The notes under the pieces: model-generated
Seen by the model: only the letters and a program-made list of their open reading frames with translations
Told to the model about the DNA's origin: nothing
The model's database searches: none
Part shown: positions 1 to 64,000 of the stretch, piece by piece
How positions within the stretch are numbered: the first letter of the stretch is position 1
How the letters are laid out: every line of letters starts with the position of its first letter
Assembly: GCA_021323865.1 (NCBI GenBank)
Contig: JAJPKF010000024.1
Coordinates: 73,207-137,206 of the forward strand
DNA: 64,000 nt
Reading direction: 5' to 3'
From: Pseudomonadota bacterium
GTDB lineage: Bacteria; Chloroflexota; UBA5177; JAJPKF01
Position numbers and translations under genes: made by a program

Positions 1-606
1 CATCTCCATCCACGGCCGGTGATGGAGACGCTCGAGCTGGTGGGCCTCACCGCGAAGGCCGGCACCCGAGGCTCACAGCTGAGCGGTGGACAGCGGCGGC
101 GCCTGGACGTGGCTCTCGCCCTCATCGGCGACCCGGAGCTGGTCTTCCTGGACGAGCCGACCACGGGCTTCGATCCATCCGCCCGCCGGCAGGCCTGGGA
201 CGTGATCGACGGCCTGCGCGCCCTGGGCAAGACCATTTTTCTGACCACGCATTACATGGATGAGGCCGAACGGCTGGCCGACCGCATCATGGTCATTGCG
301 CGAGGCGCCATCGTTGCTGAGGGATCGCCGGCCACCCTGGCGGGTCGGGATACTCGACCCGCCACGGTCAGCTTTCATCTCCCCGAAGGCGTGCCGGTGG
401 GTGCGCTCCCCGACTTCCTCGCGGAAGCGCTGACGGACGACGATGGGCTTATCCGGTTCCGAACCCCCGAGCCGCTTCGAGATGTTGGACGGCTGTCACG
501 GTGGGCCGACGAGCGTGGAGTCGATTTCCCTGATCTCGAGGTCAAGCGACCCAACCTGGAGGACATCTACCTGGAGCTGACCGTGGAGGACTCCGCCGAT
601 CGATAA
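1..606 (+). CDS. ABC exporter ATP-binding protein (5' end outside window)
   Basis: This is the C-terminal part of an ABC-2 type exporter ATPase (DrrA/CcmA-like), which would hydrolyse ATP to drive export through the permease encoded at 779. The frame is open from base 1, so the Walker A motif lies outside the window and the ATG at 19 is probably internal. Visible motifs are the signature LSGGQRRRLDVALALIG, the Walker B LVFLDEPTTGFDP and the H-loop TTHYMDEAERLADRI, followed by a ~100-residue C-terminal extension typical of the drug-exporter subfamily. The zinc-ribbon gene at 624 starts 17 bases after the stop, which suggests one operon. The substrate cannot be told from sequence. Confidence 0.93.
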   Translation, partial: HLHPRPVMETLELVGLTAKAGTRGSQLSGGQRRRLDVALALIGDPELVFLDEPTTGFDPSARRQAWDVIDGLRALGKTIFLTTHYMDEAERLADRIMVIARGAIVAEGSPATLAGRDTRPATVSFHLPEGVPVGALPDFLAEALTDDDGLIRFRTPEPLRDVGRLSRWADERGVDFPDLEVKRPNLEDIYLELTVEDSADR

Positions 607-623
607 GCCGACCTGGAGCTGAC

Positions 624-767
624 ATGATCGCCTACTTTCTCATTCGGCGCTGGAGAACCCGCCCCTGCCCTCGATGCGGACGGCGGGTGAAGCGGGAGAC
701 TGACGAATGCCCAGACTGCGAGGCCAAGCTGCGATGGGACGGCAGTGAAGTCTTCCTCGCCCGCTGA
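624..767 (+). CDS. 47-residue zinc-ribbon protein between exporter genes
   Basis: This short frame runs from an ATG at 624 to a TGA at 767 and encodes 47 residues. It begins MIAYFLIRRW and then has CPRCGRR and CPDCEAK, two CxxC pairs 11 residues apart, the layout of a rubredoxin-like zinc ribbon. It ends just before the exporter permease and follows the ATPase stop by 17 bases, so it is likely translated with the exporter. I know no function for such a protein here. A metal-binding structural or regulatory peptide is an inference, and a chance frame is possible, though two CxxC pairs in an operonic slot argue against that. Confidence 0.6.
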   Translation: MIAYFLIRRWRTRPCPRCGRRVKRETDECPDCEAKLRWDGSEVFLAR

Positions 768-778
768 ATGGTGAGCTT

Positions 779-1612
779 GTGACCCAAGCGACGGCGGCGG
801 CGCCGCGCCCAGCGCCTCTGACTCGGTCACCACTCCAGGAGATGGGACTGGTATGGCATCAGTTCTCATTCGAGCTGCGGGCGTTTCTACGCAACCGGCA
901 GGCCCGCTTCTTCACGGTGTTCCTGCCCATCCTCTTCCTGGTCATCTTCGTGGGTGTATTCGGGAATCACACCATTCGACTGCCCAGCGGAGCCAGGATC
1001 AAGCAGTCCACGTACTACATTCCCGCGCTGACGGCGCTGGGCATCATCTCCGCGGCGTTCACGAATCTGGTTATCGCCGTGGTGACGCAACGGGAGAGCG
1101 GTATTCTGAAGCGCCGTCGGGCCGCGCCCATCCCGGCCTACGTGCTGATCCTGGGTCGGGCCTTGGTGGCCGTGCTGCTGGCCCTGTTCATGACCGCCCT
1201 GATGATGGGCATCGGCAGCATCGCGTACGGGGCCACGGTGCCGTCGCACACCATTCCCGGCGTAGCGGCGACTGCCATCGTGGGCGCCCTGACCTTCTGC
1301 AGCGCCGGCTTCGCGGTCTCGACCTTCATCCGCCATGCCGACGCCGCGCAGCCCATCGTCCAGATCACCCTGCTTCCGCTGTACTTCATTTCCGGTGTGT
1401 TCGTGGCCCAGAGCCAGATCCCGAGCTGGCTCGGAAACGTGGCCAGCGTCTTTCCCGTTCGTCACCTCAGCGCGGCCTTGGTGCATGCCTATGACCCCTC
1501 CACGACCGGGGCAGGATTCAGCTGGAGCGATCTGGGCGTGATGGGTATCTGGTGCGTGGCCTGCCTGGTGGTTGCGATCTGGCGGTTTTCCTGGAGCCCC
1601 CGCGGTAGCTAA
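779..1612 (+). CDS. ABC-2 type exporter permease
   Basis: This 277-residue membrane protein is the DrrB/ABC-2 permease partner of the ATPase ending at 606. After a short cytoplasmic N-terminus (FELRAFLRNRQARFF) about six hydrophobic segments can be seen, starting with FTVFLPILFLVIFVGVFG. The region RRRAAPIPAYVLILGRAL resembles the conserved ABC-2 loop. The start is a GTG at 779, 11 bases past the zinc-ribbon stop; an ATG at 768 lies in another frame and stops at once. The pair would export a hydrophobic compound or lipid. The substrate is unknown. Confidence 0.92.
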   Translation: MTQATAAAPRPAPLTRSPLQEMGLVWHQFSFELRAFLRNRQARFFTVFLPILFLVIFVGVFGNHTIRLPSGARIKQSTYYIPALTALGIISAAFTNLVIAVVTQRESGILKRRRAAPIPAYVLILGRALVAVLLALFMTALMMGIGSIAYGATVPSHTIPGVAATAIVGALTFCSAGFAVSTFIRHADAAQPIVQITLLPLYFISGVFVAQSQIPSWLGNVASVFPVRHLSAALVHAYDPSTTGAGFSWSDLGVMGIWCVACLVVAIWRFSWSPRGS

Positions 1613-1835
1613 CCGCCGCGGCTGTTGGGTTAGGAACGGTTCCTGCCGAGATACAGAGCAGGCGTGCGGGGAGTAGCGTATGAGGGCCGTGCTCACTCTG
1701 CGGGCGGCCCCGGAGCCATCCATGAGAGGTCATCGTCTCCGGGTGCGGCCGGAAGCCCCTGCCGCCCCGTTGGATCGCGGACGTGGCGGTCCTCGACCGG
1801 CTAAGGACAACCCGACGGAATAGGTCGATCAGTCC

Positions 1836-3305
1836 GTGGCGGTGAAGGCAGCAGGGACGCGCGGGGCCGTCTTGCGGACGGAAGCCGTGGCAGACACGCA
1901 GGCTATAGACGACCGTCGGGCCGAAGAGCCGGCGGTCCGTCAGCGGCCCCGCCCCCTGGGGCTTCGTCTGGGTCAGAGTCTGCTGGTCCTGACCTATGTT
2001 TCCGCGGCTGCGTTTTGCGTTGTGGGGTTCGAACACAACGATCTGCTCAAGAACTCCTTCGTGTCCAACGAGATCGCGCTGGGCCACTTCAACGTCTACG
2101 CCTATTTCGCCGCCCTTCGGGGCCTCAGGCATCTGGGGACGCCCATGCCGCCGCTGTTCTATCTGATCACCGCCGGATACCTGAAGATCCTCATGCTGCT
2201 GCATCTCAACCCGCTAACCTGCAGCTCCCAGTCGGTCTATCCCGAAACGCTGGAGGCGGGGCCGGGCCTGCCGATCGACCTTTTACTGCTCAAGCTGCCC
2301 AATATCGTGGCGCTGTTGGCCGGCGTGCCGCTCATCCGGAGCCTCGCTTCCCGGACCGATGGGGATCGGTTGGTCTCCAGCTCGCTCTGGCTCGCCTCGC
2401 CGGTCATCCTGGTCGGCGCACTGATGCAGGGTCAGAACGACCTATTCGCAGGCCTTCTCCTGGGACTGGCACTATGGGCCTACCGCCGCGACAACCCCTG
2501 GTGGACCATGCTGCTCCTGGGTCTGGGCGCAGGGCTCAAGACCTACGTTCTTCTGCTGGTTCCCGTGACGGCCATCCTGCTGTCCGGCCGCCGGGTGCCT
2601 CGGGCACTGGCGCTGCTGCTCGCCGGCGTCGCTCCGTTCGTGCTCTCGCTGGTCCCGTTCTTGGGCCCGCCGCTCGTCCGGCGGCTCTTCTTTGCCCACG
2701 ATGCCGGCACCGTCCTGGCCTCGTTCCACGTTCTGCACCGACCGCTGGACCTCTGGCCGGTCTTGTATGTGGTGGTTCTGGCGTTGGCCTGGCGTTTCAG
2801 CCGTCGGGACGTGGAGCCGGCGCAGCTGGCCGCGGTTTGGCTGATCGCGGGTCTGTCCCTCTTTGTGGCGTCGTGGTGGCTGCCTCAATGGCTCATGTGG
2901 CTGGTGCCGCCGGTGGCCCTCCTTGCCGCCAGAGATCGGAGGATTCTGTGGATCTGGATCGCTTTGGGTGGGCTGGTTCTGGCCAACAATCTCTTCCTCT
3001 TCGCCTTTGACATGGACGTGGCCATGATGTGGCCGACGTTCGGCACCCACGCGCATCCCGATCTCATCGCCACGCTGCCCATCCACGCCGGGCGCGAGCG
3101 CTCCCTGGGGGTGATGATCGTCTACACGCTGTGCTTTGCCGGGTTCCTGGCGCTGGCGCTTGGCGCCTTACCCTGGGCCTTTGGCCGTCGATCCACCGAG
3201 GACGCGCGGGCGCACGGCTCGCGCCCCCAAAGGTGGCAGGCGGTCTTTGCGCCCCTGGCCATGATCCCGTACGTGGGGTTCATGGTCTTTCAGCACTTCT
3301 CCTAA
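1836..3305 (+). CDS. GT-C-like polytopic membrane protein (DUF2029/GT87-like)
   Basis: This 489-residue protein has roughly ten hydrophobic segments. The block GQNDLFAGLLLGLALWAYRR, then an AGLKTY motif and LLVPVTAILL, is the pattern of GT-C glycosyltransferases such as the DUF2029/GT87 mannosyltransferases, where a conserved GQ is followed by a lysine near a loop. It would transfer a polyprenyl-phosphate-linked sugar on the outer face of the membrane. A clear catalytic DD or DE motif in the first outer loop is not obvious: the first loop reads EHNDLLKNSF. The donor and acceptor are unknown. The GTG at 1836 is the first start in frame, and a second GTG lies three codons on. The SDR gene begins 72 bases downstream on the same strand. 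Confidence 0.7.
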   Translation: MAVKAAGTRGAVLRTEAVADTQAIDDRRAEEPAVRQRPRPLGLRLGQSLLVLTYVSAAAFCVVGFEHNDLLKNSFVSNEIALGHFNVYAYFAALRGLRHLGTPMPPLFYLITAGYLKILMLLHLNPLTCSSQSVYPETLEAGPGLPIDLLLLKLPNIVALLAGVPLIRSLASRTDGDRLVSSSLWLASPVILVGALMQGQNDLFAGLLLGLALWAYRRDNPWWTMLLLGLGAGLKTYVLLLVPVTAILLSGRRVPRALALLLAGVAPFVLSLVPFLGPPLVRRLFFAHDAGTVLASFHVLHRPLDLWPVLYVVVLALAWRFSRRDVEPAQLAAVWLIAGLSLFVASWWLPQWLMWLVPPVALLAARDRRILWIWIALGGLVLANNLFLFAFDMDVAMMWPTFGTHAHPDLIATLPIHAGRERSLGVMIVYTLCFAGFLALALGALPWAFGRRSTEDARAHGSRPQRWQAVFAPLAMIPYVGFMVFQHFS

Positions 3306-3377
3306 AGACCGCCCTGCATCTACCGGTTGGGGCCGCGCCCACCACTAGGACGCGGCCGGCTCGCCCTGAAAGGCAGA

Positions 3378-4355
3378 ATGAGGCACGTGACCGACCAAGA
3401 GCAGCTCCGCCGAGCGTTCGAGCACAAGACGGTGCTGATCACCGGGGCCTCTCGTGGCCTCGGCTTGTTGCTGGCCGGTGAAGTCGGCCGGCTGGGGGCA
3501 AACGTGGTAATCTGCGCCCGCCGTGGCGACGAGCTCCGGCGCGCCACCGAGTGGCTGCGAGGATTCGGCATCGAGGCACTGGCCCTGGAGTGCGACGTCT
3601 CGAGCCGCGACGCCGTGAACGACCTGGTTCAGCGCATTCGCGAGTCCCGTGGGGCGGTGGACGTGCTCTTCAACTGTGCCGGCATCATCCAGGTAGGCCC
3701 CGTCGAGTCCATGCGTCTGGAGGATTTCGAGACTGCGCTTGGGGTCATGTACTGGGGCACCGTCTACCCGACGCTGGCCATCCTTCCGGAGATGCTCTCG
3801 GCGAGACAGGGGACTATCGTCAACATCACCTCGATCGGTGGCAAGCTCAGCGTTCCTCACCTGCTGCCCTACAGCTCGGCAAAGGCCGCGGCGGTTGCCT
3901 TCTCAGAAGGATTGCGCGCCGAGGTGCGGGGCAAGAATGTGCAGGTGGTCACGGTGGTGCCGGGCCTCATGCGGACCGGCTCGCATCTGCAAGCGACCAT
4001 CAAGGGCGGCCGCGAGCCGGAGTACGCCTGGTTTTCTCTGGGCGCGACCTTCCCCTTCGTCTCCATGGATGCGGAGCGCGCCGCACGGCGCATCGTCGCC
4101 GCCGCCGCGCGGCAGGAGTCGGAGCTGATCCTGTCGCTGCCCGCGAATCTCGCCGCTCGCTTCCATGGCCTCTTCCCGGGCATCACTGCCAATCTGATGG
4201 CGCTCGCGGAACGATTCATCCTGCCCGCGTCCTCCAGCGATTCCCGCCCGGTCAAGGGCTGGGCGGTGCAGGCGCGTGCCGGATCCCGAGTGCTGGACGC
4301 CCTGACCGCCTTCGGACGCTCCGCTGCCCGACGGTTCAACCAAGTGAGCGACTGA
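3378..4355 (+). CDS. Short-chain dehydrogenase/reductase
   Basis: This is a classical-type SDR of about 325 residues. The cofactor motif is TGASRGLG near the N-terminus, then NCAG in the fourth strand and a catalytic YSSAK (YxxxK) about 165 residues in. The N-terminal Rossmann half is complete, and a ~90-residue C-terminal tail beyond the usual 250 residues may bind a membrane or a partner. I choose the ATG at 3378 because it follows GAAAGGCAG; a TTG at 3327 would add 17 residues of no SDR character. Substrate unknown. The codirectional neighbour is a GT-C-like protein. Confidence 0.88.
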   Translation: MRHVTDQEQLRRAFEHKTVLITGASRGLGLLLAGEVGRLGANVVICARRGDELRRATEWLRGFGIEALALECDVSSRDAVNDLVQRIRESRGAVDVLFNCAGIIQVGPVESMRLEDFETALGVMYWGTVYPTLAILPEMLSARQGTIVNITSIGGKLSVPHLLPYSSAKAAAVAFSEGLRAEVRGKNVQVVTVVPGLMRTGSHLQATIKGGREPEYAWFSLGATFPFVSMDAERAARRIVAAAARQESELILSLPANLAARFHGLFPGITANLMALAERFILPASSSDSRPVKGWAVQARAGSRVLDALTAFGRSAARRFNQVSD

Positions 4356-4551
4356 GAGCACGGCAGCCCGCGGGAGGGCAGCGGCCGAGCCGCGTACTAG
4401 ACCGTCCGGCAGCTCGGCTCTTTCACGGCAGCGAACCGCGTAAGCCAGCCACCGTTCATCGGGCACGCCGATTGCGTTGGACGCCGCTTGCGGTGGTCTG
4501 ATGCCCTGACGTGTGGGCGGGAGAAGAGCATGGACATCTCGCGGTTGAGTA

Positions 4552-6666
4552 TTGCCGGCGCTCTCTGAGCAGGAGCTGCTCTTCGGTCTGCTGGCCATCG
4601 CCGTCATTCTGTTCCTGGCCCGGGCGGGAGGAGAGCTGGCCCGACGGCTTCATCAGCCGGAGGTTCTCGGCGAGCTGTTCGCCGGCTTCGTCCTGGGGCC
4701 GTCGATCTTGGGCGCGGCGCTGCCCGGCGTGCGTGCCGCGCTGTTCCTCAAGCCGGGCGTGGGGGTTGCGCTGTCGGCGCTCTCATGGCTGGGCGCCATC
4801 ATGCTGCTGCTGGTCGCCGGTATGGAAGTCGACGTCGGACTGCTCCGGCGGCACATGCGGCCGGCGCTGCTGGTGGCCGGCGCCGTCACGTCCGCCTCGG
4901 TGGTGGCTGGCATCGCGTTCGCCGCCATCGCCCTCGGACGGACCGGCTCCACGGCCTTCTTCCTCGGAGTCATTCTGTCGGTCACGGCGGTCAGCGTTGC
5001 GGCCAAGATCCTGATCGAATGGGGATCGACGCGGCGGGACTTTGCGCAGATGATTCTCGCCGCCGGCATCACCACCGAAGTGGTGGTGTGGCTGCTGGTT
5101 TCGGTTGCCTCATCCGGTGGCGGAGCCATGGCGGCCACGGCCGTCGAGCGTGGCGCACTGGCCGCGGCCTTCTTTGCCTTCGTGCTGCTGGTCGGCCGTC
5201 GCTTCGTGTTCTGGAGCATGAGGCGCGTCGGCGACGTGACCAACGTGATCAACGGCCAGCTGAGCCTGGTGCTGGTCTTGATGCTGCTCGCGGCGGCTCT
5301 GACGCAGGAGCTTGGGCTCCATCCGCTTCTCGGCGCTTTCGTCCTCGGCGTTGTCCTCGGGCAAGCGCCCAGGACGAGCGAGCAGCTCCTGGCCAACGTG
5401 CAGTCGCTGGCCATCGGCCTCTTCGCGCCCATCTTCTTCGTTCTGGCGGGCATGCGGGTGGATATCCTCCAGCTCAAGACGGCGAGCGCGGTCCTCCTCA
5501 CGCTGTCACTGTTCCTGGTGGCGAGCGTGGTGAAGGTGGCCGTCGGCTTCGTCGGAGCGCGGGTGACCGGTCGTGGCACGGCCGAGGCGGCCCTGGTGGG
5601 TGTCGGACTCAACCTCAAGGGTGGCACCGACGTGGTGGTCGCCATTGTCGGCGTGACGCTCGGGCTCATCAGCGGGACGATCTACACCATGTACGCGGTG
5701 GTGGCGATCCTCACGGTGCTCGTCTCGCCCTCCATCATGTCGTGGCTGGAAGCCCGGGCGCCGGCGACCGAGCAGGAGCGGGAGCGACTGAAGGCCGAGG
5801 AAGAGGAGCGCCGAGCCTATACGAGGACGTTGGAGCGGGTGCTCCTGCCTGCTGCGCCCCAGCTCCAGTCCGAACTGGCGGGCAGCGTCGTGGAAGCGAT
5901 CGCTCGCTCCAAACACGAGAGATCGCAAACGTTCGACGTCACGCGGTTCGCCCTGGACGCCGGGAATGGGCACCATCCGCCCGAAGGGAAATCCGCAGAC
6001 CCCCTGGGTGAGGTCAGCCGGCTGCCGGAGGTGGAGGTGACGACCCAAAAGGCCTCCGGCAATGGAGGACCACTGGAGCAGATTTTGGATCAGCTGTCGG
6101 GCCATGATCTGCTGGCCATCGGAGCGCGCGGCTGCTCACGGCGCCGCCCGTCCTTGGGACGTCTGCAGGACGCGCTGATCCAGCGGGCAGAGTCGGACGT
6201 GCTGCTGGTGTCGTCCGACCGGGAGCGCTTGGAGTGCTCGGAGATCAACTGCATACTGGTGCCCCTCAACGGATTGGAATATTCCGCGGCGGCCGGCGAC
6301 ATCGCCGGTTCTCTGGCGCAGTCGTGTGAAGCGCGATTGGTGGCGCTGCATGTCGTGCAGAGCGGCGTGAGCGAGCTGTTCTGGCGCGAGCGAGACCGAC
6401 GTGATCTGCTGAACTGGGGCTCCAGCGTGGCCGAGGACCTGGCCTTCCGCGTGGGGCGGCTGGGCGTCCCAGTGGAGGAGCGGGTCGAGGTGGGCGACGA
6501 CGTGGCCGCGCGCATCGTGCAGGAGCTGGGCAGCGGCAGCTACGACCTGGTGGTGATGGGGGCCGTGCTGCGCGGGCAAACGGGGCCTGTGCACCTCGGA
6601 CAGGCCGTGCAGACCGTACTGCGGAAGAGCAGGGTCCCCGTGATCGTGCTGGTTTCCAGGGCGTAG
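4552..6666 (+). CDS. CPA2-type cation/proton antiporter with C-terminal Usp domain
   Basis: This 704-residue protein has a CPA2/KefB-like membrane domain in residues ~1-395 (about 12 helices, with motifs QPEVLGELFAGFVLGPS and NLKGGTDVVVAI). Two cytoplasmic segments follow, the second (residues ~560-704) a universal-stress-protein fold ending SGSYDLVVMGAVLRGQ and VPVIVLVSRA. It would exchange Na+ or K+ for protons, and the Usp part could gate it by nucleotide binding. A stop codon sits two codons upstream of the TTG at 4552, so this rare start, or an internal one, must be used. An ATG at 4530 opens a 12-codon frame ending just inside the gene, which could be a leader peptide or the sign of an upstream frameshift. 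Confidence 0.9.
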   Translation: MPALSEQELLFGLLAIAVILFLARAGGELARRLHQPEVLGELFAGFVLGPSILGAALPGVRAALFLKPGVGVALSALSWLGAIMLLLVAGMEVDVGLLRRHMRPALLVAGAVTSASVVAGIAFAAIALGRTGSTAFFLGVILSVTAVSVAAKILIEWGSTRRDFAQMILAAGITTEVVVWLLVSVASSGGGAMAATAVERGALAAAFFAFVLLVGRRFVFWSMRRVGDVTNVINGQLSLVLVLMLLAAALTQELGLHPLLGAFVLGVVLGQAPRTSEQLLANVQSLAIGLFAPIFFVLAGMRVDILQLKTASAVLLTLSLFLVASVVKVAVGFVGARVTGRGTAEAALVGVGLNLKGGTDVVVAIVGVTLGLISGTIYTMYAVVAILTVLVSPSIMSWLEARAPATEQERERLKAEEEERRAYTRTLERVLLPAAPQLQSELAGSVVEAIARSKHERSQTFDVTRFALDAGNGHHPPEGKSADPLGEVSRLPEVEVTTQKASGNGGPLEQILDQLSGHDLLAIGARGCSRRRPSLGRLQDALIQRAESDVLLVSSDRERLECSEINCILVPLNGLEYSAAAGDIAGSLAQSCEARLVALHVVQSGVSELFWRERDRRDLLNWGSSVAEDLAFRVGRLGVPVEERVEVGDDVAARIVQELGSGSYDLVVMGAVLRGQTGPVHLGQAVQTVLRKSRVPVIVLVSRA

Positions 6667-6763
6667 CGGGAGGTATGGCCCGCGCTCACCCCCTGGAACC
6701 GGAGCGGTCCGGACCGGGCGACAGCGGATCGGCTCCCCGCACCGGACAGCGAAACCGCGACTA

Positions 6764-8161
6764 TCAGCGTGGCGGCCGCACACCGGCGGGGCCCTGTGGG
6801 AAACGCCCCGGTACCTTCGGCCCGATCACGAGGGGCACCCGACCCGGCAGGCCTTCGACCTGTGGTCTATGAGACAGATCGACCTCGCGTCCGCCACCCT
6901 CGTCGGCAGCCCGCCCTGCCCCCGGCCCTTCGAAACGCGCCATCCACGCTTGGGTCGCCCAGTACAACGTTCGGTGCGCTTCGACGCCCCTGATGGGCGA
7001 ATAGCAGCGACCGTTGACCAGTGCCACCTCGCAGCCGGTCTTTGCCGAGGTGTAGTGAACGGCCTCGAACCACAGGTAATGCAGCTGGATCTTGAAGCTC
7101 AGCCAGGGCGTCTTGCCCTTGAAGCCCGAGTCGAGCCGCCGGCTGCTTCGCTTCCTTGACCACCTCTTTAGCCGTTCTATTCGGAAGGGCAGAGTCCACC
7201 CGGCGATGCCCACGCCGCAGTTTACGGTGAAGTTCGTCCACGCGGACGGGAATGAGCAGCCCCTTTTCCGCTCGACTGACCAAGGGCTGAGGTCGTCGTT
7301 CCCGTTCCCCGACTCCTCCATGAGGTTGCCGACGATCGCCGACGCCTGGATGTAGGCGTAGCGCTGGTGATATGGCTCGCTCCCCCGGACCCTGCCCTCC
7401 AGGAAGTCCAGTGCCCGGTCCTTGCGCTTGGAGCAGTTCATCTCCCGCCCGGCATCCCGCACGAAGCCGCTGCAACTGTTGGTCTGTGCGGACGCCGCCT
7501 CGGCGACCGCCCTCAGGTCTGAGCCCGTCTGAGGATCACTGTACGTACCCCCATCCTCCAGAATCAGCCCGGTGGGGTCGGTATATCCGCCCTCGAACCC
7601 CAGCGGCGTCGATGCCGTCAGCCCGCCCTGCGTCTGGGGGTTGCCGAAGGCGTCATACGACGTCGTGCCGGCTACCGAGCCGGATGGCGAGATGACTGCT
7701 CGTACAGAGCCCGCCGCGTCGGTCACCAAATACTGCGCCGCGCCCGTGGACAGGTTCACCTGCTCCAGTGGCGTGCCGCCGTCGTCGTAGATGAAGGCGG
7801 AGGTGGAGTCCATCAGCGGCGTCGAGGCCGATCCCCACACGTAGCTCTGCGTACCGCTGCCGAACGTGGCGGACGTGCGCACCCCGTCGCCGTCATACGA
7901 CGCCGCCGACATGTTGGCCGACCCGTCCTGATACGACGTCGCCTCACCCGCCCCGTTCCAGCCGGCCGAGGCGATGTCCGAGCCCCCGGGCGACGTTCCC
8001 ACGGCCGTGCGCTGGCCGTCCTTGTTGTAGGTAAAGTAGTGGGTTCCGCTTGACTGTGCTGACGAGGTCAGCTCGCCCCCCTTGTCGTAGCTGGCTTGCG
8101 GATTGCCCGGCGAGGACTGGGACGGGGTGGCCAGGTCGCCGGACGAATCAACCCGATTGGG
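6764..8161 (-). pseudogene. Orphan rhs/YD-repeat tip with phage-lysozyme-like C-terminal domain
   Basis: The open frame runs from 8161 to 6764 (465 codons) and begins directly after an in-frame TGA at 8162-8164. It has no ATG start before a GTG at 8002, and the residues before that GTG are already YD repeat (ASYDKGGELTS, FTYNKDGQRTAV). It is therefore the 3' end of an rhs gene with its head missing. After the core (a degenerate DPTGL/YSDPQTG junction) the tip (6938-7420) reads ASAIVGNLMEESGNGND, then GVGIAGW and LSFKIQLHYLWFE. This matches the phage-tail lysozyme family (GNL..ESG, G.A.W, QL.YL), with the Glu of MEESG as probable catalytic residue. It could be a relic or a silent cassette that recombines onto the full-length rhs gene at 18956. 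Confidence 0.72.
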
Positions 8162-8164
8162 TCA

Positions 8165-8591
8165 CCCTATCACAGATGGCCGACAGAACGCGAACAGAAG
8201 CAGGCGCTTGACGCTAAGCTGTCAACAGAGGTCGGTAGCAAGCAATAAGAGGCGACATACACCCCGTTTCCGCAGACCACCCGAGACGCCCCGCCCGAGC
8301 TCCTGCCGTCAGCCCGCACCCGAGCCGGGACGGCCAAGCGCATCCCCGGTCGTGACGGCTCGACGGCCTGCCGAGGACCTCCCAGCGACGGAACACCTCG
8401 CCGCCCCCCCCTCGTTCCTCCGAGACGCGGTCTGCGGGCCGGGCATTCGGAGGCCGCGCGAGACGGTTTCAACCCCGCATGCGCCCCGCCCCGCAAATCG
8501 CGGATGCGACGCTCAGCCTTGATGCGACGACCCCGGCAGGTCTGCCTGCCGGGATCCATCCATTCTCCGGGACCGCCCGGGCAGCGTGGCG
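8165..8591. other. Non-coding gap between HD-GYP gene and rhs tip
   Basis: No frame here has coding character. A perfect 9-bp inverted repeat with a 4-base loop lies at 8532-8553, about 40 bases beyond the HD-GYP stop, and may end that transcript. Nothing else is recognised. Confidence 0.6.
8532..8553 (-). terminator. GC-rich hairpin after HD-GYP gene
   Basis: The sequence CCCGGCAGG-TCTG-CCTGCCGGG forms a 9-bp stem with a 4-base loop. It lies 38 bases past the HD-GYP stop codon in the direction of transcription. No T-run follows it, so it is at best a terminator-like hairpin or 3'-end stabiliser. Confidence 0.45.
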
Positions 8592-9929
8592 CTAGGCGGG
8601 CATGGCCTCGATCGCCAAGCCGGTGCATGCCGCCGGCTGCCGGGCGCCGAGAGACAGCGGCTCGATCTGCGGCACAGGCTGCCCCAGCATGCCCAGAAAA
8701 GTGTCCACCACCTGCGGGTCCCACTGGCGGCCGCGCCCGGATTGCAGTATGGCACATGCCTGGTCAACGCTCTTGGCCGGGCTGTACGGGCGGCTGGTCG
8801 TCATGGCGTCAAAGGCATCCGCGACGGCGATGATGCGAGACCCGAGCGGGATGTGGGCAGCTCTCAGCTTGTCCGGATAGCCTCGACCGTCCCATCGTTC
8901 GTGATGGTGGCGAACGATGGCCGCGCCCCGGGCAAAGTCAGGATATCGAGCCAGCAGCTCGGCGCCACGTTGGGGATGGGTGGCCATCACCTCCCATTCC
9001 TCGTCGGTGAGGCCCTCGGTCTTGTTCAGGATGCCGTCGGGCACGGCAATCTTGCCGATGTCATGCACCCGCGCCGCGGCAATGATAAGGTCCGCCTCGG
9101 GACCGTGGATGCCCATCTCTCGCAGGATGGAGCGGCAGGCATCGGTGACGCGGCGGGAATGGCCACCGGTGTACTGATCGCGAAGATCCACCGTGTCGGC
9201 CATGTTTTCCACGACCTGTCGGGCGCCGTACTGAACTTCCTTCAAGTGCTTGAAGGCCAGATACACAAGCACCAGCGGCAGCGCCATCAGCGGAACCGCC
9301 AGCCAGTCGCTCTGGGCAAGCATGGCGCCGAAGATACCCACGACATACTGCATGACCTCCGTGAGTCCCGCTCCCTTGAGGCAGGCTCGGATGACGGCCG
9401 CCGGCCTCTCACCGCTCATGGGACAGACCCCGAGTGGCACGGTGAGAACGTCGGTCGCCCAGAGGAGAGCGCCGGCGGCCAGGAGGGAGGCGTCACGCGT
9501 GATGACTCCCTGCGGGACCGCGTGGGTGACGATGGACGCCGCCAGGACGCAGGGCATCATGCGTCCCAGCTCCGTGGCCACGTCACCGGCATACAGGCCG
9601 CGGCGCTTGCAGGTCGTCAGCTCGCCGATTCCCGTCCCCAACACCACTGCCAGGATCGCGAGCGGGGGCGGCAGAAGCACGGCCAGGATGTAGCGAGGAA
9701 CCGTCGTCATGACCACCTTGGAGTGGTGACGGATGTGGAGCGGGTACTGGTAGGCGATGACGATTGCGGCGATGAGCAGGAGCGTGAGGACCTGACCACC
9801 CTGGAGCCCACCGCCGAGACGGCCCGCGTCGGTGAACGTGAGGACGAGTAGGCAGATGGCGCTCGATCCCACAAGGACGCCCGCGCCCGCCAGTGATTGG
9901 AAGGAGAGCGCCCGAATCAGACGTGTCAT
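8592..9929 (-). CDS. Membrane-anchored HD-GYP cyclic-di-GMP phosphodiesterase
   Basis: This 445-residue protein has about seven hydrophobic segments in residues 10-228 (an MASE-like sensor region) and then an HD-GYP domain in residues ~240-430. The metal-binding HD is in ARVHDIGK (His289-Asp290), the HHHERWDGRGYP motif is at 341-352, and AVADAFDAMTT follows, so the catalytic set is intact. It would hydrolyse cyclic di-GMP (or a related dinucleotide) to pGpG/GMP at the membrane. No GGDEF or receiver domain is attached. It stands alone, with no obvious partner nearby. Confidence 0.92.
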   Translation of the reverse strand: MTRLIRALSFQSLAGAGVLVGSSAICLLVLTFTDAGRLGGGLQGGQVLTLLLIAAIVIAYQYPLHIRHHSKVVMTTVPRYILAVLLPPPLAILAVVLGTGIGELTTCKRRGLYAGDVATELGRMMPCVLAASIVTHAVPQGVITRDASLLAAGALLWATDVLTVPLGVCPMSGERPAAVIRACLKGAGLTEVMQYVVGIFGAMLAQSDWLAVPLMALPLVLVYLAFKHLKEVQYGARQVVENMADTVDLRDQYTGGHSRRVTDACRSILREMGIHGPEADLIIAAARVHDIGKIAVPDGILNKTEGLTDEEWEVMATHPQRGAELLARYPDFARGAAIVRHHHERWDGRGYPDKLRAAHIPLGSRIIAVADAFDAMTTSRPYSPAKSVDQACAILQSGRGRQWDPQVVDTFLGMLGQPVPQIEPLSLGARQPAACTGLAIEAMPA

Positions 9930-9991
9930 GATTGATCCTTAAGCGGAGTCACGCCCAGGCGGCCACCCATGCGGCCCCTGGAGCCGATCCG

Positions 9992-10468
9992 TTATGAGAA
10001 GGAGGTGGTTTCCTTGACCATGATCTGCGTGTTGCTGACGCCGGACGCAGATCGCGTCATCTGGGTCGACTGCGACGATGCCGTCAGGGTGGCCTTCACC
10101 GGCATGGATGAGGACTTGGTATAGGCCGTCACCGCGGTGCTGTAGTGATGGCTCGCCTGGTTGGCGATGACCTTGACCGTTTCCGGTACCGAGCCGGTGT
10201 TCTGCACCGAGGTGACCGTCAGGCCTGAGGGGACGCGCAACACGAAGGCTACCTTCGTGATGTCCGACTGGTCATCAGTAATGGCGGCGGTCGCCTGAAG
10301 GACCACGCCGTTGGACAGGGTGACGTAGGGATCGGTTCGGCACACGGTGTAGGCGGCGAAGGCGCTGCCCGTCACCAGCGGCACGGCCAGGGCCGCCATG
10401 GTGAGGCAGCAGGCGACCGCCAGCATTCTCACCCTGCGAGCGATCCGGGAAGGGCCCATGATCTGCAT
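9992..10468 (-). CDS. Secreted protein of unknown function
   Basis: This 158-residue protein has a clear signal peptide (RRVRMLAVACCLTMAALAV and a likely cut after GSAFA). The mature part is ~120 residues, rich in Thr, Ser and Val, with a single Cys (VCRTDPYVTLSNG), and looks like a beta-sandwich. I recognise no family. The gene is separate from its neighbours: 62 bases lie between it and the HD-GYP start, and 246 bases separate it from the collagen-like gene. Confidence 0.72.
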   Translation of the reverse strand: MQIMGPSRIARRVRMLAVACCLTMAALAVPLVTGSAFAAYTVCRTDPYVTLSNGVVLQATAAITDDQSDITKVAFVLRVPSGLTVTSVQNTGSVPETVKVIANQASHHYSTAVTAYTKSSSMPVKATLTASSQSTQMTRSASGVSNTQIMVKETTSFS

Positions 10469-10714
10469 TGTTGACTACCTCTCTCTGACGATTCCCAATC
10501 GGGCCAGGCCGGCCGGCCCCGCCCAATTGGGCTAGGAGAAGGGTAACCTCATGCAGCACCGCGTTGGGTTGCGAGATGGTTGCGACCGTTGCGACACGGT
10601 TTCAGCCGGCGGAGGGAGGCGCCGCCACGCCCAGGCGTAGCTCTTCCGTCGCCTCAGGGCCATGCGGGGGGAGGTGGGGACGGCAATCCGCCGACGGATT
10701 GCCGCCCCAGGTGG

Positions 10715-12058
10715 CTAATGAGTCCGTTTGCCTCCCAATCGAAGCCGATGGCTCTTCACGGCCCGGCCGGCGAGGCGCGGAATGATGCGGTTGGCGGCGC
10801 CTCTCACAGCCGCATTCGCGTTCGTGGTGTTCATATTGACCGGTATCGCCGTCATTCCGGCATCGACGATTCCGCTTGTCGTTTGCCCTGAGGAGCTGTA
10901 GCACCACAGAGTGATGGGATCGCCGGCCGAGACGGTCACCGGAACGGTCACACTGATCGTGTAGTGAGGGTAGACGGAGTCGGTCGAGTTGTTGTTGGTC
11001 GCTGCTCCGAAGACTCCGTCCACCGGGGTATCGTTGGACCCCGTGTTCACAAAGCAATAGACCTCGTCGATCGGGCTGACAAAGGCGATCGCGGTGGCGG
11101 TGACGTAGTATGTGCCCGGCGTCGTCACATTTGCCGTCTGCAGGACTTTGACGGTTGGCCCCAGGGTGCCGGGGGGAGAATTCGGTGGAATAGGAGCCAT
11201 CGGCACCCGGGGAGTGTTACCGGTGGGAGCCAGCTCGGCGTCGTAGCCGTCGATCACACCAGCGGGTCCCTGCTGGCCCTGACCACCCTGCTGAGCGAGC
11301 AGGCTCCAGTTGGCATTGCCGTTTCCGGGCTCCGAATTCGAGTTCGCCTGAAGCGCGATCCAGGCCGAACCGCCGTCGAACACGGCATCATTCACGTTAT
11401 AGGCCGTCGACGCGGACCATGGTCCCTGCCAGGTGAGTCCGGCCGGCCCCGTCTGACCGTTCTGTCCAGGCTGGCCCGTGTCGCCTTTCTGGGCCAGCAA
11501 GCCCCAGGCGGCATTTGTGGCGCTCGGCTCAGAATTCGTATTGGGCTGCAGCGCGATCCAGGCTGAGCCGCCGTCGAACACGGCGTCGTTTTTCTGGTAG
11601 CTCTGGGTTGGCGACCACTGTCCCTGCCACGTCAGACCCGCGGGGCCGATCGGGCCGCGCCGTCCTGTCTGGTTCCAGCTCAGCGAGCGCTCGTTCCTCC
11701 TGCACGTCGCGTCGTCAGACGGGGCGGAGGTGTCGATGACTCGAAGCAGGGAGCCGCCGTCGTCGGCGCCCTGTCGGTTGACGTGGTAGCAGGCGTGGAT
11801 GACGCCATTGCTGTCCGGAATGCTGGCGACGGCGCTGCCCCCCACGGCCACGATGCCGGCGAGGACGGCAATGGCCACAATGACGCCCCGAAAGGCGACT
11901 GAACCGGACCGTCGCATCGGTGACATGAAATGCTGCTTGTGGCGTGGACGGGCACCTGGCGGCAGGGACGCCCCCAACGCCTTCAGCTGCTGTTCAATCG
12001 CAGAATGCTGGGCCTCCAGCGCCTTGAGCTTCGCCACGATCTCCCGGGTATCTTCCAT
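10715..12058 (-). CDS. Membrane-anchored collagen-like repeat protein
   Basis: This 447-residue protein starts with a short coiled coil (IVAKLKALEAQHSAIEQQL) and has one transmembrane segment at residues ~56-78. Outside comes a motif common in secreted proteins of these phyla (IPDSNGVIHACYH ... LSWNQTG), then Gly-X-Y stretches (GRRGPIGPAG, GDTGQPGQNGQTGPAG, GQGQQGPAG). Those stretches separate two copies of a ~54-residue module, GLTWQG.W...Y..NDAVFDGGSAWIALQ.N.NSEP...NA.W.LLAQ, which resembles a small carbohydrate-binding module. The C-terminal ~150 residues are a beta-rich head. A surface adhesin or fibre is likely by inference. Confidence 0.8.
   Translation of the reverse strand: MEDTREIVAKLKALEAQHSAIEQQLKALGASLPPGARPRHKQHFMSPMRRSGSVAFRGVIVAIAVLAGIVAVGGSAVASIPDSNGVIHACYHVNRQGADDGGSLLRVIDTSAPSDDATCRRNERSLSWNQTGRRGPIGPAGLTWQGQWSPTQSYQKNDAVFDGGSAWIALQPNTNSEPSATNAAWGLLAQKGDTGQPGQNGQTGPAGLTWQGPWSASTAYNVNDAVFDGGSAWIALQANSNSEPGNGNANWSLLAQQGGQGQQGPAGVIDGYDAELAPTGNTPRVPMAPIPPNSPPGTLGPTVKVLQTANVTTPGTYYVTATAIAFVSPIDEVYCFVNTGSNDTPVDGVFGAATNNNSTDSVYPHYTISVTVPVTVSAGDPITLWCYSSSGQTTSGIVDAGMTAIPVNMNTTNANAAVRGAANRIIPRLAGRAVKSHRLRLGGKRTH
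11285..11647 (-). repeat. Two tandem ~160-bp coding repeats in collagen-like gene
   Basis: The two copies lie at 11486-11647 and 11285-11449. They encode the module GLTWQG...LLAQ and are joined by a collagen-like linker (GDTGQPGQNGQT). DNA similarity is high across NDAVFDGGSAWIALQ, so copy number may vary by recombination. Confidence 0.8.
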
Positions 12059-12333
12059 GCCTGACGACTCCTCCTTGCTTCATTGACACGAACCGTGCAC
12101 ACAGTACATACCACATGTAGGTCTGTCCGAGGTTGAGATTCCTTGACTCGGCTCCTTCCGCGGTGGACGACGGGCCTTGCTGAGCGGGCTGGCCGGAAGA
12201 CCCCACCCCATCTCCACCCGTGAAGGCGTGCAAACGAGACATCCGGCCGCAGACCTGCCCATGCCTCGAGAAAGACGTCCCGCGCCAGCTGGTTCCTTGT
12301 TGTCCTCGTGCAGATATGGGCGGCAGAAGATGC

Positions 12334-15300
12334 TTACTGTCGAGCCGTTGATGGATCCGGTGGTGCGGGCTCCCGTCTCAGCTTCTCTTCCAACCGAGCC
12401 ATGGCCGGTGCGGCCTTGACCTGCCGGTAGCCTCCGAGCGCGCGCTCCCAGGCGGCACGGACATCCTCAATCCGACCCTGATCGCGATATACCGCCCCCA
12501 GCGCCTCGAGGCTGGTCGCCACGTAGTAGACATGCGGAATGCGTTCGAGTCGAGTGACACTTTCCTCAAGCGCTTGGGCCGCCTCATCCAGCCGGCCCAG
12601 CCGGTGGAGAGCCCGCCCACGGCTGTAAAGCAGGAAGCTCGCTTCGGCACGGTTTCCGACGATCGTCAGGCGACGGTCAACCATGCCCAGCGCGGCGGCA
12701 CTATCCCCAAGCTCCAGCCGGGCGAGTGCGGCGGCAGCCGTGGCCATCGTCGAGCCACTCCGCTCCACATTGGGCAGACGGTCCATGACTCTGTCCGCCC
12801 GGCCGCGAGCGAGATCGGCCATGGACAGGAAGAGCAGCGCTTCCGACTCGAGCTGCCAGTTCCCGATTTCGGCCCCCAGCTTCCGAGCTTCCTCCATCTG
12901 GCTCAGGGCGTCCTCGGAGCCGGTGCGATCGAAGAGCATGGCGGAGAGGAGGAGCCGCGTTTCGGTGCTCCCACGGCTCAGCTCGCCGCCGGCATCGGAG
13001 CTGAGGTATGACTCCGCGATCGAAATGGCCCGGTCCCAGTCTCCGTGCATGTAGGCGAGGCTGGCCACCCCATGGGTGGTGAGGAGCCGGCTGGAGGCGG
13101 TTCCCATCGCTTCGGCCACCTGGCCTGCCCGCGCCAGCGAACGACCGGCGCGGTCGTTCTCCCCCAGCGCATAGAGCGTGAGCGCCATGTTGCCGCAGTT
13201 TCGCTGGAGGCTGTCGGCATCGCCATGGCGCTCGGCAATTTCAATGGCTTTCTCGAAGGCAACCAGCGCCTCGCCGTAACACTGCAGAGACATGAGGGCC
13301 AGGGCGATCCGGCCCTCGGCCTGACCGATGAGCTTCTCATTTCCCGCGCGGGCGGCAATGGCGGACGCCCGGAGCGCCGCCTGGAGCTGGGCCGGAAAGC
13401 GCCCGGCGATGAAGTGCAGACCCGCGAGTGCGACATAGAACGAGGCGGCGGCGTCGGACGCCGAATCCTCGCTTACGGTGGTTTCCGCCTCCTGCAACCG
13501 CCGTGTTCCCTCATCGGCCGTTCCCCGGAAGGCATGGGTCACCCCGATCAGTGCCAGGCACCGAAGCTCAGCTTCCAGCTCACCGCGCCCGTGCCGGCCG
13601 CGAGCCGCCTCGTCGAGGACCTCGAGTGCCTCCCGATACCGGCCCAGAGCGGTCAGGGCCTCGCCGAGCCGTTCCAGAGCCAGCATGACCGATGATTCAT
13701 CCTCGACCTCGCGTGCCAGCTCCACGGCACATCTGAAGTGCTCGGCCGCTTCTCGATGGGCGAACATCCGGCTGGCCTCTCCTCCGGCGAGCAGCGAGTA
13801 TTCCAACGCCTTGGCCGGCGAGTCGCCGTCGAGGAAGTGTCGCGCCAGCTCCGCCGCCCGCGCGTCTCGCCTGGATGGGGGTAGCCGTTCCAGGGCCGAA
13901 CCGGCCGCGAGGTGAAGGCGCCGTCGTCGTCGCGGTGGGATTTCCGCGTAGATGGTCTGCTGGGTCAGGGCGTGATTGAAGCTGTAGCCGTCGACGTTTT
14001 TGGAACCGGACAGGTCCACCAAAATACCGGCCGCCACGGCCTCCTGGATCAACGACTCGAGCCCTTCCTCATCCTGCCCGTCCATGGCCAGGAGATCTTC
14101 GAACTCGAAGCTGTATCCGAGCGTCGCCGCCTGTCGCAGCACGTCCTGACAGGCGTCGTCCAGGCGTGATAGGCGCTGGCCGATCAGGGACCGAATGCTT
14201 TCCGGAACGTCCAGATCCTGGGGAGCATCGAGGTTGGACTGCCCCGCCAGCGTCTTGCCGATCTCTTCGACAAAGAAGGGGTTACCGTCGGTCCTGCCGA
14301 AGATGAGATCGACGACCACCTCGGAGGATGGCTGCGACCCCAGCGTCGATATGAGCAGCTCCCGGGTTGCCTCCCTCCCCAGCCTCTTCAGCGAGATGGA
14401 CTCGCAAAGCTGCTGCCGGCGCAGCTCTCGCAGTGTTGCCTCCAGTGGGTGCCCCCGATGAACCTCGACGTCGCGGTAGGTGGCCAGCAGCAGGATCGGC
14501 AGCGTTCGCGTCGTATGGGCAAGGTGCTGGAGGAGATCAAGCGTTGTTGCATCCGCCCAGTGCAGGTCGTCGAGCAGCAGCGCCACCGGGCCGGAGGTCA
14601 CCAGATCGGTCAGGAAGGAGGTCAAGCTCCAGAAGAGCCGCTGCCGGTCCTCGGCCGGGTTCTCGCCCGATGGCGCATCGGTCCCTAGGCCGGGAAGCAG
14701 CCGGCCCAGATAGGGCCACGTTTGCAGCATGCGAGCGTGAAGCTCCGGTGGGCTGGTTCTGCGGAGCGACTGGAGAATCTCGATGAACGGATAGTAGGGG
14801 ATAGCCTCGCTGGCCTCATAGCAGGAGCCGGCGGCAATGCGGAAACCACGGTTATGCACAACACGGGTGATCTCCTGCGAAAGCCGGGTCTTTCCGACAC
14901 CCGGCTCACCGGTGACCAGCAGCAGGCGGCCCGAGCCGGCGGCCACCGCGTCGACGATCTCCTGACCCCGCGTGAGCTCGGCCTCCCGATCGACGAGTGG
15001 GCGAGACGGCAGCGCGCCAAGGTAGCCGGCAATGGCTAGGGAAGCACCGGAGGCCGTGACCATCGGAGCGTCGTTCCCAGTGGGAGAGCCGTTGGTGCGC
15101 CGGCCTCGCTGAACCTGGAGGACGGTGACCGGCTCGGCGAACCCCTTGAGTTGAGCCCGTCCGCGCTCACCGTACTCGACCCCCTCGACCCGGCCGGTGA
15201 GATGCGCGAGACCCTCCGTGATGAGGACTTCGCCCGGCCCCGCGAGGGCACAGAGCCGGGCTGCTCGGTTGAGGGCGGATCCGCGAAACCCTCCGTTCAC

Positions 15301-15723
15301 CGGCACTGCCTCGCCTGCGTCGATGCCGATCCCTGCCTGGAGACCGTCGAGCCCCGAGCAGCGCTCGGCCTCCAGCCGGTCTTGCAGAGCTAGCGCGCAC
15401 TTCAACGCCTGCCGTGGAGACGAGAACGTCAACAGCACCTCGTCGCCCCTGACCTCCAGCAGATCGCCGGCGCACTGTGCCGCCGTCTCACCGGCCAGAA
15501 CGGCAAAGGTCTGGCTGAGCCTGGCTCCGGCCTCATCGCCCTGCTGCGCCATGAAGGCGGTGAAGCCGCGAATGTCTCCGATGACAAACGTACGGACGCC
15601 GGCCGGCGCGGATTCAGCCGGCTCTGTCGGGCCGCCAGCCGGCTGTACGGACTCCTGGGTGGCGGATGCCGGAGAATGCGGAGTCGAATCGCTCATCTGT
15701 CTCGCCTTGGGTTGCTTCAACAT
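12334..15723 (-). CDS. Nucleotide cyclase-domain / AAA ATPase / TPR regulator
   Basis: This 1129-residue protein has three parts. Residues ~43-205 are a class III cyclase homology domain with metal Asp50 in VIGDIRGFT, GDE at 93-95 and the LNRAARL motif at 151-157. Residues ~240-620 form a STAND-type AAA module with Walker A GEPGVGKT (272-279) and Walker B VALLLDDLHWAD. The remaining ~480 residues are TPR-like helical repeats. Such proteins act as signal-integrating ATPases, and some make cAMP. The usual cyclase substrate-binding lysine is not evident, so activity is uncertain. The start may be the ATG at 15723 or the MSDST methionine nine codons on. It is divergent from the DHFR-like gene at 15785, with 61 bases between. 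Confidence 0.9.
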   Translation of the reverse strand: MLKQPKARQMSDSTPHSPASATQESVQPAGGPTEPAESAPAGVRTFVIGDIRGFTAFMAQQGDEAGARLSQTFAVLAGETAAQCAGDLLEVRGDEVLLTFSSPRQALKCALALQDRLEAERCSGLDGLQAGIGIDAGEAVPVNGGFRGSALNRAARLCALAGPGEVLITEGLAHLTGRVEGVEYGERGRAQLKGFAEPVTVLQVQRGRRTNGSPTGNDAPMVTASGASLAIAGYLGALPSRPLVDREAELTRGQEIVDAVAAGSGRLLLVTGEPGVGKTRLSQEITRVVHNRGFRIAAGSCYEASEAIPYYPFIEILQSLRRTSPPELHARMLQTWPYLGRLLPGLGTDAPSGENPAEDRQRLFWSLTSFLTDLVTSGPVALLLDDLHWADATTLDLLQHLAHTTRTLPILLLATYRDVEVHRGHPLEATLRELRRQQLCESISLKRLGREATRELLISTLGSQPSSEVVVDLIFGRTDGNPFFVEEIGKTLAGQSNLDAPQDLDVPESIRSLIGQRLSRLDDACQDVLRQAATLGYSFEFEDLLAMDGQDEEGLESLIQEAVAAGILVDLSGSKNVDGYSFNHALTQQTIYAEIPPRRRRRLHLAAGSALERLPPSRRDARAAELARHFLDGDSPAKALEYSLLAGGEASRMFAHREAAEHFRCAVELAREVEDESSVMLALERLGEALTALGRYREALEVLDEAARGRHGRGELEAELRCLALIGVTHAFRGTADEGTRRLQEAETTVSEDSASDAAASFYVALAGLHFIAGRFPAQLQAALRASAIAARAGNEKLIGQAEGRIALALMSLQCYGEALVAFEKAIEIAERHGDADSLQRNCGNMALTLYALGENDRAGRSLARAGQVAEAMGTASSRLLTTHGVASLAYMHGDWDRAISIAESYLSSDAGGELSRGSTETRLLLSAMLFDRTGSEDALSQMEEARKLGAEIGNWQLESEALLFLSMADLARGRADRVMDRLPNVERSGSTMATAAAALARLELGDSAAALGMVDRRLTIVGNRAEASFLLYSRGRALHRLGRLDEAAQALEESVTRLERIPHVYYVATSLEALGAVYRDQGRIEDVRAAWERALGGYRQVKAAPAMARLEEKLRREPAPPDPSTARQ

Positions 15724-15784
15724 AGTGCAACTCGTTCGCGGCCCGAGGCAGGATGAGCTACTGAATGGAGAAGGGGGTCAACCG

Positions 15785-16333
15785 ATGGGAACCATCCGAG
15801 CGCACGAATTCACGAGCCTTGACGGAGTCATCGACACTCCGGTCTGGACGATGGACTTTGGCTACGACCCGGCGATGGGACCGGACATCGGCAATCTCAT
15901 GTCGAGCTGCAATGCCATCCTGCTGGGACGGAACACGTACGAAATGTTCCAACCGGCATGGTCGGTCCGGACGGTGGAAGATGACCCGGGCGCTCCATTC
16001 ATGAACGATTCGCCGAAGTTCGTCGTCTCATCCACGTTGAAGGAAGCCACGTGGAGAAACTCCAAGCTTCTGGGCCCCTACAGCGCGGATTCGGTGCGGC
16101 GGGTCAAATCGGAGGTCAACGGCGGCATCTATGTGAGCGGCAGCTCAACCCTGGTTCGGGCGCTGATGACAGACGGGCTGCTTGACGAGCTGCACCTATT
16201 TGTCTTCCCGCTGACTCGGGGTTCAGGACCACGACTCTTTCCTGACGGCGTACAAACCACATGGTCGCTCAATCGCAGCACGACGTATACGAATGGAGTC
16301 CTCTATCTCGTGTACACGTCCTCCACGACCTAG
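15785..16333 (+). CDS. Dihydrofolate reductase-family protein (RibD C-terminal fold)
   Basis: This 182-residue protein belongs to the RibD-C/DHFR-like family (YyaP/YwjB type). Typical signs are the N-terminal EFTSLDGVIDTPVW, LLGRNTYEMF about 40 residues later, GGIYVSGSSTLVRALM in the nucleotide-binding loop and LFVFPLTRGSGPRLF near the end. It probably reduces a small substrate with NAD(P)H; the substrate is unknown. The start at 15785 is set by the Shine-Dalgarno GGAGAAGGGGG just upstream. A longer open frame upstream is only antisense to the cyclase gene. Confidence 0.88.
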   Translation: MGTIRAHEFTSLDGVIDTPVWTMDFGYDPAMGPDIGNLMSSCNAILLGRNTYEMFQPAWSVRTVEDDPGAPFMNDSPKFVVSSTLKEATWRNSKLLGPYSADSVRRVKSEVNGGIYVSGSSTLVRALMTDGLLDELHLFVFPLTRGSGPRLFPDGVQTTWSLNRSTTYTNGVLYLVYTSSTT

Positions 16334-16471
16334 CCAGGCTTTGCGCTCTGGCAGATTTCCGCCGTTCCTCGGCATACGCCCCTCGCGAGCCCACCAAGGA
16401 CTGGTCCCAGAGGCACCATCCCCGCGGGGAACGAGACTCGACGGAGTGAGGCCGGGAGAACAGCAGCGCTG

Positions 16472-17425
16472 GTGGTAGAGATCCAGGCAGTCACGGGGCC
16501 ATTCAGCTACACGGGGAAATACATAGCGGCGGCGCTGGATCGCCGAGGCGTGTCGGTTCGGGGTTTGGTCCGGTCGGTTCCTTCCGATCCCGGTCCGGTC
16601 GACTGCCGGCCACTCAAGTTTGACGATCCCGATCGGCTCGCGGCCGATCTCGAGGGGGCCACGGTCCTCTACAACACCTACTGGATTCGGTTCGAGCGTG
16701 GCGGAATGACGTTCGCCCGAGCCGTGTCCAACACCGGAGCGCTGGGTCGGGCTGCAGCTCGCGCCGGCGTCGCTCGTATCGTCCATATCAGCGTGAGCAA
16801 TCCCAGCTCCACCTCGCCCTTTGCCTACTTCAGGGGCAAGGCGGCCGCCGAGGAGGCCATCCGCGCCTCCGGCCTGCCGGTCTCCATCATCCGGCCCACC
16901 CTCGTCTACGGCACGGAAGACATTTTGATCAACAACATGACCTGGCTCCTGCGACGCTTTCGGGGCTTTCCGCTGCCTGGCGGGGGCGCCTACCGAGTGC
17001 AGCCCGTCTTCGTCGAAGACGTGGCGGCCCTGGCGGTATCCGAGGGAAGCAGTCGCGATGATCGCACCATCGACGCGGCGGGACCGGACGTGCTGACCTT
17101 TGGCCGGCTCTTGCGGATGCTGGCCGCCGCGGCAGGCGTCCGCGCTCTCCTGGTCCCCGTACCGGTATCACTGAGCCTACTGGCGGGCCGCCTGCTCTCG
17201 GCAATACTGGGCGACGTGCTCATCACACCGGAGGAAATCGGTGCGCTGATGGCGGAGACCCTGGTTTCCAGCTCGCCTCCGGCCTGTTCGACGCGGCTCG
17301 AGGATTGGCTGGCGGAGAACGGCGGGAGGCTCGGTAGCCGCTATACCTCGGAGCTGGACCGCCATTGGAGCCGTCAGCCCGGCGTGTCTACACCTCGACC
17401 AACAGCTCCTTCAGGCCGCGAATGA
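16472..17425 (+). CDS. NAD(P)-binding atypical SDR (NmrA/epimerase-like)
   Basis: This 317-residue protein is an atypical SDR. The N-terminal nucleotide motif reads VTGPFSYTGKYIAAAL (TGxxGxxG-like, with the second Gly replaced by Ser-Tyr), followed by RGVSVRGLVRS, NTYWIRF, HISVSNPSS and an SIIRPTLVYG segment, all usual in complex-I NDUFA9-like or NmrA-like reductases. The Tyr-x3-Lys pair is present as YFRGKAAAEE. It begins at a GTG and overlaps the convergent P450 gene by 38 bases at the 3' ends. Function unknown; a quinone, sugar or sensor role is possible. Confidence 0.82.
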   Translation: MVEIQAVTGPFSYTGKYIAAALDRRGVSVRGLVRSVPSDPGPVDCRPLKFDDPDRLAADLEGATVLYNTYWIRFERGGMTFARAVSNTGALGRAAARAGVARIVHISVSNPSSTSPFAYFRGKAAAEEAIRASGLPVSIIRPTLVYGTEDILINNMTWLLRRFRGFPLPGGGAYRVQPVFVEDVAALAVSEGSSRDDRTIDAAGPDVLTFGRLLRMLAAAAGVRALLVPVPVSLSLLAGRLLSAILGDVLITPEEIGALMAETLVSSSPPACSTRLEDWLAENGGRLGSRYTSELDRHWSRQPGVSTPRPTAPSGRE

Positions 17426-18614
17426 TGTAGCCGGGCTTCCACCGCGGCTCGGAAACGAGGCGCAAATCGGGCGCCTGCCGGAGCAGGGCGCCGAACGACG
17501 CCGTCAGCTCAATCCGGGCAAGGGGCGCACCCAGGCAGAAGTGGATGCCTGCCCCGAAGCTCAGGTGGCGGTTGTCGGGTCGGGTCAGGTCGAGGCGGTC
17601 TGGTTCGCAAAAGCGTTCCGGGTCGCGGTTGCCGGAGCCGAAGAGCAGCGCCAGCTCGTTGCCGCGGCTGATCACGGTGTCGCCGATCTCGATGTCGTCG
17701 AGCACCCATCGTTCGAACATCTGCAGGGGCGTGTCGAACCGCAGCAGCTCCTCGATGGCGGAGCGCAGGATCTCCGGCTCATTCCGAAGCCGTTGAAGCT
17801 GATCAGGGTGCTGGAACAGCGTCCACCACCCGGTGGTGGTGGCGTTCACCGTTGCCTCGTGCCCGGCGTTGAGAAGCAGGACACAGGTGGAGATCATCTC
17901 CTGCTCGCTGAGGCGATCCTCCTGCTCGTGGGCCGCGATCAAGCCGGTGATCAAGTCCTCCCCGGGCGCCGTTCGCCTTCGCCGGATCAGGTCTCGCAGG
18001 TAATCGGAGAACTCGATGCTCGCCTGGACCGCGCGCCGGGCGCTCTCCTCGGTCGGATTCAGCTCGAACATTCCCGTGATCCCGGCCGACCAGGGCCGCA
18101 GCAGATGGCGGTCCGCTTCCGGGACGCCGAGCATGGTGGCGATGACGGCGACCGGCAGCGGCTCGGCCACGACCGTCAAGAGGTCGCCGCCGCCGTCCTG
18201 AACGAGCTGCGTCACGAGATCGGAAGCAAGACGTTCCACCGTGGGCGTCAGCAGCTCGAGGCGGCGCGGCGTGAAGGCCTTGGTGACAAGCCGCCGGATG
18301 CGCGAGTGGTCCGGCGGCTCGAGATCGAGCAGGCCGTTGTTGTTCAGCGTGTGGAAGGGCTCCTGATACGCGGGCGGCGGCTCGCGGCCGAATTCCTGGT
18401 GCGGAAACCGATGCAGATAGGTGCGGCCCAGACGGCGGTCGCGCAGGAGGGCGTTGACGTCGGCGTAACGCGCGATCAGCCACTGCCGGCTGGGCTCGTA
18501 CCAGTGGGCCCGGCCCTCCTGCCGAAGCTGCGCATAGGTGGGATAGGGATCAGCAATGAAGGCTGGGTCCCAGGGCGAGAACTCAGGCACGTTCGCGGGC
18601 GCCGGCGTTGCCAT
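17388..18614 (-). CDS. Cytochrome P450
   Basis: This 408-residue soluble bacterial P450 has the I-helix oxygen-binding motif AGHEATVNATT, the K-helix EELLR (ExxR) and the heme loop FGAGIHFCLGAPLAR with the Cys thiolate ligand. PDHSRIRRLVTKAFTPRR is the usual C-helix region. It would hydroxylate a small hydrophobic substrate using a ferredoxin system not encoded in the window. The length is normal for actinobacterial P450s. The usual acid-alcohol pair of the I helix is Glu-Ala here in place of Glu/Asp-Thr, which may alter oxygen activation. Confidence 0.95.
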   Translation of the reverse strand: MATPAPANVPEFSPWDPAFIADPYPTYAQLRQEGRAHWYEPSRQWLIARYADVNALLRDRRLGRTYLHRFPHQEFGREPPPAYQEPFHTLNNNGLLDLEPPDHSRIRRLVTKAFTPRRLELLTPTVERLASDLVTQLVQDGGGDLLTVVAEPLPVAVIATMLGVPEADRHLLRPWSAGITGMFELNPTEESARRAVQASIEFSDYLRDLIRRRRTAPGEDLITGLIAAHEQEDRLSEQEMISTCVLLLNAGHEATVNATTTGWWTLFQHPDQLQRLRNEPEILRSAIEELLRFDTPLQMFERWVLDDIEIGDTVISRGNELALLFGSGNRDPERFCEPDRLDLTRPDNRHLSFGAGIHFCLGAPLARIELTASFGALLRQAPDLRLVSEPRWKPGYIIRGLKELLVEV

Positions 18615-18760
18615 TTCCCTACACTATCCGTCCGGCTTGGGAAGGATATCCCGCATTATGACCCTTTCGGTTCCGGAGAGCGCGTTGCCGCCGTTTGAAG
18701 AGGCGCCTACGTCTTCGGTCTCGATTGCTGTCCCTGACTTCCCTGCGGCTTTCGGATTCC

Positions 18761-18928
18761 TCACGAACCGTGGTGAGTCGCAAGCCAGACAAGCCAGCCG
18801 AGCGTGGCGAGACACAGGGTCGCGCCTACCCAGTTCAGTGGGACACGCAGCGACGGAAAGCGGCGCCACGCGAGCAGCCAGAGTCGGAGGAGGACGAAAA
18901 CGATCAGGAGCGTCAAAAACAGAGACAT
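18761..18928 (-). CDS. 55-residue two-helix membrane protein behind rhs
   Basis: This frame runs from an ATG at 18928 to a TGA at 18761 and encodes 55 residues with two hydrophobic segments (FLTLLIVFVLLRLWLLAW and VGATLCLATLGWLVWLA) joined by a basic loop RRFPSLRVP. It starts only 27 bases after the stop of the 1983-residue Rhs protein on the same strand. That is the usual position of an Rhs immunity gene, and small membrane proteins can be immunities to membrane-acting toxins. The ribosome site is weak (GGGAAG). Function is inferred from position only. Confidence 0.5.
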   Translation of the reverse strand: MSLFLTLLIVFVLLRLWLLAWRRFPSLRVPLNWVGATLCLATLGWLVWLATHHGS

Positions 18929-18955
18929 GCGAGCGTCTGCTTCCCGAGGCTGCCC

Positions 18956-21900
18956 TCAGAGATGGAGCTGAGACAGATACCGGCCGTACGACTGGAGCGG
19001 GTCTCCGCCGTAGCTGCAGGTGACGATCGGCGGCGGTGGAGGTGGCGGCTCCGGCCCGGTTTGTGGGAAGAGGTACTCGAGGACGCCGGCCACGAGGATG
19101 TCCTGCAGCTGAAGCTGCAAACTGAAGGCATCGTAGTAGGCGAACCCTGCTGCCAGCGCCGGAACGGCATCCTCGGGACCAAGATACTTGGCGATCTCTA
19201 CGAGCGCTTGACTGTTGAGTGTGGGGGCGATCTTCTGCAACACTGGCGGGTTCGCCTGGCCGGCTGAAGACGACGGCGTCGACGATCCAAAAGCTCCGGC
19301 GACGCCGTTCCCGGCGCAGCCCACGTTGAGTCCGGTGCCCAGCAGGGTGGATGAGTCCTGCGTCGCGCGGGCGATGTAATCGCAGATGAGACTCGGGACC
19401 GTGGGAGACGTCGAAAGCGACGCGGCCAATCCCGAGGGGTCGATCTGGTTGACGGGATCATCCCGCGCGTAGGCATACGGCTGGCCCGTGACCTGAAGCA
19501 GCGGATCGGATGTCAGGAAGGCGCCGGTTGCGGGATCGAGATGCCGAGCGCCGAGATCCGGCACCCCGGCATCCACGGGTGCTCCCGTGAACCCCAGCGG
19601 GCTGCCAAAGGAGCCTTTGTGGTGAACGACCGATCCGTATGGGTCGTAGCTGACCGCACCCTTGAGCGCCGCCTTGGGCGAGATCTCTGCCCGCACGCTG
19701 TTGAGCCAGTCGGTTCCCAGATAGACCGCGTGGCCCGAGCGGATCCGCTCAACCGGCAGGGCATCCGGCCCGTAGATGAGGCTATCGGGTCCCGAGACGA
19801 TGCGGAGGGGCAATGTGTTCAGGCTGTCGTAGGCGTTCTTGGCCGTTCCTTTGCCGCTCTTGAGAGCGATGACGTCGCCGTCGACGTCATAGGAAAGGCT
19901 TGCCTTGTGCGCCCGGATCAGGCGCTGTTCGCCGTCGTAGCCGAACCGCGTGGACGTCGTCCCGTGGGTGGCGCTGATGCGATTGCCGGCCGCGTCGTAG
20001 GTGAATGTGGCGCTGCCCATGGCGCGAAGCTCGTCCGCCTTGCCATAACGCAGCCTTATCTTACCGATGGCCGTGAGGTTGCCGGCAGCGTCATATCCAT
20101 AGCGATGACTGCCGGCCGAGGTCAATCGGTCGTCGAGGGAATATCCATAGCTGGTCTCGCCGGCGCCCGGAAGGCCGGATTGCTTGACGCCCGAGATCAG
20201 GCCGTCTCGGCGGCGGCTGATGCTGATGCGGAAGATCGAGCCCGCGAGGATCGCGCTGAGCGCATCACCGCGGTCATAGGTGCGGGTGATGGCCAGCCCG
20301 CCGGCGAGGCGTTCGGACTTGAGCATGCCGTCCGGGTCATAACCGAAGCCGGTCGTGTGGCCCAGCCAGTCTTTGAGCCGAACGAGACGGTCGGCCCCGT
20401 CGTAGGTAAAGGCGACGACGTGGCCGTAGGGGTAGGTGAGGCGGGTGGTATTGCCGTCGAGATCGTAGGCATAGCGCACCGTAATACCTGCGGGATTGGT
20501 CTCAGAGGTGAGGTGTCCAAATCCGTCGTAGCGGTACGTGCTGTTGGAGGCCCCGATCGTCACCCGGGTGCGGCGACCGGCCGCATCGTAATGGAAGCGC
20601 ACGTCGCGGCCGGCGTCGCCCGCGTAGGTGATGGTCGAGACGGATCCATCGGCCAGATAGGCGTAGGAGGTCAGCCGTCCGTCACCGTCACGGCGCGTGG
20701 CGACCTGCCCGTCCGAGGTGTAGGTGTAAGCCGTCCGGCGCTTGAGCGGGTCGACAATGCTCTCCGGCTGATTCAGGTTGTTGTAGGTATAACGCCAGGT
20801 GTGGCCATCGCCGTCCGTTAGCGACACGGTGTTGCCGTCGGCGTCGTGGCCCCATCGAACGGTGGCGCCGCCGGGCCGCACTATCGACTCGAGCTGTCCG
20901 AGGGGCGAGTAGACATAGGTGGTCGTGTGCCCGAGCGGATCGACCGATGCGACCAGGTGATCCATCAGGTCGTAGCGACTGACGACCACGCGGTGCAGTG
21001 GGTCCTCGACTCGCGTTACGTTCCCATCCGCGTCATAGCCATAGGTGGTCCGGTAGAGCGCAGGCTTCATGGCCTTGCCCTCTCCATCGGGTCGGATCTC
21101 CGACGTCAGTTCTCCGATGACGTTGTAAGCGTCCACGGTCTTGCCCCCGTCCGGATCGACGGCAACCGTGCGGTCCCCGTAGCGGTCGTAGGCGAAGGTC
21201 CAGACGCCGCCATCCGGGGCCGTTCGCTTGACGATCTCTCCCGGATGTGACCGATCGTAGGACAGCCGGGTGACGGCCCGTGGGCCTTTGCGGCCGGCCA
21301 ATTCCGTCATGGTCAGCTCGTTGCCCTCTCGGTCGTACGTGTAAACGATCGTCTCGCCGCCGGGGCGACTGATGGAGGTGATGTCGCCACGACTGTCGTA
21401 GGTATAGGTGGTCGTGTGGCCGCCCCCGTCGACGGACGAGAGCTCATCGCCGCGCATATCGAAGGTGGCTTGTGTGGTCCTTCCCGAGGGCGACGCCGTC
21501 GAGGTGATCTGGAGGGTGGCGGGATCGTGGGTGTAGGTCCAGGTCTTCGCTTCCTTGGTGCCGGCCGCGTTGGTGGTGCTGACCAGCATGCCCGTGAAGT
21601 AACGGTTGATGGTCTTCAGCCCTCTCGGGTCCGTCACGGTGGTCTGATCTGTTCCGTAGGTGAAGGAGGTGACGCCACCGGCCGGATCGGTCTGCTTCTC
21701 GACCCGTCCAGACGAGTCGTAGGTGTTCGTGGTGGTGCCATCGAGTGGGTTCTTCATGCTGAGCAGACGGTGAGAGCCGTCGTAAGTGAATCGCCAGACG
21801 CCGCCGTTGGGCTCCGTTACCGTGGTCAGATTTCCGTGCGTGTAGGCAAACCGGCAGGTCCGGCCTCCCGGGTCGACCACGGTCGTCAGATGCGAGCCGG

Positions 21901-24900
21901 CATAGGCCAAGTGAAGCGATCGTCCCATCGGATCGGTGACGGTCCTCAGGCGCCCATGCGCATAGGAGAGCGAAGTGGCGTAGCCGTTGTGATCGACGAC
22001 TCGGACCAGCCGTCCCGAGCCACGATTGAACACATAGGCCGTGTTCGTCCGGTCCGTGAGCGTCAGCGTGTTTCCTGAGGTCGCGGCGAGCCTGGCTAGC
22101 ACGCGTGCCGGAGCCGTATAGCCGCCGCCTGAGGGAGTGAAGGTGAACGACGCGCCCATGGGCATGTGAATGGTGACTGCTCCGGAGCTCGGGTGGATGG
22201 AAAGCGCCGCGTCGTAGGTGTGCGACCACCCGTAGCCGAGGGGACCGTTTGTGCCGTGGTTGAACGACGAATAGCTGTGGCCAAAGCTCAGGCCGCCGCC
22301 CAATCCGGGGACCTCGAGGTCGTCGAAGAAGTGTGAGAACTCCCCGGTTAAGCAATTGACCGGCAGCCCGGTGTGACAGGCAGTTGGGAACTCGATGGGC
22401 GACGGTATGCCGGCCTGTTCGGCCGGGCCCGGCTCACTCGAGCCGAGATTCACGCGGTCGGCGGTGACGAGGTAATTCGGATACGATCCGCCCAGGATCT
22501 GGACGGCTCCGGTGGTCCAGAGATCATTGGCATTGTCGAAGGCGAGCGCCGGGCCTCCGACGGTCAGCCCCAGAAGGTTGCCGCCGGGCGTGATGCGCCA
22601 GGTGGCTCCGGCTCCGGGAATCCCCGTGCTGGTGTCTTGGCCCGAGCACCAGAGGTTACCGTCGGGGCCGGTTACCAGACTCTGGCACGTGATGGAGCCA
22701 TCCAGCCGCGTGAGGACTGGAACCCTGTCTCCAGGGCGAATCGAGAGCAGGCTGTCGACGGTCCCCGGCAGCGCCGACTGCCCGGTGGTACCGACGGCCC
22801 AGACCCGCCCGAGCGGCTCGCTGGTCATGGGGCCGGCGAATCGCTGGGCCGTCTTATAGGTATGGAGAATCCGGCCCGTTGGCGTCATGCGGAAGATGAG
22901 GCCGCCGTCGGAGCCCCCGCTGCCACAGGCAGAGGTGTAGTTGCCGTCCGCCCAGATATTGCCGTCGGAGCCGGTGGTTATACCTCCCTGGAGACCCCGG
23001 CACTCCCCTCCGCCCGACTCTGTCGGATAGATCGCAAGCCGTCCGGACATGTCCAGCCGGTCGATCCCGGTCGTTCCGGCGAACCACACTGACTGACGTG
23101 GGCCGGATACGATCTGACCGCCCCACGGCGAACCTGCAAGCCCACCGGCGATCGGGTACCTGGTGAACGAGCCGTTCCGGAAGCGGTACACATCGTCATC
23201 TGCTCCCAGGAACCAGAGGGCGCCATCCGGCCCCTGAGTCACGGCGCCCGGCGCAGGGTCGAGCCACTCGGAGGGTGGCCGTGTGGAGTAGATGGTGCTG
23301 GCGAACCCAGGCGTGACCTGGACGACTGAAGCCAGGTAGACATCCTCGAGCCCGTTTGGAGCCAGACCGACGTCGAACGAAGTTGCGTACAGGCTGCCGT
23401 TCTTGGCCCGAACCAGGCCACCCGGCTGCAGAAACTGCGGAGCCACGGGTGTGACCTGGAGATGGCCGTGCGCCGGCTTGGCCGCGTCGACGGTGGGGAA
23501 GCCCGAGGTGCAGGGCTCGTTGGAAGTTGCGGCGTACCAGATACGGCCATCCGGGCCGCCGGCCAGGCCAGGGCTCCAGCCGGATACTCCCGGAGTGGTG
23601 CGGCCTTGCACGGAGCCGCCGCTCGAAAGCCGGTCGAAGGTGTCGGCGCAGCTCGCGGAGGTCTGAATGGGAGAGGCGGCCACGTACATGGAGCCTCCCG
23701 CCTCCACCATGCCGTCCAGAAAATCGCCTCGCTGGCCGGTCGTGATCGTGCCCGTGGTGCCGCCCGCGCCCTTCACGGCGATCCGGTCGTCGATGCCGTC
23801 GGAGATCCAAATGGAGCCCCCCGGGCCGGCCGTGATCGACCCCAGCCACCAGTTGTCGACGAACTCGGTGGAAGAGCCGTTTCCATTGGCGCCGAACGTG
23901 ATGTTCAAGGGCTCCTGCACGATGGTCGGCGGGCTGGAGGTGGTGACTTTCAACAGCGCCCCGCTCGGCGTCGCCGAGGATGGCGGGTAGACATTCGCAG
24001 CGACGTAGAGGACGCCGTTGATCACACCCGTCTGGAACAGATCGAAGCCGCTGTCGCTACATCCACAAACCGTCACCAGCGGGTACTGTTTGACCGTGCC
24101 GACGCCGGAGCCGCCGACCGATGCCCGATAGAGGTTGCCGTAGGCATCCGTGAACCAGAGGGCGCCGCTGACGAACGAGAGCGACCGCAGGTCCTCGCTG
24201 GCCGCCTGGGGCACGGCGAAGAAGGCGACCGTCCCCTTCATGGACACACGCCCCAATCCCGCTCCCCCGCTGCCGTTCCAGAGAAACCAGATGTCCTTGG
24301 CAGTCGCCACCATGCTGCTGTTGGAGTCTGCCGGGCCGTCGCCGTAGGCGTCGGTGGCCTGAAACATGGTCTCGACGCCCTTGGGAGTCACTCTGGCGAT
24401 CACCTGGTTGCCGGCCAGCCACATGTTGCCGTCGGGGCCGCGCACGACGGCCGAGCCGAAGGCCGTGTCCGGTGAGCCGCCGATGACGGCCGAGGAGAGA
24501 AGGCCGTTTTGGGGCGTCGGATCGACGAGCCCGGGGGCTCCGGTCGAGCCGGCACCATCTCGGTGCGCCGGAGCGGCCGAACGGTTCGGGGCCGCGGGAG
24601 CGAGACGGACGGCATGGCGCACGCAGCCGGATCGGGGAACCGGCCTGTGGCAGTGGGAGGGCTGGGGCGGACGAGGCAGTCGGGCCTTGGACGGAAGGCC
24701 CCAGTTGGGCGCCGCGGTCAGGGCGACGCGAGGCGGCGCCTGCCTATGGGAATACGAAGTAGCAGAGACCGCCGCCGCGGAACGCCATATCGGGAGGAAG
24801 AGTGAAAACAGCGCGAGGCCAACCGCAAGTCGACGCACGGCGCGACCCCTGCGCGCCTCGCCCCATGGCCTTCCGGAATGCTGCACCCGGCCGTCTCCTC

Positions 24901-24907
24901 CCGTCAA
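18956..24907 (-). CDS. Large Rhs/YD-repeat protein with N-terminal beta-propeller
   Basis: This 1983-residue exported protein starts with a signal/anchor segment (LAVGLALFSLFLPIW). Residues ~130-860 carry streptogramin-lyase/NHL-like propeller blades, recognised by GPDGNMWLAGN, GPDGALWFLGADD and GSDGNIWADGN. A DUF6531-like entry (LGYGWSHTYD) begins the YD-repeat shell, with dozens of copies such as YTYDREGNELT. The shell ends in a variant core junction, LGARHLDPATGAFLTSDPL, and then DPVNQIDPSGL. The ~130-residue C-terminal tip beyond it contains a proline run and two Cys and matches no toxin I know. Such proteins encapsulate and deliver a C-terminal effector. The small gene at 18761 follows directly. 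Confidence 0.93.
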   Translation of the reverse strand: MTGGDGRVQHSGRPWGEARRGRAVRRLAVGLALFSLFLPIWRSAAAVSATSYSHRQAPPRVALTAAPNWGLPSKARLPRPPQPSHCHRPVPRSGCVRHAVRLAPAAPNRSAAPAHRDGAGSTGAPGLVDPTPQNGLLSSAVIGGSPDTAFGSAVVRGPDGNMWLAGNQVIARVTPKGVETMFQATDAYGDGPADSNSSMVATAKDIWFLWNGSGGAGLGRVSMKGTVAFFAVPQAASEDLRSLSFVSGALWFTDAYGNLYRASVGGSGVGTVKQYPLVTVCGCSDSGFDLFQTGVINGVLYVAANVYPPSSATPSGALLKVTTSSPPTIVQEPLNITFGANGNGSSTEFVDNWWLGSITAGPGGSIWISDGIDDRIAVKGAGGTTGTITTGQRGDFLDGMVEAGGSMYVAASPIQTSASCADTFDRLSSGGSVQGRTTPGVSGWSPGLAGGPDGRIWYAATSNEPCTSGFPTVDAAKPAHGHLQVTPVAPQFLQPGGLVRAKNGSLYATSFDVGLAPNGLEDVYLASVVQVTPGFASTIYSTRPPSEWLDPAPGAVTQGPDGALWFLGADDDVYRFRNGSFTRYPIAGGLAGSPWGGQIVSGPRQSVWFAGTTGIDRLDMSGRLAIYPTESGGGECRGLQGGITTGSDGNIWADGNYTSACGSGGSDGGLIFRMTPTGRILHTYKTAQRFAGPMTSEPLGRVWAVGTTGQSALPGTVDSLLSIRPGDRVPVLTRLDGSITCQSLVTGPDGNLWCSGQDTSTGIPGAGATWRITPGGNLLGLTVGGPALAFDNANDLWTTGAVQILGGSYPNYLVTADRVNLGSSEPGPAEQAGIPSPIEFPTACHTGLPVNCLTGEFSHFFDDLEVPGLGGGLSFGHSYSSFNHGTNGPLGYGWSHTYDAALSIHPSSGAVTIHMPMGASFTFTPSGGGYTAPARVLARLAATSGNTLTLTDRTNTAYVFNRGSGRLVRVVDHNGYATSLSYAHGRLRTVTDPMGRSLHLAYAGSHLTTVVDPGGRTCRFAYTHGNLTTVTEPNGGVWRFTYDGSHRLLSMKNPLDGTTTNTYDSSGRVEKQTDPAGGVTSFTYGTDQTTVTDPRGLKTINRYFTGMLVSTTNAAGTKEAKTWTYTHDPATLQITSTASPSGRTTQATFDMRGDELSSVDGGGHTTTYTYDSRGDITSISRPGGETIVYTYDREGNELTMTELAGRKGPRAVTRLSYDRSHPGEIVKRTAPDGGVWTFAYDRYGDRTVAVDPDGGKTVDAYNVIGELTSEIRPDGEGKAMKPALYRTTYGYDADGNVTRVEDPLHRVVVSRYDLMDHLVASVDPLGHTTTYVYSPLGQLESIVRPGGATVRWGHDADGNTVSLTDGDGHTWRYTYNNLNQPESIVDPLKRRTAYTYTSDGQVATRRDGDGRLTSYAYLADGSVSTITYAGDAGRDVRFHYDAAGRRTRVTIGASNSTYRYDGFGHLTSETNPAGITVRYAYDLDGNTTRLTYPYGHVVAFTYDGADRLVRLKDWLGHTTGFGYDPDGMLKSERLAGGLAITRTYDRGDALSAILAGSIFRISISRRRDGLISGVKQSGLPGAGETSYGYSLDDRLTSAGSHRYGYDAAGNLTAIGKIRLRYGKADELRAMGSATFTYDAAGNRISATHGTTSTRFGYDGEQRLIRAHKASLSYDVDGDVIALKSGKGTAKNAYDSLNTLPLRIVSGPDSLIYGPDALPVERIRSGHAVYLGTDWLNSVRAEISPKAALKGAVSYDPYGSVVHHKGSFGSPLGFTGAPVDAGVPDLGARHLDPATGAFLTSDPLLQVTGQPYAYARDDPVNQIDPSGLAASLSTSPTVPSLICDYIARATQDSSTLLGTGLNVGCAGNGVAGAFGSSTPSSSAGQANPPVLQKIAPTLNSQALVEIAKYLGPEDAVPALAAGFAYYDAFSLQLQLQDILVAGVLEYLFPQTGPEPPPPPPPIVTCSYGGDPLQSYGRYLSQLHL

Positions 24908-25199
24908 GGGTCATTCTAGAAAATGCGCCCAAAAACTGACAGCAGAGTTGCCGGCCGCGTCGACCGCAGCGCTCGCACGAGGTGGGTGTTCCGGGGTTCG
25001 CAGGCGACCGTCGTGCTCCACGACACGTTATCTCTCCCCTCGGCGTGCGGCCGTCGTCAGGCCTCCAACGATCCTCGTGGCCGGCCCGACACGGTTTTCC
25101 GGATTCCTGGTTGCCCTGAGCTGCCGTCTACGAACTTGCCGCCGATGGCGCGTCGGTGCTAGCTTGGCTCGGTCTCCGTCGTCCTTTCGGGAGGGAAAC

Positions 25200-26378
25200 A
25201 TGCGGCTCCGTATTCTGGTAACCGCGGCACTTGTCGCGACGGTGTTTGGAGTCATGGCTGCTGAGGTGCAGGCCGCTCCCGCCACCCTCGCGTATCGGGC
25301 GGTCAAGGTCGGCATGGGCTCACTTCGATATCCCTCCGTGGTCGGGATCAGCAACCAGGGGAAAGTCTTTGGCTTCTATGGTGACAACAACGGCTACTCG
25401 CATCCCTTCATGTACGTGAGCGGCAAGATCGTGAACCTGCCCGATTACCAGGGCGCTCACTTCGGAATCGAGAGCCTCGCGACCAACGGCCCCGGGATGA
25501 TTGCCGCCACCGGTTGCGTCAAGAGCGGCTGTGCATCCGCCGTTCCACTGGTGACCGGGACCACAGCCACGGGAGTCATGGGATGGGTGGTCCTGCCGCC
25601 CGTCGACGGCATGGCGTGGTCGTCGAGCCGGACGGGCTACGCTGCCGCCATCAACCGCCCCGGTTCCATCGCCGGTCAGGAAACGGTCAAGGGAAAGAGC
25701 TTTCCCGTCGTGTGGGCCCACAACAAGTCCGGGTACGCACCAACGGCACTGCCGGCAGCCGGGGTCACCGACCCGACGGGGCAGGCAATCGATCGCCGAG
25801 GCGACGTTCTCGGGAGTGGCGGCATCGCCGGCAAAGGCTATACGCTCGTGTGGTTCTGGACTGGAACCAAGTACCTCGCTCCCTACCGCCTCACGTGCGG
25901 GACGTTCGGGGGTGCCATTCTTGCCGCCATCCGATCCGCCCCGATTCGCTCCGGACCGGTGAAGGGTGGATGGCGCATCACCGCCGGGGGAAAGTGTGCC
26001 GAGACCAAAGGGTACTCGGTCATCTGGCGCCTCGTGGTGAGCAAATCAGGCCGCTTGGTCAATGCGAAGGGTCATCCGCTGAAGCATGCACCCGGACCAA
26101 TGGTGCTCGGCACGCCCGGGACCCCATACACCGGTGGTGTGCACGCATTTCTGCCCGACGGAACGCCTCTTGGAGAGGCGTGGACCGCCAGTCCGAAGCC
26201 GCAGGAGGATGCCGAGCTGTGGTGGGGCAGTCACTATCAGCCCATCAACCTCAACACGGTTACCTCCGGTTTGGGACACGACGTTCTCATGGCGGCGTTG
26301 GCGGCCAATGCGCACGGTCAGATACTGGCATCGGTCCCGGACCAGACGAGGGCGTACATTCTCGATCCCAAGAAGTAG
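25200..26378 (+). CDS. Secreted HAF-repeat-like protein
   Basis: This 392-residue secreted protein starts at the ATG at 25200, placed 5 bases after GGGAGGG, with a signal peptide (LRILVTAALVATVFGVMAA) cut near VQA-AP. The longer open frame upstream is antisense to the rhs gene. The mature part has repeated short units of the form 'ISNQGKVFGFYGDNN..HPFMY', 'INRPGSIAGQE..FPVVW' and 'IDRRGDVLGSGG..YTLVWFW'. These look like extracellular HAF repeats, which fold as a beta-propeller. No catalytic motif is recognised. It is divergent from rhs across 292 bases. Confidence 0.75.
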   Translation: MRLRILVTAALVATVFGVMAAEVQAAPATLAYRAVKVGMGSLRYPSVVGISNQGKVFGFYGDNNGYSHPFMYVSGKIVNLPDYQGAHFGIESLATNGPGMIAATGCVKSGCASAVPLVTGTTATGVMGWVVLPPVDGMAWSSSRTGYAAAINRPGSIAGQETVKGKSFPVVWAHNKSGYAPTALPAAGVTDPTGQAIDRRGDVLGSGGIAGKGYTLVWFWTGTKYLAPYRLTCGTFGGAILAAIRSAPIRSGPVKGGWRITAGGKCAETKGYSVIWRLVVSKSGRLVNAKGHPLKHAPGPMVLGTPGTPYTGGVHAFLPDGTPLGEAWTASPKPQEDAELWWGSHYQPINLNTVTSGLGHDVLMAALAANAHGQILASVPDQTRAYILDPKK

Positions 26379-26552
26379 CCGGCTGAGCGCCTGCAATCCA
26401 CCTTCAGGCGGGGTGTGATTTGATCCGCCAAATGCGACGCGTCCGCGTTGATGCCAGGCAGGCGTGCGGGACTAGGCACCCTGTGCTTTCGCCGCGTGGA
26501 ATACGGACTTCGCTAACCTGAGGGCAAGGAGGCCAGGCGGGTCTCCATCATC

Positions 26553-26978
26553 ATGGGAGGTATCGGCATGCTTGGCGGGTTCAGGGCGTTTATTCTGCGC
26601 GGCAATCTGGTCGAGCTGGCGGTGGCGTTCGTCATCGGCGTGGCCTTCAGCGCCGTGGTCACGGCGCTGGTGACGGACATCATTACGCCCATCATCGCCG
26701 CCTTTGGCGGGCAGCCGGATTTCTCGGGCCTTACCTTCACCATCAACAACAGCCACTTCCTCTACGGCGCGTTCATCAACGCGCTGCTCACCTTCCTGAT
26801 CATCGCGGTCGTGCTCTACTTCGTGGTGGTCACACCCTACAACAAGCTGCGCGACCGGTTCATGCCCGAGAAGCAGCCGGCGCCCACCCGCGACTGTCCG
26901 TACTGCACCAGCAGCATCGCAGTTGCCGCCACTCGATGTCCGTTCTGCACGGCGGAGGTGCCGGCAGCAACCGCGTAG
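26553..26978 (+). CDS. mscL: Large-conductance mechanosensitive channel MscL with C-terminal zinc ribbon
   Basis: This 141-residue MscL-family channel relieves turgor at hypo-osmotic shock. The first helix reads FILRGNLVELAVAFVIGVAFSAVV, with the conserved N-terminal RGN, and the second is FINALLTFLIIAVVLYFVVV ahead of a basic cytoplasmic end. A periplasmic loop (FGGQPDFSGLTFTINN) joins them. The C-terminus departs from E. coli MscL: instead of a plain helix it has CPYC and CPFC pairs (a zinc ribbon), as seen in several Gram-positive-type homologues. The start may be the ATG at 26553 or the methionine five codons later. Confidence 0.93.
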   Translation: MGGIGMLGGFRAFILRGNLVELAVAFVIGVAFSAVVTALVTDIITPIIAAFGGQPDFSGLTFTINNSHFLYGAFINALLTFLIIAVVLYFVVVTPYNKLRDRFMPEKQPAPTRDCPYCTSSIAVAATRCPFCTAEVPAATA

Positions 26979-27020
26979 CAAACCTGCCTGGACTCCGGGC
27001 CGCGGCTTTTGCCCGGGCGG

Positions 27021-28529
27021 CTAGGAATGGGTGACGGTGATGAGCTCCGCGGTGTAAGCCGGAAGCGCCGTCTGCACCGCCGCTCCATGAACGTGGACGG
27101 ACACGGTCCGAATCCTGGAAGTCTTGGGACCCAGCTGGAGCGCTCGAGCTTTGAGTGGCCCTTCCATGCCACGAAGCAGGGTGTGCAGCTGCATCACGTG
27201 GACCGGTGAGGGATTGATCACGAATACGTCCATTCTGTCCTTTTGACGCAGGGCATACGCGTGAATCGAGGGAGCGGCCTTGACCGCCAGGAAATGAGCG
27301 CCGGGCCGCAGACCGCGGCTGAGCAGCCGCAAGGCGATGTAGGTCGGGAAAGGCTGGTCGGTCGAGGTTTCTGGTCTCTGACCGTCGGTGAGCAGCCCGT
27401 AATCGCCATAGTCAAGATGTCCGTAGAGTGACGCGCGGTTGTTGCCGGTGGTGTAGGCGCCATTGTGGAGCGTCCACCACATCACCGTGGCGGCTCCGGA
27501 CGAAAGGCTCTCCAGGTAGTCCTCGACCAGAAAGAGCCCGTTGACCAGGCTGGTGGTCTGCTTGCCGGGATTCGAGGAAACTGAATTCGTCTCCGTCATG
27601 AATATCGGCAGGTGCGAGCCACGGCGGCCGCAGCTTGAGACGAGATCGGCACGTAAGAGCCGAAGCATCTTGCGCAGCGGATATCGCGACGACGGTGTCG
27701 AGCCGTACGGAGAGGCAAGCAGCCGGGCATCGCTCTCCTGACCCGGGTTCTGGGCGTACCAGTGGACCGATACGAAGTCGATGAGGCGGCAGGTTCGCCG
27801 CAACACCGTCCTGTTCCACTGCTCCGGTCCCTGGCCGTCGGGCCAGTTGCCGGGCGCCGTCACCACCACGCCGACTTTGACGCGCCGATTCACCCTCTTC
27901 ATGGCCCGAATAAACCGGACGGCATTGGCGCCGTAGGTCGCAGGGGAGTGGCTCCGGTGCAGATCAGTCTCCCAGCGCGCGCCGTAATAGCCGTTCCCAT
28001 AGACCTCGTTGCCGATCTCCCAGTAGGGGACCGCCTTGGGGGCAATCCGGTCGGCGTGGGCGACCCAGGCGGCCGCCTGCGCGGGTGAGCCTCCGCCCTT
28101 GCCCGAGAAGCTGCTGCCGTAGTTGACCGTGACGATTGCCTTGGCATGCGCGGGTTTGACCACGAGGCGAATGAACCGATCGAAGCTCGCGTTCGGGTCC
28201 GTCCCGCCCGTCTGACCCGGCACGACCGAGTTGTTCCGCCAGTCGTACTCATCCGCGGTCGAGCCTCCGGGAAAGCGGAGCAGGGTCACACCGGCGGCGT
28301 GGAGACGGCCGGGTATGACCCTGTCGGTCAACGAGCCGTCCCACGCCGCGGTGTTGACGCCGATGGAGCGCTTGGCAACCGATCGACCCGGTCGTTGGGC
28401 ATGGACGATCATGGTGACTCGTTCGTTTCCCCCGGCCGCGCGCAGCGCCGTCTCCCGGAACAGGGCCGGAACAAACGCGATCAGGCAGACGAAGGAAAAC
28501 GCGGCGACCGGCCGTATCGCTCGAATCAT
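27021..28529 (-). CDS. Secreted clan GH-A glycoside hydrolase (GH51/arabinofuranosidase-like)
   Basis: This 502-residue exported enzyme has a signal peptide (VAAFSFVCLIAFVPALF). The fold signs are RFPGGSTADEYDW near residue 90, WEIGNEVYG, whose Glu is the likely acid/base, and FMTETNSVSS, whose Glu is the likely nucleophile; this is the 4/7 superfamily pattern. The spacing resembles GH51 arabinofuranosidases more than GH39 or GH44, but the exact family is uncertain. Outside the cell it would release sugars for the ABC importer nearby. It starts 6 bases after the GH1 gene stops, so the two are cotranscribed. Confidence 0.78.
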   Translation of the reverse strand: MIRAIRPVAAFSFVCLIAFVPALFRETALRAAGGNERVTMIVHAQRPGRSVAKRSIGVNTAAWDGSLTDRVIPGRLHAAGVTLLRFPGGSTADEYDWRNNSVVPGQTGGTDPNASFDRFIRLVVKPAHAKAIVTVNYGSSFSGKGGGSPAQAAAWVAHADRIAPKAVPYWEIGNEVYGNGYYGARWETDLHRSHSPATYGANAVRFIRAMKRVNRRVKVGVVVTAPGNWPDGQGPEQWNRTVLRRTCRLIDFVSVHWYAQNPGQESDARLLASPYGSTPSSRYPLRKMLRLLRADLVSSCGRRGSHLPIFMTETNSVSSNPGKQTTSLVNGLFLVEDYLESLSSGAATVMWWTLHNGAYTTGNNRASLYGHLDYGDYGLLTDGQRPETSTDQPFPTYIALRLLSRGLRPGAHFLAVKAAPSIHAYALRQKDRMDVFVINPSPVHVMQLHTLLRGMEGPLKARALQLGPKTSRIRTVSVHVHGAAVQTALPAYTAELITVTHS

Positions 28530-28535
28530 CCTGCG

Positions 28536-29942
28536 CTAGGAGCGAAAGGAGCGGACCACTTCCCCATACCATTCACCGCTGGATTTGGGAATCCGCTCCA
28601 GGCTCGAACGATCCACATAGACCAGGCCGTACCGCTCCCGTTCGTCGTATCCCTTCGACCACTCGAAGTTGTCCATCAACGACCAGGCGAAGTACCCCGA
28701 GACCGGCGCATCCTCGCGACACGCGGCGGCCACGGCCCGCAGGTGCTGCTCCAGGAACTGCGTGCGATGCGAGTCGTGAATCCGGCCGTCGGGACCGATC
28801 ACGTCGTGATAGCCGATACCGTTCTCAGTCACGTACAGCTTCTTGATGGGGTAATCCTCGTGCAGCCGCTTGACCGTCACCCGGAGCCCATCGGGGAAGA
28901 TCTCCCTACCGTTGTCGGCCCATGGGCCCTCCTTGGGCGCCTGCAGGGGCTCGCCATGGGGGCCCGAACGGATGACCTGCCGCTCGTAGTAGTTGACCCC
29001 CAGGAAGTCGATCGGCGCCCCGATGCGAGGAAGATCGTCCTGAGCGCTGTCTGGCAGCAGCTCCAGCAGGGCGGTCATGTCCTCGGGGTAGGAGCCCCGC
29101 AGGACAGGGTCGAGAAACCAGCGGTTTCGTTGGCCGTCGGCCCGCCGGGCGGCGCCGCGGTCGGCTTCGGAGTCGTGCAGGGGAAACATGGGATAGAGGT
29201 CGATGGTGATGCCGGCGTCGGCCTCCGGGGCCGCAGCTCGAATCGCCTCCATGGCGTAGCCGTGCGAGAGCAGGATGTGGTGGGCCGCCTTGACCGCCCC
29301 CGCGTCACCGTCCTTCAATCCGGGCGCGTGAACGCCATACCCGTGTCCGAGCCATGAGGAGCACCATGGCTCGTTGTGCGTGATCCAATGTCTGACCCGG
29401 TCGCCGAGTCGATCGACGACCACGCGGGCATAGTCGCCGAAGACGACTGCCGTGTCTCGGGAGTACCACCCGCCTCGGTCCTGCAGCGCCTGGGGCAGAT
29501 CCCAATGAAACAGGGTCACGTAGGGCTGCACTCCGACGTGCAGCAGGGAATCGACCAGGCGGTCGTAGAAATCCAGGCCCCGCTCGTTGACCACTCCATC
29601 CCCGTTGGGGATAATGCGCGGCCAGGCGATCGAGAAGCGATAGGCCCTCAGGCCCATCGCCTGGATGATGGCGATGTCCTCGGGATAGCGGTGGTAGTGG
29701 TCGCAGGCGATCTCGCCGCTGTCTCCGTTGAACACGGCGCCCGGCACGGCGCAGAAGCGATCCCAGATGGACTCACTACGACCGTCTTCCCGCACCGCGC
29801 CCTCAATCTGATAGGCCGAGGTCGCCGTGCCGAAGACGAAATCCTTCGGGAGCGACTCCTTCAGCTCGGCGGCGAAGTCACGGGCATGTTCTGCGAGCGC
29901 CGGCTCGTCGGTGACGTGAATATCGACGGAGGTGACTGCCAC
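28536..29942 (-). CDS. GH1 beta-glucosidase/beta-glycosidase
   Basis: This 468-residue GH1 enzyme hydrolyses terminal beta-glucosides or beta-galactosides in the cytoplasm. The N-terminal signature is FVFGTATSAYQIEGA; the acid/base Glu is in THNEPW and the nucleophile in YVTENG, and SLMDNFEWSKGY forms the aglycone site. No signal peptide is present, which fits intracellular cleavage of imported oligosaccharides. The gene lies between the ABC ATPase gene (46 bases upstream) and the secreted hydrolase, in one minus-strand run from 35862. Confidence 0.96.
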   Translation of the reverse strand: MAVTSVDIHVTDEPALAEHARDFAAELKESLPKDFVFGTATSAYQIEGAVREDGRSESIWDRFCAVPGAVFNGDSGEIACDHYHRYPEDIAIIQAMGLRAYRFSIAWPRIIPNGDGVVNERGLDFYDRLVDSLLHVGVQPYVTLFHWDLPQALQDRGGWYSRDTAVVFGDYARVVVDRLGDRVRHWITHNEPWCSSWLGHGYGVHAPGLKDGDAGAVKAAHHILLSHGYAMEAIRAAAPEADAGITIDLYPMFPLHDSEADRGAARRADGQRNRWFLDPVLRGSYPEDMTALLELLPDSAQDDLPRIGAPIDFLGVNYYERQVIRSGPHGEPLQAPKEGPWADNGREIFPDGLRVTVKRLHEDYPIKKLYVTENGIGYHDVIGPDGRIHDSHRTQFLEQHLRAVAAACREDAPVSGYFAWSLMDNFEWSKGYDERERYGLVYVDRSSLERIPKSSGEWYGEVVRSFRS

Positions 29943-29988
29943 AGCGTGTGCTCCTAACGAAGGTGTGGAATCGGTGCGCCGGCTCTGA

Positions 29989-31002
29989 TTAGGTGCTTCC
30001 CGGATACAGGTGACATCGCACGGACCGTCCGCCGCCCTGATCGGCCAGCTTGGGCGTCACCTGTCGGCAGATGTCCATGACGAACGGACAGCGAGGCGCA
30101 AAGCGGCAACCCGGCTTGGGGTTGACGATGGCCGGCACCTCACCCCGGGTGGCCATGCGCCTGGTGGCGAGGCCCTCCTGAGGATTGGGAACGGCCGAGA
30201 GCAGCAGCTGCGTATAGGGGTGCTGTGGCTCTCCGAGCACGTCGTCGACGCGCCCCTTCTCCACCACGTGGCCGGCATACATGACCAGGATGTCGTCGGC
30301 GACGTAGCGGGCGCTGGCGATGTCGTGGGTGATGTACAGGAAGGCGAGGCCCTGCTGCTCCTTGAGGCCCAGCATCAGGTTGAGAATGCCGATGCGGATG
30401 GAAACGTCGAGCATGGAGATGGGCTCGTCGGCCAGGAGGACCTTGGGGTCCACCGCCAGGGCCCGGGCGATGGCCACCCGCTGGCGCTGGCCCCCCGAAA
30501 GCTGGTGCGGAAACACGGACTCGAAGTAGCGCGGCGGCACCAGGCCGACCCGGGTGAGCAGACTGTGGATCCGAGCGGATACCTCCCGACGCGGAACGAC
30601 GTTATGAATCAGCAGCGGTCGCGCCAGATGGTGCCGGATGCGGCGGACCGGGTTCAGCGAGGAGAAGGGGTCCTGAAAGATCATCTGCACGTCGGAGCGG
30701 TAGCTGAGATTCCGGCGGCGACCCCGATCCCTGACGATGCTGCGCCCGTTGAAGATGATGTCGCCGGTCGTGGCCGGGTAGATGCGTGCCAGGAGCCGGG
30801 CCACGGTGCTCTTGCCGCTGCCGCTCTCTCCCACGAGGGCAGTGATGTGGCCGGGCCGGAGGACGACGTCGAGGTCGTCCACCGCGTGCAGAATCTTGCG
30901 GCCCGACCAGAAGTTCCCTCCCACGGTGAAGTGCTTGGTCAGGCCGCGGGCCTCGAGGATGGCCTCCGTGGCCGTGGCGGTCTCGGCGGGCATGACCGTC
31001 AT
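29989..31002 (-). CDS. Oligopeptide/oligosaccharide ABC importer ATPase (second)
   Basis: This ATPase of the Opp/Dpp family has 337 residues from the ATG at 31002. Walker A is GESGSGKST, the signature LSGGQRQRVAIARAL and Walker B VLLADEPISMLD. The C-terminal oligopeptide-type region with PKPGCRFAPRCPF may bind an Fe-S or metal centre, as in DppD/F. Its ATG overlaps the TGA of the preceding ATPase gene (ATGA), which implies translational coupling. A longer open frame upstream is only a shadow. The transporter probably takes up oligosaccharides, given the GH genes and LacI regulator. Confidence 0.94.
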   Translation of the reverse strand: MTVMPAETATATEAILEARGLTKHFTVGGNFWSGRKILHAVDDLDVVLRPGHITALVGESGSGKSTVARLLARIYPATTGDIIFNGRSIVRDRGRRRNLSYRSDVQMIFQDPFSSLNPVRRIRHHLARPLLIHNVVPRREVSARIHSLLTRVGLVPPRYFESVFPHQLSGGQRQRVAIARALAVDPKVLLADEPISMLDVSIRIGILNLMLGLKEQQGLAFLYITHDIASARYVADDILVMYAGHVVEKGRVDDVLGEPQHPYTQLLLSAVPNPQEGLATRRMATRGEVPAIVNPKPGCRFAPRCPFVMDICRQVTPKLADQGGGRSVRCHLYPGST

Positions 31003-31982
31003 GCCCGTCCCGCCCGCGGCGTCGACTCCGGATAGAGATGACAGGCCACCGCGTGACCGGCCTTGATCTCGGCCAGGCGCGGCTCGATGGCAGGACAGAT
31101 CTCCATGCGCTTGGGACAACGAGGATTGAACCGGCATCCCGAGGGCGGCCGGCCCAGGTCGGGAGGCGATCCGGGAATGCCGGTCAACCGGCGGCGCTCG
31201 CCGGTAATGCTGGGGAAGGACTCCATGAGCCCGACGGTGTAGGGATGCGCCGGGTGGTGGAACAGCTCCGAGGCGGGAGCGAACTCGGCCACCTTCCCGG
31301 CGTACATGATGGCGATCCGGCTGCTGAACTCCACCAGCAGCGAGAGGTCGTGCGTGATGAAGAGCACCGCGAAGTTCAGGCGCTTCTGGAGGTCTTGGAT
31401 CTGCTGCAGAATGTCTCGCTGCACCACCACGTCCAGCGCCGTGGTGGGCTCATCCATCACGATCAGCTCCGGCCGCAGCGCGAGGGCCAGGGCAATGACG
31501 ACGCGCTGCCGCATGCCGCCCGAAAGCTCGTGGGGAAAGCCGCGCAGCCGGCTGGGGTCGATGCCCACGAGCCGCAGCAGCTCGGCCGCGCGCTCGAGCG
31601 CCTCCCTCCGCCGCAGCTTCTCGTGCGTCTGGAAGGTGTCGACGAACTGGTCGCCGATGGAGATCACCGGATTGAGCGAGTTCATGGCGCTCTGGAAGAC
31701 GATGGAGATGTGCCGCCAGCGGTAGGCGCGCATCTGATCGATGTTGAGGGTCAGGAGATCCTTGCCCTGGAAGAGCACCTGGCCGCCGCCGATCTCGGCC
31801 GGGGGGCGCAGGAGCCGCAATATCGCGTGGGCCGCCGTGGTCTTGCCGCATCCTGATTCGCCGGCCAGACCCACGATCTCGCCCGGCTGGATGTCGAAGG
31901 ACACGTTGTCGACCGCCCGCACCACACCCCGCGGCAGGACGTAATCGACCTGCAGATTCTTGACCTCCAGCAGTGACGTCAT
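30999..31982 (-). CDS. Oligopeptide/oligosaccharide ABC importer ATPase (first)
   Basis: This 327-residue Opp/Dpp-type ATPase has Walker A GESGCGKTT, the signature LSGGMRQRVVIALAL, Walker B LIVMDEPTTALD and a C-terminal CRFNPRCPKRMEIC cluster. It pairs with the ATPase encoded next to form a heterodimer energising the permeases at 31993 and 33045. Ten bases separate it from the upstream permease gene, and its stop is shared with the next start. Confidence 0.95.
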   Translation of the reverse strand: MTSLLEVKNLQVDYVLPRGVVRAVDNVSFDIQPGEIVGLAGESGCGKTTAAHAILRLLRPPAEIGGGQVLFQGKDLLTLNIDQMRAYRWRHISIVFQSAMNSLNPVISIGDQFVDTFQTHEKLRRREALERAAELLRLVGIDPSRLRGFPHELSGGMRQRVVIALALALRPELIVMDEPTTALDVVVQRDILQQIQDLQKRLNFAVLFITHDLSLLVEFSSRIAIMYAGKVAEFAPASELFHHPAHPYTVGLMESFPSITGERRRLTGIPGSPPDLGRPPSGCRFNPRCPKRMEICPAIEPRLAEIKAGHAVACHLYPESTPRAGRA

Positions 31983-31992
31983 GGCCGCGCGC

Positions 31993-33042
31993 TCATCCGG
32001 CCTGGCGTCCGGTGATCGCCGGCTCGTCGGTCAGCCCGCCGGTGACGGGCGTGACAGGCTCGTTTCGGTCGGACGGCACGGCTCGGGCCCCGGATTTCCG
32101 CTTCTTGCCGCGACCGCCCGTGACCGTACGCAGACGGGGGTTGGCCAGCTGATCGATGGTGTAGTTGGTGAGCGCCAGACCGGTGCCGAAGAGGGCCACG
32201 GCCAGGCCGACGGGCACAAACCAGTACCAGGCGCCGATGAGCAGGGCATCGGTCTGCTGCGCCCAGTACAGCATGGCGCCGTAGCTGGCCGCGGTGGTGT
32301 CGCCCAGACCGAGGAACTCCAGGGCCACCTGGAAAAGTAGGGCAAAAAGGGTGGCGCCGATGAAGTTGGCCACCACCAGCGAGGTCATGTTGGGCAGGAT
32401 CTCTTCCACCACCGTCCGTCCCCAGGACTCGCCCGAGACTCTCGCGGCAAGCACGTAGTCCTTCGCGCGCAGGGAGAGCATCTGGCTGCGAAGGACACGG
32501 GCGCCCCACGGCCACGCGGTGCAGCCGATCACCAGGGTATCGACGACGTCGGTGGGGATGCTGCTGCCCCGGGCCAGCGTGGCGAGCACGATCAGGAGCG
32601 GCAGGGTGGGAATGATCAGGACCACGTTGATGAAGAGCGAGAGCCCGTCGTCGATCCAGCCGCCCAGATATCCCGCGGTCAGGCCGATCAGGCAGGCGAG
32701 CACGGTCGCCGTCAGACCCGCGAGTACCGCCTGCAGCAGCGACGTCCGTGTGGCGACCAGCAGCTGCGAGAACACGTCCACACCCAGCTGGCTGGTGCCC
32801 AGGAAATGGTGCCAGCTGGGGCTGAGGCTGGCCTGGAGGGGATTCACGGCCGTGGGACTGTAGGGGGCGACGAACGGTCCGATGATGGCCATCAGCGCGA
32901 AGAAGGAAAGGATGCCCATTCCCACGATGGCGCGAGGGTCCTGGAGCAGTCCGCTCAGGAAGCCCAGGCTGCGGCCGGAGGGCGCCTCCAGGCCGGCTTC
33001 TGCGAACTCGGCCTCCTCGATGGCAAGGTTGGGTGTGCCCAC
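31993..33042 (-). CDS. ABC importer permease (DppC/OppC-like)
   Basis: This 349-residue permease has six helices after a ~40-residue cytoplasmic N-terminus, the OppC N-terminal segment (DPRAIVGMGILSFFALMAII) and the EAA-type loop VLAARVSGESWGRTVVEEILPN that contacts the ATPase. It is the second permease of the importer and starts 2 bases after the other permease gene ends. The C-terminus has a basic tail (RGKKRKSGARAV). Confidence 0.94.
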   Translation of the reverse strand: MGTPNLAIEEAEFAEAGLEAPSGRSLGFLSGLLQDPRAIVGMGILSFFALMAIIGPFVAPYSPTAVNPLQASLSPSWHHFLGTSQLGVDVFSQLLVATRTSLLQAVLAGLTATVLACLIGLTAGYLGGWIDDGLSLFINVVLIIPTLPLLIVLATLARGSSIPTDVVDTLVIGCTAWPWGARVLRSQMLSLRAKDYVLAARVSGESWGRTVVEEILPNMTSLVVANFIGATLFALLFQVALEFLGLGDTTAASYGAMLYWAQQTDALLIGAWYWFVPVGLAVALFGTGLALTNYTIDQLANPRLRTVTGGRGKKRKSGARAVPSDRNEPVTPVTGGLTDEPAITGRQAG

Positions 33043-33044
33043 GG

Positions 33045-34031
33045 CTAGCGCTCCTGCCGCACGCGCGGATCGAGGCGGGCGTACACCAGATCCGCCAGGA
33101 AGTTGGCCAGCAGCACGGCGCCCACGATGAACAGCAGGATCCCCTGCAGCAGTGGATAGTCATTCTGCAAGGCGGCGTTCACCAGCTCATTGCCCACGCC
33201 GGGGTAGGAGAACACCTGCTCGGTCAGCACCTGGCCGCCGAGCACAAACCCCAGGCTCATGGCGAACCCGGTCACGTTGGGCAGGATGGCGTTGCGCGCC
33301 GCGTATCGGAGCATGACCACTCGATCGCTCAGTCCCTTGGCCTCCGCCATGGTGATGTAATCCTCCGACAGCGTCGACACCATGACGTTGCGCATGCCCA
33401 GGATCCAGCCGCCGATGGAGGCGATCACGATGGTGCCGGCAGGCAGCAGCGCGTGATAGACGACGTCCCGGGCGAACGGCCAGGTCAGATGGATGACGCT
33501 ACCTGAGTAGGCGTGGGTGGTGGGAAACCAGGGGTTCTGCACCGCGAACACGAACACCAGGATCAGCGCCACCCAGAAGTAGGGGAATGCCGAGGTGAAG
33601 AGCATGACCGGGGGAAGCACGGTATCCAGGATGCCGCCGCGCCTCCAGGCGCTGACGATGCCGATACCGGTACCGATCAGGAAGCTCAGGATGGTGGCGA
33701 TCCCGAACAGGAAGAGCGTCCAGGGCACGTCCTGAAGGATGACCGTCATGACGGAGGTCGGATAGTGGCTGTACGAAATGCCCAGATTGCCTTGAGCGAG
33801 GCTGCTCACGTACGACCAGTACTGCTGAAAGACGTTGGCGTTCGTCTGGAAGCCCAGCGCGGCTCGCAAGGACCTCACCATGGCCGGCGTCATGGTGCCG
33901 TTCTGGGCGTATCGGCCGATGATGGTCGAGGCAGGATCGCCCGGCATCAGTCGAGGAATGGCGAAATTGAGCGTGATCGCCACCAGGAAGCTGACGATGT
34001 AGAAGCCCAATCTTCGCAGAACGAATCGCAT
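33045..34031 (-). CDS. ABC importer permease (DppB/OppB-like)
   Basis: This 328-residue permease opens with the OppB N-terminal helix RRLGFYIVSFLVAITLNFAIPRLMPGDP and has the EAA-like loop TMAEAKGLSDRVVMLRYAARNAILP. With the next gene product it forms the transmembrane channel of the importer. It lies 109 bases after the binding-protein gene, with a strong hairpin between them that may make the binding protein more abundant than the membrane parts. Confidence 0.95.
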   Translation of the reverse strand: MRFVLRRLGFYIVSFLVAITLNFAIPRLMPGDPASTIIGRYAQNGTMTPAMVRSLRAALGFQTNANVFQQYWSYVSSLAQGNLGISYSHYPTSVMTVILQDVPWTLFLFGIATILSFLIGTGIGIVSAWRRGGILDTVLPPVMLFTSAFPYFWVALILVFVFAVQNPWFPTTHAYSGSVIHLTWPFARDVVYHALLPAGTIVIASIGGWILGMRNVMVSTLSEDYITMAEAKGLSDRVVMLRYAARNAILPNVTGFAMSLGFVLGGQVLTEQVFSYPGVGNELVNAALQNDYPLLQGILLFIVGAVLLANFLADLVYARLDPRVRQER

Positions 34032-34092
34032 CTGGTCTCACCCGGAAGTCGTCATGGCTTGGTCGTAACCGGCAGGCAATCCGGTAGCTGAC

Positions 34093-34119
34093 GGGGGACC
34101 GGAGTGACTCCGGTCCCCC
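34093..34119 (-). terminator. Intercistronic hairpin after binding-protein gene
   Basis: GGGGGACCGGAG-TGA-CTCCGGTCCCCC is a perfect 12-bp stem with a 3-base loop. It lies 21 bases past the binding-protein stop and 62 bases before the permease start. No T-run follows, so partial termination or 3'-end protection of the binding-protein message is more likely than full termination. Confidence 0.75.
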
Positions 34120-34140
34120 ATCATCATCGAACGTTTCTGG

Positions 34141-35862
34141 CTAGCGCCTGTGGAGGTGCAGCACCACGTTCTCGACCGTCCAGGGCTGGTACGGCGAGCC
34201 GATGTCGTAAGGGTGCTTGGCCGAGGGGAACCCGACCACGCGGGACGTGTTGTAGTCGTCCCACCACGCGCCCTCGAGCAGCGGGACCGAGGGGACCCAC
34301 TTGGCGACCTGCCGTTCGATGCCCTTGATGGCCGCGATCTGCTTGGACTTCTTGCCGGCCGCGCGGAACTTCGCCAGGTCGGAGGAGATGACCGAAGCGG
34401 CCTTGCCGATGCCGGACTTGCCCGTCTTCAGGCGCTCCCAGTCACCACTCCAGGCGTCCTGACCGACCGGCATGTAGTTGGCCGGGTCGAAGGCGCCCTG
34501 CAGAACGGAGTACGGGTTGGGGGCCCCGACGTTGGTCCAGGAGATGTCCATGTCGTAGTTTCCCGGGACGATGCCGTTGTTGAACCAGTCGCCGAACTGG
34601 AGGCTGTCGTCGGCCTTGGCCTTGATGCCGATCTTGTCCAGCTCACTGGCGATAAGGACCGTGTCGCGGTCCCAGTCGCTCCATCCGTCGACGGCTCGGA
34701 CGTAGAAGGTCTTCTTGAGGGCGGACCGTACGGAGGCGCTCTTCTTGGCTTTCTTTATATAGGACTTGGCCAACCGGATGTTGCCCTTGTTGTTGAGGCT
34801 GTGGATGATGGAGGGAACACCCCAGGTCTTGACGTACTGGGGCTGGATCCACCCGGCGTTGGCGGGCTTCTCATACTTCAGCTCGCCGGCCTTGGACAGC
34901 GCGTCGCGGTTGATGGCGACGTTGATGGCCCGCCGGATCCAGACGTTGTTGAAGGGCGCCTTGCCCATGTTGAGGTAGAGCCCGACGATGTTGCTGGTGG
35001 GGCTGTACCAGTAGGCGTTGTGGCAGTGGCACTTCTGCACCAGGGCCTTCTTCGCATAGTCGACCTCGGTGCCGGCCCAGTCGATCTTGCCGGTTGAGGC
35101 GTCGTTGATGAAGGCGGTGTTGCCCGATTCGGACGGCACCACGATGTTGCTGATGTAGGGCTTACCCTTCTGCCAGTAGAGCGGGTTACGCACCAGCTTG
35201 TAGCTCTGGGGGCTGAAGCTGCCCACCTTGTAGGGGCCGGTGGCGACGGGGTTGGTATCGGCGAACTTCGTGGGATCGCCCACCTTGCTGAAGATGTGCT
35301 TGGGGACGATCATGAACGTGTCGCCGATGGTGTAGAGCAGCCCGTAGTTGGGGGCCTTGAAGTGGAAGGTCACCTTGTCGCCCTTCCGCGTGACGCCCTT
35401 GCTGTTGAGCGCGCCGGACAGGTTCGTGGTGTCCCAGGCCGAGTATTTGAGAGCCAGCTTGACCGAGAAGAGCACGTCGGCGGCCGTAAAGGGCTTGCCG
35501 TCGTTCCACTTCACGTGCTTGCGCAGCGTGAAGGTGAGGGCCCTACCGCCGTGGCTCCAGTTGTATCCCGTCGCCAGCATCTTGGTGATCTTGCCGGTGA
35601 GGTAGTTGAAGTACAGGAGCGGCTCGTAGATCAGACCCTCGGCGAAGTAGGTCGGGTGCTGACCGGTGGCCGGTTCGAAGGGGTTGAAGTTGTCCGTCCA
35701 GTTGCTGACGGGGGCCGGGTTCACGACCAGCGTTCCCCCGTGCTTTACGGCTGGGTGTGCCGAGCCGCGTGCTGCCGAAGCGGCCTGCGGTCCGAAGACC
35801 ACGGCGGCCAGCAGCAACGCCGCGATGGCTCGTACTGGAGTCGAGTCGAACTTTGAGATCAT
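34141..35862 (-). CDS. ABC importer extracellular substrate-binding protein (SBP_bac_5)
   Basis: This 573-residue protein has a signal peptide (VRAIAALLLAAVVFG, cut near AASA) with no lipobox Cys. Family 5 motifs include FTLRKHVKWNDGKPFTAADV, the usual 'W.DG.PftA.DV' block, and INVAINRDAL in the second half. It captures the substrate for the importer encoded downstream. Family members bind peptides or oligosaccharides; the adjacent GH1, GH-A and LacI genes favour beta-linked oligosaccharides. It is the first gene of the run and so likely the most strongly expressed. Confidence 0.93.
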   Translation of the reverse strand: MISKFDSTPVRAIAALLLAAVVFGPQAASAARGSAHPAVKHGGTLVVNPAPVSNWTDNFNPFEPATGQHPTYFAEGLIYEPLLYFNYLTGKITKMLATGYNWSHGGRALTFTLRKHVKWNDGKPFTAADVLFSVKLALKYSAWDTTNLSGALNSKGVTRKGDKVTFHFKAPNYGLLYTIGDTFMIVPKHIFSKVGDPTKFADTNPVATGPYKVGSFSPQSYKLVRNPLYWQKGKPYISNIVVPSESGNTAFINDASTGKIDWAGTEVDYAKKALVQKCHCHNAYWYSPTSNIVGLYLNMGKAPFNNVWIRRAINVAINRDALSKAGELKYEKPANAGWIQPQYVKTWGVPSIIHSLNNKGNIRLAKSYIKKAKKSASVRSALKKTFYVRAVDGWSDWDRDTVLIASELDKIGIKAKADDSLQFGDWFNNGIVPGNYDMDISWTNVGAPNPYSVLQGAFDPANYMPVGQDAWSGDWERLKTGKSGIGKAASVISSDLAKFRAAGKKSKQIAAIKGIERQVAKWVPSVPLLEGAWWDDYNTSRVVGFPSAKHPYDIGSPYQPWTVENVVLHLHRR

Positions 35863-35887
35863 GGCTTTCTATGTTCCGCCTTTCGGT

Positions 35888-35902
35888 ATTCACTCGGTGA
35901 AT
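35888..35902. promoter_or_regulatory. Palindrome upstream of transport operon, possible LacI operator
   Basis: ATTCAC-TCG-GTGAAT is a perfect 6-bp inverted repeat with a 3-base centre containing CG. It lies 26-40 bases before the start of the binding-protein gene, where a repressor would block transcription. Binding by the adjacent LacI-family protein is an inference. Confidence 0.45.
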
Positions 35903-36375
35903 CGATGGATCCCGATACTACGGGCGCCCGTTCACAGACGCGCGCCATGAGTGGCCGATCAACTACCTTCTACCCCGTCACCTCCTTTTCAAGCCCTCGC
36001 GGCTCGTCCTCAGGAATTTCGATGTTCTGCGGAAGAAGCGCCGCCGAATCGTGTTGCGGCCGGCGGAGTCCCGGTAATGTCCCGTGACCGATTCCGGAAC
36101 TCTGCTACAAAGTCTACCACCGAGTTTCTCGTCCGTCAATAGGGGGAATCGGCGCGGCCCATCCTGGTGCCGAGCTGGCGAGGAAGGGCCTGAAACCGGC
36201 TGAATGCCGGTGACACGCAGCACTTGTGCCTTCAAGGCTGGGTGCCGTATGGACCAAGGGACCGTCTCGGCATGCCTTCAGCACCGGCCAGGTCGCTGCT
36301 GTTTCCGGCCCTCTCCGTAGCCGTCGTGGCCACTGTTCATAGCCAGTCGTGGCACATGCCTGTACATACCGTCCC

Positions 36376-36404
36376 GTGACAAGTCTCGACAACTTTGCCA
36401 TAAT
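36376..36404 (+). promoter_or_regulatory. Promoter of lacI-family gene, leaderless
   Basis: A -35 box GTGACA and a -10 box CATAAT are 17 bases apart. The -10 box ends 6 bases before the ATG at 36411, so transcription would start at or next to the start codon and give a leaderless message. No Shine-Dalgarno precedes that ATG, which fits. Confidence 0.55.
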
Positions 36405-36410
36405 GGACAC

Positions 36411-37469
36411 ATGGAAGACGGAGGCGGCAACGGCAGAAGAAGCGCCCGGCGTGAGGGCGCTCGTCCCACGGTGCGCGACATCGCCGCCCGGTCGGGCGTG
36501 TCACGCGCCACCGTATCCCGTGTATTGAACGGACGGCCCGATGTGGCCGCCGCGACCCGGGAGGCGGTGCTGCGGCACATTCGCGACGACGCTTACTCCA
36601 CAAACCGCATGGCCAAGGGCCTCTCGAGCGGACGGACCGGTCTCATCGGCGTGACCGTCCCCTACATCAACGCCGAGTACTTCATGGAGATCCTCACCGG
36701 CGTGGCGCAGGCGCTGTATGTCCATGACGCGCGTCTGGTCGTGTGTCCCACCGAGCACGAGCATGACCTGGAGGTCTCGCTTCTCGATCGGGTCATGCAC
36801 GGCACCACCGACGGCGCCATCCTGATCCTGCCGTCGGAGTCGAACCAGGAGCTGCAGGCGCTGCGGAGTCGCAGATTTCCGTTCGTCATCATCGATCCGT
36901 CACAGGCCCCAAGCGACGACATCGTCGCCGTCTCCTCGAACCATTGGTCGGGCGCGCGCACCATGACCGAGCACCTGCTCTCTCTGGGGCACCGGAGAAT
37001 CGCGGCCATTCGCGGCCTCTCGTGGATGACCGCCTCCAACGACCGGCTGGCCGGGTTCCACTCGGCCCTCATCAGCGCGGGGCTGCCGCCCAACCCCGAG
37101 CTCATCGCCGAGGGCGACTGGAACGTCGGCGGCGGCCGGACGGCCATGGAAGAGCTGCTGCGTTTGGAGGAGCTGCCCACGGCCGTCTTTGCCTTCAACG
37201 ACAACATGGCGGTCGGAGCGCTGGACGCCATCGCCGAGCACGGCCTGCGCGTGCCCGAGGACATCTCGGTGGCAGGATTCGACGATACCAATGTCGCCGG
37301 GGCCACGCGGCCCAAGCTCACCACCGTCCATCAGCCGCTCCACGAGATGGGCCGGATCGCCGTGAGCCTGCTCTACCGCACGCTGCAGCAGCAGCCGCTC
37401 GACGCGACGCATGTGGAGCTTTCGACCCGGTTGATCGTTCGGCAGTCGACGGGCCCGCCTCGCCGGTAG
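36411..37469 (+). CDS. LacI-family transcriptional repressor
   Basis: This 352-residue regulator has the N-terminal helix-turn-helix TVRDIAARSGVSRATVSRVL and hinge region, then a periplasmic-binding-protein-like sugar domain (GLIGVTVPYINAEYFMEIL, GDWNVGGGRTAMEELL, DISVAGFDDTNVA). It is divergent from the importer/hydrolase run and most likely represses it until a sugar inducer binds. The start follows a promoter at 6 bases (leaderless). The tRNA gene that hosts the mobile element begins 144 bases downstream. Confidence 0.94.
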   Translation: MEDGGGNGRRSARREGARPTVRDIAARSGVSRATVSRVLNGRPDVAAATREAVLRHIRDDAYSTNRMAKGLSSGRTGLIGVTVPYINAEYFMEILTGVAQALYVHDARLVVCPTEHEHDLEVSLLDRVMHGTTDGAILILPSESNQELQALRSRRFPFVIIDPSQAPSDDIVAVSSNHWSGARTMTEHLLSLGHRRIAAIRGLSWMTASNDRLAGFHSALISAGLPPNPELIAEGDWNVGGGRTAMEELLRLEELPTAVFAFNDNMAVGALDAIAEHGLRVPEDISVAGFDDTNVAGATRPKLTTVHQPLHEMGRIAVSLLYRTLQQQPLDATHVELSTRLIVRQSTGPPRR

Positions 37470-37613
37470 CCGCATTCGGACAGGCGCCTCGGCGGCCTGT
37501 TAGTGTCTCGCGCGGGCGCACGTCATCGCGGAGGCGGGCGGGCGGCCTCGTCCGGCAGGGTTGGGGCTCGCCGAGACCGTGTAGCCTGAACCGTAGAAGC
37601 CGTCATGGCTCGC

Positions 37614-37689
37614 GGGCCCGTAGCTCAGCGGTCAGAGCAGGGGACTCATAATCCCTTGGTCGCTGGTTCGAATCCAGCCGGGCCTACCA
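37614..37689 (+). tRNA. tRNA with CAU anticodon (tRNA-Ile2-like), element insertion site
   Basis: This is a 76-base tRNA with encoded CCA. The acceptor stem GGGCCCG pairs with CGGGCCT, leaving a G1-U72 wobble; the D arm is GCTC/GAGC. The anticodon arm GGGGA/TCCCT has loop CTCATAA with anticodon CAT at 37647-37649, and the T arm is GCTGG-TTCGAAT-CCAGC. The body resembles E. coli tRNA-Ile2 (GACTCATAATC and TTGGTCGCTGGTTC) more than elongator Met, so lysidine modification to read AUA is likely. Its 3' half is duplicated at 59314, marking an integrated element. In the second copy the base matching position 72 is C, which would restore a normal G-C pair. Confidence 0.93.
37645..37689 (+). repeat. 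Left attachment repeat (attL) in tRNA 3' end
   Basis: It starts CTCATAATCCCTTGG and ends ACCA. It matches the right copy over 40 bases, then differs once (T37685 against C59354) and matches ACCA again. It includes anticodon, T arm and acceptor 3' strand, so integration leaves the tRNA whole. Confidence 0.92.
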
Positions 37690-37782
37690 ACACGAAATTC
37701 TTCATTTGGCTCGTGAATCCGCCGAGAACGAGGAGATCGCCAACTGCATCATGTCTATCGTGAAGTGGCGGTTTCTGGACCT

Positions 37783-37802
37783 GTACAGTGTTTGTACAGT
37801 AG
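37783..37802 (+). repeat. Left arm-type site GTACAGT-N4-GTACAGT
   Basis: Two GTACAGT units lie 11 bases apart (GTACAGTGTTTGTACAGTAG), 94 bases inside the left end. The same 20-mer with one change lies near the right end (59179). Likely a binding site for integrase arms or the excision factor. Confidence 0.6.
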
Positions 37803-37835
37803 CCAGGAACTGGAGACTTGCAATCATGACGCCAC

Positions 37836-38306
37836 ATGAATGAGATACGTCTAAGCGTGAGCATGCCTCTCGACTCCGAGGGCTTCCTGAGGCGCAGATG
37901 TCAGTCGTGCTCGCGAGAGTTCAAGTGGCTGCACACGCCGGATGGCTCAGCCAACGCGGTTGCTCCTCCTCCTGGCGGTTATTACTGCCCCTACTGCGGA
38001 ATTCAGTCGCACGAATGGATGACCGACGCCCAGAGTGCTCTCGTGAATGAGACGGTTCAGCGCGAAGCAGTGCAGATTGCCCAACGACAACTCAACCAGG
38101 CAATGAAAGATGCCGTGCGAGGCTCAAAGTTCCTTTCGTACAAGGAGTCTCCGGGCAAGCCAATGCCAGAACCACACCCACTATCTGAAGACGACGACAT
38201 GAAACGGATCGATTTCCAGTGTCACCCTACTGAGCCGATCAAAATCGAGGAATCGTGGAGTGGCAGCCTCTACTGCTTGATTTGTTCCGCGGAAATCACT
38301 GTGTAG
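37836..38306 (+). CDS. Zinc-ribbon hypothetical protein
   Basis: This 156-residue protein of unknown role has three CxxC pairs (CQSC, CPYC, CLIC) and an isolated Cys, in two zinc-ribbon-like lobes separated by a helical stretch (ALVNETVQREAVQIAQRQL). It is the first gene inside the left end of the element. Its 3' end overlaps the convergent kinase gene by 11 bases, so the two may regulate each other by antisense. No homologous family comes to mind. Confidence 0.7.
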   Translation: MNEIRLSVSMPLDSEGFLRRRCQSCSREFKWLHTPDGSANAVAPPPGGYYCPYCGIQSHEWMTDAQSALVNETVQREAVQIAQRQLNQAMKDAVRGSKFLSYKESPGKPMPEPHPLSEDDDMKRIDFQCHPTEPIKIEESWSGSLYCLICSAEITV

Positions 38307-39666
38307 CGTCCGCGGTAGGCGGAGCCACACGGTTGGCGAATGTCGCCAACCCTTCCTGGACCTTGTCCCAGAGTTCGGCAATGGCCTCATTCACGATCCG
38401 AGCCGCGTCCATCGACTCGACGTCGGCGGCACGCTGCTCGATGTCGGAAACCATGTCGGCACCGCTCACTCCCGCATGTCCACATTGAACGAACGCGGAG
38501 ATAAACAGGCGCCCATCGCTGCGGAGCTCAATACTGCGGCTGACCTTCAGTTCGTACTCCAACCGACCCGGCTGACCCGAATAGATCCGGCTCATGCGAA
38601 CGTGACGAAGGACTTCTTCCGTGGCATAAGCCTCCTCACCGAACACTTGAAGAAGATTCCAAGACGCTTTGTCATCCTGTCGGTCAATCTCAGCATCGGA
38701 GCGAATATCCAGTAAGAGCTGATTGACTTTTTGGAACTCCTGCTGGAACTTTCGGATCAACTGTAATGCGGTCTGCCGCCTACGGTCCTGCAGGTCGCGC
38801 TTGTCGAGTTCTTCCTGAAGACCAAGTCGAAGACGTTCAAGGATTCCCGCAGCGACCGGTTTCCGCGAGTCGCTCTTCAATGTCAGCCAACCCGACAGGT
38901 CAGTCGAGACCTCGTTCATGGAAGGTCGATCACTCGGGTTCATCAGGGTCATGCGATCAATCAGACGGTCGAGTTCTGCCGCGAACGGATGGGGCCGTAA
39001 TGTGGATAACAGAAAGTCACGCTGCTGAATGCCTTGATGTCCCTCCGGAGGAAAGCGTTGCTCAGTGGCCAAGACCCACAAGGTCTTGGCCAGGGAATAA
39101 ACGTCGGCACGCATTGGGTCCGCCGTGTCTGGGGCGACGATCATTTCGTACGGGGCGAAGTGCAACGGTCCCATTGGCCGATTGCTTCGTGTCAGCTCCT
39201 CGACATCCGGGATATGGACGAGGCCAAAATCGCCAACGAGCCAGTCGCCACCGAGCGCATAGAGGTTGCCGGGTTTCACGTCCCGGTGAGCAAGGTTGTG
39301 TTCACCATGGACGACCGCAAGAGTAGCGGCGATGCGGGCGACAGCCTGCACAACCATCTCGAGGTCAGCATCCTCCAACTCTGCCTCGATCGGAGTCGCG
39401 AGTGGCATTGCCAGCCATGCACGATTTTCACGTGATGGCGACTCCGGAAGGTTGTACTCGAGCAACGGCAGTACACCGGGAACACCAGCTAGCCGTTGGA
39501 GCGCCTCGATCTCGTTACGAAAACGACGGTACGGTTCACCGGCTGCTCTTGCCGAGTTGAGAACTTTGAGGGCAACTGTATCGCCACCCCTATGACTCGC
39601 CCGGTAAACGGTCGCGTTACCGCCGGATCCGATCTCGTCTTCGATGACCCAATCGGCCAGTTTCAC
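38296..39666 (-). CDS. Hanks-type serine/threonine protein kinase
   Basis: This 456-residue protein has a kinase domain in residues 1-~290. The glycine loop is IGSGGNATVY, the ATP Lys is in VALKVL, the catalytic loop is HRDVKPGNLY and the metal loop DFG, followed by the Arg-containing RPSMNEVS end. The C-terminal ~170 residues are helical (LGLQEELDKRDLQDRRRQTA) with no transmembrane segment, so the kinase is cytosolic. The start is the GTG at 39666, set by AGGAGG five bases upstream; an ATG eight codons earlier lacks a ribosome site. Its place beside the integrase suggests an accessory or defence role, which is inference. Confidence 0.9.
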   Translation of the reverse strand: MKLADWVIEDEIGSGGNATVYRASHRGGDTVALKVLNSARAAGEPYRRFRNEIEALQRLAGVPGVLPLLEYNLPESPSRENRAWLAMPLATPIEAELEDADLEMVVQAVARIAATLAVVHGEHNLAHRDVKPGNLYALGGDWLVGDFGLVHIPDVEELTRSNRPMGPLHFAPYEMIVAPDTADPMRADVYSLAKTLWVLATEQRFPPEGHQGIQQRDFLLSTLRPHPFAAELDRLIDRMTLMNPSDRPSMNEVSTDLSGWLTLKSDSRKPVAAGILERLRLGLQEELDKRDLQDRRRQTALQLIRKFQQEFQKVNQLLLDIRSDAEIDRQDDKASWNLLQVFGEEAYATEEVLRHVRMSRIYSGQPGRLEYELKVSRSIELRSDGRLFISAFVQCGHAGVSGADMVSDIEQRAADVESMDAARIVNEAIAELWDKVQEGLATFANRVAPPTADATQ

Positions 39667-39733
39667 AAGTACCTCCTGGATTAGATGCAACGAACGCCTG
39701 TCCTATTTTCGCCTCGCGGTCAGGTCTTCGTTG

Positions 39734-40915
39734 TCAGTCCAATTCCCTGCCCATCTCACCGGCCTGAAATAGTGAGTCCAGCCGCCGCGCGGCGTCACGT
39801 TGGAGTTCAGGGGCCATGTGGCTGTAGGTGTTCGCGGTGAGGTTGTATGAACTGTGTCCGAGGATTTCCTGTACAACCTTCATTGGCACTTTCGCGAACA
39901 ACATCAAACTCGCGGCGGTATGGCGCAGCTCGTGTAAGCCGACCTGACGAATACCGAGCGCGGACAGCTCAGCCTTTAACTTGTGATGAACGTTGGTGGC
40001 GTCGAGCGGTGTCCCAAGATCTCCGCAGAAGATCAGGTGGTTGTCATGCCATTCCGCGCCAAGGAGACGACGCCGCTCGTCCTGCCGTGAATGATGATTC
40101 ATCAAGGCCTCGGTCGCGACCTCAGTGAGGTCAATCGTTCGCCGGCTCTTCTCCGTTTTGGTATCAACGAAGACAAGGCCTTTCCCCGGCTGGCGTTGGA
40201 CGGCCCGGCGAATGCGCAGCGTCTTCGTCGCGGCATCGAAATCGTCCCACGTCAGCCCGAGCGCCTCGCCGATACGAAGACCGGCTGTCCCGAGCACCAC
40301 CCACAACGCATGCAGTGGCGAGTCATGAGACCGTTCAAAGAAATCGCGAGCCTCTTCCGGTCGCAACCAGCTGTGGGCCTTGGCCTCGACACGCGGTGGT
40401 TTCGTCCAGTCGATCGGGTTTCGCGGGATGACCTCCCATCGCACGGCATCATTCAGGGCGATGTGCAGGACTCGTCGCGCGTGCCCAACGGTGGCCGGAG
40501 AGAGTCCGTCTTGGAGCATCCTTCCATACCACTGCTGGATGTCGGCAGGTTTTAGCGCTGCGAGCTGAAGGTGGCCGAGATGCTTGTTGATACGACGAAG
40601 GTTGAGGTCGTATGAGATCAGCGTTGATGGACGGATACTTTGCCGTACTGTCCCGATCCACTCACCGAGATATTCCGCAACGGTCTGATGTGTGATCTCT
40701 CCGATGCGTCCTTGCCGCTTGGCAACCTTCGCATCTTCAAGCGCCTGAATCGCCTCCGCTTGTGACTTGGCGTAGATCACCTTTCTCTTCGGCCCGTCGG
40801 GCGTATCGATGGTGATTTCCGCAACCCAGCGTTTCGGTTCGCGTGTGCCATCGGCGCGTAACCGCCCGGCGCGCTCAAAGACCGTGCCTTCGTTGTTGGC
40901 TCGTCGGCGCGGCAT
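39734..40915 (-). CDS. int: Tyrosine site-specific integrase
   Basis: This 393-residue phage-type integrase has an N-terminal arm-binding region (RRRANNEGTVFERAGR), a SAM-like core-binding domain (TVAEYLGEWIGTVRQSIRPS) and a catalytic domain. The catalytic set is intact: Arg in GLRIGEALGL, Lys in the beta-hairpin TKTEKSRR, HELRH, then GH in ILGHSS and the Tyr nucleophile in TANTYSHM. It would recombine the 40-bp tRNA core. I choose the ATG at 40915 because MPRRRANNEG is the family's usual beginning; an ATG at 41008 would overlap the zinc-ribbon gene. It follows ssb and the zinc-ribbon gene on the same strand. Confidence 0.94.
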   Translation of the reverse strand: MPRRRANNEGTVFERAGRLRADGTREPKRWVAEITIDTPDGPKRKVIYAKSQAEAIQALEDAKVAKRQGRIGEITHQTVAEYLGEWIGTVRQSIRPSTLISYDLNLRRINKHLGHLQLAALKPADIQQWYGRMLQDGLSPATVGHARRVLHIALNDAVRWEVIPRNPIDWTKPPRVEAKAHSWLRPEEARDFFERSHDSPLHALWVVLGTAGLRIGEALGLTWDDFDAATKTLRIRRAVQRQPGKGLVFVDTKTEKSRRTIDLTEVATEALMNHHSRQDERRRLLGAEWHDNHLIFCGDLGTPLDATNVHHKLKAELSALGIRQVGLHELRHTAASLMLFAKVPMKVVQEILGHSSYNLTANTYSHMAPELQRDAARRLDSLFQAGEMGRELD

Positions 40916-40964
40916 CAGTTCTGACCAACGGAAGCAAGGTGGGAATAGTCGGGACGCGTCGCTC

Positions 40965-41156
40965 TCATCGTCTGCATCGCCTGCATTCCGCCAGCTGCTC
41001 GACATCATCAGGTCCAGCGCCTTTCTTGCGTGAGCCGGAGTCGTTCCGACAATCCGCGCAGGTGCCGGAGAAATCAACCTCGGTCCACCAGCCACATTCG
41101 CGGCACCACCAATAAATGCGGAAGGGGTTGCCATCCCCGCTGGTCGCCTTCGTCAT
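40965..41156 (-). CDS. 63-residue zinc-ribbon protein
   Basis: This small protein has CRECGWW and CADCRND pairs plus a final CRRCRR, consistent with a zinc ribbon. Its ATG overlaps the TGA of the ssb gene by four bases (ATGA), which marks it as a real, translationally coupled gene. It ends 49 bases before the integrase start. Function unknown; a DNA-binding accessory of integration or replication would fit its neighbours. Confidence 0.75.
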   Translation of the reverse strand: MTKATSGDGNPFRIYWWCRECGWWTEVDFSGTCADCRNDSGSRKKGAGPDDVEQLAECRRCRR

Positions 41157-41542
41157 GACGACACCTCGTGCTCAGGCGCCTCGACAAAGGTGCCGATCGG
41201 TTCACTGTCGTGACTGGCGCTGTCGCCATGCGGCTCTCCCTTGACCGGTACGACGTGAGCGGCCACGAATCGAATGGAGCTGGCGCGCATGTGGTCGTTC
41301 CGTGAGGAAACGCCCGCCTCGATTCGCCCATCCACAAAGACCGGATCGCCGATTTTGAGCGACTCGGCCGCACGCTGTGCCGCAGCTGACCACAGGGTAA
41401 TGAAGTGGTAGTCGTTGCGACCGTCCCCGGAAGTTGACCGCCGCGTACTCATCCGCAAGAAACAGAAAGGCGTCCCTGATGCCGTTCGCAAGAACTCGGG
41501 TGAATGGCTGACGTGACCAAGCAGCTCAAACCGGTTGACCAT
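41153..41542 (-). CDS. ssb: Single-stranded DNA-binding protein
   Basis: This 129-residue OB-fold protein starts MVNRFELLGHV, a variant of the SSB N-terminus, with DYHFITLWSAAAQRAAESL and GDPVFVDGRIEAG as in the bacterial SSB core. The C-terminus (EHEVSS) lacks the usual acidic DDDIPF tail that recruits host repair proteins. The start follows AGGAGG by eight bases. It would cover single strands made while the element replicates or transfers. Confidence 0.88.
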   Translation of the reverse strand: MVNRFELLGHVSHSPEFLRTASGTPFCFLRMSTRRSTSGDGRNDYHFITLWSAAAQRAAESLKIGDPVFVDGRIEAGVSSRNDHMRASSIRFVAAHVVPVKGEPHGDSASHDSEPIGTFVEAPEHEVSS

Positions 41543-41598
41543 GTGACTCCCTCCTGCATGTGAATCGACAGTGAGGAGTCGCAGAAGGTGGCGCCTTG

Positions 41599-42231
41599 TT
41601 ACACGGGGACGTTGTTCGCGTCGTCGGTCTCGCTTTCAGTCAGCAGTGCTCGTGCGTGACGGCGAGCGCGCAGGGCGATTTGCCGGAGATTGTTCGCGCT
41701 CACGCCGAGGAAGCGAGCGAGCTGCTCTGGCTCGCCCCCAAGGAGATAGAGGTGCGTCACAACGCGCCGGTGGCGGTCACTTAAGCGGCGAAGGAGCGAC
41801 GCGACCGTCAACTGGTCGACCGTCAACTGTGCCGGGTCCTGAGCACCGTCGTCCGAGAAACGCTCGTCGTTCTCGTTGATGTAGTGACCGTCACCGACGT
41901 GCACATCGCTGGATCGATGCCGCTCCTCCCGCTGATGCCGGCGGTTAATGTCACTGCAAGCTCGCGATGCGGCCCGGATCAACCACGCCTCATTGGAGTG
42001 GATTCGTTCCCCGGATCGTCGAAGAAATCGGAGGAAGGTGTCTTGTACCGCGTCCTCGGCATCTGCTTCTGAACGCATGCGGCTTCGGCAGAACCGCTTG
42101 ACCGCCGGTTCATAGCGCCGCACGATTGCCGCGTCGGATTCAGAGACTGGCTCAACACGAAGTTCCATTGTTGGGCAGTCGTTCGGCTCCGCGAAATCAT
42201 TACAGGGGTCGTCGTGGGGCATGACCGGCAC
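41599..42231 (-). CDS. Sigma-70 family RNA polymerase sigma factor
   Basis: This ~210-residue ECF-like sigma factor has region 2 in ERY-like residues through DAEDAVQDTFLRFL (the conserved core-binding block) and region 4 in LLRRLSDRHRRVVTHLYLLGGEPEQLARFLGVSANNLRQIALRARRH, a helix-turn-helix. The start may be the GTG at 42231 or the ATG at 42222. No anti-sigma factor is adjacent. It probably directs transcription of element genes. Its upstream DNA is the structured non-coding region. Confidence 0.85.
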   Translation of the reverse strand: MPVMPHDDPCNDFAEPNDCPTMELRVEPVSESDAAIVRRYEPAVKRFCRSRMRSEADAEDAVQDTFLRFLRRSGERIHSNEAWLIRAASRACSDINRRHQREERHRSSDVHVGDGHYINENDERFSDDGAQDPAQLTVDQLTVASLLRRLSDRHRRVVTHLYLLGGEPEQLARFLGVSANNLRQIALRARRHARALLTESETDDANNVPV

Positions 42232-42317
42232 GGTATCGAACGGATGTTCGGTCGGTCAATGCCGTGTCCGCAGACACACAGATGAGAGCGCGCGACGCGA
42301 CGCGAACCGGTCAAAAC

Positions 42318-42375
42318 CCTTGGCGCGGCCGTCCGCAAAGTCACCGAGCCCCCCAATCCCTTCACCGCGCCAAGG
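42318..42375. other. Inverted repeat 1 (11-bp stem)
   Basis: CCTTGGCGCGG at 42318-42328 is the exact reverse complement of CCGCGCCAAGG at 42365-42375. The loop is 36 bases. It abuts the next structure with one base between. Confidence 0.75.
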
Positions 42376-42376
42376 T

Positions 42377-42469
42377 CCAACCCTCGCGCCGGCGGAATAA
42401 CAATTTTGGCGATATGGGAGCCGGCTTCCGGCTGCCATGTCGCTCCGCTGTGCCGGCGCGAGGGATTGG
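42377..42469. other. Inverted repeat 2 (16-bp stem with bulge and inner hairpin)
   Basis: CCAACCCTCGCGCCGG at 42377-42392 pairs with CCGGCGCGAGGG (42453-42464) and TTGG (42466-42469), leaving a single bulged A at 42465. Inside is a second hairpin, AGCCGG-CTT-CCGGCT, at 42419-42433. Confidence 0.75.
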
Positions 42470-42563
42470 CAAAGCCAGGAGAGTCAGTGACCGGGGCATG
42501 AACCCATTGGGGACGGGTCGGGCGGGAATATCGAGCCAAGCGGGCGAGGTCAGCGCGCCCTGA

Positions 42564-42649
42564 AGCAGTCGCTGAGCGAAGGGGAGACGGTGCGGCGCGA
42601 CCAGCGGCGACGAAGTGAACACGGTCTCCCCGAGAGCGATATGACTGCT
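42564..42649. other. Inverted repeat 3 (nested stems)
   Basis: AGCAGTC (42564-42570) pairs with GACTGCT (42643-42649). Within it GGGGAGACGGTG (42581-42592) pairs with CACGGTCTCCCC (42620-42631) with one mismatch. TCGCT/AGCGA pairing between the two stems is also possible. Confidence 0.65.
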
Positions 42650-42923
42650 CAGGATCGAGCACGCGGACTTCGCACGCGACACTCCTTTTCTGGAAACCGC
42701 TGCTCATCGACTCGCTCGCCATCCGATCACCACGATCGCCCCCTTCTTCGTCAATGCCCGCGTCCTTGTTCGTCACTCTGCTGCCGCGCGTGATTGCTCC
42801 TTCCGCTTGCCCCTCCCCTTTGTTCTCCTCGCGTGCTTTGCTCCTATTCATGCCCTGGTCACTGACTCTCCTGCTGTCAATCCGATTTGTTTGTACCGAT
42901 ACGTTCTTGTTCTTTTTCTGCTT

Positions 42924-43104
42924 GCTTGGCCCACCCACTTACCGATCACCGCACCCCGCCTCTTGCCCCGCCCGGTACGACACCCCATCCGCAAAACATC
43001 ATCAAGATGTGTGGGTGGGGTGTCGGGCAAATGACTGTTCATTTGAGGGCGGGGCAATGTGGCGCCATAAGGGTAATTTCTCTGCCTTAATGGGTGGGCC
43101 GAGC
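42924..43104 (+). ncRNA. Nested multi-branch structure, candidate structured RNA or origin
   Basis: An outer 14-bp stem pairs 42924-42937 with 43091-43104. A second 11-bp perfect stem (TTGCCCCGCCC) pairs 42963-42973 with 43047-43057. It encloses a 16-bp hairpin (42978-42993 with 43010-43025) and a 6-bp hairpin AAATGA-CTGT-TCATTT (43029-43044), giving a three-way junction. The three imperfect pairs in these stems (42927/43101, 42988/43015, 42991/43012) are all G-U if the + strand is transcribed and would be A-C on the other strand. That favours a + strand RNA or single-stranded DNA fold. No T-run terminator follows and no promoter is certain. Confidence 0.55.
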
Positions 43105-43131
43105 GAGCAGGAACGTCGACATGGCGCGTGT

Positions 43132-44949
43132 TCATTTCCGGTGAATACCTGAGTGACCACGCATCCACCACCACCGCAGCCGGTCAAGAGTGGATGGTTC
43201 GGGGCCATGAGTCGCTCCGACGGGTTCGACCTGAACAATGGCAGGACGCGAGCGGAAGACGGATCGGACAGCGACATACCCGGTCCGGAGCTCGCGCAGC
43301 TCGTTGGGATTGACGTGATAACTGTTCTGCTCGCGCGCGCTCGCCATCCCGGTCGGCCCCATGCTCTGCTCGATTTGGATCGACGCTTCCCAGCGCATCC
43401 GAGTACCGAACTGCGCGGCGATCACCTCGGCGTCGGCGGCTTCAATCCGGTGGGCGACGATCAGGCCGGCTTGGAGGACGGCCTGACGGATGTTCGTCGT
43501 CTCGGGGATGTACTGAGTCGAGACCAGCGTCGGCAGCAGGCCTTCACGTGCCTGCAGGAGCAGGTCGACGATCTGGTCCGCTTCCGGCAGCGCCGCGAAC
43601 TCATCGAAGACAACGAGCGTCGGAGTGAGCTGCTGTCCAGATCGGATGGCGCCGATACGACGGGCGCATTCCTGCTTCAGATCTTGGGCGACGACTCTGC
43701 CGAGTAGCTCGACGTCTTCGCTCGCGGCCGTGGCCGGCAGATTGACGTACACGACGGACGGTGACGTAAGGACCCGCGGCCAACTCAGGACTTCGCGGGC
43801 AGTATCGGGGGCGAGGAGCAGGTCACGAAACTTACCGTTGAGGAGCGCCATTAACCGAACACGGAGTCCTGCAATCCCGTCGCCGACAGCGCCGCGCTCT
43901 TCAGCCAACACCGTGAGCTCGCGGTGATAGGGCTCGCCGGCACGTTGACCGATTTGCCGCATGCGGCCGGGGATCAACCCTTCGGTCAGTGTTGCCAGAG
44001 TGATTGGCCCGTCGCCGGCTTGTTCCATCGCACGGACTACGGTGGGGATGACCATCATGGCGACGTGCTTGTAAAACTCGCCGCCTGACGTGCCGTAGTT
44101 GAAGATGCCGGTCAGCTTATTGGTGATGTCTGCGGCACTGCCTGTGCACACGTCGTAACCGATGGAGCCGGGATCGTTGGCATCGACGACATGGAGCGAG
44201 AGATCGTGGACGGCTGCGAGCGACTCGGCGATGTGTTTGAGACCGCCACCGCCCTTACAGTCGACGATCACGACGCCGAAGCGCGCCGCACAAACGCCAT
44301 CGGCAATGCGCGCGATGGTCGTGGTCTTGCCGCTTCCGCTCGCGCCCGGAAGAAAGATGTGATGCATAAGCTCATGCCTTTCGAAAGAGAAGATTTCTCG
44401 TGTTTCTCGGTCGATCCCGAGCGCGATCCGTGGCGTCGAATCGCTGTCAGTTTCTGAAGCGGTCGTTCGCGCAGTCGTTCGCAAGCCCGTCGTTGCAAGC
44501 ATGCGCAGCTCTGTTCTCCGTTGTTCAGCGCGCAACGCCGGCATGACTCCGACTCGTAACGCCGACGCCGCCGCTGCGCAAGCCAGCACCAAAACAGGAC
44601 CAAGGAGCGTCTCGATGGTTATGCCGAGTAGCAGATGAAGCGACGGGTAAACGGGGCCGATGCCGATGTAATGAAGGACGTTCTCGGTGTTGGGCCATGA
44701 GCGCCATAACCAGCCGGGCTCGACCACGACATGCGCGGCAAGGAAGAGGACAGCACACCCTGCACCGACGGCCCACCGAATAACTCGGGCCGGTCGAAGC
44801 GCCTGCGTGAACCACCAGAAGCATCCCGCCCCGATGAGTGAACCGGGATCGCTGACCGCGATGATGGTGCAGGCGACCATGCCAAAGACGCCGAGGTCAT
44901 GGATCACACGCTGGGCGTCGCGGTTGTACGCGAGACCGCCGGCCTTCAC
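43132..44949 (-). CDS. TraD/VirD4/FtsK-like DNA-translocating ATPase
   Basis: This 605-residue protein has an N-terminal membrane region of about four helices (residues ~10-135) and a cytoplasmic motor. Walker A is GASGSGKTTTIARIA, Walker B is PTLVVFDEFAALPEA, and VSTQYIPETTNIRQAVLQ resembles the TraG/VirD4 motif III region. It would couple the relaxed DNA strand to a transfer channel or pump double-stranded DNA. The GTG at 44949 overlaps the upstream TGA (GTGA), so the two genes are coupled; a longer frame to 45042 is only overlap. No secretion-channel genes are present. Confidence 0.88.
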   Translation of the reverse strand: MKAGGLAYNRDAQRVIHDLGVFGMVACTIIAVSDPGSLIGAGCFWWFTQALRPARVIRWAVGAGCAVLFLAAHVVVEPGWLWRSWPNTENVLHYIGIGPVYPSLHLLLGITIETLLGPVLVLACAAAASALRVGVMPALRAEQRRTELRMLATTGLRTTARTTASETDSDSTPRIALGIDRETREIFSFERHELMHHIFLPGASGSGKTTTIARIADGVCAARFGVVIVDCKGGGGLKHIAESLAAVHDLSLHVVDANDPGSIGYDVCTGSAADITNKLTGIFNYGTSGGEFYKHVAMMVIPTVVRAMEQAGDGPITLATLTEGLIPGRMRQIGQRAGEPYHRELTVLAEERGAVGDGIAGLRVRLMALLNGKFRDLLLAPDTAREVLSWPRVLTSPSVVYVNLPATAASEDVELLGRVVAQDLKQECARRIGAIRSGQQLTPTLVVFDEFAALPEADQIVDLLLQAREGLLPTLVSTQYIPETTNIRQAVLQAGLIVAHRIEAADAEVIAAQFGTRMRWEASIQIEQSMGPTGMASAREQNSYHVNPNELRELRTGYVAVRSVFRSRPAIVQVEPVGATHGPEPSTLDRLRWWWMRGHSGIHRK

Positions 44950-45629
44950 GGCCAGACCTTCACAGTAATCAGGTGGTCGGCGTACTCGCGAGCGACTAGC
45001 GTGCGCAGCCGTTCGGCGATCTTTGCGGTGGGGACAAACCACCAGACGTGGTCGTATGCCTCCGCGGTGTACGCGCGAATGATTGTTCCATAGTCCCGGG
45101 GGGCCTTCTTTACGAGATCAAGTTCAAGGGCGATCCGCTTGCCGTCGGGAAACGAGAGCAGACCGTCCGGGATGCGTCCGCGCCCGATGTCACGTTCGCC
45201 TGCTCGACGTGCGCGATGCAGCTCGCCACGGATCTCTCGCTCTGTCGTGACCGTTGCTGCTGGATGCTCTGCTTCCAGCTCGCCGAGCAGGTCCACAAGT
45301 TTCAGACTGTGGTTGACCTGTGACGGAACGATTCGAGCGGGCGATATTCCCAGCGCGACCAGACTCGCCCCGCGGCTCGTGACGCGGAGAAGCCGAGGCT
45401 CGTTGAAGAGCCATGGATCACTCTGCATCAGACGCAGGTCGATCAGCTTGGTGACACGGCGGTAGGCGGCACGTTTACCGTGAAAGAACTCGCGCTGGAT
45501 CTGGTCGATGGTCATGATCCCGTGCCGACACGTGCGGGTGAGTAACTCGAAGTCGCGCTCGGTTAACTGCCAGGGAGCGCGGCGCCGATACGTGTGAAGC
45601 TCGGCTGTGGATGATGGTCGGGTAGACAT
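44946..45629 (-). CDS. Replication-relaxation family protein
   Basis: This 227-residue protein begins with a winged-helix region (LTERDFELLTRTCRHGIMTIDQIQREFF, then RRVTKLIDLRLM), which is the hallmark of the Replic_Relax family found in actinobacterial integrative elements and plasmids. The second half (RIPDGLLSFPDGKRIALELDL) has the D...ExE-like pattern of PD-(D/E)XK nucleases, so DNA cutting is possible. It is coupled to the ATPase gene and sits where a relaxase would. Confidence 0.78.
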   Translation of the reverse strand: MSTRPSSTAELHTYRRRAPWQLTERDFELLTRTCRHGIMTIDQIQREFFHGKRAAYRRVTKLIDLRLMQSDPWLFNEPRLLRVTSRGASLVALGISPARIVPSQVNHSLKLVDLLGELEAEHPAATVTTEREIRGELHRARRAGERDIGRGRIPDGLLSFPDGKRIALELDLVKKAPRDYGTIIRAYTAEAYDHVWWFVPTAKIAERLRTLVAREYADHLITVKVWP

Positions 45630-45647
45630 TGGACTGAAGTCGCCGAA

Positions 45648-45914
45648 TTAGGCGGCGTCGTTACGAGGTGAGACGTCACCGCCATTCGCGTTCTTTGCCG
45701 ATAAGGACTCAACGTACGCCTCGAGAGACGCTCTTCGGATGCGGGTCAGCCGCCCGATGTGCACGAAGTCGATCACATGCTGCTTGTTCGCCATGACGTA
45801 GAGCTGGGCACGCGATACCTGCAATAGCGCACACGCCTGGGAGACCGTGAGTAGCAGCGATTTCTCCGACGTCTTCTCGTCGATGGCCTCGCCGTCGGCA
45901 ACTAGAGGCGCCAT
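45648..45914 (-). CDS. Excisionase-like helix-turn-helix protein
   Basis: This 88-residue protein has a MerR/Xis-type helix-turn-helix: LLLTVSQACALLQVSRAQLY then FVHIGRLTRIRRASLEAYVE, the pattern of excisionase-family domains. I choose the ATG at 45914, which overlaps the end of the small membrane gene by 13 bases; the longer frame upstream has no family character. It probably directs the integrase toward excision and may bind the GTACAGT repeats near each end. Confidence 0.8.
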   Translation of the reverse strand: MAPLVADGEAIDEKTSEKSLLLTVSQACALLQVSRAQLYVMANKQHVIDFVHIGRLTRIRRASLEAYVESLSAKNANGGDVSPRNDAA

Positions 45915-46039
45915 CGGATGAATGCCAAGACGAGCTGTACGGCGAGTCGGAAAACGGTGAAGGCGATTTGGATCACCGGCCAGGGTCCAAGGAACCAGGC
46001 GACGGCGATCACGAAGAGGATGATCAAGGTAGTGGTCAT
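45902..46039 (-). CDS. 45-residue single-pass membrane protein
   Basis: This frame starts MTTTLIILFVIAVAWFLGPW and ends FIRWRL, with one or two hydrophobic helices and a basic tail. It lies in the minus-strand run between the 99-residue membrane protein and the excisionase gene and overlaps the latter by 13 bases. Function unknown; the position suggests a transfer or exclusion accessory. Confidence 0.55.
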   Translation of the reverse strand: MTTTLIILFVIAVAWFLGPWPVIQIAFTVFRLAVQLVLAFIRWRL

Positions 46040-46121
46040 GACTTTCCGTCTCTGTCTGTGTCTTCGTGGATGAGCGGGAGCGTGAGCGCGTGGTCGCACT
46101 CACGCTCCCCGTCAGGCTGTT

Positions 46122-46421
46122 TCAGCCGTTGCGATGAACGGTGTACTCGGCGTCGAGGACCGTCACGTCCTTGGTCTTGGGCGTTGAGGTCTTCTGCCGA
46201 TGTGCGTGCGCTGCCGCCATGCTTGCCATCTCGACATGCTGAGCCGTGTAGCCGAGAATCTCGTTGGCAGCATCGTGTTTTCTTCGCACGAGCTCCGCAT
46301 AGCCTTCTGCCTCCCAGTCAGTAGCGGACGCCCGGTCAAGGGCATCCGCCCACAAAAAGGCGAGAAAGACAACGACAGCGACGAGTGCAATGAGACAAAG
46401 CGCAATTTCGAGTGGTGTCAC
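46122..46421 (-). CDS. 99-residue membrane-anchored hypothetical protein
   Basis: An N-terminal transmembrane helix (EIALCLIALVAVVVFLAFLW) is followed by an amphipathic helical domain (YAELVRRKHDAANEILGYTA) and a basic tail. The gene is spaced 8 bases from the preceding one, so they share a transcript. No family recognised. A role at the membrane during DNA transfer is possible from context only. Confidence 0.65.
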   Translation of the reverse strand: MTPLEIALCLIALVAVVVFLAFLWADALDRASATDWEAEGYAELVRRKHDAANEILGYTAQHVEMASMAAAHAHRQKTSTPKTKDVTVLDAEYTVHRNG

Positions 46422-46429
46422 GGCTGCGC

Positions 46430-46717
46430 CTACTGACCGAACGTGGCGACGCGCCGTGCGATCTTCGTCGCCGTGATGCGCTCAAGGCCTCGGATGTACT
46501 CCTCTGCCTCGGGCACGGAGTCGATGAGGAAGTTGTCGTGATTGACAGCGATGGCGATACCGGTCCGGGCGGTAGTGCCGACGTACAGCTCCGCTTCGAT
46601 CCATTCCGCCGTGAAGTCACGTTCCTGCTTGAGGGTCGCCAGCGCAGTGGACTGATTGCTGTTCGACCTGAGACTCGCCAGGAGTCCAGGACGGCGTTGC
46701 TGAATGTGATTTGCCAT
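46430..46717 (-). CDS. 95-residue hypothetical protein, first gene of transfer operon
   Basis: This soluble alpha/beta protein contains WIEAELYVGTTARTGIAIAV and ERITATKIARRVATFG. I recognise no family. It is the promoter-proximal gene of the minus-strand run (46717 to 43132) and divergent from the HTH regulator at 46895, so it is likely under that regulator's control. It might be a small DNA-binding or regulatory protein. Confidence 0.62.
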   Translation of the reverse strand: MANHIQQRRPGLLASLRSNSNQSTALATLKQERDFTAEWIEAELYVGTTARTGIAIAVNHDNFLIDSVPEAEEYIRGLERITATKIARRVATFGQ

Positions 46718-46809
46718 TTGATATGTGAGTCCTTTCGATCAGATATTGGTCGCTGAACTGAGCTCCTTGTCTTGTGCTTTCCCGATGCGTCCTCCTGCGC
46801 CTGTCATCG

Positions 46810-46833
46810 CGGTAGCGTTCCGGACCGCTACCG
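46810..46833. promoter_or_regulatory. 8-8-8 inverted repeat, candidate operator
   Basis: CGGTAGCG-TTCCGGAC-CGCTACCG lies midway in the 177-base gap between the divergent operons at 46717 and 46895. The centre also contains the palindrome TCCGGA. It is a likely binding site for the HTH regulator. Confidence 0.5.
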
Positions 46834-46894
46834 TCGCGTCCATCTTCAGGACCCGACTCGGGAATCAGCTAGAGCCATTGAGACAATTTGGTGA

Positions 46895-48484
46895 ATGGAA
46901 AATTCAGATTTTTCGAATCTGCTCAATCGCGCTCTCGCAAGCAACACTCCCCGCGACGCCGACAACAAGCCGCCGACAGCGAAGGGACTGCGGGAGTACG
47001 CCGGTCTCGCGACAGGGACGCTCAGCGATTGGCGAACAGGGAAAACAGCCGCACGACCGTTCTCGACACAGGTAGATGACGTCATCGCGTACTTCGAACT
47101 GGAACCCGCCGAAGGGGCAAAGTTCCACTACGCGGCGATGGAATGGTGGCTGACCGAGAACCGGAAGGTTCTGACCGATACCGAGGACCGAAGAGTGGTG
47201 ACTCGCGTTGAGGAGCCCAGCGACTCATTGCGGCAGGCGGTTGCGATGCTAAACGCAAGACTTGGCGGCCGTCTGCCCGTCAACTTAGGCGCGGGAAGTC
47301 CGCGCGAAGGACGACTCGCAGTTACCGGAACGCGGAACGTGATGCGCTTCATCTCGGAGCTATTGCGGACCGCTGCCGAAGAGAAGCCGCCGTTTGTGTT
47401 GGTGTCGTTTCAGTCGGGTCCGCCGCTGTGGCTCTTCGCCAATTACCCCGACGAAGCGCGAGAGATTCGCAAACGTGCTACGGAAGTTCGAAGAGCCGGT
47501 GTCGACATTCATTCGCTCTGGCACCGTGCTGACAATGCGCTCGATCAGTTCAATGCCATTCATTGCCTCCTTGGTCTTGAAGACACAGGAGGTGATGACG
47601 ACGGAGTCCACGCCATGGGCGTTCTTCAATTCGAAGAGCAGCTCTTACCTTCGCAGGTTGTGGACTTGAGTGAGTGGGTGACCACGGCCGACCCGGTGCA
47701 TGACCTACTGGTCACGCCGAACGAAGCTCTCATCATGCTGGCGCGCTCGCCGCAGGAAGAGCCTGACTCGGCGCTCTACATCTATGACCACCGTCAAGTT
47801 GTCCTCCTGGCGAGACACTTTGAGGCTATCCATTCACGGTCCGCGGTACTGATTCCGTCGCCGATCGACACGAACGAGTTTGGTGATTTTCGCGCTCCGC
47901 CGCTGATCAACCGGATCGGCTTGCACGATCACCTGTATACGCTGCCGCATCCCGAGGCCGGCTACAAGGTGCGCAAGGCGATGCGCGGGAAGCGCGACTT
48001 GCTCGTAACTGCGGCGGAGAAGCTCAACACTGAGGCCTTCTATGAAGGGCTGCACGTCGGGGGGCGATTCACTGACGTTGTGCTCGAGAGGCAGTTCCTT
48101 GGACTTAGCAAGGCACTCAAGAATCCCGACGATGTGTACCAGCGTCAAACCATGGTTCAAATGATCGAGAACCTCATCGTCTTGGTCACCGAACACCAGG
48201 ATCAATACGAGCTGGTGATCATTCCCGAAAACTGGTCGAGGCTGCCGATCTATCCGCACAACAGCTGCTTCTTCTATTCCGGCGATGGCTCTGATGACGC
48301 TCGGCTCACGGTAAGGGTCGGCTGGCACAACTTCGAACAGTGGGGTGCCGCCGTCAATATTGCTGCGTCAAAGGATCTGCTTGAGCGCTGGAAGCATTGG
48401 GTCTTAGGATTTCGCGACTTGCCGATGGGACGTCCGGCTGCATTGGAGTTCTTGAGGGCACAGCTGAAGGCGCTCCGACGTTGA
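46895..48484 (+). CDS. HTH-domain regulator with large unknown C-terminal domain
   Basis: This 529-residue protein has a Cro/XRE-like helix-turn-helix at residues ~30-65 (GLREYAGLATGTLSDWRTGK) and then about 460 residues of unknown fold, with FVLVSFQSGPPLWLF, DSALYIYDHRQVVLL and a final VGWHNFEQWGAAVN. The large C-terminal part may sense a ligand or be an effector. It is divergent from the transfer operon and so the probable switch of the element. No Shine-Dalgarno precedes the ATG, suggesting weak or leaderless translation. Confidence 0.75.
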   Translation: MENSDFSNLLNRALASNTPRDADNKPPTAKGLREYAGLATGTLSDWRTGKTAARPFSTQVDDVIAYFELEPAEGAKFHYAAMEWWLTENRKVLTDTEDRRVVTRVEEPSDSLRQAVAMLNARLGGRLPVNLGAGSPREGRLAVTGTRNVMRFISELLRTAAEEKPPFVLVSFQSGPPLWLFANYPDEAREIRKRATEVRRAGVDIHSLWHRADNALDQFNAIHCLLGLEDTGGDDDGVHAMGVLQFEEQLLPSQVVDLSEWVTTADPVHDLLVTPNEALIMLARSPQEEPDSALYIYDHRQVVLLARHFEAIHSRSAVLIPSPIDTNEFGDFRAPPLINRIGLHDHLYTLPHPEAGYKVRKAMRGKRDLLVTAAEKLNTEAFYEGLHVGGRFTDVVLERQFLGLSKALKNPDDVYQRQTMVQMIENLIVLVTEHQDQYELVIIPENWSRLPIYPHNSCFFYSGDGSDDARLTVRVGWHNFEQWGAAVNIAASKDLLERWKHWVLGFRDLPMGRPAALEFLRAQLKALRR

Positions 48485-48586
48485 TGTCAGGGACGATGCG
48501 GCTCGGCCCCACTTTCAACGTCCGGTGAACTCTGGTGCGGGACCGGACGTTGGCTAACGCTTTCATAACATCGCTGCGCTGGACAT

Positions 48587-48612
48587 AGTTGTGTTGCACA
48601 GTTGTGTTGGAC
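48587..48612 (+). repeat. Two 13-bp tandem repeats upstream of unknown gene
   Basis: AGTTGTGTTGCAC and AGTTGTGTTGGAC lie head to tail and differ by one base, ending 42 bases before the start at 48655. Such spacing suits a regulator binding near the promoter. Confidence 0.55.
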
Positions 48613-48654
48613 ATTGTCCGCGTGGTGTCCGCGTCCAGGAGCTACTGTGGACGC

Positions 48655-49506
48655 ATGGCTACCATCGTGGCTAAAGACAATGAGTACGGCAGCGTGGGCC
48701 AGGCTCTAGATTTTGCTGGCCGCTTCAGCCGCCTCTCCGGACTGAATGTGAACCCGGTCGGCCGCATTTCGTCCTGGATATTGCTGGGCGAGGCGGACCC
48801 GGAGGACGCCGAGCTCGAGCTTGAGACCGAGGCGCCTGACGTCGCGTCGCTGTATGACGAGTTGAATTTGCTTTCGGTGCACCGCCAGGGGGATCCCCTC
48901 ACCGGCACCACGGTTGACGTAGAAGAAGGGGGCGACGTCTACGTTGCGTTTGAGATGACCGAGCCGGAAGCTGGATACGCGATCTCCGCAATGATCTTTC
49001 CGGTCGCGGACCGCGAGAAGAATCCGGAGCACCCGCTCGATGCCGAGGCGTTCGCAAATCGTCAATCGGTCCAGGTCGAAGTCCACGCACCTGACGGCAC
49101 CGTGTCGCATCACCAGACAACGGTGCACCAAATGCTTGATGAAGCAGTCACTGAGGCCGACTACTTTCCGGAGATCCTCGATCAGACCCGAGGCGACCTT
49201 CATGGATTTGCTGGCGCTGTGTTGACTTGGAACCAAGTCGCCGACGCGGTGAGTATGCGCGAAATCAGGGGCCGGACAACGCAATGGTTACGGGACTCGA
49301 TCGCCGCAATGGACAAGGTTGCAAACACTGTGACAAGCGACACGGGAGTCCGGGCCGTGCTTTCGAGCTGGATCACCGGTTCTACGGGGACACCGATGTC
49401 CGAAGGCGTCAACCTGCTGAACCGTACACTCGGTACCGCCGGACGGTTTCGCAATGAGCTCGAGCGAGAACTGGACAGCCGTTCGGTCGAACCCGTCGGG
49501 ATGTAA
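48655..49506 (+). CDS. Hypothetical protein of unknown family
   Basis: This 283-residue acidic soluble protein starts at the ATG at 48655 (MATIVAKDNEYGSVGQAL); the frame upstream is non-coding. The first half alternates strands and turns rich in Glu/Asp (ADPEDAELELETEAPD), and the second half is helical (QWLRDSIAAMDKVANTV). I recognise no family. It lies 82 bases before a receiver-like gene on the same strand, so the two may work together. The lower GC content is shared with other element genes. Confidence 0.68.
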   Translation: MATIVAKDNEYGSVGQALDFAGRFSRLSGLNVNPVGRISSWILLGEADPEDAELELETEAPDVASLYDELNLLSVHRQGDPLTGTTVDVEEGGDVYVAFEMTEPEAGYAISAMIFPVADREKNPEHPLDAEAFANRQSVQVEVHAPDGTVSHHQTTVHQMLDEAVTEADYFPEILDQTRGDLHGFAGAVLTWNQVADAVSMREIRGRTTQWLRDSIAAMDKVANTVTSDTGVRAVLSSWITGSTGTPMSEGVNLLNRTLGTAGRFRNELERELDSRSVEPVGM

Positions 49507-49588
49507 AGCTCGGGCTCCAATTGAGGGCGTCTCTACAGCGGTTTTGCCCGTGGAGTGTCCGCGGAGCGCTGGTACGGTAAGCATCAGA

Positions 49589-50161
49589 ATGCCAGAAAGA
49601 GGCACAGACCTAGATCGTGAGCGCAAAAGCTATGAGCTCATTCAACTCCATGACAGGTTGACTGCTGAATTCCATGCTTCGCTGGCGGCAGACGGAAGGT
49701 TCGACATGAGCAAGGTCCGGCCGAGCTACCGCGCAGTGTTAGTCGACGATGATGAACTGCGATCGCTTGCCACACACAACGTGCTGAGGAAGATCGACAT
49801 TCGCACCGACATCTATAGAAGCTACATGGACGCTCGGGAGCACGCGGACAATTTCACTGATGCGATGGTCGTCATAGTTGACCTTTTACTCCCAAAGGGC
49901 GGGTGGGACATCGGACCCGTTACCACCCAAGATCGTCAGGAATGGGGGATGCACCTCATACACGAGCTTCGGGAGGAGTTCGCGGTGGCAGCAGCGTTCC
50001 TGCTCATTACGGCAGGCTGGAATCTTGGACCGATTAAACGCGAGCTCGACGCTCTTCGCGTAACACCACACACCGTAAAAACCGTGTGGGGGTTGGCAGA
50101 GGCCGCGGGGCGACTTGTTGCGGCGCAGCTAGGCAAATCCGAGACGGTGGTCGACTTCTGA
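49589..50161 (+). CDS. Response-regulator receiver-like protein
   Basis: This 190-residue protein starts at the ATG at 49589. From residue 47 it looks like a receiver domain: the acidic triad VLVDDDE (Asp53-55), the phosphoacceptor region MVVIVDLLLPKGG (Asp98), the Thr in FLLITAGW (Thr141) and a Lys at 150. No output domain follows, so it could be a stand-alone receiver or a phosphorylation-independent relative. No histidine kinase is nearby; the preceding gene is unknown. The upstream extension in frame is not needed. Confidence 0.66.
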   Translation: MPERGTDLDRERKSYELIQLHDRLTAEFHASLAADGRFDMSKVRPSYRAVLVDDDELRSLATHNVLRKIDIRTDIYRSYMDAREHADNFTDAMVVIVDLLLPKGGWDIGPVTTQDRQEWGMHLIHELREEFAVAAAFLLITAGWNLGPIKRELDALRVTPHTVKTVWGLAEAAGRLVAAQLGKSETVVDF

Positions 50162-50441
50162 CCCAACGCTGACCCCAACCGGAGCGGGTCACTTGGAGTC
50201 AGGCGAACGCTTACGAACTTGAACTCGCCATCCATCTCCCTCGATAAGCGTGCTCCACGACGTTCGTAACATGCTTGGGGTCCGTCGCGACTTCCATTTA
50301 TGGATCAGGAACGAATGACTCCCGAACAGAAGTTGGTTCAGCAATGGCTGCTGGATTCGCGCAAGAGGCAAGGACTGCCAGCAGCGATCGAGGATGTTGT
50401 GATCATCGCGCGAGTGGAGAAGAGGTTCAGTCGTGCTCTCG

Positions 50442-51857
50442 TTAGGCTCGCCAGACCACGTTGACCCGGCCTGGTTCTCTGTACCGGCCTTTTCCAACGC
50501 GCCGAATCTCGATGTGATCGATAACCGTGCTGATAATCGAACGCTGCTGGTCGACTATCAGCGAAGGCCAAACGTGACGAGGCTGTTCTTCACCGGCGAG
50601 AGCGTGAAGTCGCTGTATCTCTGCATCAGTCTGAAGTTCAGACAACGCGGCTTGAATCCTCGCTTCTACCGGCTCGCGAGCCGCGAGCCATTCCGGCAAT
50701 GTGATCGCTCTATGAGCGTAAGCCGCAGCAATCTCTTCTAACTGTTGGCGATCGCTCTCTAGTTCTTGCAGACGCTCATGCCGGCCACGGAGTGCGTCTG
50801 CGTCTAATCCTCCAACCCGAAGATTTCCGAGGGCAGCAAGCACCGCCTCGCTCATGAGTGACTCTACGAATGCGGCGTTGATACTCACGCGTCCGCACCC
50901 TCGATTCGGGTAGGGATAACACCAATAGATCCTCCCGCGGTTGTGTCTCGGCGTCCCGGCGACTAATGGGGCGCCACACTCACCGCATCTGAGTAGGCCG
51001 CTCAGCAGGTATTTCCGCTTCCAGTGCTTGCCGGTCTTTCGCCTCTGAAAGAACGAAACAACCTCGTCGTACTCCGCCTGCGTGAAGATGGCTGGCCAGG
51101 CCGCGGCCGTCCGGCCACCCGTCGACAGCATGACCAAGCCCGCCACTCTTGGGTTGGTGAGGGCGCGTGTGAGTGACTTGCCGCACCATCCCTTGCCCGC
51201 AGTGGTGAGCTCGCCACTCCGGTTCAGAGAAAAGCAGATCGACCGGAGCGACTCGCCACTTAGTAGCCGCGATCGTGCTTCTCGAAGAACCGCAGCTTCA
51301 TGTGACACCACAGTTAGACCATCCCGCTCGTAGCCATAGGCTCGGCAACCGCCGCCCAGCGGTAGTCCCTGCTTGCGCCGCTCTTCCTTCTGTCGTCGAA
51401 TCCGCCGCGACTTGTGCTCGCTCTCCATGCGAGCGACTGCTCCGAGAATGCGCGCGTGGAGTCTGCCCTCTGGAGTGGAGAGATCGTGGTCCCCCGACAC
51501 CGACGCCAACTGCACGCCCTGTCGCTCCACAAGATCGATGAACGATTCGAGCTCCCGGGGCTGACGGTGCAGACGGTCCAGGTGCCAGACGACAACCGCC
51601 CGAATGAGACCGGCCTCGATGTCCTCACACAGGCGCTTGTACTGAGGACGCGGTTTGCCGCTGTAGGCGCTGATGTCGTTGTCGGTGTACACGTCAAACA
51701 GCTTCCAGCCCTGGCGTCCGACGATGGCTAGACAATCTTGCCGCTGGCGCTCTACCCCGAGGCCAGCGCCTTCTCGGTCTTCTGAGATGCGGCAATAGAT
51801 GCCAGCGGAAGGGGGCATGTGCGGAAGTCGCTGGAGAAAGGCCGGTTGTGACTCCAT
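50442..51857 (-). CDS. Large serine recombinase
   Basis: This 471-residue protein has an N-terminal resolvase domain (GIYCRISEDREGAGLG, Ser nucleophile in RIS; WHLDRLHRQPRELESF), a 'recombinase' domain (GKSLTRALTNPRVAGLV), a zinc ribbon (CGECGAPL ... CYPYPNRGCG) and a coiled-coil (HERLQELESDRQQLEEIAAA). It is a complete phiC31/TP901-type integrase. Its 5' end lies 130 bases from the stop of the isomerase gene. With a tyrosine integrase already present for the whole element, this one may have brought in the fluorinase cargo as a nested element. Confidence 0.93.
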   Translation of the reverse strand: MESQPAFLQRLPHMPPSAGIYCRISEDREGAGLGVERQRQDCLAIVGRQGWKLFDVYTDNDISAYSGKPRPQYKRLCEDIEAGLIRAVVVWHLDRLHRQPRELESFIDLVERQGVQLASVSGDHDLSTPEGRLHARILGAVARMESEHKSRRIRRQKEERRKQGLPLGGGCRAYGYERDGLTVVSHEAAVLREARSRLLSGESLRSICFSLNRSGELTTAGKGWCGKSLTRALTNPRVAGLVMLSTGGRTAAAWPAIFTQAEYDEVVSFFQRRKTGKHWKRKYLLSGLLRCGECGAPLVAGTPRHNRGRIYWCYPYPNRGCGRVSINAAFVESLMSEAVLAALGNLRVGGLDADALRGRHERLQELESDRQQLEEIAAAYAHRAITLPEWLAAREPVEARIQAALSELQTDAEIQRLHALAGEEQPRHVWPSLIVDQQRSIISTVIDHIEIRRVGKGRYREPGRVNVVWRA

Positions 51858-51987
51858 TGGTATGGCAAGTTACCGGCGTTGTTTGCCAATGTCAAGTCAC
51901 CATGCACGTGTACCGCAATCGCAGGCCAGGAAGGTGCGCTGCCGGAGCTCTAGCGACGTCGCCATACCCCGATTGGGATTGCCTTGC

Positions 51988-53118
51988 TCACTTGTGGACC
52001 GTCGGAGCCGCCGCGCCGACTGACCCCCTTCGCAGCGCAGCCCTCTTTGTAGCTTGCCGCAGACTCTCGCCGTATGGGGGACGGGCGACTCCCGCTTCAG
52101 TGACTATTGCGGTGATGCGTCTTGCCGGTGTTATGTCGAAGGCGGGGTTCATGGCAGGGACTCCCAAGGGCGCGACAGGGATCCCGCAAAATGAAGTTAC
52201 TTCGCGAGGGTCGCGCTCCTCAATCGGAATGAGAGTGCCATTGGTCGTTACAAGATCTAGTGAAGACGTTGGAGCCGCCACATAGAACGGGATCTCATGC
52301 GCCGCGGCCAACACAGCCAGGGAATACGTGCCAATCTTGTTTGCGATGTCGCCATTGGCTGCGACTCGATCTGCCCCAACAACCACGGCGTCTACGTCGC
52401 CTCGGCTCATAGCGTATCCGGCCATTCCGTCGGTGAGGATGGTTACTGGTACCCCAAGCACCGACAATTCCCAGCCGGTAAGACGAGAACCTTGCAGGAG
52501 GGGGCGCGTTTCGTCCACGAGCACGGAGACGTTTGGGTCGCGCTCGTGGGCCTTGCGGATGACCCCAAGGGCGGTCCCGTACCCTGCTGTCGCAAGAGGG
52601 CCAGTATCGCAGTGAGTGAGCACGTGTGATCTGCCTCGGAGCAGGTCCGCCCCGAACTCCGACAGGCGCATGTCGGCTTCTACCGATTCTTTGTGAATCG
52701 TCTGTGCCTCCTTGATCAAGGCAGTTTGGATGGCATTGATACCAACCTGACCACCAAGACTTTGGAATGTGCTTGCCATTCGCTCTACTGCCCATTCGAG
52801 ATTCATCGCCGTGGGGCGCGCACGAGTGAGAATTTCGCCGGCACGCGTCAGGCGTTGAGCAAGGTCGCGCCGATCTACCGCATGAAGCCCGGCCAGCGCC
52901 ATCCCATAGGCTGCCGTTATTCCGATGGCGGGAGCGCCCCGCACCTTCATCGCCCGTATGGCTTCTGCTACCTCGGCGGCGGAATCACACGAGATGACGA
53001 CTGAGCGAGCTGGAAGCTGAGTCTGGTCAAGGAGCTCGAGCGCTTCGCCTGTCCAGCAGACAGGTCGAAAAGGCGGGCCGGTGCCTCCGGGCAGGTCTTT
53101 CCATGCTCTCGGAGTCAG
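51988..53118 (-). CDS. mtnA: MtnA-like aldose-1-phosphate isomerase (predicted 5-fluoro-5-deoxyribose-1-phosphate isomerase)
   Basis: This is an eIF2B-alpha/MtnA family isomerase, which turns a 5-substituted ribose 1-phosphate into the ribulose 1-phosphate. Motifs are VRGAPAIGITAAYG, THCDTGPLATAGYGTALGV with the catalytic Cys, and GADRVAANGDIANKIGTY with the catalytic Asp. The ATG at 52950 would remove about 55 family residues (VCWTGEALELLDQTQLP and following), so the gene must begin upstream. The only usable in-frame start is a CTG at 53118 after GAGGGGCGG. An ATG at 53132 that overlaps the previous stop (ATGA) is out of frame, which hints at a frameshift. Its place in the fluorinase cluster suggests 5-fluoro-5-deoxyribose 1-phosphate as substrate; methionine salvage or a DHAP shunt is the alternative. 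Confidence 0.88.
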   Translation of the reverse strand: MTPRAWKDLPGGTGPPFRPVCWTGEALELLDQTQLPARSVVISCDSAAEVAEAIRAMKVRGAPAIGITAAYGMALAGLHAVDRRDLAQRLTRAGEILTRARPTAMNLEWAVERMASTFQSLGGQVGINAIQTALIKEAQTIHKESVEADMRLSEFGADLLRGRSHVLTHCDTGPLATAGYGTALGVIRKAHERDPNVSVLVDETRPLLQGSRLTGWELSVLGVPVTILTDGMAGYAMSRGDVDAVVVGADRVAANGDIANKIGTYSLAVLAAAHEIPFYVAAPTSSLDLVTTNGTLIPIEERDPREVTSFCGIPVAPLGVPAMNPAFDITPARRITAIVTEAGVARPPYGESLRQATKRAALRRGSVGAAAPTVHK

Positions 53119-53128
53119 CGACCGCCCC

Positions 53129-55096
53129 TCATGCTGTCAGACCGGTCAACCCAAGATGTTCCAGCAGCCCGATTAGCTGTAGTTGGCAACTCGGCACATC
53201 AGCAGCAGCAAGCACGAACCCGTGGGCTCGAATGTATACGACCCGCCCCCCTGACAGCCCCCGTGCCACGCCGTCGGCGAGCGCCCGTGAGCCGTACTCG
53301 TGAGGACCGGTCACGGACACGGCATCCGGGAGCGTGCGAGGGTCTACAACATGGTGGAAGTGGGCCACGACCCGGGCCTCGGTGACCGAATAGGCACCCA
53401 TGTGGAGCAGGACCTCCGTCGACGGAGGACCGATGCCCTCGCACATCAGCTTATTGCCGTGCTGGCCTACGACCTTCACGAAATCATCCAGCGTAAGGGC
53501 GCCGATGAAGGCACCCGACGCCGTCACAAAGACGTGCTCCGACTCAACGAAGCTGATGTTTCCAGCGCTATCGAACTGGCCCTCAACGGGGCCCATGCTT
53601 TCACCTAGCTTCCTGATCAGACCGAACAGCGGCCGGGAGATTTCCCCAGCGACGCTGATCCGAGACAGCTCTAGGTCAAACCACCGGTTAGCAGCGGCAC
53701 GCTGGAGGCCAATATCGCCCGACCGAACGCCGTCCCTCACCTCAGTACTGATTTGGGCGGTCGCTTGCCCGTATGGCTCGTCGTGTGGGCCACTCGTCAC
53801 CGACATCCGCGTCCTGAGTTGTTCTGTCCCCTCGACTGTCGCTCTCTCTGGGGATTCGGCAGCATAATGAATCGCGCGTCGAGAGCGAACCAGCCTGACT
53901 ACGTCCTGTCGAACGGCATCCGGTCGTTCGTTCTCCAGCACGACCCGAATGAGCAGTCGACTGACTTTCCGCAAGTCGTTTTCGTCGAACCCGTAGCGCG
54001 TAACTTCCTGGACACCAATGCGGAGGGCATCAAGATGCTCGAAAGCGATGGTGCGGTTTGCAGATATATTGGCACGGATCAGCCGATCAAGGACTGACGG
54101 CCCCGATCCGATTGGGCGCAGATCAACAAACAATTGGTGGTTCGCCGTGAACCCTCGCTCGGGTTCGAGCACAGAGAGCCCACCTTCGTAGAGCGCTCTA
54201 GCGAGGAACTGCGCGTTTGCCACCGTCCGTATCGCGTATTCCCGACCGTAGTAGTACGTCTCATGGAGCGCAACGAAGAGAGCCATGGTTTCGGCGGTAT
54301 GCTGGCTACTTACTAGGCCGGTCGACAGACCATAGATTACCTGGTCCATAAGCGACTCGTCGTTGCCGAGGATGAGGCCCTTCTGCGGCCCGAAGAGAGT
54401 TTTGTGCGTGTTGCCCTGCAGAATGTCGGCCCCTTCTCGCAGGGGGCTCTGAAACTGCCCTCCTGCAATGAGGCCCAATGTGTGCGAAGCATCGTAAACA
54501 ATCGGCACACCATCAGCTATTTCGCGGAGTTCCTTGACGGGAAATGGGAATAGATAGTTCATCAGGTCGAGGTAAAGCAGTGCCGGTCTCTTATCTCGAA
54601 TCACGCGCGCCGTGGCCTCGATATCGAGACGGCGGGTCCTTCTGTCAAAGACAAAAGTGCAGCTTCGACGACCGAACAGGCGGCAGATTGTCTCTGTAAG
54701 GAAATGCCCGCCGTCCTTAGTCGCAATTCTCATCACCGTGTCGCCCGGTTTCGTTAGGGTGGCTACCGTTGTCTGCATGGCATGAATTCCTGAAAGACAT
54801 CGGAACTCGACCCACGCGGCGCCAAACATCGCCTGACACACATGAATGGCGGACGCCTCCATGGCGCTGACATGGTCCAAGCCTCGGTACACGAAGTTGC
54901 CAAGGCGGGCCGTCGTTGGGCCGCGCATACTCCGATGTTCCAAGAAGTAGCGGGAATGCAGGTTCGAGGAGAGAACCGATCGAACGGCGTGCGAAAGCGC
55001 CGTCTCATTGGCCGTCAAATGCAAGACGTCATCGGCCAGGCGCTCCTCCGCGCGGAATTCGTCGAGGAGTTGCTCGACCGTCAGGATTGAGTTCAA
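53129..55096 (-). CDS. Fluorothreonine transaldolase-like PLP enzyme fused to class II aldolase domain
   Basis: This 655-residue protein is a fusion. Residues ~1-400 are SHMT-like and match the 4-fluorothreonine transaldolase pattern: LTANETALS, YDASHTLGLIAGG, then LQGNTHKTLFGPQKG with the PLP lysine Lys232 and LVSSQHT. Residues ~485-650 are a class II aldolase/fuculose-aldolase domain that keeps its active-site set: GNISF, VTASGAFIGALTLDD, Glu561 in PSTE, His579-x-His581 in VVAHFHH and His625 in RAHGF. The enzyme of Streptomyces cattleya turns fluoroacetaldehyde and threonine into 4-fluorothreonine and acetaldehyde and also has a two-domain layout. The TTG at 55096 is the start; it lacks a clear ribosome site. 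It ends 11 bases before the isomerase CTG start and follows the AAA gene by 18 bases. Confidence 0.88.
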   Translation of the reverse strand: MNSILTVEQLLDEFRAEERLADDVLHLTANETALSHAVRSVLSSNLHSRYFLEHRSMRGPTTARLGNFVYRGLDHVSAMEASAIHVCQAMFGAAWVEFRCLSGIHAMQTTVATLTKPGDTVMRIATKDGGHFLTETICRLFGRRSCTFVFDRRTRRLDIEATARVIRDKRPALLYLDLMNYLFPFPVKELREIADGVPIVYDASHTLGLIAGGQFQSPLREGADILQGNTHKTLFGPQKGLILGNDESLMDQVIYGLSTGLVSSQHTAETMALFVALHETYYYGREYAIRTVANAQFLARALYEGGLSVLEPERGFTANHQLFVDLRPIGSGPSVLDRLIRANISANRTIAFEHLDALRIGVQEVTRYGFDENDLRKVSRLLIRVVLENERPDAVRQDVVRLVRSRRAIHYAAESPERATVEGTEQLRTRMSVTSGPHDEPYGQATAQISTEVRDGVRSGDIGLQRAAANRWFDLELSRISVAGEISRPLFGLIRKLGESMGPVEGQFDSAGNISFVESEHVFVTASGAFIGALTLDDFVKVVGQHGNKLMCEGIGPPSTEVLLHMGAYSVTEARVVAHFHHVVDPRTLPDAVSVTGPHEYGSRALADGVARGLSGGRVVYIRAHGFVLAAADVPSCQLQLIGLLEHLGLTGLTA

Positions 55097-55114
55097 GCTA
55101 GGCGCCGTTTCGCG

Positions 55115-57163
55115 TCAGTTGGCGCTCTCTTCCGCCTCGGCCTGCCTTATGGCGAACTCGAACGAGCAGCAAGCAGACCGGGGGTCCTTTCCCGCATTTT
55201 CAACTCCGCATTGCTTCCTGGTCACGCTGGCCCGGGGCTCTTCCACGAACGCTGCACGTGCCAGCTGCTCAAGCACCCCTTCGATGTATCCCTGCTCTAC
55301 GCTGCAGTAGCGACAGCTGTGATCGCCCACCCCTTTCGTCGCCATACCAGAGAAGAAGCTGTTTCGGATGCTCACATTGCCTGACTCACCTGTCTCGTTG
55401 GGTGATGCGCTCCACAAACCCCACCCCCCGCTGACATCAAACTTGCACCAGTTACCAATGAGCTTAGGCATGTCTGGCTCGGCTTCGCCTATCTCCCCCA
55501 AGAACCCCACAAAGTCCGTACCAAAAGCCTCCCCCATCTCTCGACCGACTTTTAGCTGGGCGTCTGGGTCACCCGAAACGAACTCCTCGAAGAGTCGGCG
55601 TAGGGTGTTCAGATTAAAGAAGACGTGCCGTAAGTTCTTGTTCCCGTGAACCCATTGGCCGTTCTCAGCATCCAACCACAACTGGGTTATGTGCAGCGGC
55701 TCGATTCCAGCATATGAAGTCATATCGATCGGTCCAGTAGTGGCTACCTCGCCTCGCAACTCATGGTCTAATTGGTAAGCAAGCTGCCCGGCTGATTGCT
55801 TGGTCCACGCCACCGGCGGATTGAGGTCATCAAATGTCTTTGCCCAAACAGGCACGTAATGGTCGTGCTCCTGGCACTGCTTCCACAGCTCCTGGACACC
55901 AGCGATCCCCTGATCGTTCATGAGGTGGTAGATGAGACCGCTGTTTTTATACTCATCACCGTCGCCGAGTACTCTGTTGAGAACTTCGGGTCTCAGGATG
56001 CCATTTTCAATAGCGCCGCGGTCGTCTTGGGCCGATATCCTCGTGACTACGCCAATGAGATGGTCGAGGCTTCGGACGCTGTACCTAAAGCGTGCGTTGT
56101 AAACGAAGCGCAGGAAGCTCGCCGGCGCCCTTAGAAGGCCAGGATCCTTACCCCTGGCTGCATCCTCGCCCGGCTCGCCAGTAAAGCCGGGGTCCTCGCC
56201 TCCGGCCGGACGTTCTTGCCCCGCCGGGCTTCCGGTCGAAAATCGCCGCCGCAACAGTGCGACCGCGATGCAGACTTTGTCGGTCTGCCGATGCTCCCCA
56301 GCAAGGCGTGGGATGCGAATGACCCCTCCGTTGACGCGCGAAATCAGGTCGACCAACTTCGTCTCACTGGCCTGGCCTACCGTCCCCTGCTCATCCATGT
56401 CGGCGGCGTCATCAAGAGCCGAGGGCAGGTCGGTATTGCTTCCTGATAAGACGATGACCGCCCGACCTAGCGTAAGCCTACGCGCACCCAACGCCATCTC
56501 CCCGTCCCACAGGAGTGGCAGTAGGAGGCTGTAGTTTCTGCTATCACTGTCAAACTCGTCCAAGAAGAGAAGGGGAACGCGGCCCGAGACCGTTACGTTC
56601 CTGGCCGAATCCAGTGCGGACGCCAAGTCGTCAGCGTCGCGCATGCTCGCCATGTTAAAGAGAATAGCCTCTACGGCGACCTTCAGCTTCCGGGACACGC
56701 ACTCCACGAAGTACGACTTGCCCTCACCCGGGCCTGCTATAAGAGCCAGATTGAGCGGTCTCGTGACGGACGCATCCTTGGCGTATCGCTCAATGGAGCG
56801 AACAACGCGTCCTATGTCCCGTATGTAACTGAAGTCAAGGGTCGCATATCCTGGCAAACTCTGGTCGCTCTTCTGGAGAGAGAAAAGAAACCGCGCCTCG
56901 TTCGCAAATCGATCATCTCCCTTAGACGTGCGGGCGAAAATAAGATCCCGGATGCGTCCCTGCGCAGTGGCGAGATCCTCCTGGCTCGGCTCAGCCTTCA
57001 GTTGTGCGACCTCGTCAGGTCCGTTCCAGAATGCGTTGCTCCGGGCACTCCGACCGAGCGTGCTGGAGCGGCGCGTCAGGCTCATGTCACTAGCCTTTGG
57101 CTGCCTCCTTCGAGGCTGTGGTTTACTCTGTGACTGCGATACGTTCGAGCCGCGGCGATGCAA
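55115..57163 (-). CDS. AAA ATPase fused to V4R-like sensor domain
   Basis: This 682-residue protein has a basic N-terminus and an AAA module with Walker A GPGEGKS (144-150) and Walker B LLFLDEFDS (198-206), followed by a long helical region with an acidic, Gly-rich insertion (~305-345). The last ~140 residues resemble a V4R (4-vinyl-reductase) ligand domain: WGLWSASPNETGESGN, NSFFSG, and CRYCSVEQGYIEGVLEQL with further Cys, which may bind metal. No sigma54-contact or DNA-binding domain is seen, so it is not a classical XylR regulator. Placed inside the fluorinase operon, it may remodel or sense something in the pathway; the role is unknown. The ATG at 57163 overlaps the deacylase gene by 41 bases; the ATG at 57085 (AAAGG upstream) is an alternative. 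Confidence 0.82.
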   Translation of the reverse strand: MHRRGSNVSQSQSKPQPRRRQPKASDMSLTRRSSTLGRSARSNAFWNGPDEVAQLKAEPSQEDLATAQGRIRDLIFARTSKGDDRFANEARFLFSLQKSDQSLPGYATLDFSYIRDIGRVVRSIERYAKDASVTRPLNLALIAGPGEGKSYFVECVSRKLKVAVEAILFNMASMRDADDLASALDSARNVTVSGRVPLLFLDEFDSDSRNYSLLLPLLWDGEMALGARRLTLGRAVIVLSGSNTDLPSALDDAADMDEQGTVGQASETKLVDLISRVNGGVIRIPRLAGEHRQTDKVCIAVALLRRRFSTGSPAGQERPAGGEDPGFTGEPGEDAARGKDPGLLRAPASFLRFVYNARFRYSVRSLDHLIGVVTRISAQDDRGAIENGILRPEVLNRVLGDGDEYKNSGLIYHLMNDQGIAGVQELWKQCQEHDHYVPVWAKTFDDLNPPVAWTKQSAGQLAYQLDHELRGEVATTGPIDMTSYAGIEPLHITQLWLDAENGQWVHGNKNLRHVFFNLNTLRRLFEEFVSGDPDAQLKVGREMGEAFGTDFVGFLGEIGEAEPDMPKLIGNWCKFDVSGGWGLWSASPNETGESGNVSIRNSFFSGMATKGVGDHSCRYCSVEQGYIEGVLEQLARAAFVEEPRASVTRKQCGVENAGKDPRSACCSFEFAIRQAEAEESAN

Positions 57164-57614
57164 TCGCTACGTAGTCGCGCGTCCTTAGTTCGAGGGAGCG
57201 ATCAAGCCGGGCGGCGTTAAAGTAAATATTCTCGTTGTCCAGCAGGGACGGATCGACTATCAGGACAAGATCCGGGTGAAAGGGGAAAGGCAGGACCGTG
57301 CCCGCAACGCTGCCGGCAAGACTCTCAGCCTTATCAGCAGAAGCCATCGACACGTAGGTACCACGGAAGAGATTCTTCACGGCATTCAGGTCAATGCGCT
57401 TATCGCCCGGGACGACTGCCAAGACCCACCTGGAGGTCTTCTTGCCCACCTTCACCATTACGATCATGCACTTAGCAGCTTGGCGCAGCTCGTTACCCCG
57501 CATTGGGCTGACGATGTCGGTCCGACCTTCGGCCGGATGATCGATCAGTCGATACTGTGCCTGGTGTTCGTCAAGAAGTACGATGAGCCGTGTGTAGGTA
57601 TCCGAATCGTCCAA
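57123..57614 (-). CDS. YbaK/ProX-family aminoacyl-tRNA deacylase (predicted fluorothreonyl-tRNA editing)
   Basis: This 163-residue protein belongs to the YbaK/ProX editing family, free-standing relatives of the ProRS insertion domain that hydrolyse mischarged tRNA. Signs are the conserved Lys in RQAAKCMIVMV (Lys48), VVPGDKRIDLNAVKNL, the GSVAGTVLPFPFHPDL loop and YFNAARLDRSLELRTRDY. The start is the TTG at 57614, set by GGGAGG seven bases upstream and only 4 bases after the fluorinase stop. Some family members (ProXp-ST) act on Ser/Thr-tRNA. S. cattleya, the known fluorothreonine producer, uses a trans-editing deacylase against fluorothreonyl-tRNA, so the same self-protection is the best guess here. 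Confidence 0.85.
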   Translation of the reverse strand: MDDSDTYTRLIVLLDEHQAQYRLIDHPAEGRTDIVSPMRGNELRQAAKCMIVMVKVGKKTSRWVLAVVPGDKRIDLNAVKNLFRGTYVSMASADKAESLAGSVAGTVLPFPFHPDLVLIVDPSLLDNENIYFNAARLDRSLELRTRDYVAIASPRLERIAVTE

Positions 57615-57618
57615 TGAG

Positions 57619-58797
<1,179 letters not shown>

Positions 58798-58881
58798 CTA
58801 GGGCTGAGACGTCCGATGAAAACGCCCTTGCCACGGGTTTTAGTCCGCGAGCGCGCGCTTTCGCATGGCAGCCCCGGAAGA

Positions 58882-58910
58882 CATAGCATGATAGCGCTAA
58901 GTTCTGGCAA
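58882..58910 (-). promoter_or_regulatory. Predicted promoter of the fluorinase operon
   Basis: Read on the minus strand, a -35 box TTGCCA and a -10 box GCTATG are separated by 17 bases. Transcription would start near 58875 and leave a leader of about 150 bases before the ATG at 58722. Confidence 0.4.
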
Positions 58911-59178
58911 CTGTTAAGGGCGGCGCCGCGCTTAAGATTGTACCCTGGGACATCTCGCGGATGGAGGAACGGGGCGCGGGGTCGACGGGACCGGAACCGG
59001 CAAATGCTTCGGTTTGCAGTCAGATCTGGGGTTTGCCATGTGTGGATGTCGCGACCCGCTGTTTGCGCGTCGTTTCTAGGCAGATGGATTGCCTCGCGCA
59101 CTGCAGTAGACCACCCAGACTCGGATTGCGAAGGGCTCATGCGAAGTGGAGCAAAGCTGGACTGCCTCAGCTGTGTGG

Positions 59179-59198
59179 TACAGTCTTTGTACAGTAGT
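59179..59198 (+). repeat. Right arm-type site GTACAGT-N4-GTACAGT
   Basis: GTACAGTCTTTGTACAGTAG matches the left site at 37783 in 19 of 20 bases and in the same orientation. It lies 115 bases inside the right attachment repeat. Confidence 0.6.
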
Positions 59199-59313
59199 TA
59201 GCGTTGTCCGGACGTGTCCACCCTCGTCAAACGACGAACGCGATTGCCCCCGAATGGCGTCAGGACGCCAGCCCTAGACGATGCTGGACATGGCCCGATG
59301 CCTCAACAACGTT

Positions 59314-59358
59314 CTCATAATCCCTTGGTCGCTGGTTCGAATCCAGCCGGGCCCACCA
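59314..59358 (+). repeat. Right attachment repeat (attR), displaced tRNA 3' end
   Basis: This copy matches the tRNA 3' half from the anticodon loop to the end of the acceptor strand (40 identical bases, one change, then ACCA). It lacks the 5' half and so cannot make a tRNA. Its C59354, where the left copy has T, would pair with G1 and probably preserves the original chromosomal end. Confidence 0.92.
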
Positions 59359-59448
59359 CCTGATGGTTACTAGATCCGAACTGGATCACCAAGAGCAGCA
59401 TGCAGCATGTGTCGTTGTCGCAACGGTGCCTCGATGGGCAAGCGACGT

Positions 59449-59466
59449 GGACAGTAGTTGGACAGT
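59449..59466 (+). repeat. Arm-like repeat outside the element (GGACAGT-N4-GGACAGT)
   Basis: Two GGACAGT units lie 11 bases apart, 91 bases past the right attachment repeat. The left arm site lies 94 bases past its own repeat. The same layout suggests the left end of a second, related element. Confidence 0.45.
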
Positions 59467-59594
59467 AACCAACTGCGAAGCGGCGGCCAGCGCATGCGAT
59501 TCTCGCGGGGAACCCATTGGTGGTCGCCCGAACGGCGAAGCAAACCGTCAACCACGGGCATTCGTTCAACGCGAGTCGGCGCTATTGCGCAATG

Positions 59595-60521
59595 TCACTG
59601 GGTGGTGAAACGGTGGATGGCCTCGTTCGCGTGGTCCTGAAACGCCGCGTTGGCCAAGTCAGGAAAGATTTCCGCTTGGTTGACCAAGGGACCAGTCAAC
59701 TTGTTGGCGGCGCTGGCGTAGAACACACCACTCGACAGGCTCGGATCGATGACACCGTCGACGAGTCGCTTCGCGCCCACTTCAAGCTCGTGAGAGATAC
59801 CGAGGTGGGGCATGATGTGTTTGGCCGCAAAGCGGAGCGGTAGCGCCGCGCCGTTGGCGGCTTCGGTTCCCGTGGTGTTGCCCGGGCTCACGGTGATAAA
59901 GCGGAGGTCTGGGTATTGGCGCGCCAGGTGGGCCATCCATAAGGCCCCGATGTACTTCACCTGACCGAAGGCCAGGTTCCGATCATATTTCGTTTCGGCG
60001 AAGTAGCTGCCGTCGATGACGGCCGTGAGTTCGTCTGTGGAGGTTGAAAGAAAGGCCGGCCGTTTGAACCTGAGCTTCGGAATTCCCCGGGCTGCTTCAC
60101 TTGCGACGAACACTGCCACCTCGTTGAGTCGATTCTGGGCCAGGAGCCCTTCGAGGAGAACGGCGTGACCGAGAACATTCGTTGCGAACAGTTTCGTGAC
60201 CCCGTCAGCGGTCAATTCCATCAAGGACTTGTTGCCGATTACACCCGCGTTCATGACCAGCGCATCAAGGGATCCGTCGACATCAGCTAGGCCTGCGCGC
60301 ACCGAACCCAGATTGGCAACGTCCATGAGAATGATCTGGAAGATGTGTCGGCCGGTGTCGGCTTCCAGATCGGCCTTTGCTGTTGAGGCTCGATCTTGTT
60401 TCCGACACGCCAGATAGATGCGGCCGATCTCGGGACGTAACGCCAGCTGCCGGGCCACCTCTTTGCCGATCCCGACGTTAGAACCGGTGATAAGCACCGT
60501 CTTTCCTAAGGGAGTGCTCAC
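59595..60521 (-). CDS. SDR-family oxidoreductase (protochlorophyllide-reductase-like) with altered active site
   Basis: This 308-residue SDR has the nucleotide motif TGSNVGIGKEVA, the fourth-strand NAG (VMNAGVIGN) and LDALVMN typical of the retinol/protochlorophyllide-reductase-like group. The catalytic YxxxK reads FGQVK (LAFGQVKYIGAL), with Phe in place of Tyr, so ordinary SDR catalysis may be lost unless the nearby Tyr takes over. Its ATG overlaps the stop of the DUF1330 gene (ATGA). It is divergent from a TetR regulator with paired operators and probably repressed by it. Confidence 0.87.
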   Translation of the reverse strand: MSTPLGKTVLITGSNVGIGKEVARQLALRPEIGRIYLACRKQDRASTAKADLEADTGRHIFQIILMDVANLGSVRAGLADVDGSLDALVMNAGVIGNKSLMELTADGVTKLFATNVLGHAVLLEGLLAQNRLNEVAVFVASEAARGIPKLRFKRPAFLSTSTDELTAVIDGSYFAETKYDRNLAFGQVKYIGALWMAHLARQYPDLRFITVSPGNTTGTEAANGAALPLRFAAKHIMPHLGISHELEVGAKRLVDGVIDPSLSSGVFYASAANKLTGPLVNQAEIFPDLANAAFQDHANEAIHRFTTQ

Positions 60522-60838
60522 GCTGATTCCCTGTTCGCTTCTGTGGACCTGTGGAGCCCATCAAGCAAGCTGAAACGGGCGTCCATCGCGATGCCTCGGA
60601 CTCCGATCAACTGCTGATATTTCGGCGAGTTGTACCACTGGAGGGCTGTCTCACGGTCCGGAAACCGCACGATCACGCCTGACGAGTGCATGGGATCGCC
60701 ATCGAGAATCGCCCAGTTGCTGCTGGCGAGAACCCCGGCTCCGCACTCGATCGCGGTCTTTCCAGCGTTGCCGGCGTATTTCTCACGATAGACATCCGGG
60801 TCCTTGAGTGTGAATTCAACAATGACGTATGCGCTCAT
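60518..60838 (-). CDS. DUF1330-family small protein
   Basis: This 106-residue ferredoxin-like-fold protein is typical of DUF1330: MSAYVIVEFTLKDPDVYREKY, an internal VIVRFPDRETALQWYNSPKY and the length. The biochemical role is unknown; members often accompany oxidoreductases. The start codon is close to the operators at 60961 and 60994, and the SDR gene is coupled to its end. Confidence 0.88.
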   Translation of the reverse strand: MSAYVIVEFTLKDPDVYREKYAGNAGKTAIECGAGVLASSNWAILDGDPMHSSGVIVRFPDRETALQWYNSPKYQQLIGVRGIAMDARFSLLDGLHRSTEANRESA

Positions 60839-60960
60839 ATGGATACTCCTTAGCTGTTAGCCATGATTTTGCTGCAGATCTTCACTTATCAAGCCCGTTA
60901 CCAAGGCGGTCTTGCCTGTAAGGGTCATTCATGCGTGGGGGTCTTCCCCTCCCTCTAAAT

Positions 60961-60976
60961 TGGGTTACACAACCCA
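60961..60976. promoter_or_regulatory. TetR operator 1
   Basis: TGGGTT-ACAC-AACCCA is a perfect 16-bp palindrome in the divergent gap between the DUF1330 and TetR genes. A second copy starts 33 bases on. Confidence 0.7.
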
Positions 60977-60993
60977 CTCTAACCATTCAGAAC

Positions 60994-61009
60994 TGGGTTG
61001 TCAAACCCA
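60994..61009. promoter_or_regulatory. TetR operator 2
   Basis: TGGGTT-GTCA-AACCCA has the same arms as operator 1 and ends 21 bases before the TetR start. The 33-base spacing, about three helical turns, puts both on one face of the DNA. Confidence 0.7.
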
Positions 61010-61030
61010 AATTCCTGGTAGCATTGAGCG

Positions 61031-61636
61031 ATGGTCAACGAGACAAGTGAACGGCCACGGCTGACCCCAAAGGGAGCACTCACCCGCGCACGCATAGTGG
61101 AGGCGGCGGCCGCCCTGATCCATGACCATGGGGTAGCTGGGACCACCCTGGAGGAGGTTAGAGCGGCAGCCGATGTCAGTGGCTCACAGATGTACCACTA
61201 CTTCGCTGACAAGAACGAACTCGTCCAGGCGGTGGTCGATTACCAAGCCGAAACAATCGTCAAGAACCAGCGGCAAGCACTCGTCAGCGCAAACGGCATG
61301 AAAGCCTGGCGGAAGATGGTGATTACTGCGGCGAAGCGCACCAAAGCAAAGGGTGGCTGCCCACTTGGTTCCCTCGTAGGTCAACTGGCTGAGTGCGACC
61401 CCGAGGCCCGAGCCCTCATCGCGGCCGGGTTCGATCAGTGGGCAGCCGCCATCGGCGATGGTCTGCGCTCGCTACATGCCGACGGAAAACTACCGCCCGA
61501 CATCGCCCCGGACGACCTCGCGGTAACTCTGCTCGCAACGCTCCAAGGAGCGAATTTACTCGCGCAGGTAAACAGGAGCGCCCGCCCGTTCGAAATAGCA
61601 GTCGACACGCTCCTCACGCTTGTCACCGGCGAATGA
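61031..61636 (+). CDS. TetR-family transcriptional repressor
   Basis: This 201-residue regulator has the N-terminal helix-turn-helix (RARIVEAAAALIHDHGVAGTTLEEVRAAADVSGSQMYHYF) spanning residues ~18-58 and a helical ligand domain with GGCPLGSLVGQLAE and a C-terminal TLLATLQGANLLAQ, as in the YcdC/AcrR-like group. It most likely binds the two TGGGTT-N4-AACCCA palindromes and controls itself and the divergent DUF1330/SDR pair. The inducer is unknown. Confidence 0.93.
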   Translation: MVNETSERPRLTPKGALTRARIVEAAAALIHDHGVAGTTLEEVRAAADVSGSQMYHYFADKNELVQAVVDYQAETIVKNQRQALVSANGMKAWRKMVITAAKRTKAKGGCPLGSLVGQLAECDPEARALIAAGFDQWAAAIGDGLRSLHADGKLPPDIAPDDLAVTLLATLQGANLLAQVNRSARPFEIAVDTLLTLVTGE

Positions 61637-61940
61637 GCCCAGGCCGGGTTCGATCAAAGCCATCGCCGAAGGTCTTTGACGCATCCAGTGCCGTCTGCAG
61701 GAAATCGAGAGTGAAGAGACGTCAAACAATCGGTGTGCCCATTCGGTCTTTCACAGCAGTGAATCGTGCTGTCTTTGTTCACATCCTGCAGCCGGCAAAT
61801 CGTCTTGGTGCCCGTGGCCGGAACCCGCCACACGGCAATGTTTCTGATCATGCCTTCGGTAGTGACAGAGAAGACAAACTGACGTACAATGACTTTTTCT
61901 CGAAAGAGAGGTTTCAGTCCGAGAAGACGGGAGCAATGGC
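61637..61940. other. Non-coding gap
   Basis: These 304 bases hold no credible gene on either strand. The ribosome site GGGAG for the gene at 61941 lies at its end. I see no clear hairpin or promoter. Confidence 0.5.
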
Positions 61941-63443
61941 ATGGAACCGCAAGCGGCACCGACGGTGGAAGAGCTATGGCAGATCCTTCAGGAGCAGCGA
62001 GAGGAGAACCGGGAGTATGCGGCACGGGTTGAAGCGCTGGAGGCAAGCCTAAACGACCGGGAATGCGAGGCGAAAGAGGACGCGAGGACATTGCGCCCGA
62101 GACGGAGCCCTGTGTCGCGTGTTTCACGGGCCGGTCTGCTCAAGGCCGGCGCCGCCAGCGTCGCGGCGCTGGCGGCAACGGAGATAGCCGGAAGTCTCGG
62201 CGCCCCCGCTGCGGAGGCTAGCGCATCCTACGCCGCGGGGACGTTCTACGCAGATGGCGAGTCCGGGGCAACTGTCGGCTTCAAGACCGGTACGTACACC
62301 ACCGACTTCTACGGCTACGCCGAAGGTGTCCTAGCCTACGGACAAAACACCGCGGTGGTCGCGTACGGGGTGGATTCCACCGGGAGTCTCAACTATGCCG
62401 GGGGAGTGTACGGAGAGACTGCAAGTGGGTTTGGTGTCAAAGGCGTTTGCCACACACTGAGCGGTGTGGGCGTGTTCGGAACCAGCGAAGGCGGCGGCGG
62501 CGGCTACGACTCCTTTGGCGTGTTAGGCCAGTCGTATACGGGGGCTGCAGGCGTGGGCGGTATATCCGCGAGCGGAGTCGGCGTCCTGGGTCAGATAACC
62601 GGCAGCCCATACCCGCCTGACGGCACCAACGTCGCGGTGTACGGCACGGGAGCGGGTCCCAGTGGGTCGCCACTGGGGAAGATCGGCGTGCAGGGAGTGA
62701 GCGATACCAACACCGGCGTGCTCGGAACGAGTGGAAGCGGGTATGGCATGGAGGGCAACAGCTCGAGCGCGATCGGTGTGCTGGGTCAGGTGTCCGGGAG
62801 CCAGCTCCCCGCCTACGGGACGAATGTCGCGATCTATGGTACGGGAGCCGGAGGCCCCGGTTCGCCACTGGGGAAGGTCGGCGTCCAGGGTGTGAGCGAC
62901 ACCAACAGCGGCGTCTTCGGGTCGAGTACCGGCGGCTATGGCGTACGGGGCCTCAGCGCAAGCTCAGTCGGGGTCTATGGAAGCAGCAGCACGTCATTTG
63001 GGGTGGAGGGCGTCAGCTCCAGGTCCTACGGAGGCGTGTTCGCCAGCACCGAAGGAACAGGGCTGATTGCCGAGCAAATCTCGACGCTCACGGCCAGCAC
63101 CGGCGCGTCGTGCCTGTATGCGCTGCGAATCGGTACCAACGCCACGAACAACGCCTACAACTACACGGGCCCGTTGATCTATGGCAATGACCGGCCGACG
63201 AACAGCGGCGGTGGAATGACACCGCAGTCCACGGGCCCGCTGCTGCAGTTGGACAAGAACGGCAGCACCAAGCTCAAGGTCGATGGCAGCGGGAACCTGA
63301 CACTCGGCGGGAGTGTGATGCTGACGCCGACGACGGCGGCGACCGCCACTGATGGAAGCATTACACCGCCGGCTCAGGTGGCGGGCTACCTCGTCATCTC
63401 CATCGGAGGGACCCAGTACAAACTGCCCTACTACAACAGTTAG
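61941..63443 (+). CDS. Tat-exported Gly-rich repeat protein
   Basis: This 500-residue protein starts with a coiled-coil (VEELWQILQEQREENREYAA), followed by a twin-arginine-like export signal (RRSPVSRVSRAGLLKAG, then a hydrophobic stretch ending AAEA). Two ~90-residue units contain GVGVLGQITGSPYPP / IGVLGQVSGSQLPA and PLGKIGVQGVSDTNTGVLG / PLGKVGVQGVSDTNSGVFG. The short GVxG steps suggest a right-handed beta-helix of the tail-fibre type. The C-terminal part has LQLDKNGSTKLKVDGSGNLTL. A surface or extracellular structural role is inferred. The start is supported by GGGAG eight bases upstream. Confidence 0.8.
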   Translation: MEPQAAPTVEELWQILQEQREENREYAARVEALEASLNDRECEAKEDARTLRPRRSPVSRVSRAGLLKAGAASVAALAATEIAGSLGAPAAEASASYAAGTFYADGESGATVGFKTGTYTTDFYGYAEGVLAYGQNTAVVAYGVDSTGSLNYAGGVYGETASGFGVKGVCHTLSGVGVFGTSEGGGGGYDSFGVLGQSYTGAAGVGGISASGVGVLGQITGSPYPPDGTNVAVYGTGAGPSGSPLGKIGVQGVSDTNTGVLGTSGSGYGMEGNSSSAIGVLGQVSGSQLPAYGTNVAIYGTGAGGPGSPLGKVGVQGVSDTNSGVFGSSTGGYGVRGLSASSVGVYGSSSTSFGVEGVSSRSYGGVFASTEGTGLIAEQISTLTASTGASCLYALRIGTNATNNAYNYTGPLIYGNDRPTNSGGGMTPQSTGPLLQLDKNGSTKLKVDGSGNLTLGGSVMLTPTTAATATDGSITPPAQVAGYLVISIGGTQYKLPYYNS

Positions 63444-63501
63444 AGAGAACGAATGTGTGGCTCCTAACGCCGAATCAGTTCTCACGAAGGAGGGCGGCTC
63501 G

Positions 63502-64000
63502 ATGGTCCGGGAGACAGTCTTAGGCCTCGCGGCCGCGGGCCTGGCGCTTACGGCCCTGGTTGGCTGCGCAGCCACGCGGTATCCGACGATTCGCGTGGGC
63601 GGGCCGCGCGTTGACCACGTGGCGAGGGGTGCCCCGGGGCGTCCTACGTCGTCGACTATTCCACATGATGTCTGGTCGGTGACGATAAGGTACGTGCGGA
63701 GGGCACCCGGCCCCGGGCGTCGGGCCACCACTCGAAATAGGTTGATGCTCCAGAGGCTCGTGCGCGCCTTCGACAGTCCCGCTCACGTCCGCCACCTTTG
63801 GTCATGGGGCCTATGCGGGGGGTTCGCTCGCAGAATTGCCCCTTCTGCCACCCTGACCTTCCATCGAGTTGGCCATGGCGACGCCTATGCATCAGTCGCC
63901 TGCGGCGGCTTCTCTGTGAGGCGTAGCCTCAACGGCATCGCCTGGGCTGGGCGCGATAGGGCGAAGGCGCGGTTCCGCGCAGTGAAGCGTGTCTTCCGGC
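63502..64000 (+). CDS. Lipoprotein, 3' end outside window
   Basis: The ATG at 63502 follows AAGGAGGG and opens a frame with no stop up to the end of the window (166 codons). The N-terminus is a lipoprotein signal, VLGLAAAGLALTALVGC, with the lipobox LVGC and the lipidated Cys at residue 22. The rest is basic and matches no family I know (VWSVTIRYVRRAPG, SVACGGFSVRRSLNG). The ORF is incomplete, so length and function stay open. Confidence 0.62.
   Translation, partial: MVRETVLGLAAAGLALTALVGCAATRYPTIRVGGPRVDHVARGAPGRPTSSTIPHDVWSVTIRYVRRAPGPGRRATTRNRLMLQRLVRAFDSPAHVRHLWSWGLCGGFARRIAPSATLTFHRVGHGDAYASVACGGFSVRRSLNGIAWAGRDRAKARFRAVKRVFR

Follow-up and report, generated by a model that had tools for sequence, protein, structure and literature searches.

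A 64,000-nucleotide stretch of DNA (hereafter the window) carries, at positions 42924-43104, a nested and branched fold that is a real, evolutionarily maintained structure. It is preserved by compensatory changes across nine elements and accompanies genes for a relaxase and a coupling protein. Situated on a mobile element next to MobC-like relaxase and coupling genes, this non-coding, conserved and covarying fold is most simply read as an origin of transfer (oriT). Judged from its sequence and surroundings, it is probably the oriT, unusually elaborate and covarying, of a MOBC-type integrative mobilizable element. The component parts are of known kinds; of a relaxase-linked covarying fold of such complexity we found no example in Rfam or in the literature searched, most subscription papers lying outside the latter.

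The fold and its host element

The window contains a tRNA-Met gene (37614-37689) with a 40-bp repeat that is copied exactly at 59314-59353, from which we deduced an element of ~21.7 kb (37645-59353). Integrase and tRNA attachment repeats, which together characterize integrative mobilizable elements, are both present. The main features are as follows:

37645-37684, + strand: attachment repeat, copy 1; 40 bp, in the 3′ part of the tRNA-Met gene
59314-59353, + strand: attachment repeat, copy 2; exact 40-bp copy, presumed far end of the element
39734-41134, - strand: tyrosine integrase gene
41153-41542, - strand: SSB gene
41599-42231, - strand: sigma-70-family factor gene, on the opposite side of the fold from the coupling gene
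43132-45042, - strand: VirD4/TraD-like coupling ATPase gene; start codon uncertain, the ORF overlaps the relaxase
44946-45629, - strand: Replic_Relax (PF13814), MobC-like relaxase gene; MarR-like winged helix and PD-(D/E)XK-like domain as modelled
45648-46103, - strand: ORF with HTH_17 domain, putatively excisionase-like

The fold occupies the gap between the coupling ATPase and sigma-factor genes. Among the window ORFs that were scanned, none was recognisable as a mating-pore gene, and transfer would accordingly depend on a helper not seen here. The cargo bounded by the tRNA-Met repeats comprises SHMT/aldolase, IF-2B-like, tRNA-editing and SAM hydroxide adenosyltransferase genes. A serine recombinase gene (50442-51857) inside the same boundaries possibly marks a second, nested or fused element. 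The sigma-70-family gene (41599-42231), lying between fold and SSB gene on a mobile element, might activate transfer genes.

The deep nesting of stems within 181 bases that a preliminary description had reported was recovered as given at 42924-43104, together with a 7-bp hairpin (P2):

42915-42937, - strand: outermost stem, arm 1; 14-bp core at 42924-42937, pairs with 43091-43113 (87% complementary)
43091-43113, - strand: outermost stem, partner arm; 14-bp core at 43091-43104, 23 bp when extended outward
42963-42973, - strand: stem P1, arm 1; 11 bp with 43047-43057, matches the outer stem of the relatives
43047-43057, - strand: stem P1, partner arm; 11 bp
43028-43045, - strand: hairpin P2; 7 bp (43028-43034/43039-43045), precedes P3 on the - strand, as in the relatives
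42978-43025, - strand: core hairpin P3; 16 bp (42978-42993/43010-43025), with invariant ACCCCA/TGGGGT and a loop conserved in part
42947-43075, - strand: segment recognised by covariance model R2 (trained on the eight relatives, window excluded); 73.4 bits, E 9e-20

An additional 6-bp hairpin is located closer to the 3′ side of the window fold. On the + strand, the 181 bases reach a minimum free energy of -104.5 kcal/mol (z -8.74), a stability attained by none of 200 dinucleotide shuffles; the - strand reaches -98.7 (z -7.17 against shuffles), and DNA energy parameters applied to 42910-43118 gave z -8.82. The comparison with shuffled sequence that had been suggested at the outset was thus borne out, as it was against native sequence: when 2128 windows of 181 nt each were taken at a step of 60 from both strands across the 64 kb, none (0/2128) was as stable as the + fold, and four outside the region equalled the - fold. 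Adjusted for GC content, the fold retained z-values of -6.1 (+) and -5.3 (-), with the next-best native window at -3.1.

Rfam 15 yielded no match at gathering score in the fold region, which agrees with the earlier remark that no described RNA family fits, and a permissive search of the same release returned merely miRNA and snoRNA models far under their gathering scores. A single large ncRNA over 42360-43120 (z -12.2, 20 shuffles) was set aside because it had no Rfam match and the model of the relatives matched merely the part around 42947-43075. Two more inverted repeats were seen in the vicinity: one of 27 bp (42476-42502/42847-42873; 96% complementary, 344 nt between the arms), which adjoins the purine-rich side of the fold, and a perfect 13-bp repeat at 42381-42393/42452-42464.

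Relaxases matching PF13814 are classed as MobC in the part of the source that was available (PMC5357655). In our scan of eight proteins, this profile scored above its cut-off in five (window, L040, L041, L042 and L044, the L-numbers denoting related loci) and below it in L067, and was absent in L034 and L035. Identity between the window relaxase and four relatives within its own group is 41-46%; the window protein scored 31.6 bits with the NCBIfam model MobC_subf (cut-off 200), and the L040 relaxase had no NCBIfam match. Alignment of five relaxase sequences revealed invariant P-D and E-L-D, with no invariant lysine after the E-L-D.

In structure models, the N-terminus of the relaxase is MarR-like, and the fold search with the whole model mostly showed this part, Foldseek returning no match at E <= 0.001. 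For the C-terminal part (AlphaFold2, pLDDT 88), the nearest solved structures were rich in restriction endonucleases (LlaBIII, BstEII, BsaWI, PaqCI, the nickase N.BspD6I, EcoO109I and FokI, with EndoMS listed too; Z 6.7-8.2), non-nuclease folds such as RNA polymerase subunits (Z up to 8.6) ranking equally with them. The restriction endonucleases in this list are PD-(D/E)XK enzymes. The C-terminus is accordingly modelled as a probable restriction-endonuclease-like, PD-(D/E)XK fold, in a tie with other folds. A relaxase profile searched against the sequences of solved structures gave just two weak matches (E 0.08-0.09). In the coupling protein, TrwB_AAD_bind scored marginally above its cut-off and NCBIfam TraD below.

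Related elements and covariation

Relatives were traced through the coupling ATPase. This protein matched in 22 of 400 genomes of the phylum at E <= 0.001, the window's own genome counted, and in seven besides its own at E < 1e-50. A scan of genome contigs with a three-sequence alignment led to five loci (L040-L044) in Dormiibacterota and Acidimicrobiaceae MAGs; the contigs of L041 and L042 were already among stretches retrieved earlier, and their genomes share the phylum of the window genome. All five loci possess the nested fold: the outer stem spans ~16-21 bp, the core hairpin contains ACCCCA/TGGGGT, and a small hairpin is present as well, though weak in L040. In total, outer stem P1, hairpin P2 and core hairpin P3 with this invariant element are common to eight related folds.

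Covariance model R1, built from L040-L044 and the window, was run over the 400 phylum genomes and recovered the three genomes of training copies as well as G062 (67 bits), G370 (64 bits) and, marginally, G195 (27.6 bits, partial, E 0.0099). G062 and G370 both belong to the five non-training genomes with a close ATPase (E<1e-50; hypergeometric 1.3e-4), so that, counting the marginal G195, two of the three new phylum matches fall in such genomes; in both, the fold lies on a contig other than that of the ATPase. Across 395 genomes from the class of the L040 MAG, R1 matched only G400 (training, two copies) and G684 (52 bits), in which the relaxase ORF starts 139 nt past the fold and is followed by the ATPase. 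An ATPase profile run over 296 genomes of this class likewise retrieved only G400 (two loci) and G684, and fold and ATPase therefore co-occur both ways in this class. The three new copies above 50 bits all come from genomes carrying the coupling gene. In the phylum, the fold was detected in four of the seven close-ATPase genomes other than the window's own; G335, G160 and G144 have a close ATPase and gave no fold copy in the R1 search of the 400 genomes.

R2 added no genome to the four already known among 110 genomes from the class of G353. Single-protein scans of genome and viral contigs were unproductive, as was an alignment scan of the viral contigs, in which a pattern scan had 0 matches. 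By tblastn, the L040 relaxase found no match in plasmids and phages, and the coupling ATPase hit 11 plasmid records, every one at <26% identity.

In six of the eight relatives (L040-L044 and L067), the fold shares the strand of the relaxase ORF and precedes it by 139-437 nt. The window fold lies on the relaxase strand as well, yet beyond the coupling gene rather than before the relaxase. For L056 and L057, the loci that hold the folds of G062 and G370, the contig ends 68 and 424 nt past the fold, with no relaxase match before the end; on the other side of the fold, both have a co-oriented integrase with a tRNA gene beside it (called by Pfam in L056; in L057 an ORF with tyrosine-recombinase motifs judged by eye). 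An M48 peptidase gene follows the coupling gene in L042, L044 and L067. On the 3′ side of the fold, purines make up 67-79% of the next 150 nt of the relaxase strand in eight of the nine elements (L067, at 55%, is the exception, and L056 was counted from 68 nt only), compared with 38-53% on the 5′ side. L067 additionally carries, at 3940-5348, an 8xMP gene and two TIR (Thoeris ThsB-like) genes as cargo, a possible defence module.

The preliminary description had named covariation in homologues as one of its checks, and covariation is present. In alignment A6 (nine sequences, fitted to R2, which favours the structure), 89.3% of cells pair, and at 16 of the 28 pairs both sides have changed with pairing kept. 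A6 contains 40 double-changed cells; its shuffled versions gave 14.1 +/- 2.9 (0/500), and slid controls had 2-9. A4, a MAFFT alignment of the eight sequences without the window, contained 34 such cells versus 12.2 +/- 2.7 (0/500) and 1-7 in slid controls. Since L043/L044 and L056/L057 are close pairs, the independent covariation events are fewer than these counts. Seven pairs, including ACCCCA/TGGGGT, never vary and are thus uninformative for covariation.

Strand of the conserved structure

Three imperfect pairs that are all G-U on the + strand had been taken to indicate selection on a + strand molecule, either RNA or single-stranded DNA. The pairs are as described inside 42924-43104, and selection on the structure is upheld by covariation; specificity for the + strand is not, as R2 favours the - strand. 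When the outer stem was extended to 25 bp, the imperfect pairs of the window became five G-T and one A-C, a weak bias (one-sided p 0.11). R2, to which the window did not contribute, scored 73.4 bits on the window's - strand and 22 bits, for a partial match, on the + strand. At the core hairpin, compared with six relatives (L056 and L057 left out), 20-23 of 29 positions match when the window is read on the - strand and 15-19 of 29 on the +. The - reading also gives the helix order P2 before P3 and the strand of the relaxase gene, as in the relatives. We had considered + as the conserved strand when R1 returned 70.2 bits for + and 48.7 for -, a preference that was circular, as the window had been aligned in + orientation within R1's own training row, and that R2 reversed. 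Given the preference of R2, the G-U argument points to the complement of the conserved strand.

To tally imperfect pairs in all nine folds, we used a helix finder that has no preference for either strand. With the window read on +, the 365 helix positions comprised 338 Watson-Crick pairs, 9 G-T, 10 A-C and 8 others. With all nine read on the relaxase strand there were 5 G-T and 14 A-C (two-sided p 0.064), and for the eight relatives alone 4 and 9 (p 0.27). As the relatives are not independent, we treat this bias as a hint only; the weak excess of G-T would favour the complement of the relaxase strand, in the window the + strand. Which strand folds more stably varies between relatives.

A candidate transfer origin and competing explanations

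If the fold is an oriT, the element would excise at its tRNA-Met attachment sites; the relaxase would then bind the fold, either extruded as a cruciform or in strands that have melted apart, and nick in or near the conserved P3 hairpin, and the coupling protein would deliver the strand to a helper element's mating pore. The role of P1 and P2 would be to position and expose P3, and the strands might separate in the purine-rich stretch on the 3′ side of the fold. According to the portions of two papers that were available, oriTs often adjoin relaxosome genes and carry inverted repeats (PMC5587640, PMC6414798). The fold lies in cis, near the relaxosome genes of a mobile element, and its inverted repeats hold a conserved core sequence. 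Counting against an oriT are the position of the window fold beyond the coupling gene and the failure to detect the fold in G335, G160 and G144. The same holds for the lack of a consistent direct-repeat pattern like that described for TraX, for the RepA_C gene beside the fold in L040 and L067, which would also suit a replication role, for the dependence on a helper, for the NCBIfam scores of relaxase and coupling protein below cut-off, and for the equal ranking of non-nuclease folds in the structure search.

Several other functions were weighed. The fold could act as single-stranded DNA after transfer or in rolling-circle replication, either as an sso for second-strand synthesis or as an Frpo/ssi-like promoter that activates, e.g., SSB in the recipient. 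Indeed, SSB and sigma-factor genes adjoin the window fold, ArdC and SSB genes lie downstream in L044, and the complement of the relaxase strand, which is the template strand for the SSB, sigma-factor and ArdC genes, has 14 G-T versus 5 A-C pairs (two-sided p 0.064); moreover, three stem-loops are predicted for sso1 of ICEBs1, which is active in one orientation only, going by the available part of that study (PMC4595007). We nonetheless consider this function unlikely: the pair bias is non-significant and counts related sequences, the more stable strand differs among relatives, the window region (42200-43250) contains no sigma-70 consensus promoter, and the consistent neighbour is the relaxase rather than SSB, the window SSB gene having a counterpart only in L044 among L040-L044 and L067. 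A structured RNA, whether a leader of the relaxase operon or a trans-acting mobilisation sRNA, would account for stability and covariation equally well, and in six relatives the fold is upstream of the relaxase gene on the same strand. RNA is expected to tolerate G-U much better than A-C, but wobble pairs are few here and do not outnumber A-C (9 G-T against 10 A-C over 365 positions, window read on +). Together with the lack of an Rfam match and of a sigma-70 consensus site in 42200-43250, this makes an RNA improbable, even if sgm-sRNA of SGI1 shows that a mobilisation sRNA can exist, as stated in the accessible part of its description (PMC9299015). For the window, a 5′ leader of the relaxase mRNA was rejected from the gene arrangement, the fold being downstream of the coupling gene.

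In L040 and L067 the fold comes after RepA_C and ParA-like genes and sits between the RepA_C gene and the relaxase (in L067 with HTH_17 around the fold); in L041 it comes after a ParA-like gene. Such neighbours would suit a replication origin, or else a site at which the excised element is partitioned or resolved, with RepA, a Par protein or a recombinase as the binding protein. However, the window ORFs scanned included no recognisable RepA gene, L057 has the fold yet no ORF >209 aa between its integrase ORF and the fold, and regular iterons were not seen, so that we regard a role of this kind as very improbable. The window region is GC-rich and contains four inverted-repeat pairs within 1 kb, as might be found in a chance cluster of palindromes or a transcription terminator. 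This last explanation is contradicted by the shuffled and native nulls, by covariation and by recovery of the fold in other genomes, the sole terminator-like site (43114-43126) being weak and outside the fold; we give it almost no credence.

For the preferred reading as an oriT, the closest comparison is with MOBC systems, for which, as for the other systems below, we drew on portions of the cited papers. TraX of pAD1 is the experimentally studied prototype of MOBC relaxases (PMC12857230). Like TraX and MobC of CloDF13, the present relaxase would pair a restriction-endonuclease-related domain with an N-terminal winged helix (PMC12857230), and inverted repeats are reported for the pAD1 oriT, too (PMC5587640). 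Unlike the elements studied here, which show no consistent pattern of short direct repeats, pAD1 offers TraX five direct repeats ~70-120 bp from nic as a binding site (PMC12857230), and the passages available on the pAD1 and CloDF13 oriTs make no mention of a covarying three-way fold. Mobilizable elements that pair their own VirD4 protein with a MobC relaxase are known (PMC5704250, PMC12479173). Among them, the Streptococcus IMEs share the set of integrase, PF13814/MobC relaxase and VirD4-like coupling protein (PMC5357655, PMC12479173, PMC5704250), but belong to other phyla, with no comparable fold in the portions of these reports available.

Likened by description only, the oriT of SGI1 is 125 bp long, GC-rich and near mobilisation genes, with several important inverted repeats, but works with the tyrosine-recombinase-like MpsA and MpsB instead of a MOBC relaxase (PMC6414798). 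ICEBs1 sso1 (PMC4595007) and the Frpo/ssi single-strand promoters (PMC11541004) resemble the fold, again by description, as multi-stem ssDNA structures in transferred elements; in contrast to them, the present fold accompanies a relaxase and not leading-region genes.

How MOBC relaxases retain DNA is left open in the part of the TraX literature at hand, no covalent DNA intermediate having been found (PMC12857230). We tentatively predict, as a possibility that we hold to be less than even, that the transfer origin is recognised through its shape once folded: the MOBC nuclease-type relaxase would use a three-way DNA junction to choose and hold the transferred strand. Compensatory changes would then keep the junction while most of the P1/P2 sequence changes, and the weak G-T excess would mark the strand complementary to the relaxase gene as the folding, transferred strand. 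A covarying, portable fold in poorly known phyla provides a defined substrate for testing DNA retention by MOBC relaxases, and its covariance model offers a way to flag candidate transfer origins that plain sequence similarity does not reveal. Upstream of the more distant relaxases, a different hairpin-rich non-coding stretch, shared as judged by eye, was observed in L035 (7960-8330) and L037 (3740-4120) and is perhaps another type of transfer origin.

What the first reader, a model, noticed from the sequence alone, without database searches (positions are those of the whole stretch)
53129..55096. Transaldolase fused to an apparently active class II aldolase domain
The C-terminal domain keeps the class II aldolase Glu (561), the two metal His (579, 581) and the third His (625). 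If active, one polypeptide could split 5-fluoro-5-deoxyribulose 1-phosphate into fluoroacetaldehyde plus DHAP and pass the toxic aldehyde straight to the PLP site at Lys232 to make fluorothreonine. This would explain why no separate aldolase gene is present.
Basis: inference. Interest (0 to 1): 0.9.

Follow-up and report, generated by a model that had tools for sequence, protein, structure and literature searches.

The report
Fluorothreonine transaldolase with kept aldolase site
This gene encodes a known two-part enzyme that makes the rare fluorinated amino acid 4-fluorothreonine; its second part still carries most of an aldolase's metal and phosphate site, so it may also make the toxic aldehyde that the first part uses, but I found no published test of that and two tyrosines of ordinary aldolases are missing.

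Summary
The protein is a fluorothreonine transaldolase (TIGR04506, 758.9 bits, cut-off 650). Its SHMT-plus-aldolase fusion and a bound zinc are already published for this family, so neither is new. What I add: (1) all 13 aligned members keep the class II aldolase pocket (three zinc His, catalytic Glu, phosphate-binding Asn/Gly/Ser); (2) the Glu mutated in the 2020 paper is a different one (window Glu600); the true aldolase Glu (window Glu561) was not tested there; (3) all members lack the segments carrying E. coli FucA's Tyr113 and Tyr209; (4) an MtnA-like isomerase often lies beside the gene, a free class II aldolase never within the fetched flanks, and three of seven fluorinase-bearing genomes have no FucA-type aldolase. 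Bifunctionality is possible but unproven: S. cattleya without this gene still makes fluoroacetate, so another aldolase works there. I give the aldolase reading 0.4. Incidental: a fluorothreonine operon in a genome that appears not to be actinobacterial, and six Myxococcales MAGs without a detected fluorinase that pair this enzyme with a serine/threonine-dehydratase-like gene.

The parts
53129..55096 (-). Fluorothreonine transaldolase gene, 655 aa, TTG start
   Evidence: TIGR04506 758.9 bits, cut-off 650; ORF
53885..55096 (-). S domain (SHMT/threonine-transaldolase fold), residues 1-404
   Evidence: Pfam SHMT 12-381; model closest to ObiH L-threonine transaldolase 7k34, Z 46.4
54401..54403 (-). 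Lys232, PLP lysine
   Evidence: invariant; aligns with FTaseMA Lys237; codon checked
53696..53851 (-). Linker, residues 416-467, predicted disordered
   Evidence: pLDDT under 50
53132..53686 (-). A domain (class II aldolase fold), residues 471-655
   Evidence: Aldolase_II; model pLDDT 92.1, Z 18-19 to FucA and DrdA structures
53558..53560 (-). Asn513 = FucA Asn29 (phosphate contact) = FTaseMA Asn484
   Evidence: invariant in 13
53513..53515 (-). Gly528 = FucA Gly44 (phosphate contact)
   Evidence: invariant in 13
53420..53422 (-). Ser559 = FucA Ser71 (phosphate contact)
   Evidence: invariant in 13
53414..53416 (-). Glu561 = FucA Glu73 / DrdA Glu76, aldolase base
   Evidence: invariant in 13 and present in S. 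cattleya
53354..53362 (-). HFH: His579 and His581, zinc ligands (FucA His92, His94)
   Evidence: invariant
53294..53299 (-). Glu600-Tyr601 of the EYGS motif (Tyr601 at the FucA Phe131 place); Glu600 = FTaseMA Glu573
   Evidence: invariant in FTases; Glu at this place not seen in 29 other Aldolase_II proteins
53222..53224 (-). His625, third zinc ligand (FucA His155)
   Evidence: invariant
51988..53118 (-). MtnA-like isomerase (first ATG at 52950; a full N-terminus needs a CTG start at 53094 or 53118)
   Evidence: TIGR00512 371.7 bits, cut-off 279; open frame upstream
55115..57163 (-). AAA-like protein of unknown role inside the operon
   Evidence: weak Pfam AAA match, E 0.0067, below cut-off
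57123..57677 (-). FthB-like aminoacyl-tRNA deacylase
   Evidence: Pfam tRNA_edit; 63-71% identity to genes in five other FTase loci
57619..58722 (-). Fluorinase
   Evidence: TIGR04507 450 bits, cut-off 400; 62-68% identity to actinobacterial fluorinases

Best explanation
It is a fluorothreonine transaldolase in a small operon with a fluorinase, an FthB-like deacylase and a dedicated isomerase. Shown: the family, the predicted fold and the kept zinc/Glu/phosphate pocket. Inferred: the C-terminal domain binds the isomerase product 5-fluoro-5-deoxyribulose 1-phosphate at zinc (carbonyl and C3 hydroxyl on the metal, phosphate near Asn513/Gly528/Ser559), Glu561 moves the proton, and C3-C4 cleavage gives DHAP and fluoroacetaldehyde; the role of FucA Tyr113 would have to be taken by another group, for example the FTase-specific Glu600-Tyr601. 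The PLP domain (Lys232) then exchanges the aldehyde with threonine, giving 4-fluorothreonine and acetaldehyde. Direct channelling is not shown.
For: All seven core positions invariant in 13 FTases. Phosphate contacts kept, whereas pyruvic oxime dioxygenases, relatives with a non-phosphorylated substrate, lost them. All 13 A domains match ribulose-1-phosphate aldolase, MtnB and FucA models; DrdA and FucA structures lead the fold list. Isomerase in or near the FTase locus in five of seven fluorinase loci, a free aldolase in none. The window genome and A. mzabensis have only a RhaD-type fusion and N. brasiliensis only an MtnA-MtnB fusion; rhamnulose-type aldolases favour L-threo products, FucA D-erythro.
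Against: Segments with FucA Tyr113 and Tyr209 are missing. S. cattleya flFT mutant makes only fluoroacetate, so another aldolase works there, and the in-vitro reconstitution used five overexpressed enzymes. FTaseMA is reported a dimer, while FucA-type sites lie between subunits of a tetramer. A-domain mutants impair use of free fluoroacetaldehyde, which needs no cleavage. RhaD-type selectivity is not strict with unnatural aldehydes. The genome is 92% complete.
Confidence: 0.4

Rival explanations
1. The A domain dehydrates fluoroacetaldehyde hydrate to free aldehyde for the PLP site, as proposed for FTaseMA; a cellular aldolase makes the aldehyde.
For: Published proposal; zinc 1:1; H551A, H598A and N484A fall to 14.5, 18.1 and 27.7% with supplied aldehyde, close to K237A at 13.1%. 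Needs neither the lost tyrosines nor an aldolase role. S. cattleya makes fluoroacetaldehyde without FTase.
Against: Does not explain the invariant phosphate contacts. The Glu proposed as base is window Glu600, not the aldolase Glu. Propanal and isobutyraldehyde are turned over at comparable kcat. Same pocket kept in six MAGs with no detected fluorinase.
Confidence: 0.3
2. The A domain no longer catalyses: its zinc site holds the fold together, or binds DHAP or a ketose phosphate to regulate the PLP domain.
For: Catalytic tyrosine segments are lost; E573A destabilised the protein and zinc resists EDTA; the A domain is less conserved overall than the S domain (31-39% against 50-62% identity to the window).
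Against: The catalytic Glu561 position stays invariant in all 13, which a purely structural role does not require.
Confidence: 0.25

Closest known systems
4-Fluorothreonine transaldolase FTaseMA / FlFT (Streptomyces sp. MA37, S. cattleya)
   Same: Same two domains, PLP Lys, zinc His x3, Asn; same EYGS motif
   Different: Window copy is about 50% identical to the S. cattleya one, has a longer linker, and lies in a genome without detected WhiB
[quoted passage not shown]
   Same: Predicted fold (Z 18-18.5), metal triad, Glu, phosphate contacts
   Different: Fused to an SHMT-like domain; Tyr113 and Tyr209 segments missing; about 20% identity
L-Threonine transaldolase ObiH/ObaG (7k34)
   Same: Predicted fold of the S domain (Z 46.4) and PLP transaldolation type
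   Different: Single domain, no metal domain; other aldehyde substrate
Methylthioribulose-1-phosphate dehydratase MtnB / haloarchaeal ribulose-1-phosphate aldolase
   Same: Among the best-scoring NCBIfam models for the A domain
   Different: All matches far below the curated cut-offs; not members

Membership tests
Fluorothreonine transaldolase (TIGR04506) | Equivalog model over cut-off | tested here: met
   758.9 bits, cut-off 650
Fluorothreonine transaldolase (TIGR04506) | SHMT-like domain with PLP Lys plus aldolase domain with zinc His x3 and Asn | tested here: met
Fluorothreonine transaldolase (TIGR04506) | Fluorinase and FthB-like deacylase in the pathway | tested here: met
   Both in the same operon
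Fluorothreonine transaldolase (TIGR04506) | Makes 4-fluorothreonine from fluoroacetaldehyde and threonine | not testable with these tools
   Needs enzyme assay
Class II (FucA-type) ketose-1-phosphate aldolase | Metal His triad and catalytic Glu | tested here: met
   His579, His581, His625, Glu561 invariant
Class II (FucA-type) ketose-1-phosphate aldolase | Phosphate-binding Asn29, Gly44, Ser71 (and Thr43, Ser72) | tested here: met
   Asn, Gly, Ser invariant; Thr43 mostly Ser; Ser72 varies Ser/Ala/Thr/Val
Class II (FucA-type) ketose-1-phosphate aldolase | Catalytic Tyr113 (and C-terminal Tyr209) from the neighbouring subunit | tested here: not met
   Segments absent in all 13 FTases; so not filed as a FucA-type aldolase
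Class II (FucA-type) ketose-1-phosphate aldolase | Aldol cleavage activity; tetramer with shared active sites | not testable with these tools
   Needs assay and a structure of the assembly

The most novel reading that the evidence does not exclude
Fluorothreonine transaldolases are bifunctional aldolase-transaldolases that cleave 5-FDRulP and hand fluoroacetaldehyde inside one polypeptide to the PLP site. This would supply the unassigned aldolase step in organisms without a FucA-type enzyme; the myxobacterial members without a detected fluorinase would do the same with a non-fluorinated ketose phosphate, followed by a dehydratase.
Probability: 0.3. Interest if true: 0.85.

Novelty: new member of a known kind. 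Interest (0 to 1): 0.5.

Why it matters
In natural C-F metabolism the aldolase that forms fluoroacetaldehyde was described as still elusive (PMC3999930). If the A domain does it, that step closes with one protein and the published role of the domain changes. The test is simple, and the residue to mutate (window Glu561) is now named; the 2020 paper mutated a different Glu.

Tried and rejected
Rejected: chance ORF (family score, 12 relatives); degenerate A domain (active-site positions invariant); a new kind of fusion (published 2008 and 2020). 'No aldolase in the genome' rejected: a RhaD/dehydrogenase fusion is present. Class II FBP-aldolase family PF01116 not found in the own genome; class I aldolase families were not searched. 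Full-length fold comparison listed only S-domain matches, so the A domain was modelled alone. Geometry of the zinc site and any tunnel could not be measured: models came without coordinates, as monomers, linker pLDDT under 50. Tree of A domains: FTases form one group (100/99), but the nearest aldolase subfamily is unresolved. The S. cattleya plasmid record carries no gene annotation in that stretch. The first attempt to hand in this report failed its schema.

Full report
What is there. The ORF 53129-55096 on the minus strand encodes 655 aa. Pfam finds an SHMT domain and a class II aldolase/adducin domain; NCBIfam calls it fluorothreonine transaldolase, 758.9 bits over a cut-off of 650.

Surroundings. 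On the same strand lie, with short or overlapping junctions, a fluorinase (450 bits, cut-off 400), an FthB-like tRNA deacylase, an AAA-like protein, the transaldolase and an MtnA-like isomerase. A second MtnA-family gene sits beside a nucleoside-phosphorylase-family gene on contig C17; that pair looks like methionine salvage and could supply the phosphorylase step, leaving the cluster copy as the dedicated isomerase (inference). No free-standing aldolase is in the cluster. In the rest of the genome (2.96 Mb, 92% complete) the only other Aldolase_II protein found is a rhamnulose-1-phosphate aldolase/dehydrogenase fusion; family PF01116 was not found.

Already known. The fusion is reported from S. 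cattleya and MA37. FTaseMA binds zinc 1:1, and His551, His598 and Asn484 mutants lose most activity; the authors propose that the A domain dehydrates fluoroacetaldehyde hydrate (PMC7162832). So a metal-binding A domain is not a new observation. The parts of the main text that I read report no test of aldol cleavage.

Which glutamate. The S. morookaense homologue (L001) carries K237, N484, H551, H553, E573 and H598, exactly the FTaseMA numbering. FTaseMA's own sequence was not in hand, so this rests on identical numbering at six residues. On it, the published Glu573 is the Glu of an EYGS motif (window Glu600). The class II aldolase base, DrdA Glu76 or FucA Glu73, aligns with the PSxE motif, which is window Glu561 and would be FTaseMA Glu533.

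What is kept and what is lost. Across 13 FTases the positions of FucA Asn29, Gly44, Ser71, Glu73, His92, His94 and His155 are invariant. In S. cattleya's FTase the Asn, Glu and three His are present as well. In FucA, Asn29, Thr43, Gly44, Ser71 and Ser72 hold the phosphate, Glu73 takes the C3 proton and Tyr113' the C4 hydroxyl proton (PMC11841055). Pyruvic oxime dioxygenase, an iron-dependent relative, lost all of these but the three His (PMC5216522). But the FTases have 20-23 residues where FucA has 37 between HxH and the Phe131 place, and end 24-33 residues after the third His against 60, so Tyr113 and Tyr209 have no counterpart. At the Phe131 place FTases have an invariant Tyr601, preceded by a Glu seen there in none of 29 other Aldolase_II proteins; the pair could stand in (inference). 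The domain model (pLDDT 92) is closest to FucA and DrdA structures (Z 18-19).

Genomic distribution. Twelve relatives were found. Six lie in actinobacteria with a fluorinase; six lie in Myxococcales MAGs where no fluorinase was detected, although the two tested (L005, L006) pass the same equivalog model at 768 and 795 bits. In those MAGs the gene is followed by a conserved gene, serine/threonine-dehydratase-like where tested (L006). The name 'fluorothreonine' transaldolase may therefore be wrong for them. Among the seven fluorinase genomes an MtnA-like gene lies in five FTase loci (window, L003, L008, L010, L012), and none has another Aldolase_II gene close to FTase (in A. mzabensis the RhaD fusion is on the same contig, about 195 kb away). 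In N. brasiliensis, A. mzabensis and the window genome no FucA-type enzyme was found; Wang et al. also found none in N. brasiliensis (PMC3999930).

Weighing. The kept phosphate site and the missing aldolase gene favour a ketose-phosphate function. The lost tyrosines, the fluoroacetate-only phenotype of the S. cattleya flFT mutant (PMC8072733) and the effect of A-domain mutants on supplied aldehyde speak against a simple aldolase role. I put 0.4 on aldolase function, 0.3 on hydrate handling and 0.25 on a structural or regulatory role.

Origin. WhiB, typical of actinobacteria, was not found in the genome (the control rings only in Corynebacterium), and none of the six other genomes held for its class has a fluorinase over cut-off. 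The operon has 58.9% G+C against 65.7% in the first 38 kb of the window, though 59-61% in its immediate flanks, and lies beside a serine recombinase and, further off, integrase and replication-relaxation genes. It was probably acquired horizontally with a larger island (inference).

Noticed in passing
51988-58722 (-): A compact fluorothreonine operon (fluorinase, deacylase, AAA-like protein, transaldolase, isomerase) in a genome with no detected WhiB, so probably outside Actinomycetota, and without a clustered phosphorylase or exporter.
   Followed up: partly
L004 9971-12925, L005 1974-4752, L006 9959-12770, L007, L009, L011: Six Myxococcales MAGs carry this enzyme with no fluorinase detected, always followed by a conserved ~310-aa gene (serine/threonine-dehydratase-like in L006): an unknown, probably non-fluorinated pathway.
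   Followed up: partly
52950-53118 (-): The MtnA-like gene has no ATG, GTG or TTG start for its N-terminus; the frame is open to the FTase stop with in-frame CTG at 53094 and 53118. CTG start or a sequence error.
   Followed up: partly
55115-57163 (-): 682-aa AAA-like protein inside the operon, with no relative in the other FTase loci or in the plasmid collection.
   Followed up: partly
L001 numbering; PMC7162832: The Glu573 of the published FTaseMA 'catalytic tetrad' appears not to be the class II aldolase Glu; that would be Glu533.
   Followed up: yes
39734-46103: Phage-type integrase, AAA/TrwB-like protein and replication-relaxation protein: probably remains of an integrative element.
   Followed up: no

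What the first reader, a model, noticed from the sequence alone, without database searches (positions are those of the whole stretch)
57123..57614. YbaK/ProX-type deacylase as self-protection against fluorothreonine
4-Fluorothreonine can be charged on tRNA-Thr and enter proteins. A trans-editing protein lies 4 bases behind the fluorinase, and some relatives (ProXp-ST) hydrolyse Ser/Thr-tRNA. The known producer protects itself with a tRNA deacylase; here an editing fold of the ProX type may have been recruited for the same task.
Basis: partly seen in the sequence, partly recalled or inferred. Interest (0 to 1): 0.82.

Follow-up and report, generated by a model that had tools for sequence, protein, structure and literature searches.

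The report
Mobile fluorothreonine cluster with immunity gene
The gene is a close relative of FthB, the enzyme that protects Streptomyces cattleya from its own fluorinated amino acid, and here it sits with the fluorine-fixing genes on an integrated, mobile-type element in a bacterium that is probably of the phylum Chloroflexota.

Summary
In detail: on the minus strand a TTG-start gene at 57123-57614 begins 4 bases behind a fluorinase gene and encodes a 163-aa tRNA-editing (INS-fold) protein. It is an orthologue of FthB, not a separately recruited ProX-type fold: 66-67% identical to the editing protein beside the fluorothreonine transaldolase (FTase) of S. cattleya pSCATT, in one clade (92/93) with FTase-linked homologues. 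FTase and this protein occur together in 8 of 11 genomes or records and are both missing in the other 3; of 30 genomes of the Streptomyces order with the best homologues, only the 2 with 69-70% copies have FTase. New are host and vehicle. The phylum is inferred to be Chloroflexota; fluorinase, FthB, an AAA-like protein, FTase and an MtnA-type isomerase are cargo of a 21.7-kb element in tRNA-Met, with 40-bp exact attachment repeats, a tyrosine integrase and replication/transfer-type genes. A same-order relative carries another element, without these genes, in a tRNA-Met. The exporter FthC was not found. Activity on fluorothreonyl-tRNA is inferred, not shown.

The parts
57123..57614 (-). FthB orthologue, trans-editing aminoacyl-tRNA deacylase (163 aa, TTG start)
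   Evidence: PF04073 65.5 bits; INS-type fold by model and PDB search; clade with FTase-linked homologues 92/93
57619..58722 (-). fluorinase (adenosyl-fluoride synthase)
   Evidence: TIGR04507 450 bits, cut-off 400; 68% identity to 5b6i and 1rqp stretches; catalytic positions kept, RNAA motif reads QNMA
55115..57163 (-). AAA-type ATPase-like protein of unknown role; ORF overlaps the end of fthB
   Evidence: PF00004 17.3 bits, below its cut-off of 21.2; no relative in 60 other genomes of the phylum, in the plasmid collection or in loci L003-L012
53129..55096 (-). fluorothreonine transaldolase (SHMT domain + class II aldolase domain)
   Evidence: TIGR04506 758.9 bits, cut-off 650; both Pfam domains
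51988..52950 (-). MtnA-type isomerase; the open frame continues upstream to about 53100 without ATG/GTG/TTG
   Evidence: TIGR00512 371.7 bits, cut-off 279; frame read
50442..51857 (-). large serine recombinase beside the cargo
   Evidence: Resolvase and Recombinase Pfam matches
45648..46103 (-). HTH_17 protein (excisionase-like)
   Evidence: PF12728
44946..45629 (-). Replic_Relax protein
   Evidence: PF13814 28.9 bits, cut-off 25.3
43132..45042 (-). TrwB/AAA_22-type DNA translocase-like protein
   Evidence: PF13401, PF10412 just over its cut-off; 3 TM-like stretches
41153..41542 (-). single-strand binding protein
   Evidence: PF00436
39734..41134 (-). tyrosine integrase of the element
   Evidence: PF00589 82 bits; 41% identical over 356 columns to the integrase near a tRNA-Met in relative G003
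37614..37689 (+). tRNA-Met (CAT), insertion site
   Evidence: ARAGORN, Rfam RF00005
37645..37684 (+). attachment repeat 1, 3' part of tRNA-Met
   Evidence: 40 bp exact copy at 59314
59314..59353 (+). attachment repeat 2, far end of the element
   Evidence: 40 bp exact; 45 bp at 98%

Best explanation
The gene encodes FthB: a stand-alone INS-fold deacylase that hydrolyses 4-fluorothreonyl-tRNA(Thr) and so keeps fluorothreonine made by its own operon out of proteins. It is probably co-transcribed and translationally coupled with the fluorinase, so that protection appears with the first step of the pathway. The operon (fluorinase, FthB, AAA-like protein, FTase, MtnA-type isomerase) is cargo of an integrative element that entered tRNA-Met of a bacterium inferred to be Chloroflexota. 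Shown by computation: family, fold type, orthology, co-occurrence with FTase, gene order, element ends. Inferred: substrate, protection in vivo, production of fluorothreonine, the operon as one transcript, mobility today.
For: Orthology: 66-67% identity to the pSCATT copy; the window and 7 other FTase-linked rows form one clade at 92/93 in a tree of 41 rows (9 linked, 32 not). Co-occurrence: FTase over its cut-off in 8 of 11 genomes/records, FthB at 58-100% identity in exactly these 8. Specificity: of the 30 genomes with the best homologues in the Streptomyces order, FTase only in the two with 69-70% copies. Fold: AlphaFold model pLDDT 81 for the best of five; top PDB matches include Cys-tRNA(Pro) deacylase and ProX. 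Lys48, in the place of the superfamily's conserved lysine (recalled), is invariant in 41 rows. Literature: FthB deacylates fluorothreonyl-tRNA and is ProXp-ST1-related (PMC7408626 and PMC11295145, passages). Element: 40-bp att repeats, integrase near the tRNA, Replic_Relax, TrwB-like, SSB, and a parallel element at a tRNA-Met of a same-order relative.
Against: No activity data. The McMurry and Chang 2017 paper is not held, so that the pSCATT protein is FthB rests on its place between FTase and the EamA transporter. A FthC homologue 56-79% identical to the pSCATT one is in 6 of 6 other actinomycete FTase genomes, but the best in the window's genome is 33%, on another contig; the genome is 92% complete. 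Homologues at 58-64% without FTase are common in the Streptomyces order, so the fold alone does not fix the substrate. Actinopolyspora mzabensis has FTase, yet its copy falls outside the clade (one clade of all nine is not rejected, p-AU 0.235). The fluorinase has QNMA where 10 of 10 other aligned rows have RNAA. FTase is only 46-52% identical to its relatives.
Confidence: 0.85

Rival explanations
1. It is a general ProXp-ST1-type proofreader of Ser- and Thr-mischarged tRNAs that sits beside the fluorinase by chance.
For: Many genomes of the Streptomyces order carry 46-64% identical homologues, and 28 of the 30 with the best matches have no FTase; E. coli YeaK (ProXp-ST1 by recall) is 39-40% identical.
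Against: The window copy lies inside the FTase-linked clade; gene and FTase are present and absent together in 11 of 11 genomes/records; it lies in the fluorinase gene row.
Confidence: 0.1
2. It is a YbaK Cys-tRNA(Pro) or ProXp-ala deacylase.
For: Same superfamily and fold.
Against: TIGR00011 45.7 bits against a cut-off of 153.25; closest relatives are the FTase-linked proteins; the genome has another, higher-scoring tRNA_edit protein elsewhere.
Confidence: 0.03
3. The cargo is a decaying relic: the operon no longer makes fluorothreonine and FthB has no present role.
For: FthC not found, RNAA changed to QNMA, no close relatives with which to test selection.
Against: The cargo frames are open; fluorinase, FTase and MtnA pass curated cut-offs and FthB passes Pfam's; catalytic positions of the fluorinase are kept; fthB has a ribosome-binding-site-like GGGAGG.
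Confidence: 0.12

Closest known systems
FthB, fluorothreonyl-tRNA deacylase of Streptomyces cattleya (McMurry and Chang 2017, not held; known here through passages of PMC11295145 and PMC7408626)
   Same: INS superfamily, 66-67% identity, linked to FTase, one clade
   Different: Here directly behind the fluorinase, TTG start, without FthC, in probable Chloroflexota, on a tRNA-integrated element
ProXp-ST1 (E. coli YeaK, name matched by recall) and ProXp-ST2
   Same: Same superfamily; Ser/Thr-tRNA deacylases (PMC11295145, passage)
   Different: 39-40% identity to YeaK, whose neighbours are not fluorine genes; ProXp-ST2 was not compared
Fluorinase loci of Paractinoplanes deccanensis, Nocardia brasiliensis and Streptomyces iconiensis
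   Same: Fluorinase, FTase, FthB and an MtnA-type isomerase
   Different: Here one row of genes on one strand with an AAA-like protein, on a 21.7-kb element, without FthC; PNP-family genes, beside the fluorinase in two Streptomyces loci, are on other contigs here
Integrative elements of the actinomycete (AICE) type (features recalled)
   Same: Tyrosine integrase, tRNA att site, Replic_Relax, TrwB-like protein, HTH excisionase-like gene
   Different: In probable Chloroflexota, with organofluorine cargo; transfer not tested

Membership tests
FthB | INS/tRNA_edit domain and fold | tested here: met
   PF04073 over cut-off; model and PDB matches
FthB | orthology with the FTase-linked protein of S. 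cattleya | tested here: met
   66-67% identity; clade 92/93
FthB | genomic link to FTase | tested here: met
   same gene row; same 8 of 11 genomes/records
FthB | hydrolysis of fluorothreonyl-tRNA(Thr) | not testable with these tools
   needs an enzyme assay
4-fluorothreonine locus as reported (fthB and fthC conserved; PMC7408626, passage) | exporter FthC (EamA) | tested here: not met
   best match in the genome 33%, on another contig; no EamA match among the element ORFs scanned
YbaK Cys-tRNA(Pro) deacylase | TIGR00011 score over 153.25 | tested here: not met
   45.7 bits
fluorinase | TIGR04507 over 400 bits and catalytic residues (residue roles recalled) | tested here: met
   450 bits; D16, Y77, T80, S158 kept
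fluorinase | C-terminal RNAA motif (PMC12871659, passage) | tested here: not met
   QNMA; 10 of 10 other aligned rows have RNAA, L010 not among them. The same paper gives another motif for an archaeal fluorinase, so the motif is not absolute
fluorothreonine transaldolase | TIGR04506 over 650 bits, SHMT plus aldolase domain | tested here: met
   758.9 bits; both domains
tRNA-integrated mobile element | integrase near a tRNA and direct repeats of the tRNA 3' part at both ends | tested here: met
tRNA-integrated mobile element | empty site in a relative | not tested
   relatives' tRNA sites were listed but no empty homologous site was shown; flanking genes of the window did not match in L151
tRNA-integrated mobile element | excision and transfer | not testable with these tools
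   needs excision PCR or mating

The most novel reading that the evidence does not exclude
A self-contained, horizontally mobile 'poison plus immunity' cassette for organofluorine chemistry: one integrative element delivers fluorination, fluorothreonine synthesis and the fluorothreonyl-tRNA deacylase together, explaining how the rare fluorinase trait crosses phyla, with the AAA-like protein as a new working part of the pathway (regulation, export or tolerance in place of FthC).
Probability: 0.4. Interest if true: 0.72.

Novelty: new member of a known kind. Interest (0 to 1): 0.55.

Why it matters
Natural organofluorine synthesis is very rare, and FTase homologues are reported mainly from actinomycetes (PMC7162832, passage). 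A strongly diverged cluster in what is probably another phylum, with its immunity gene directly behind the fluorinase and on an integrated element, offers a natural vehicle for spread, diverged fluorinase, FTase and FthB for biocatalysis, and a set of homologues with and without FTase for finding how FthB tells fluorothreonine from threonine.

Tried and rejected
Considered and rejected: YbaK Cys-tRNA(Pro) deacylase; AlaX-type deacylase (the only Pfam match is tRNA_edit); independent recruitment of a ProX fold. A defence-system reading found no support: PADLOC gave no match for the 10 proteins given.

Led nowhere: the AAA-like protein has no relative in 60 other genomes of the phylum, five of them of its order, in plasmids or in loci L003-L012, and its single-sequence model was useless (pLDDT 32); a fluorinase search of plasmids gave no match at E 1e-40; fluorinase and FTase trees left the window unplaced on a long branch, so I claim no donor. 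Six columns that mark the clade are a lead only; A. mzabensis shares only one of them (L23).

Rows and limits: in the FthB tree L085 (the window's own sequence), L097/L115 (internal stop), exact duplicates and homologues under 90 bits were left out. Of the 32 rows labelled as without FTase, 27 come from genomes tested; the other five (L096, L098-L101) are plasmid-collection records for which the label rests alone, where only the two S. cattleya records hold most of FTase, so the rest of those genomes was not tested. L011 was not held for the whole-genome counts. The genome scan did not list S. cattleya, a known fluorinase organism, so it is not complete. Of the 12 genomes six had no dehalogenase match; I had picked the six small ones expecting Dehalococcoidia.

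Full report
Observation. Positions 57123-57614 hold no open plus-strand frame. On the minus strand a gene runs from TTG 57614 to a stop at 57123 (163 aa), four bases behind the fluorinase gene 57619-58722. GGGAGG stands immediately before the fluorinase stop codon, upstream of the TTG, and the S. cattleya homologue aligns from the same point. The protein has a Pfam tRNA-editing domain (65.5 bits, cut-off 25.5) and fails the YbaK equivalog (45.7 against 153.25).

Surroundings. The same strand carries a fluorinase (450 bits against 400), a 682-aa protein with a weak, sub-cut-off AAA match, a fluorothreonine transaldolase (758.9 against 650) and an MtnA-type isomerase (371.7 against 279). The fluorinase is 68% identical to stretches of two solved fluorinases and keeps D16, Y77, T80 and S158; the RNAA motif named in PMC12871659 (passage) reads QNMA, against RNAA in 10 of 10 other aligned rows. 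The residue numbers and roles are recalled; the alignment is.

Relatives. A scan of genome contigs with a fluorinase alignment found 10 loci: nine matches over the whole fluorinase domain, 61-68% identical (eight in actinomycetes, one in a Peptococcaceae bacterium), and one 27-residue match. S. cattleya is not in that list, so the scan is not complete. Within 10 kb an editing protein 58-71% identical to the window's lies near five of the nine, with a sixth (N. brasiliensis) cut by the locus end. Over whole genomes or records, FTase passes its cut-off in 8 of 11, and the editing protein at 58-100% identity, the window's own included, is in exactly those 8. The three without FTase have no full-length match near that: G404 has a 44-residue match with a stop and a 31% match, the other two none. 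One locus (L011) could not be searched; neither gene was found within its 10-kb flanks. One of the 8 is S. cattleya pSCATT, where the protein lies between FTase and an EamA transporter; fthB and fthC are reported as conserved in the loci for fluorothreonine (PMC7408626 and PMC7162832, passages).

Is it specific? Of 293 genomes of the order of S. morookaense, 77 have a homologue at E 1e-40, 46-70% identical. Of the 30 genomes with the best matches, 2 have FTase, and these hold the only copies above 64%. A tree of 41 rows puts the window and seven other FTase-linked proteins in one group (92/93), next to four rows without FTase. The FTase-linked copy of Actinopolyspora mzabensis falls outside, although one clade of all nine is not rejected (p-AU 0.235). 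Of the 32 rows labelled as without FTase, 27 were tested by genome and five only by plasmid record. Six columns separate the eight from 30 unlinked rows (L23, P37, M38, A104, H113, D115). A104 stands just before G105-T-V-L-P109, which I recall as the GXXXP substrate loop of this superfamily; residues 31-37 of the model are of low confidence. This is a lead for fluorine selectivity, not a result.

Fold. A model built from six sequences, the window's included (pLDDT 81 for the best model; the five range from 32 to 81), matches APE2540, Cys-tRNA(Pro) deacylase, ProX and, lower down, ProRS chains; 37 PDB matches have E up to 0.001.

Known context. [quoted passage not shown] The original paper is not held.

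Vehicle. tRNA-Met lies at 37614-37689. Its 3' part recurs exactly over 40 bp at 59314-59353 (45 bp at 98%), which bounds 21,709 bp. Between the copies lie a tyrosine integrase, SSB, a TrwB-like protein, a Replic_Relax protein, an HTH_17 protein, a serine recombinase and, at the far end, the fluorine genes. GC is 0.594 inside, 0.658 in the left flank and 0.612 in the right flank. In same-order relative G003 a tRNA-Met and a 49-bp exact second copy of its 3' part lie 14.4 kb apart. Between them is an integrase 41% identical to the window's, the only one of 22 window proteins with a match in that stretch, with a Replic_Relax protein, a protein with a HerA match just under its cut-off, a C5 DNA methylase and a Vsr gene. 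The window's flanking genes did not match there, so the two chromosomal sites are not shown to be the same, and no empty site was shown. The window element is thus an integrative element of a recurring kind with organofluorine cargo.

Host. Of 12 genomes tested, the six small single-contig ones of the same phylum have 8-19 reductive dehalogenase matches each, the other six none, and 14 control genomes none. This points to Dehalococcoidia and so to Chloroflexota (inference; genome sizes up to 13.7 Mb in the phylum, fit Ktedonobacteria by recall). One of 400 genomes in the phylum search passes the fluorinase cut-off, the window's own.

What is missing. FthC is 56-79% identical to the pSCATT one in 6 of 6 other actinomycete FTase genomes, but at best 33% in the window's genome, which is 92% complete. 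Among the element ORFs scanned none is a recognisable exporter; of the element proteins only the TrwB-like one has several TM-like stretches and one small ORF has one. PNP-family genes exist on other contigs. FthB without FthC suggests that the deacylase is the indispensable part of tolerance (inference).

Novelty. Paper searches of the held library showed no report of fluorothreonine genes in Chloroflexota or on an integrative element. Listings were seen, and passages of PMC7408626, PMC7162832, PMC11295145, PMC12871659, PMC12350317, PMC10018355, PMC6299022, PMC4071589 and PMC4859513; other listed papers were not opened, and most subscription journals are not in the library. PMC7162832 (passage) says FTase homologues are mainly from actinomycetes, with one in Candidatus Kentron without flA, fthB and fthC. 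The protein is a new member of a known kind; host and vehicle are the surprising part.

Noticed in passing
window 55115-57163 (-): AAA-like protein inside the fluorine gene row without detectable relatives in the sets searched; role unknown.
   Followed up: partly
window 50442-51857 (-): Large serine recombinase directly beside the fluorine cargo, besides the element's tyrosine integrase; possibly how the cargo entered the element.
   Followed up: no
window 38296-39690 (-): Ser/Thr protein kinase-like gene between tRNA-Met and the integrase.
   Followed up: no
L151 2509-16957 (relative G003): Different element at a tRNA-Met, bounded by a 49-bp exact repeat, with a related integrase and C5-methylase/Vsr genes.
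   Followed up: partly
L099 5995-6507: FthB-like gene on a Streptomyces sp. NBC_00376 plasmid, next to an MFS transporter and near a FAD monooxygenase and two ABC-F genes: possible self-protection in another biosynthetic cluster.
   Followed up: no
L100 2323-3483: YbaK-family gene near AMP-binding and type I PKS genes on a Rhizobium lusitanum plasmid: possible editing-type self-protection.
   Followed up: no
L092 (G404, the genome of L007, Actinoallomurus): 44-residue FthB-like match (52%) with a stop codon in a fluorinase genome that has no FTase over the cut-off; may be a remnant.
   Followed up: no
L010 and L012: A fluorinase match and a 27-residue fluorinase-like match in Bacillota genomes without FTase over its cut-off and without an FthB match.
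   Followed up: partly
window 57619-58722 (-): Fluorinase with QNMA instead of the RNAA motif; solved fluorinases match residues 48-338 of 367, so both ends extend further.
   Followed up: partly
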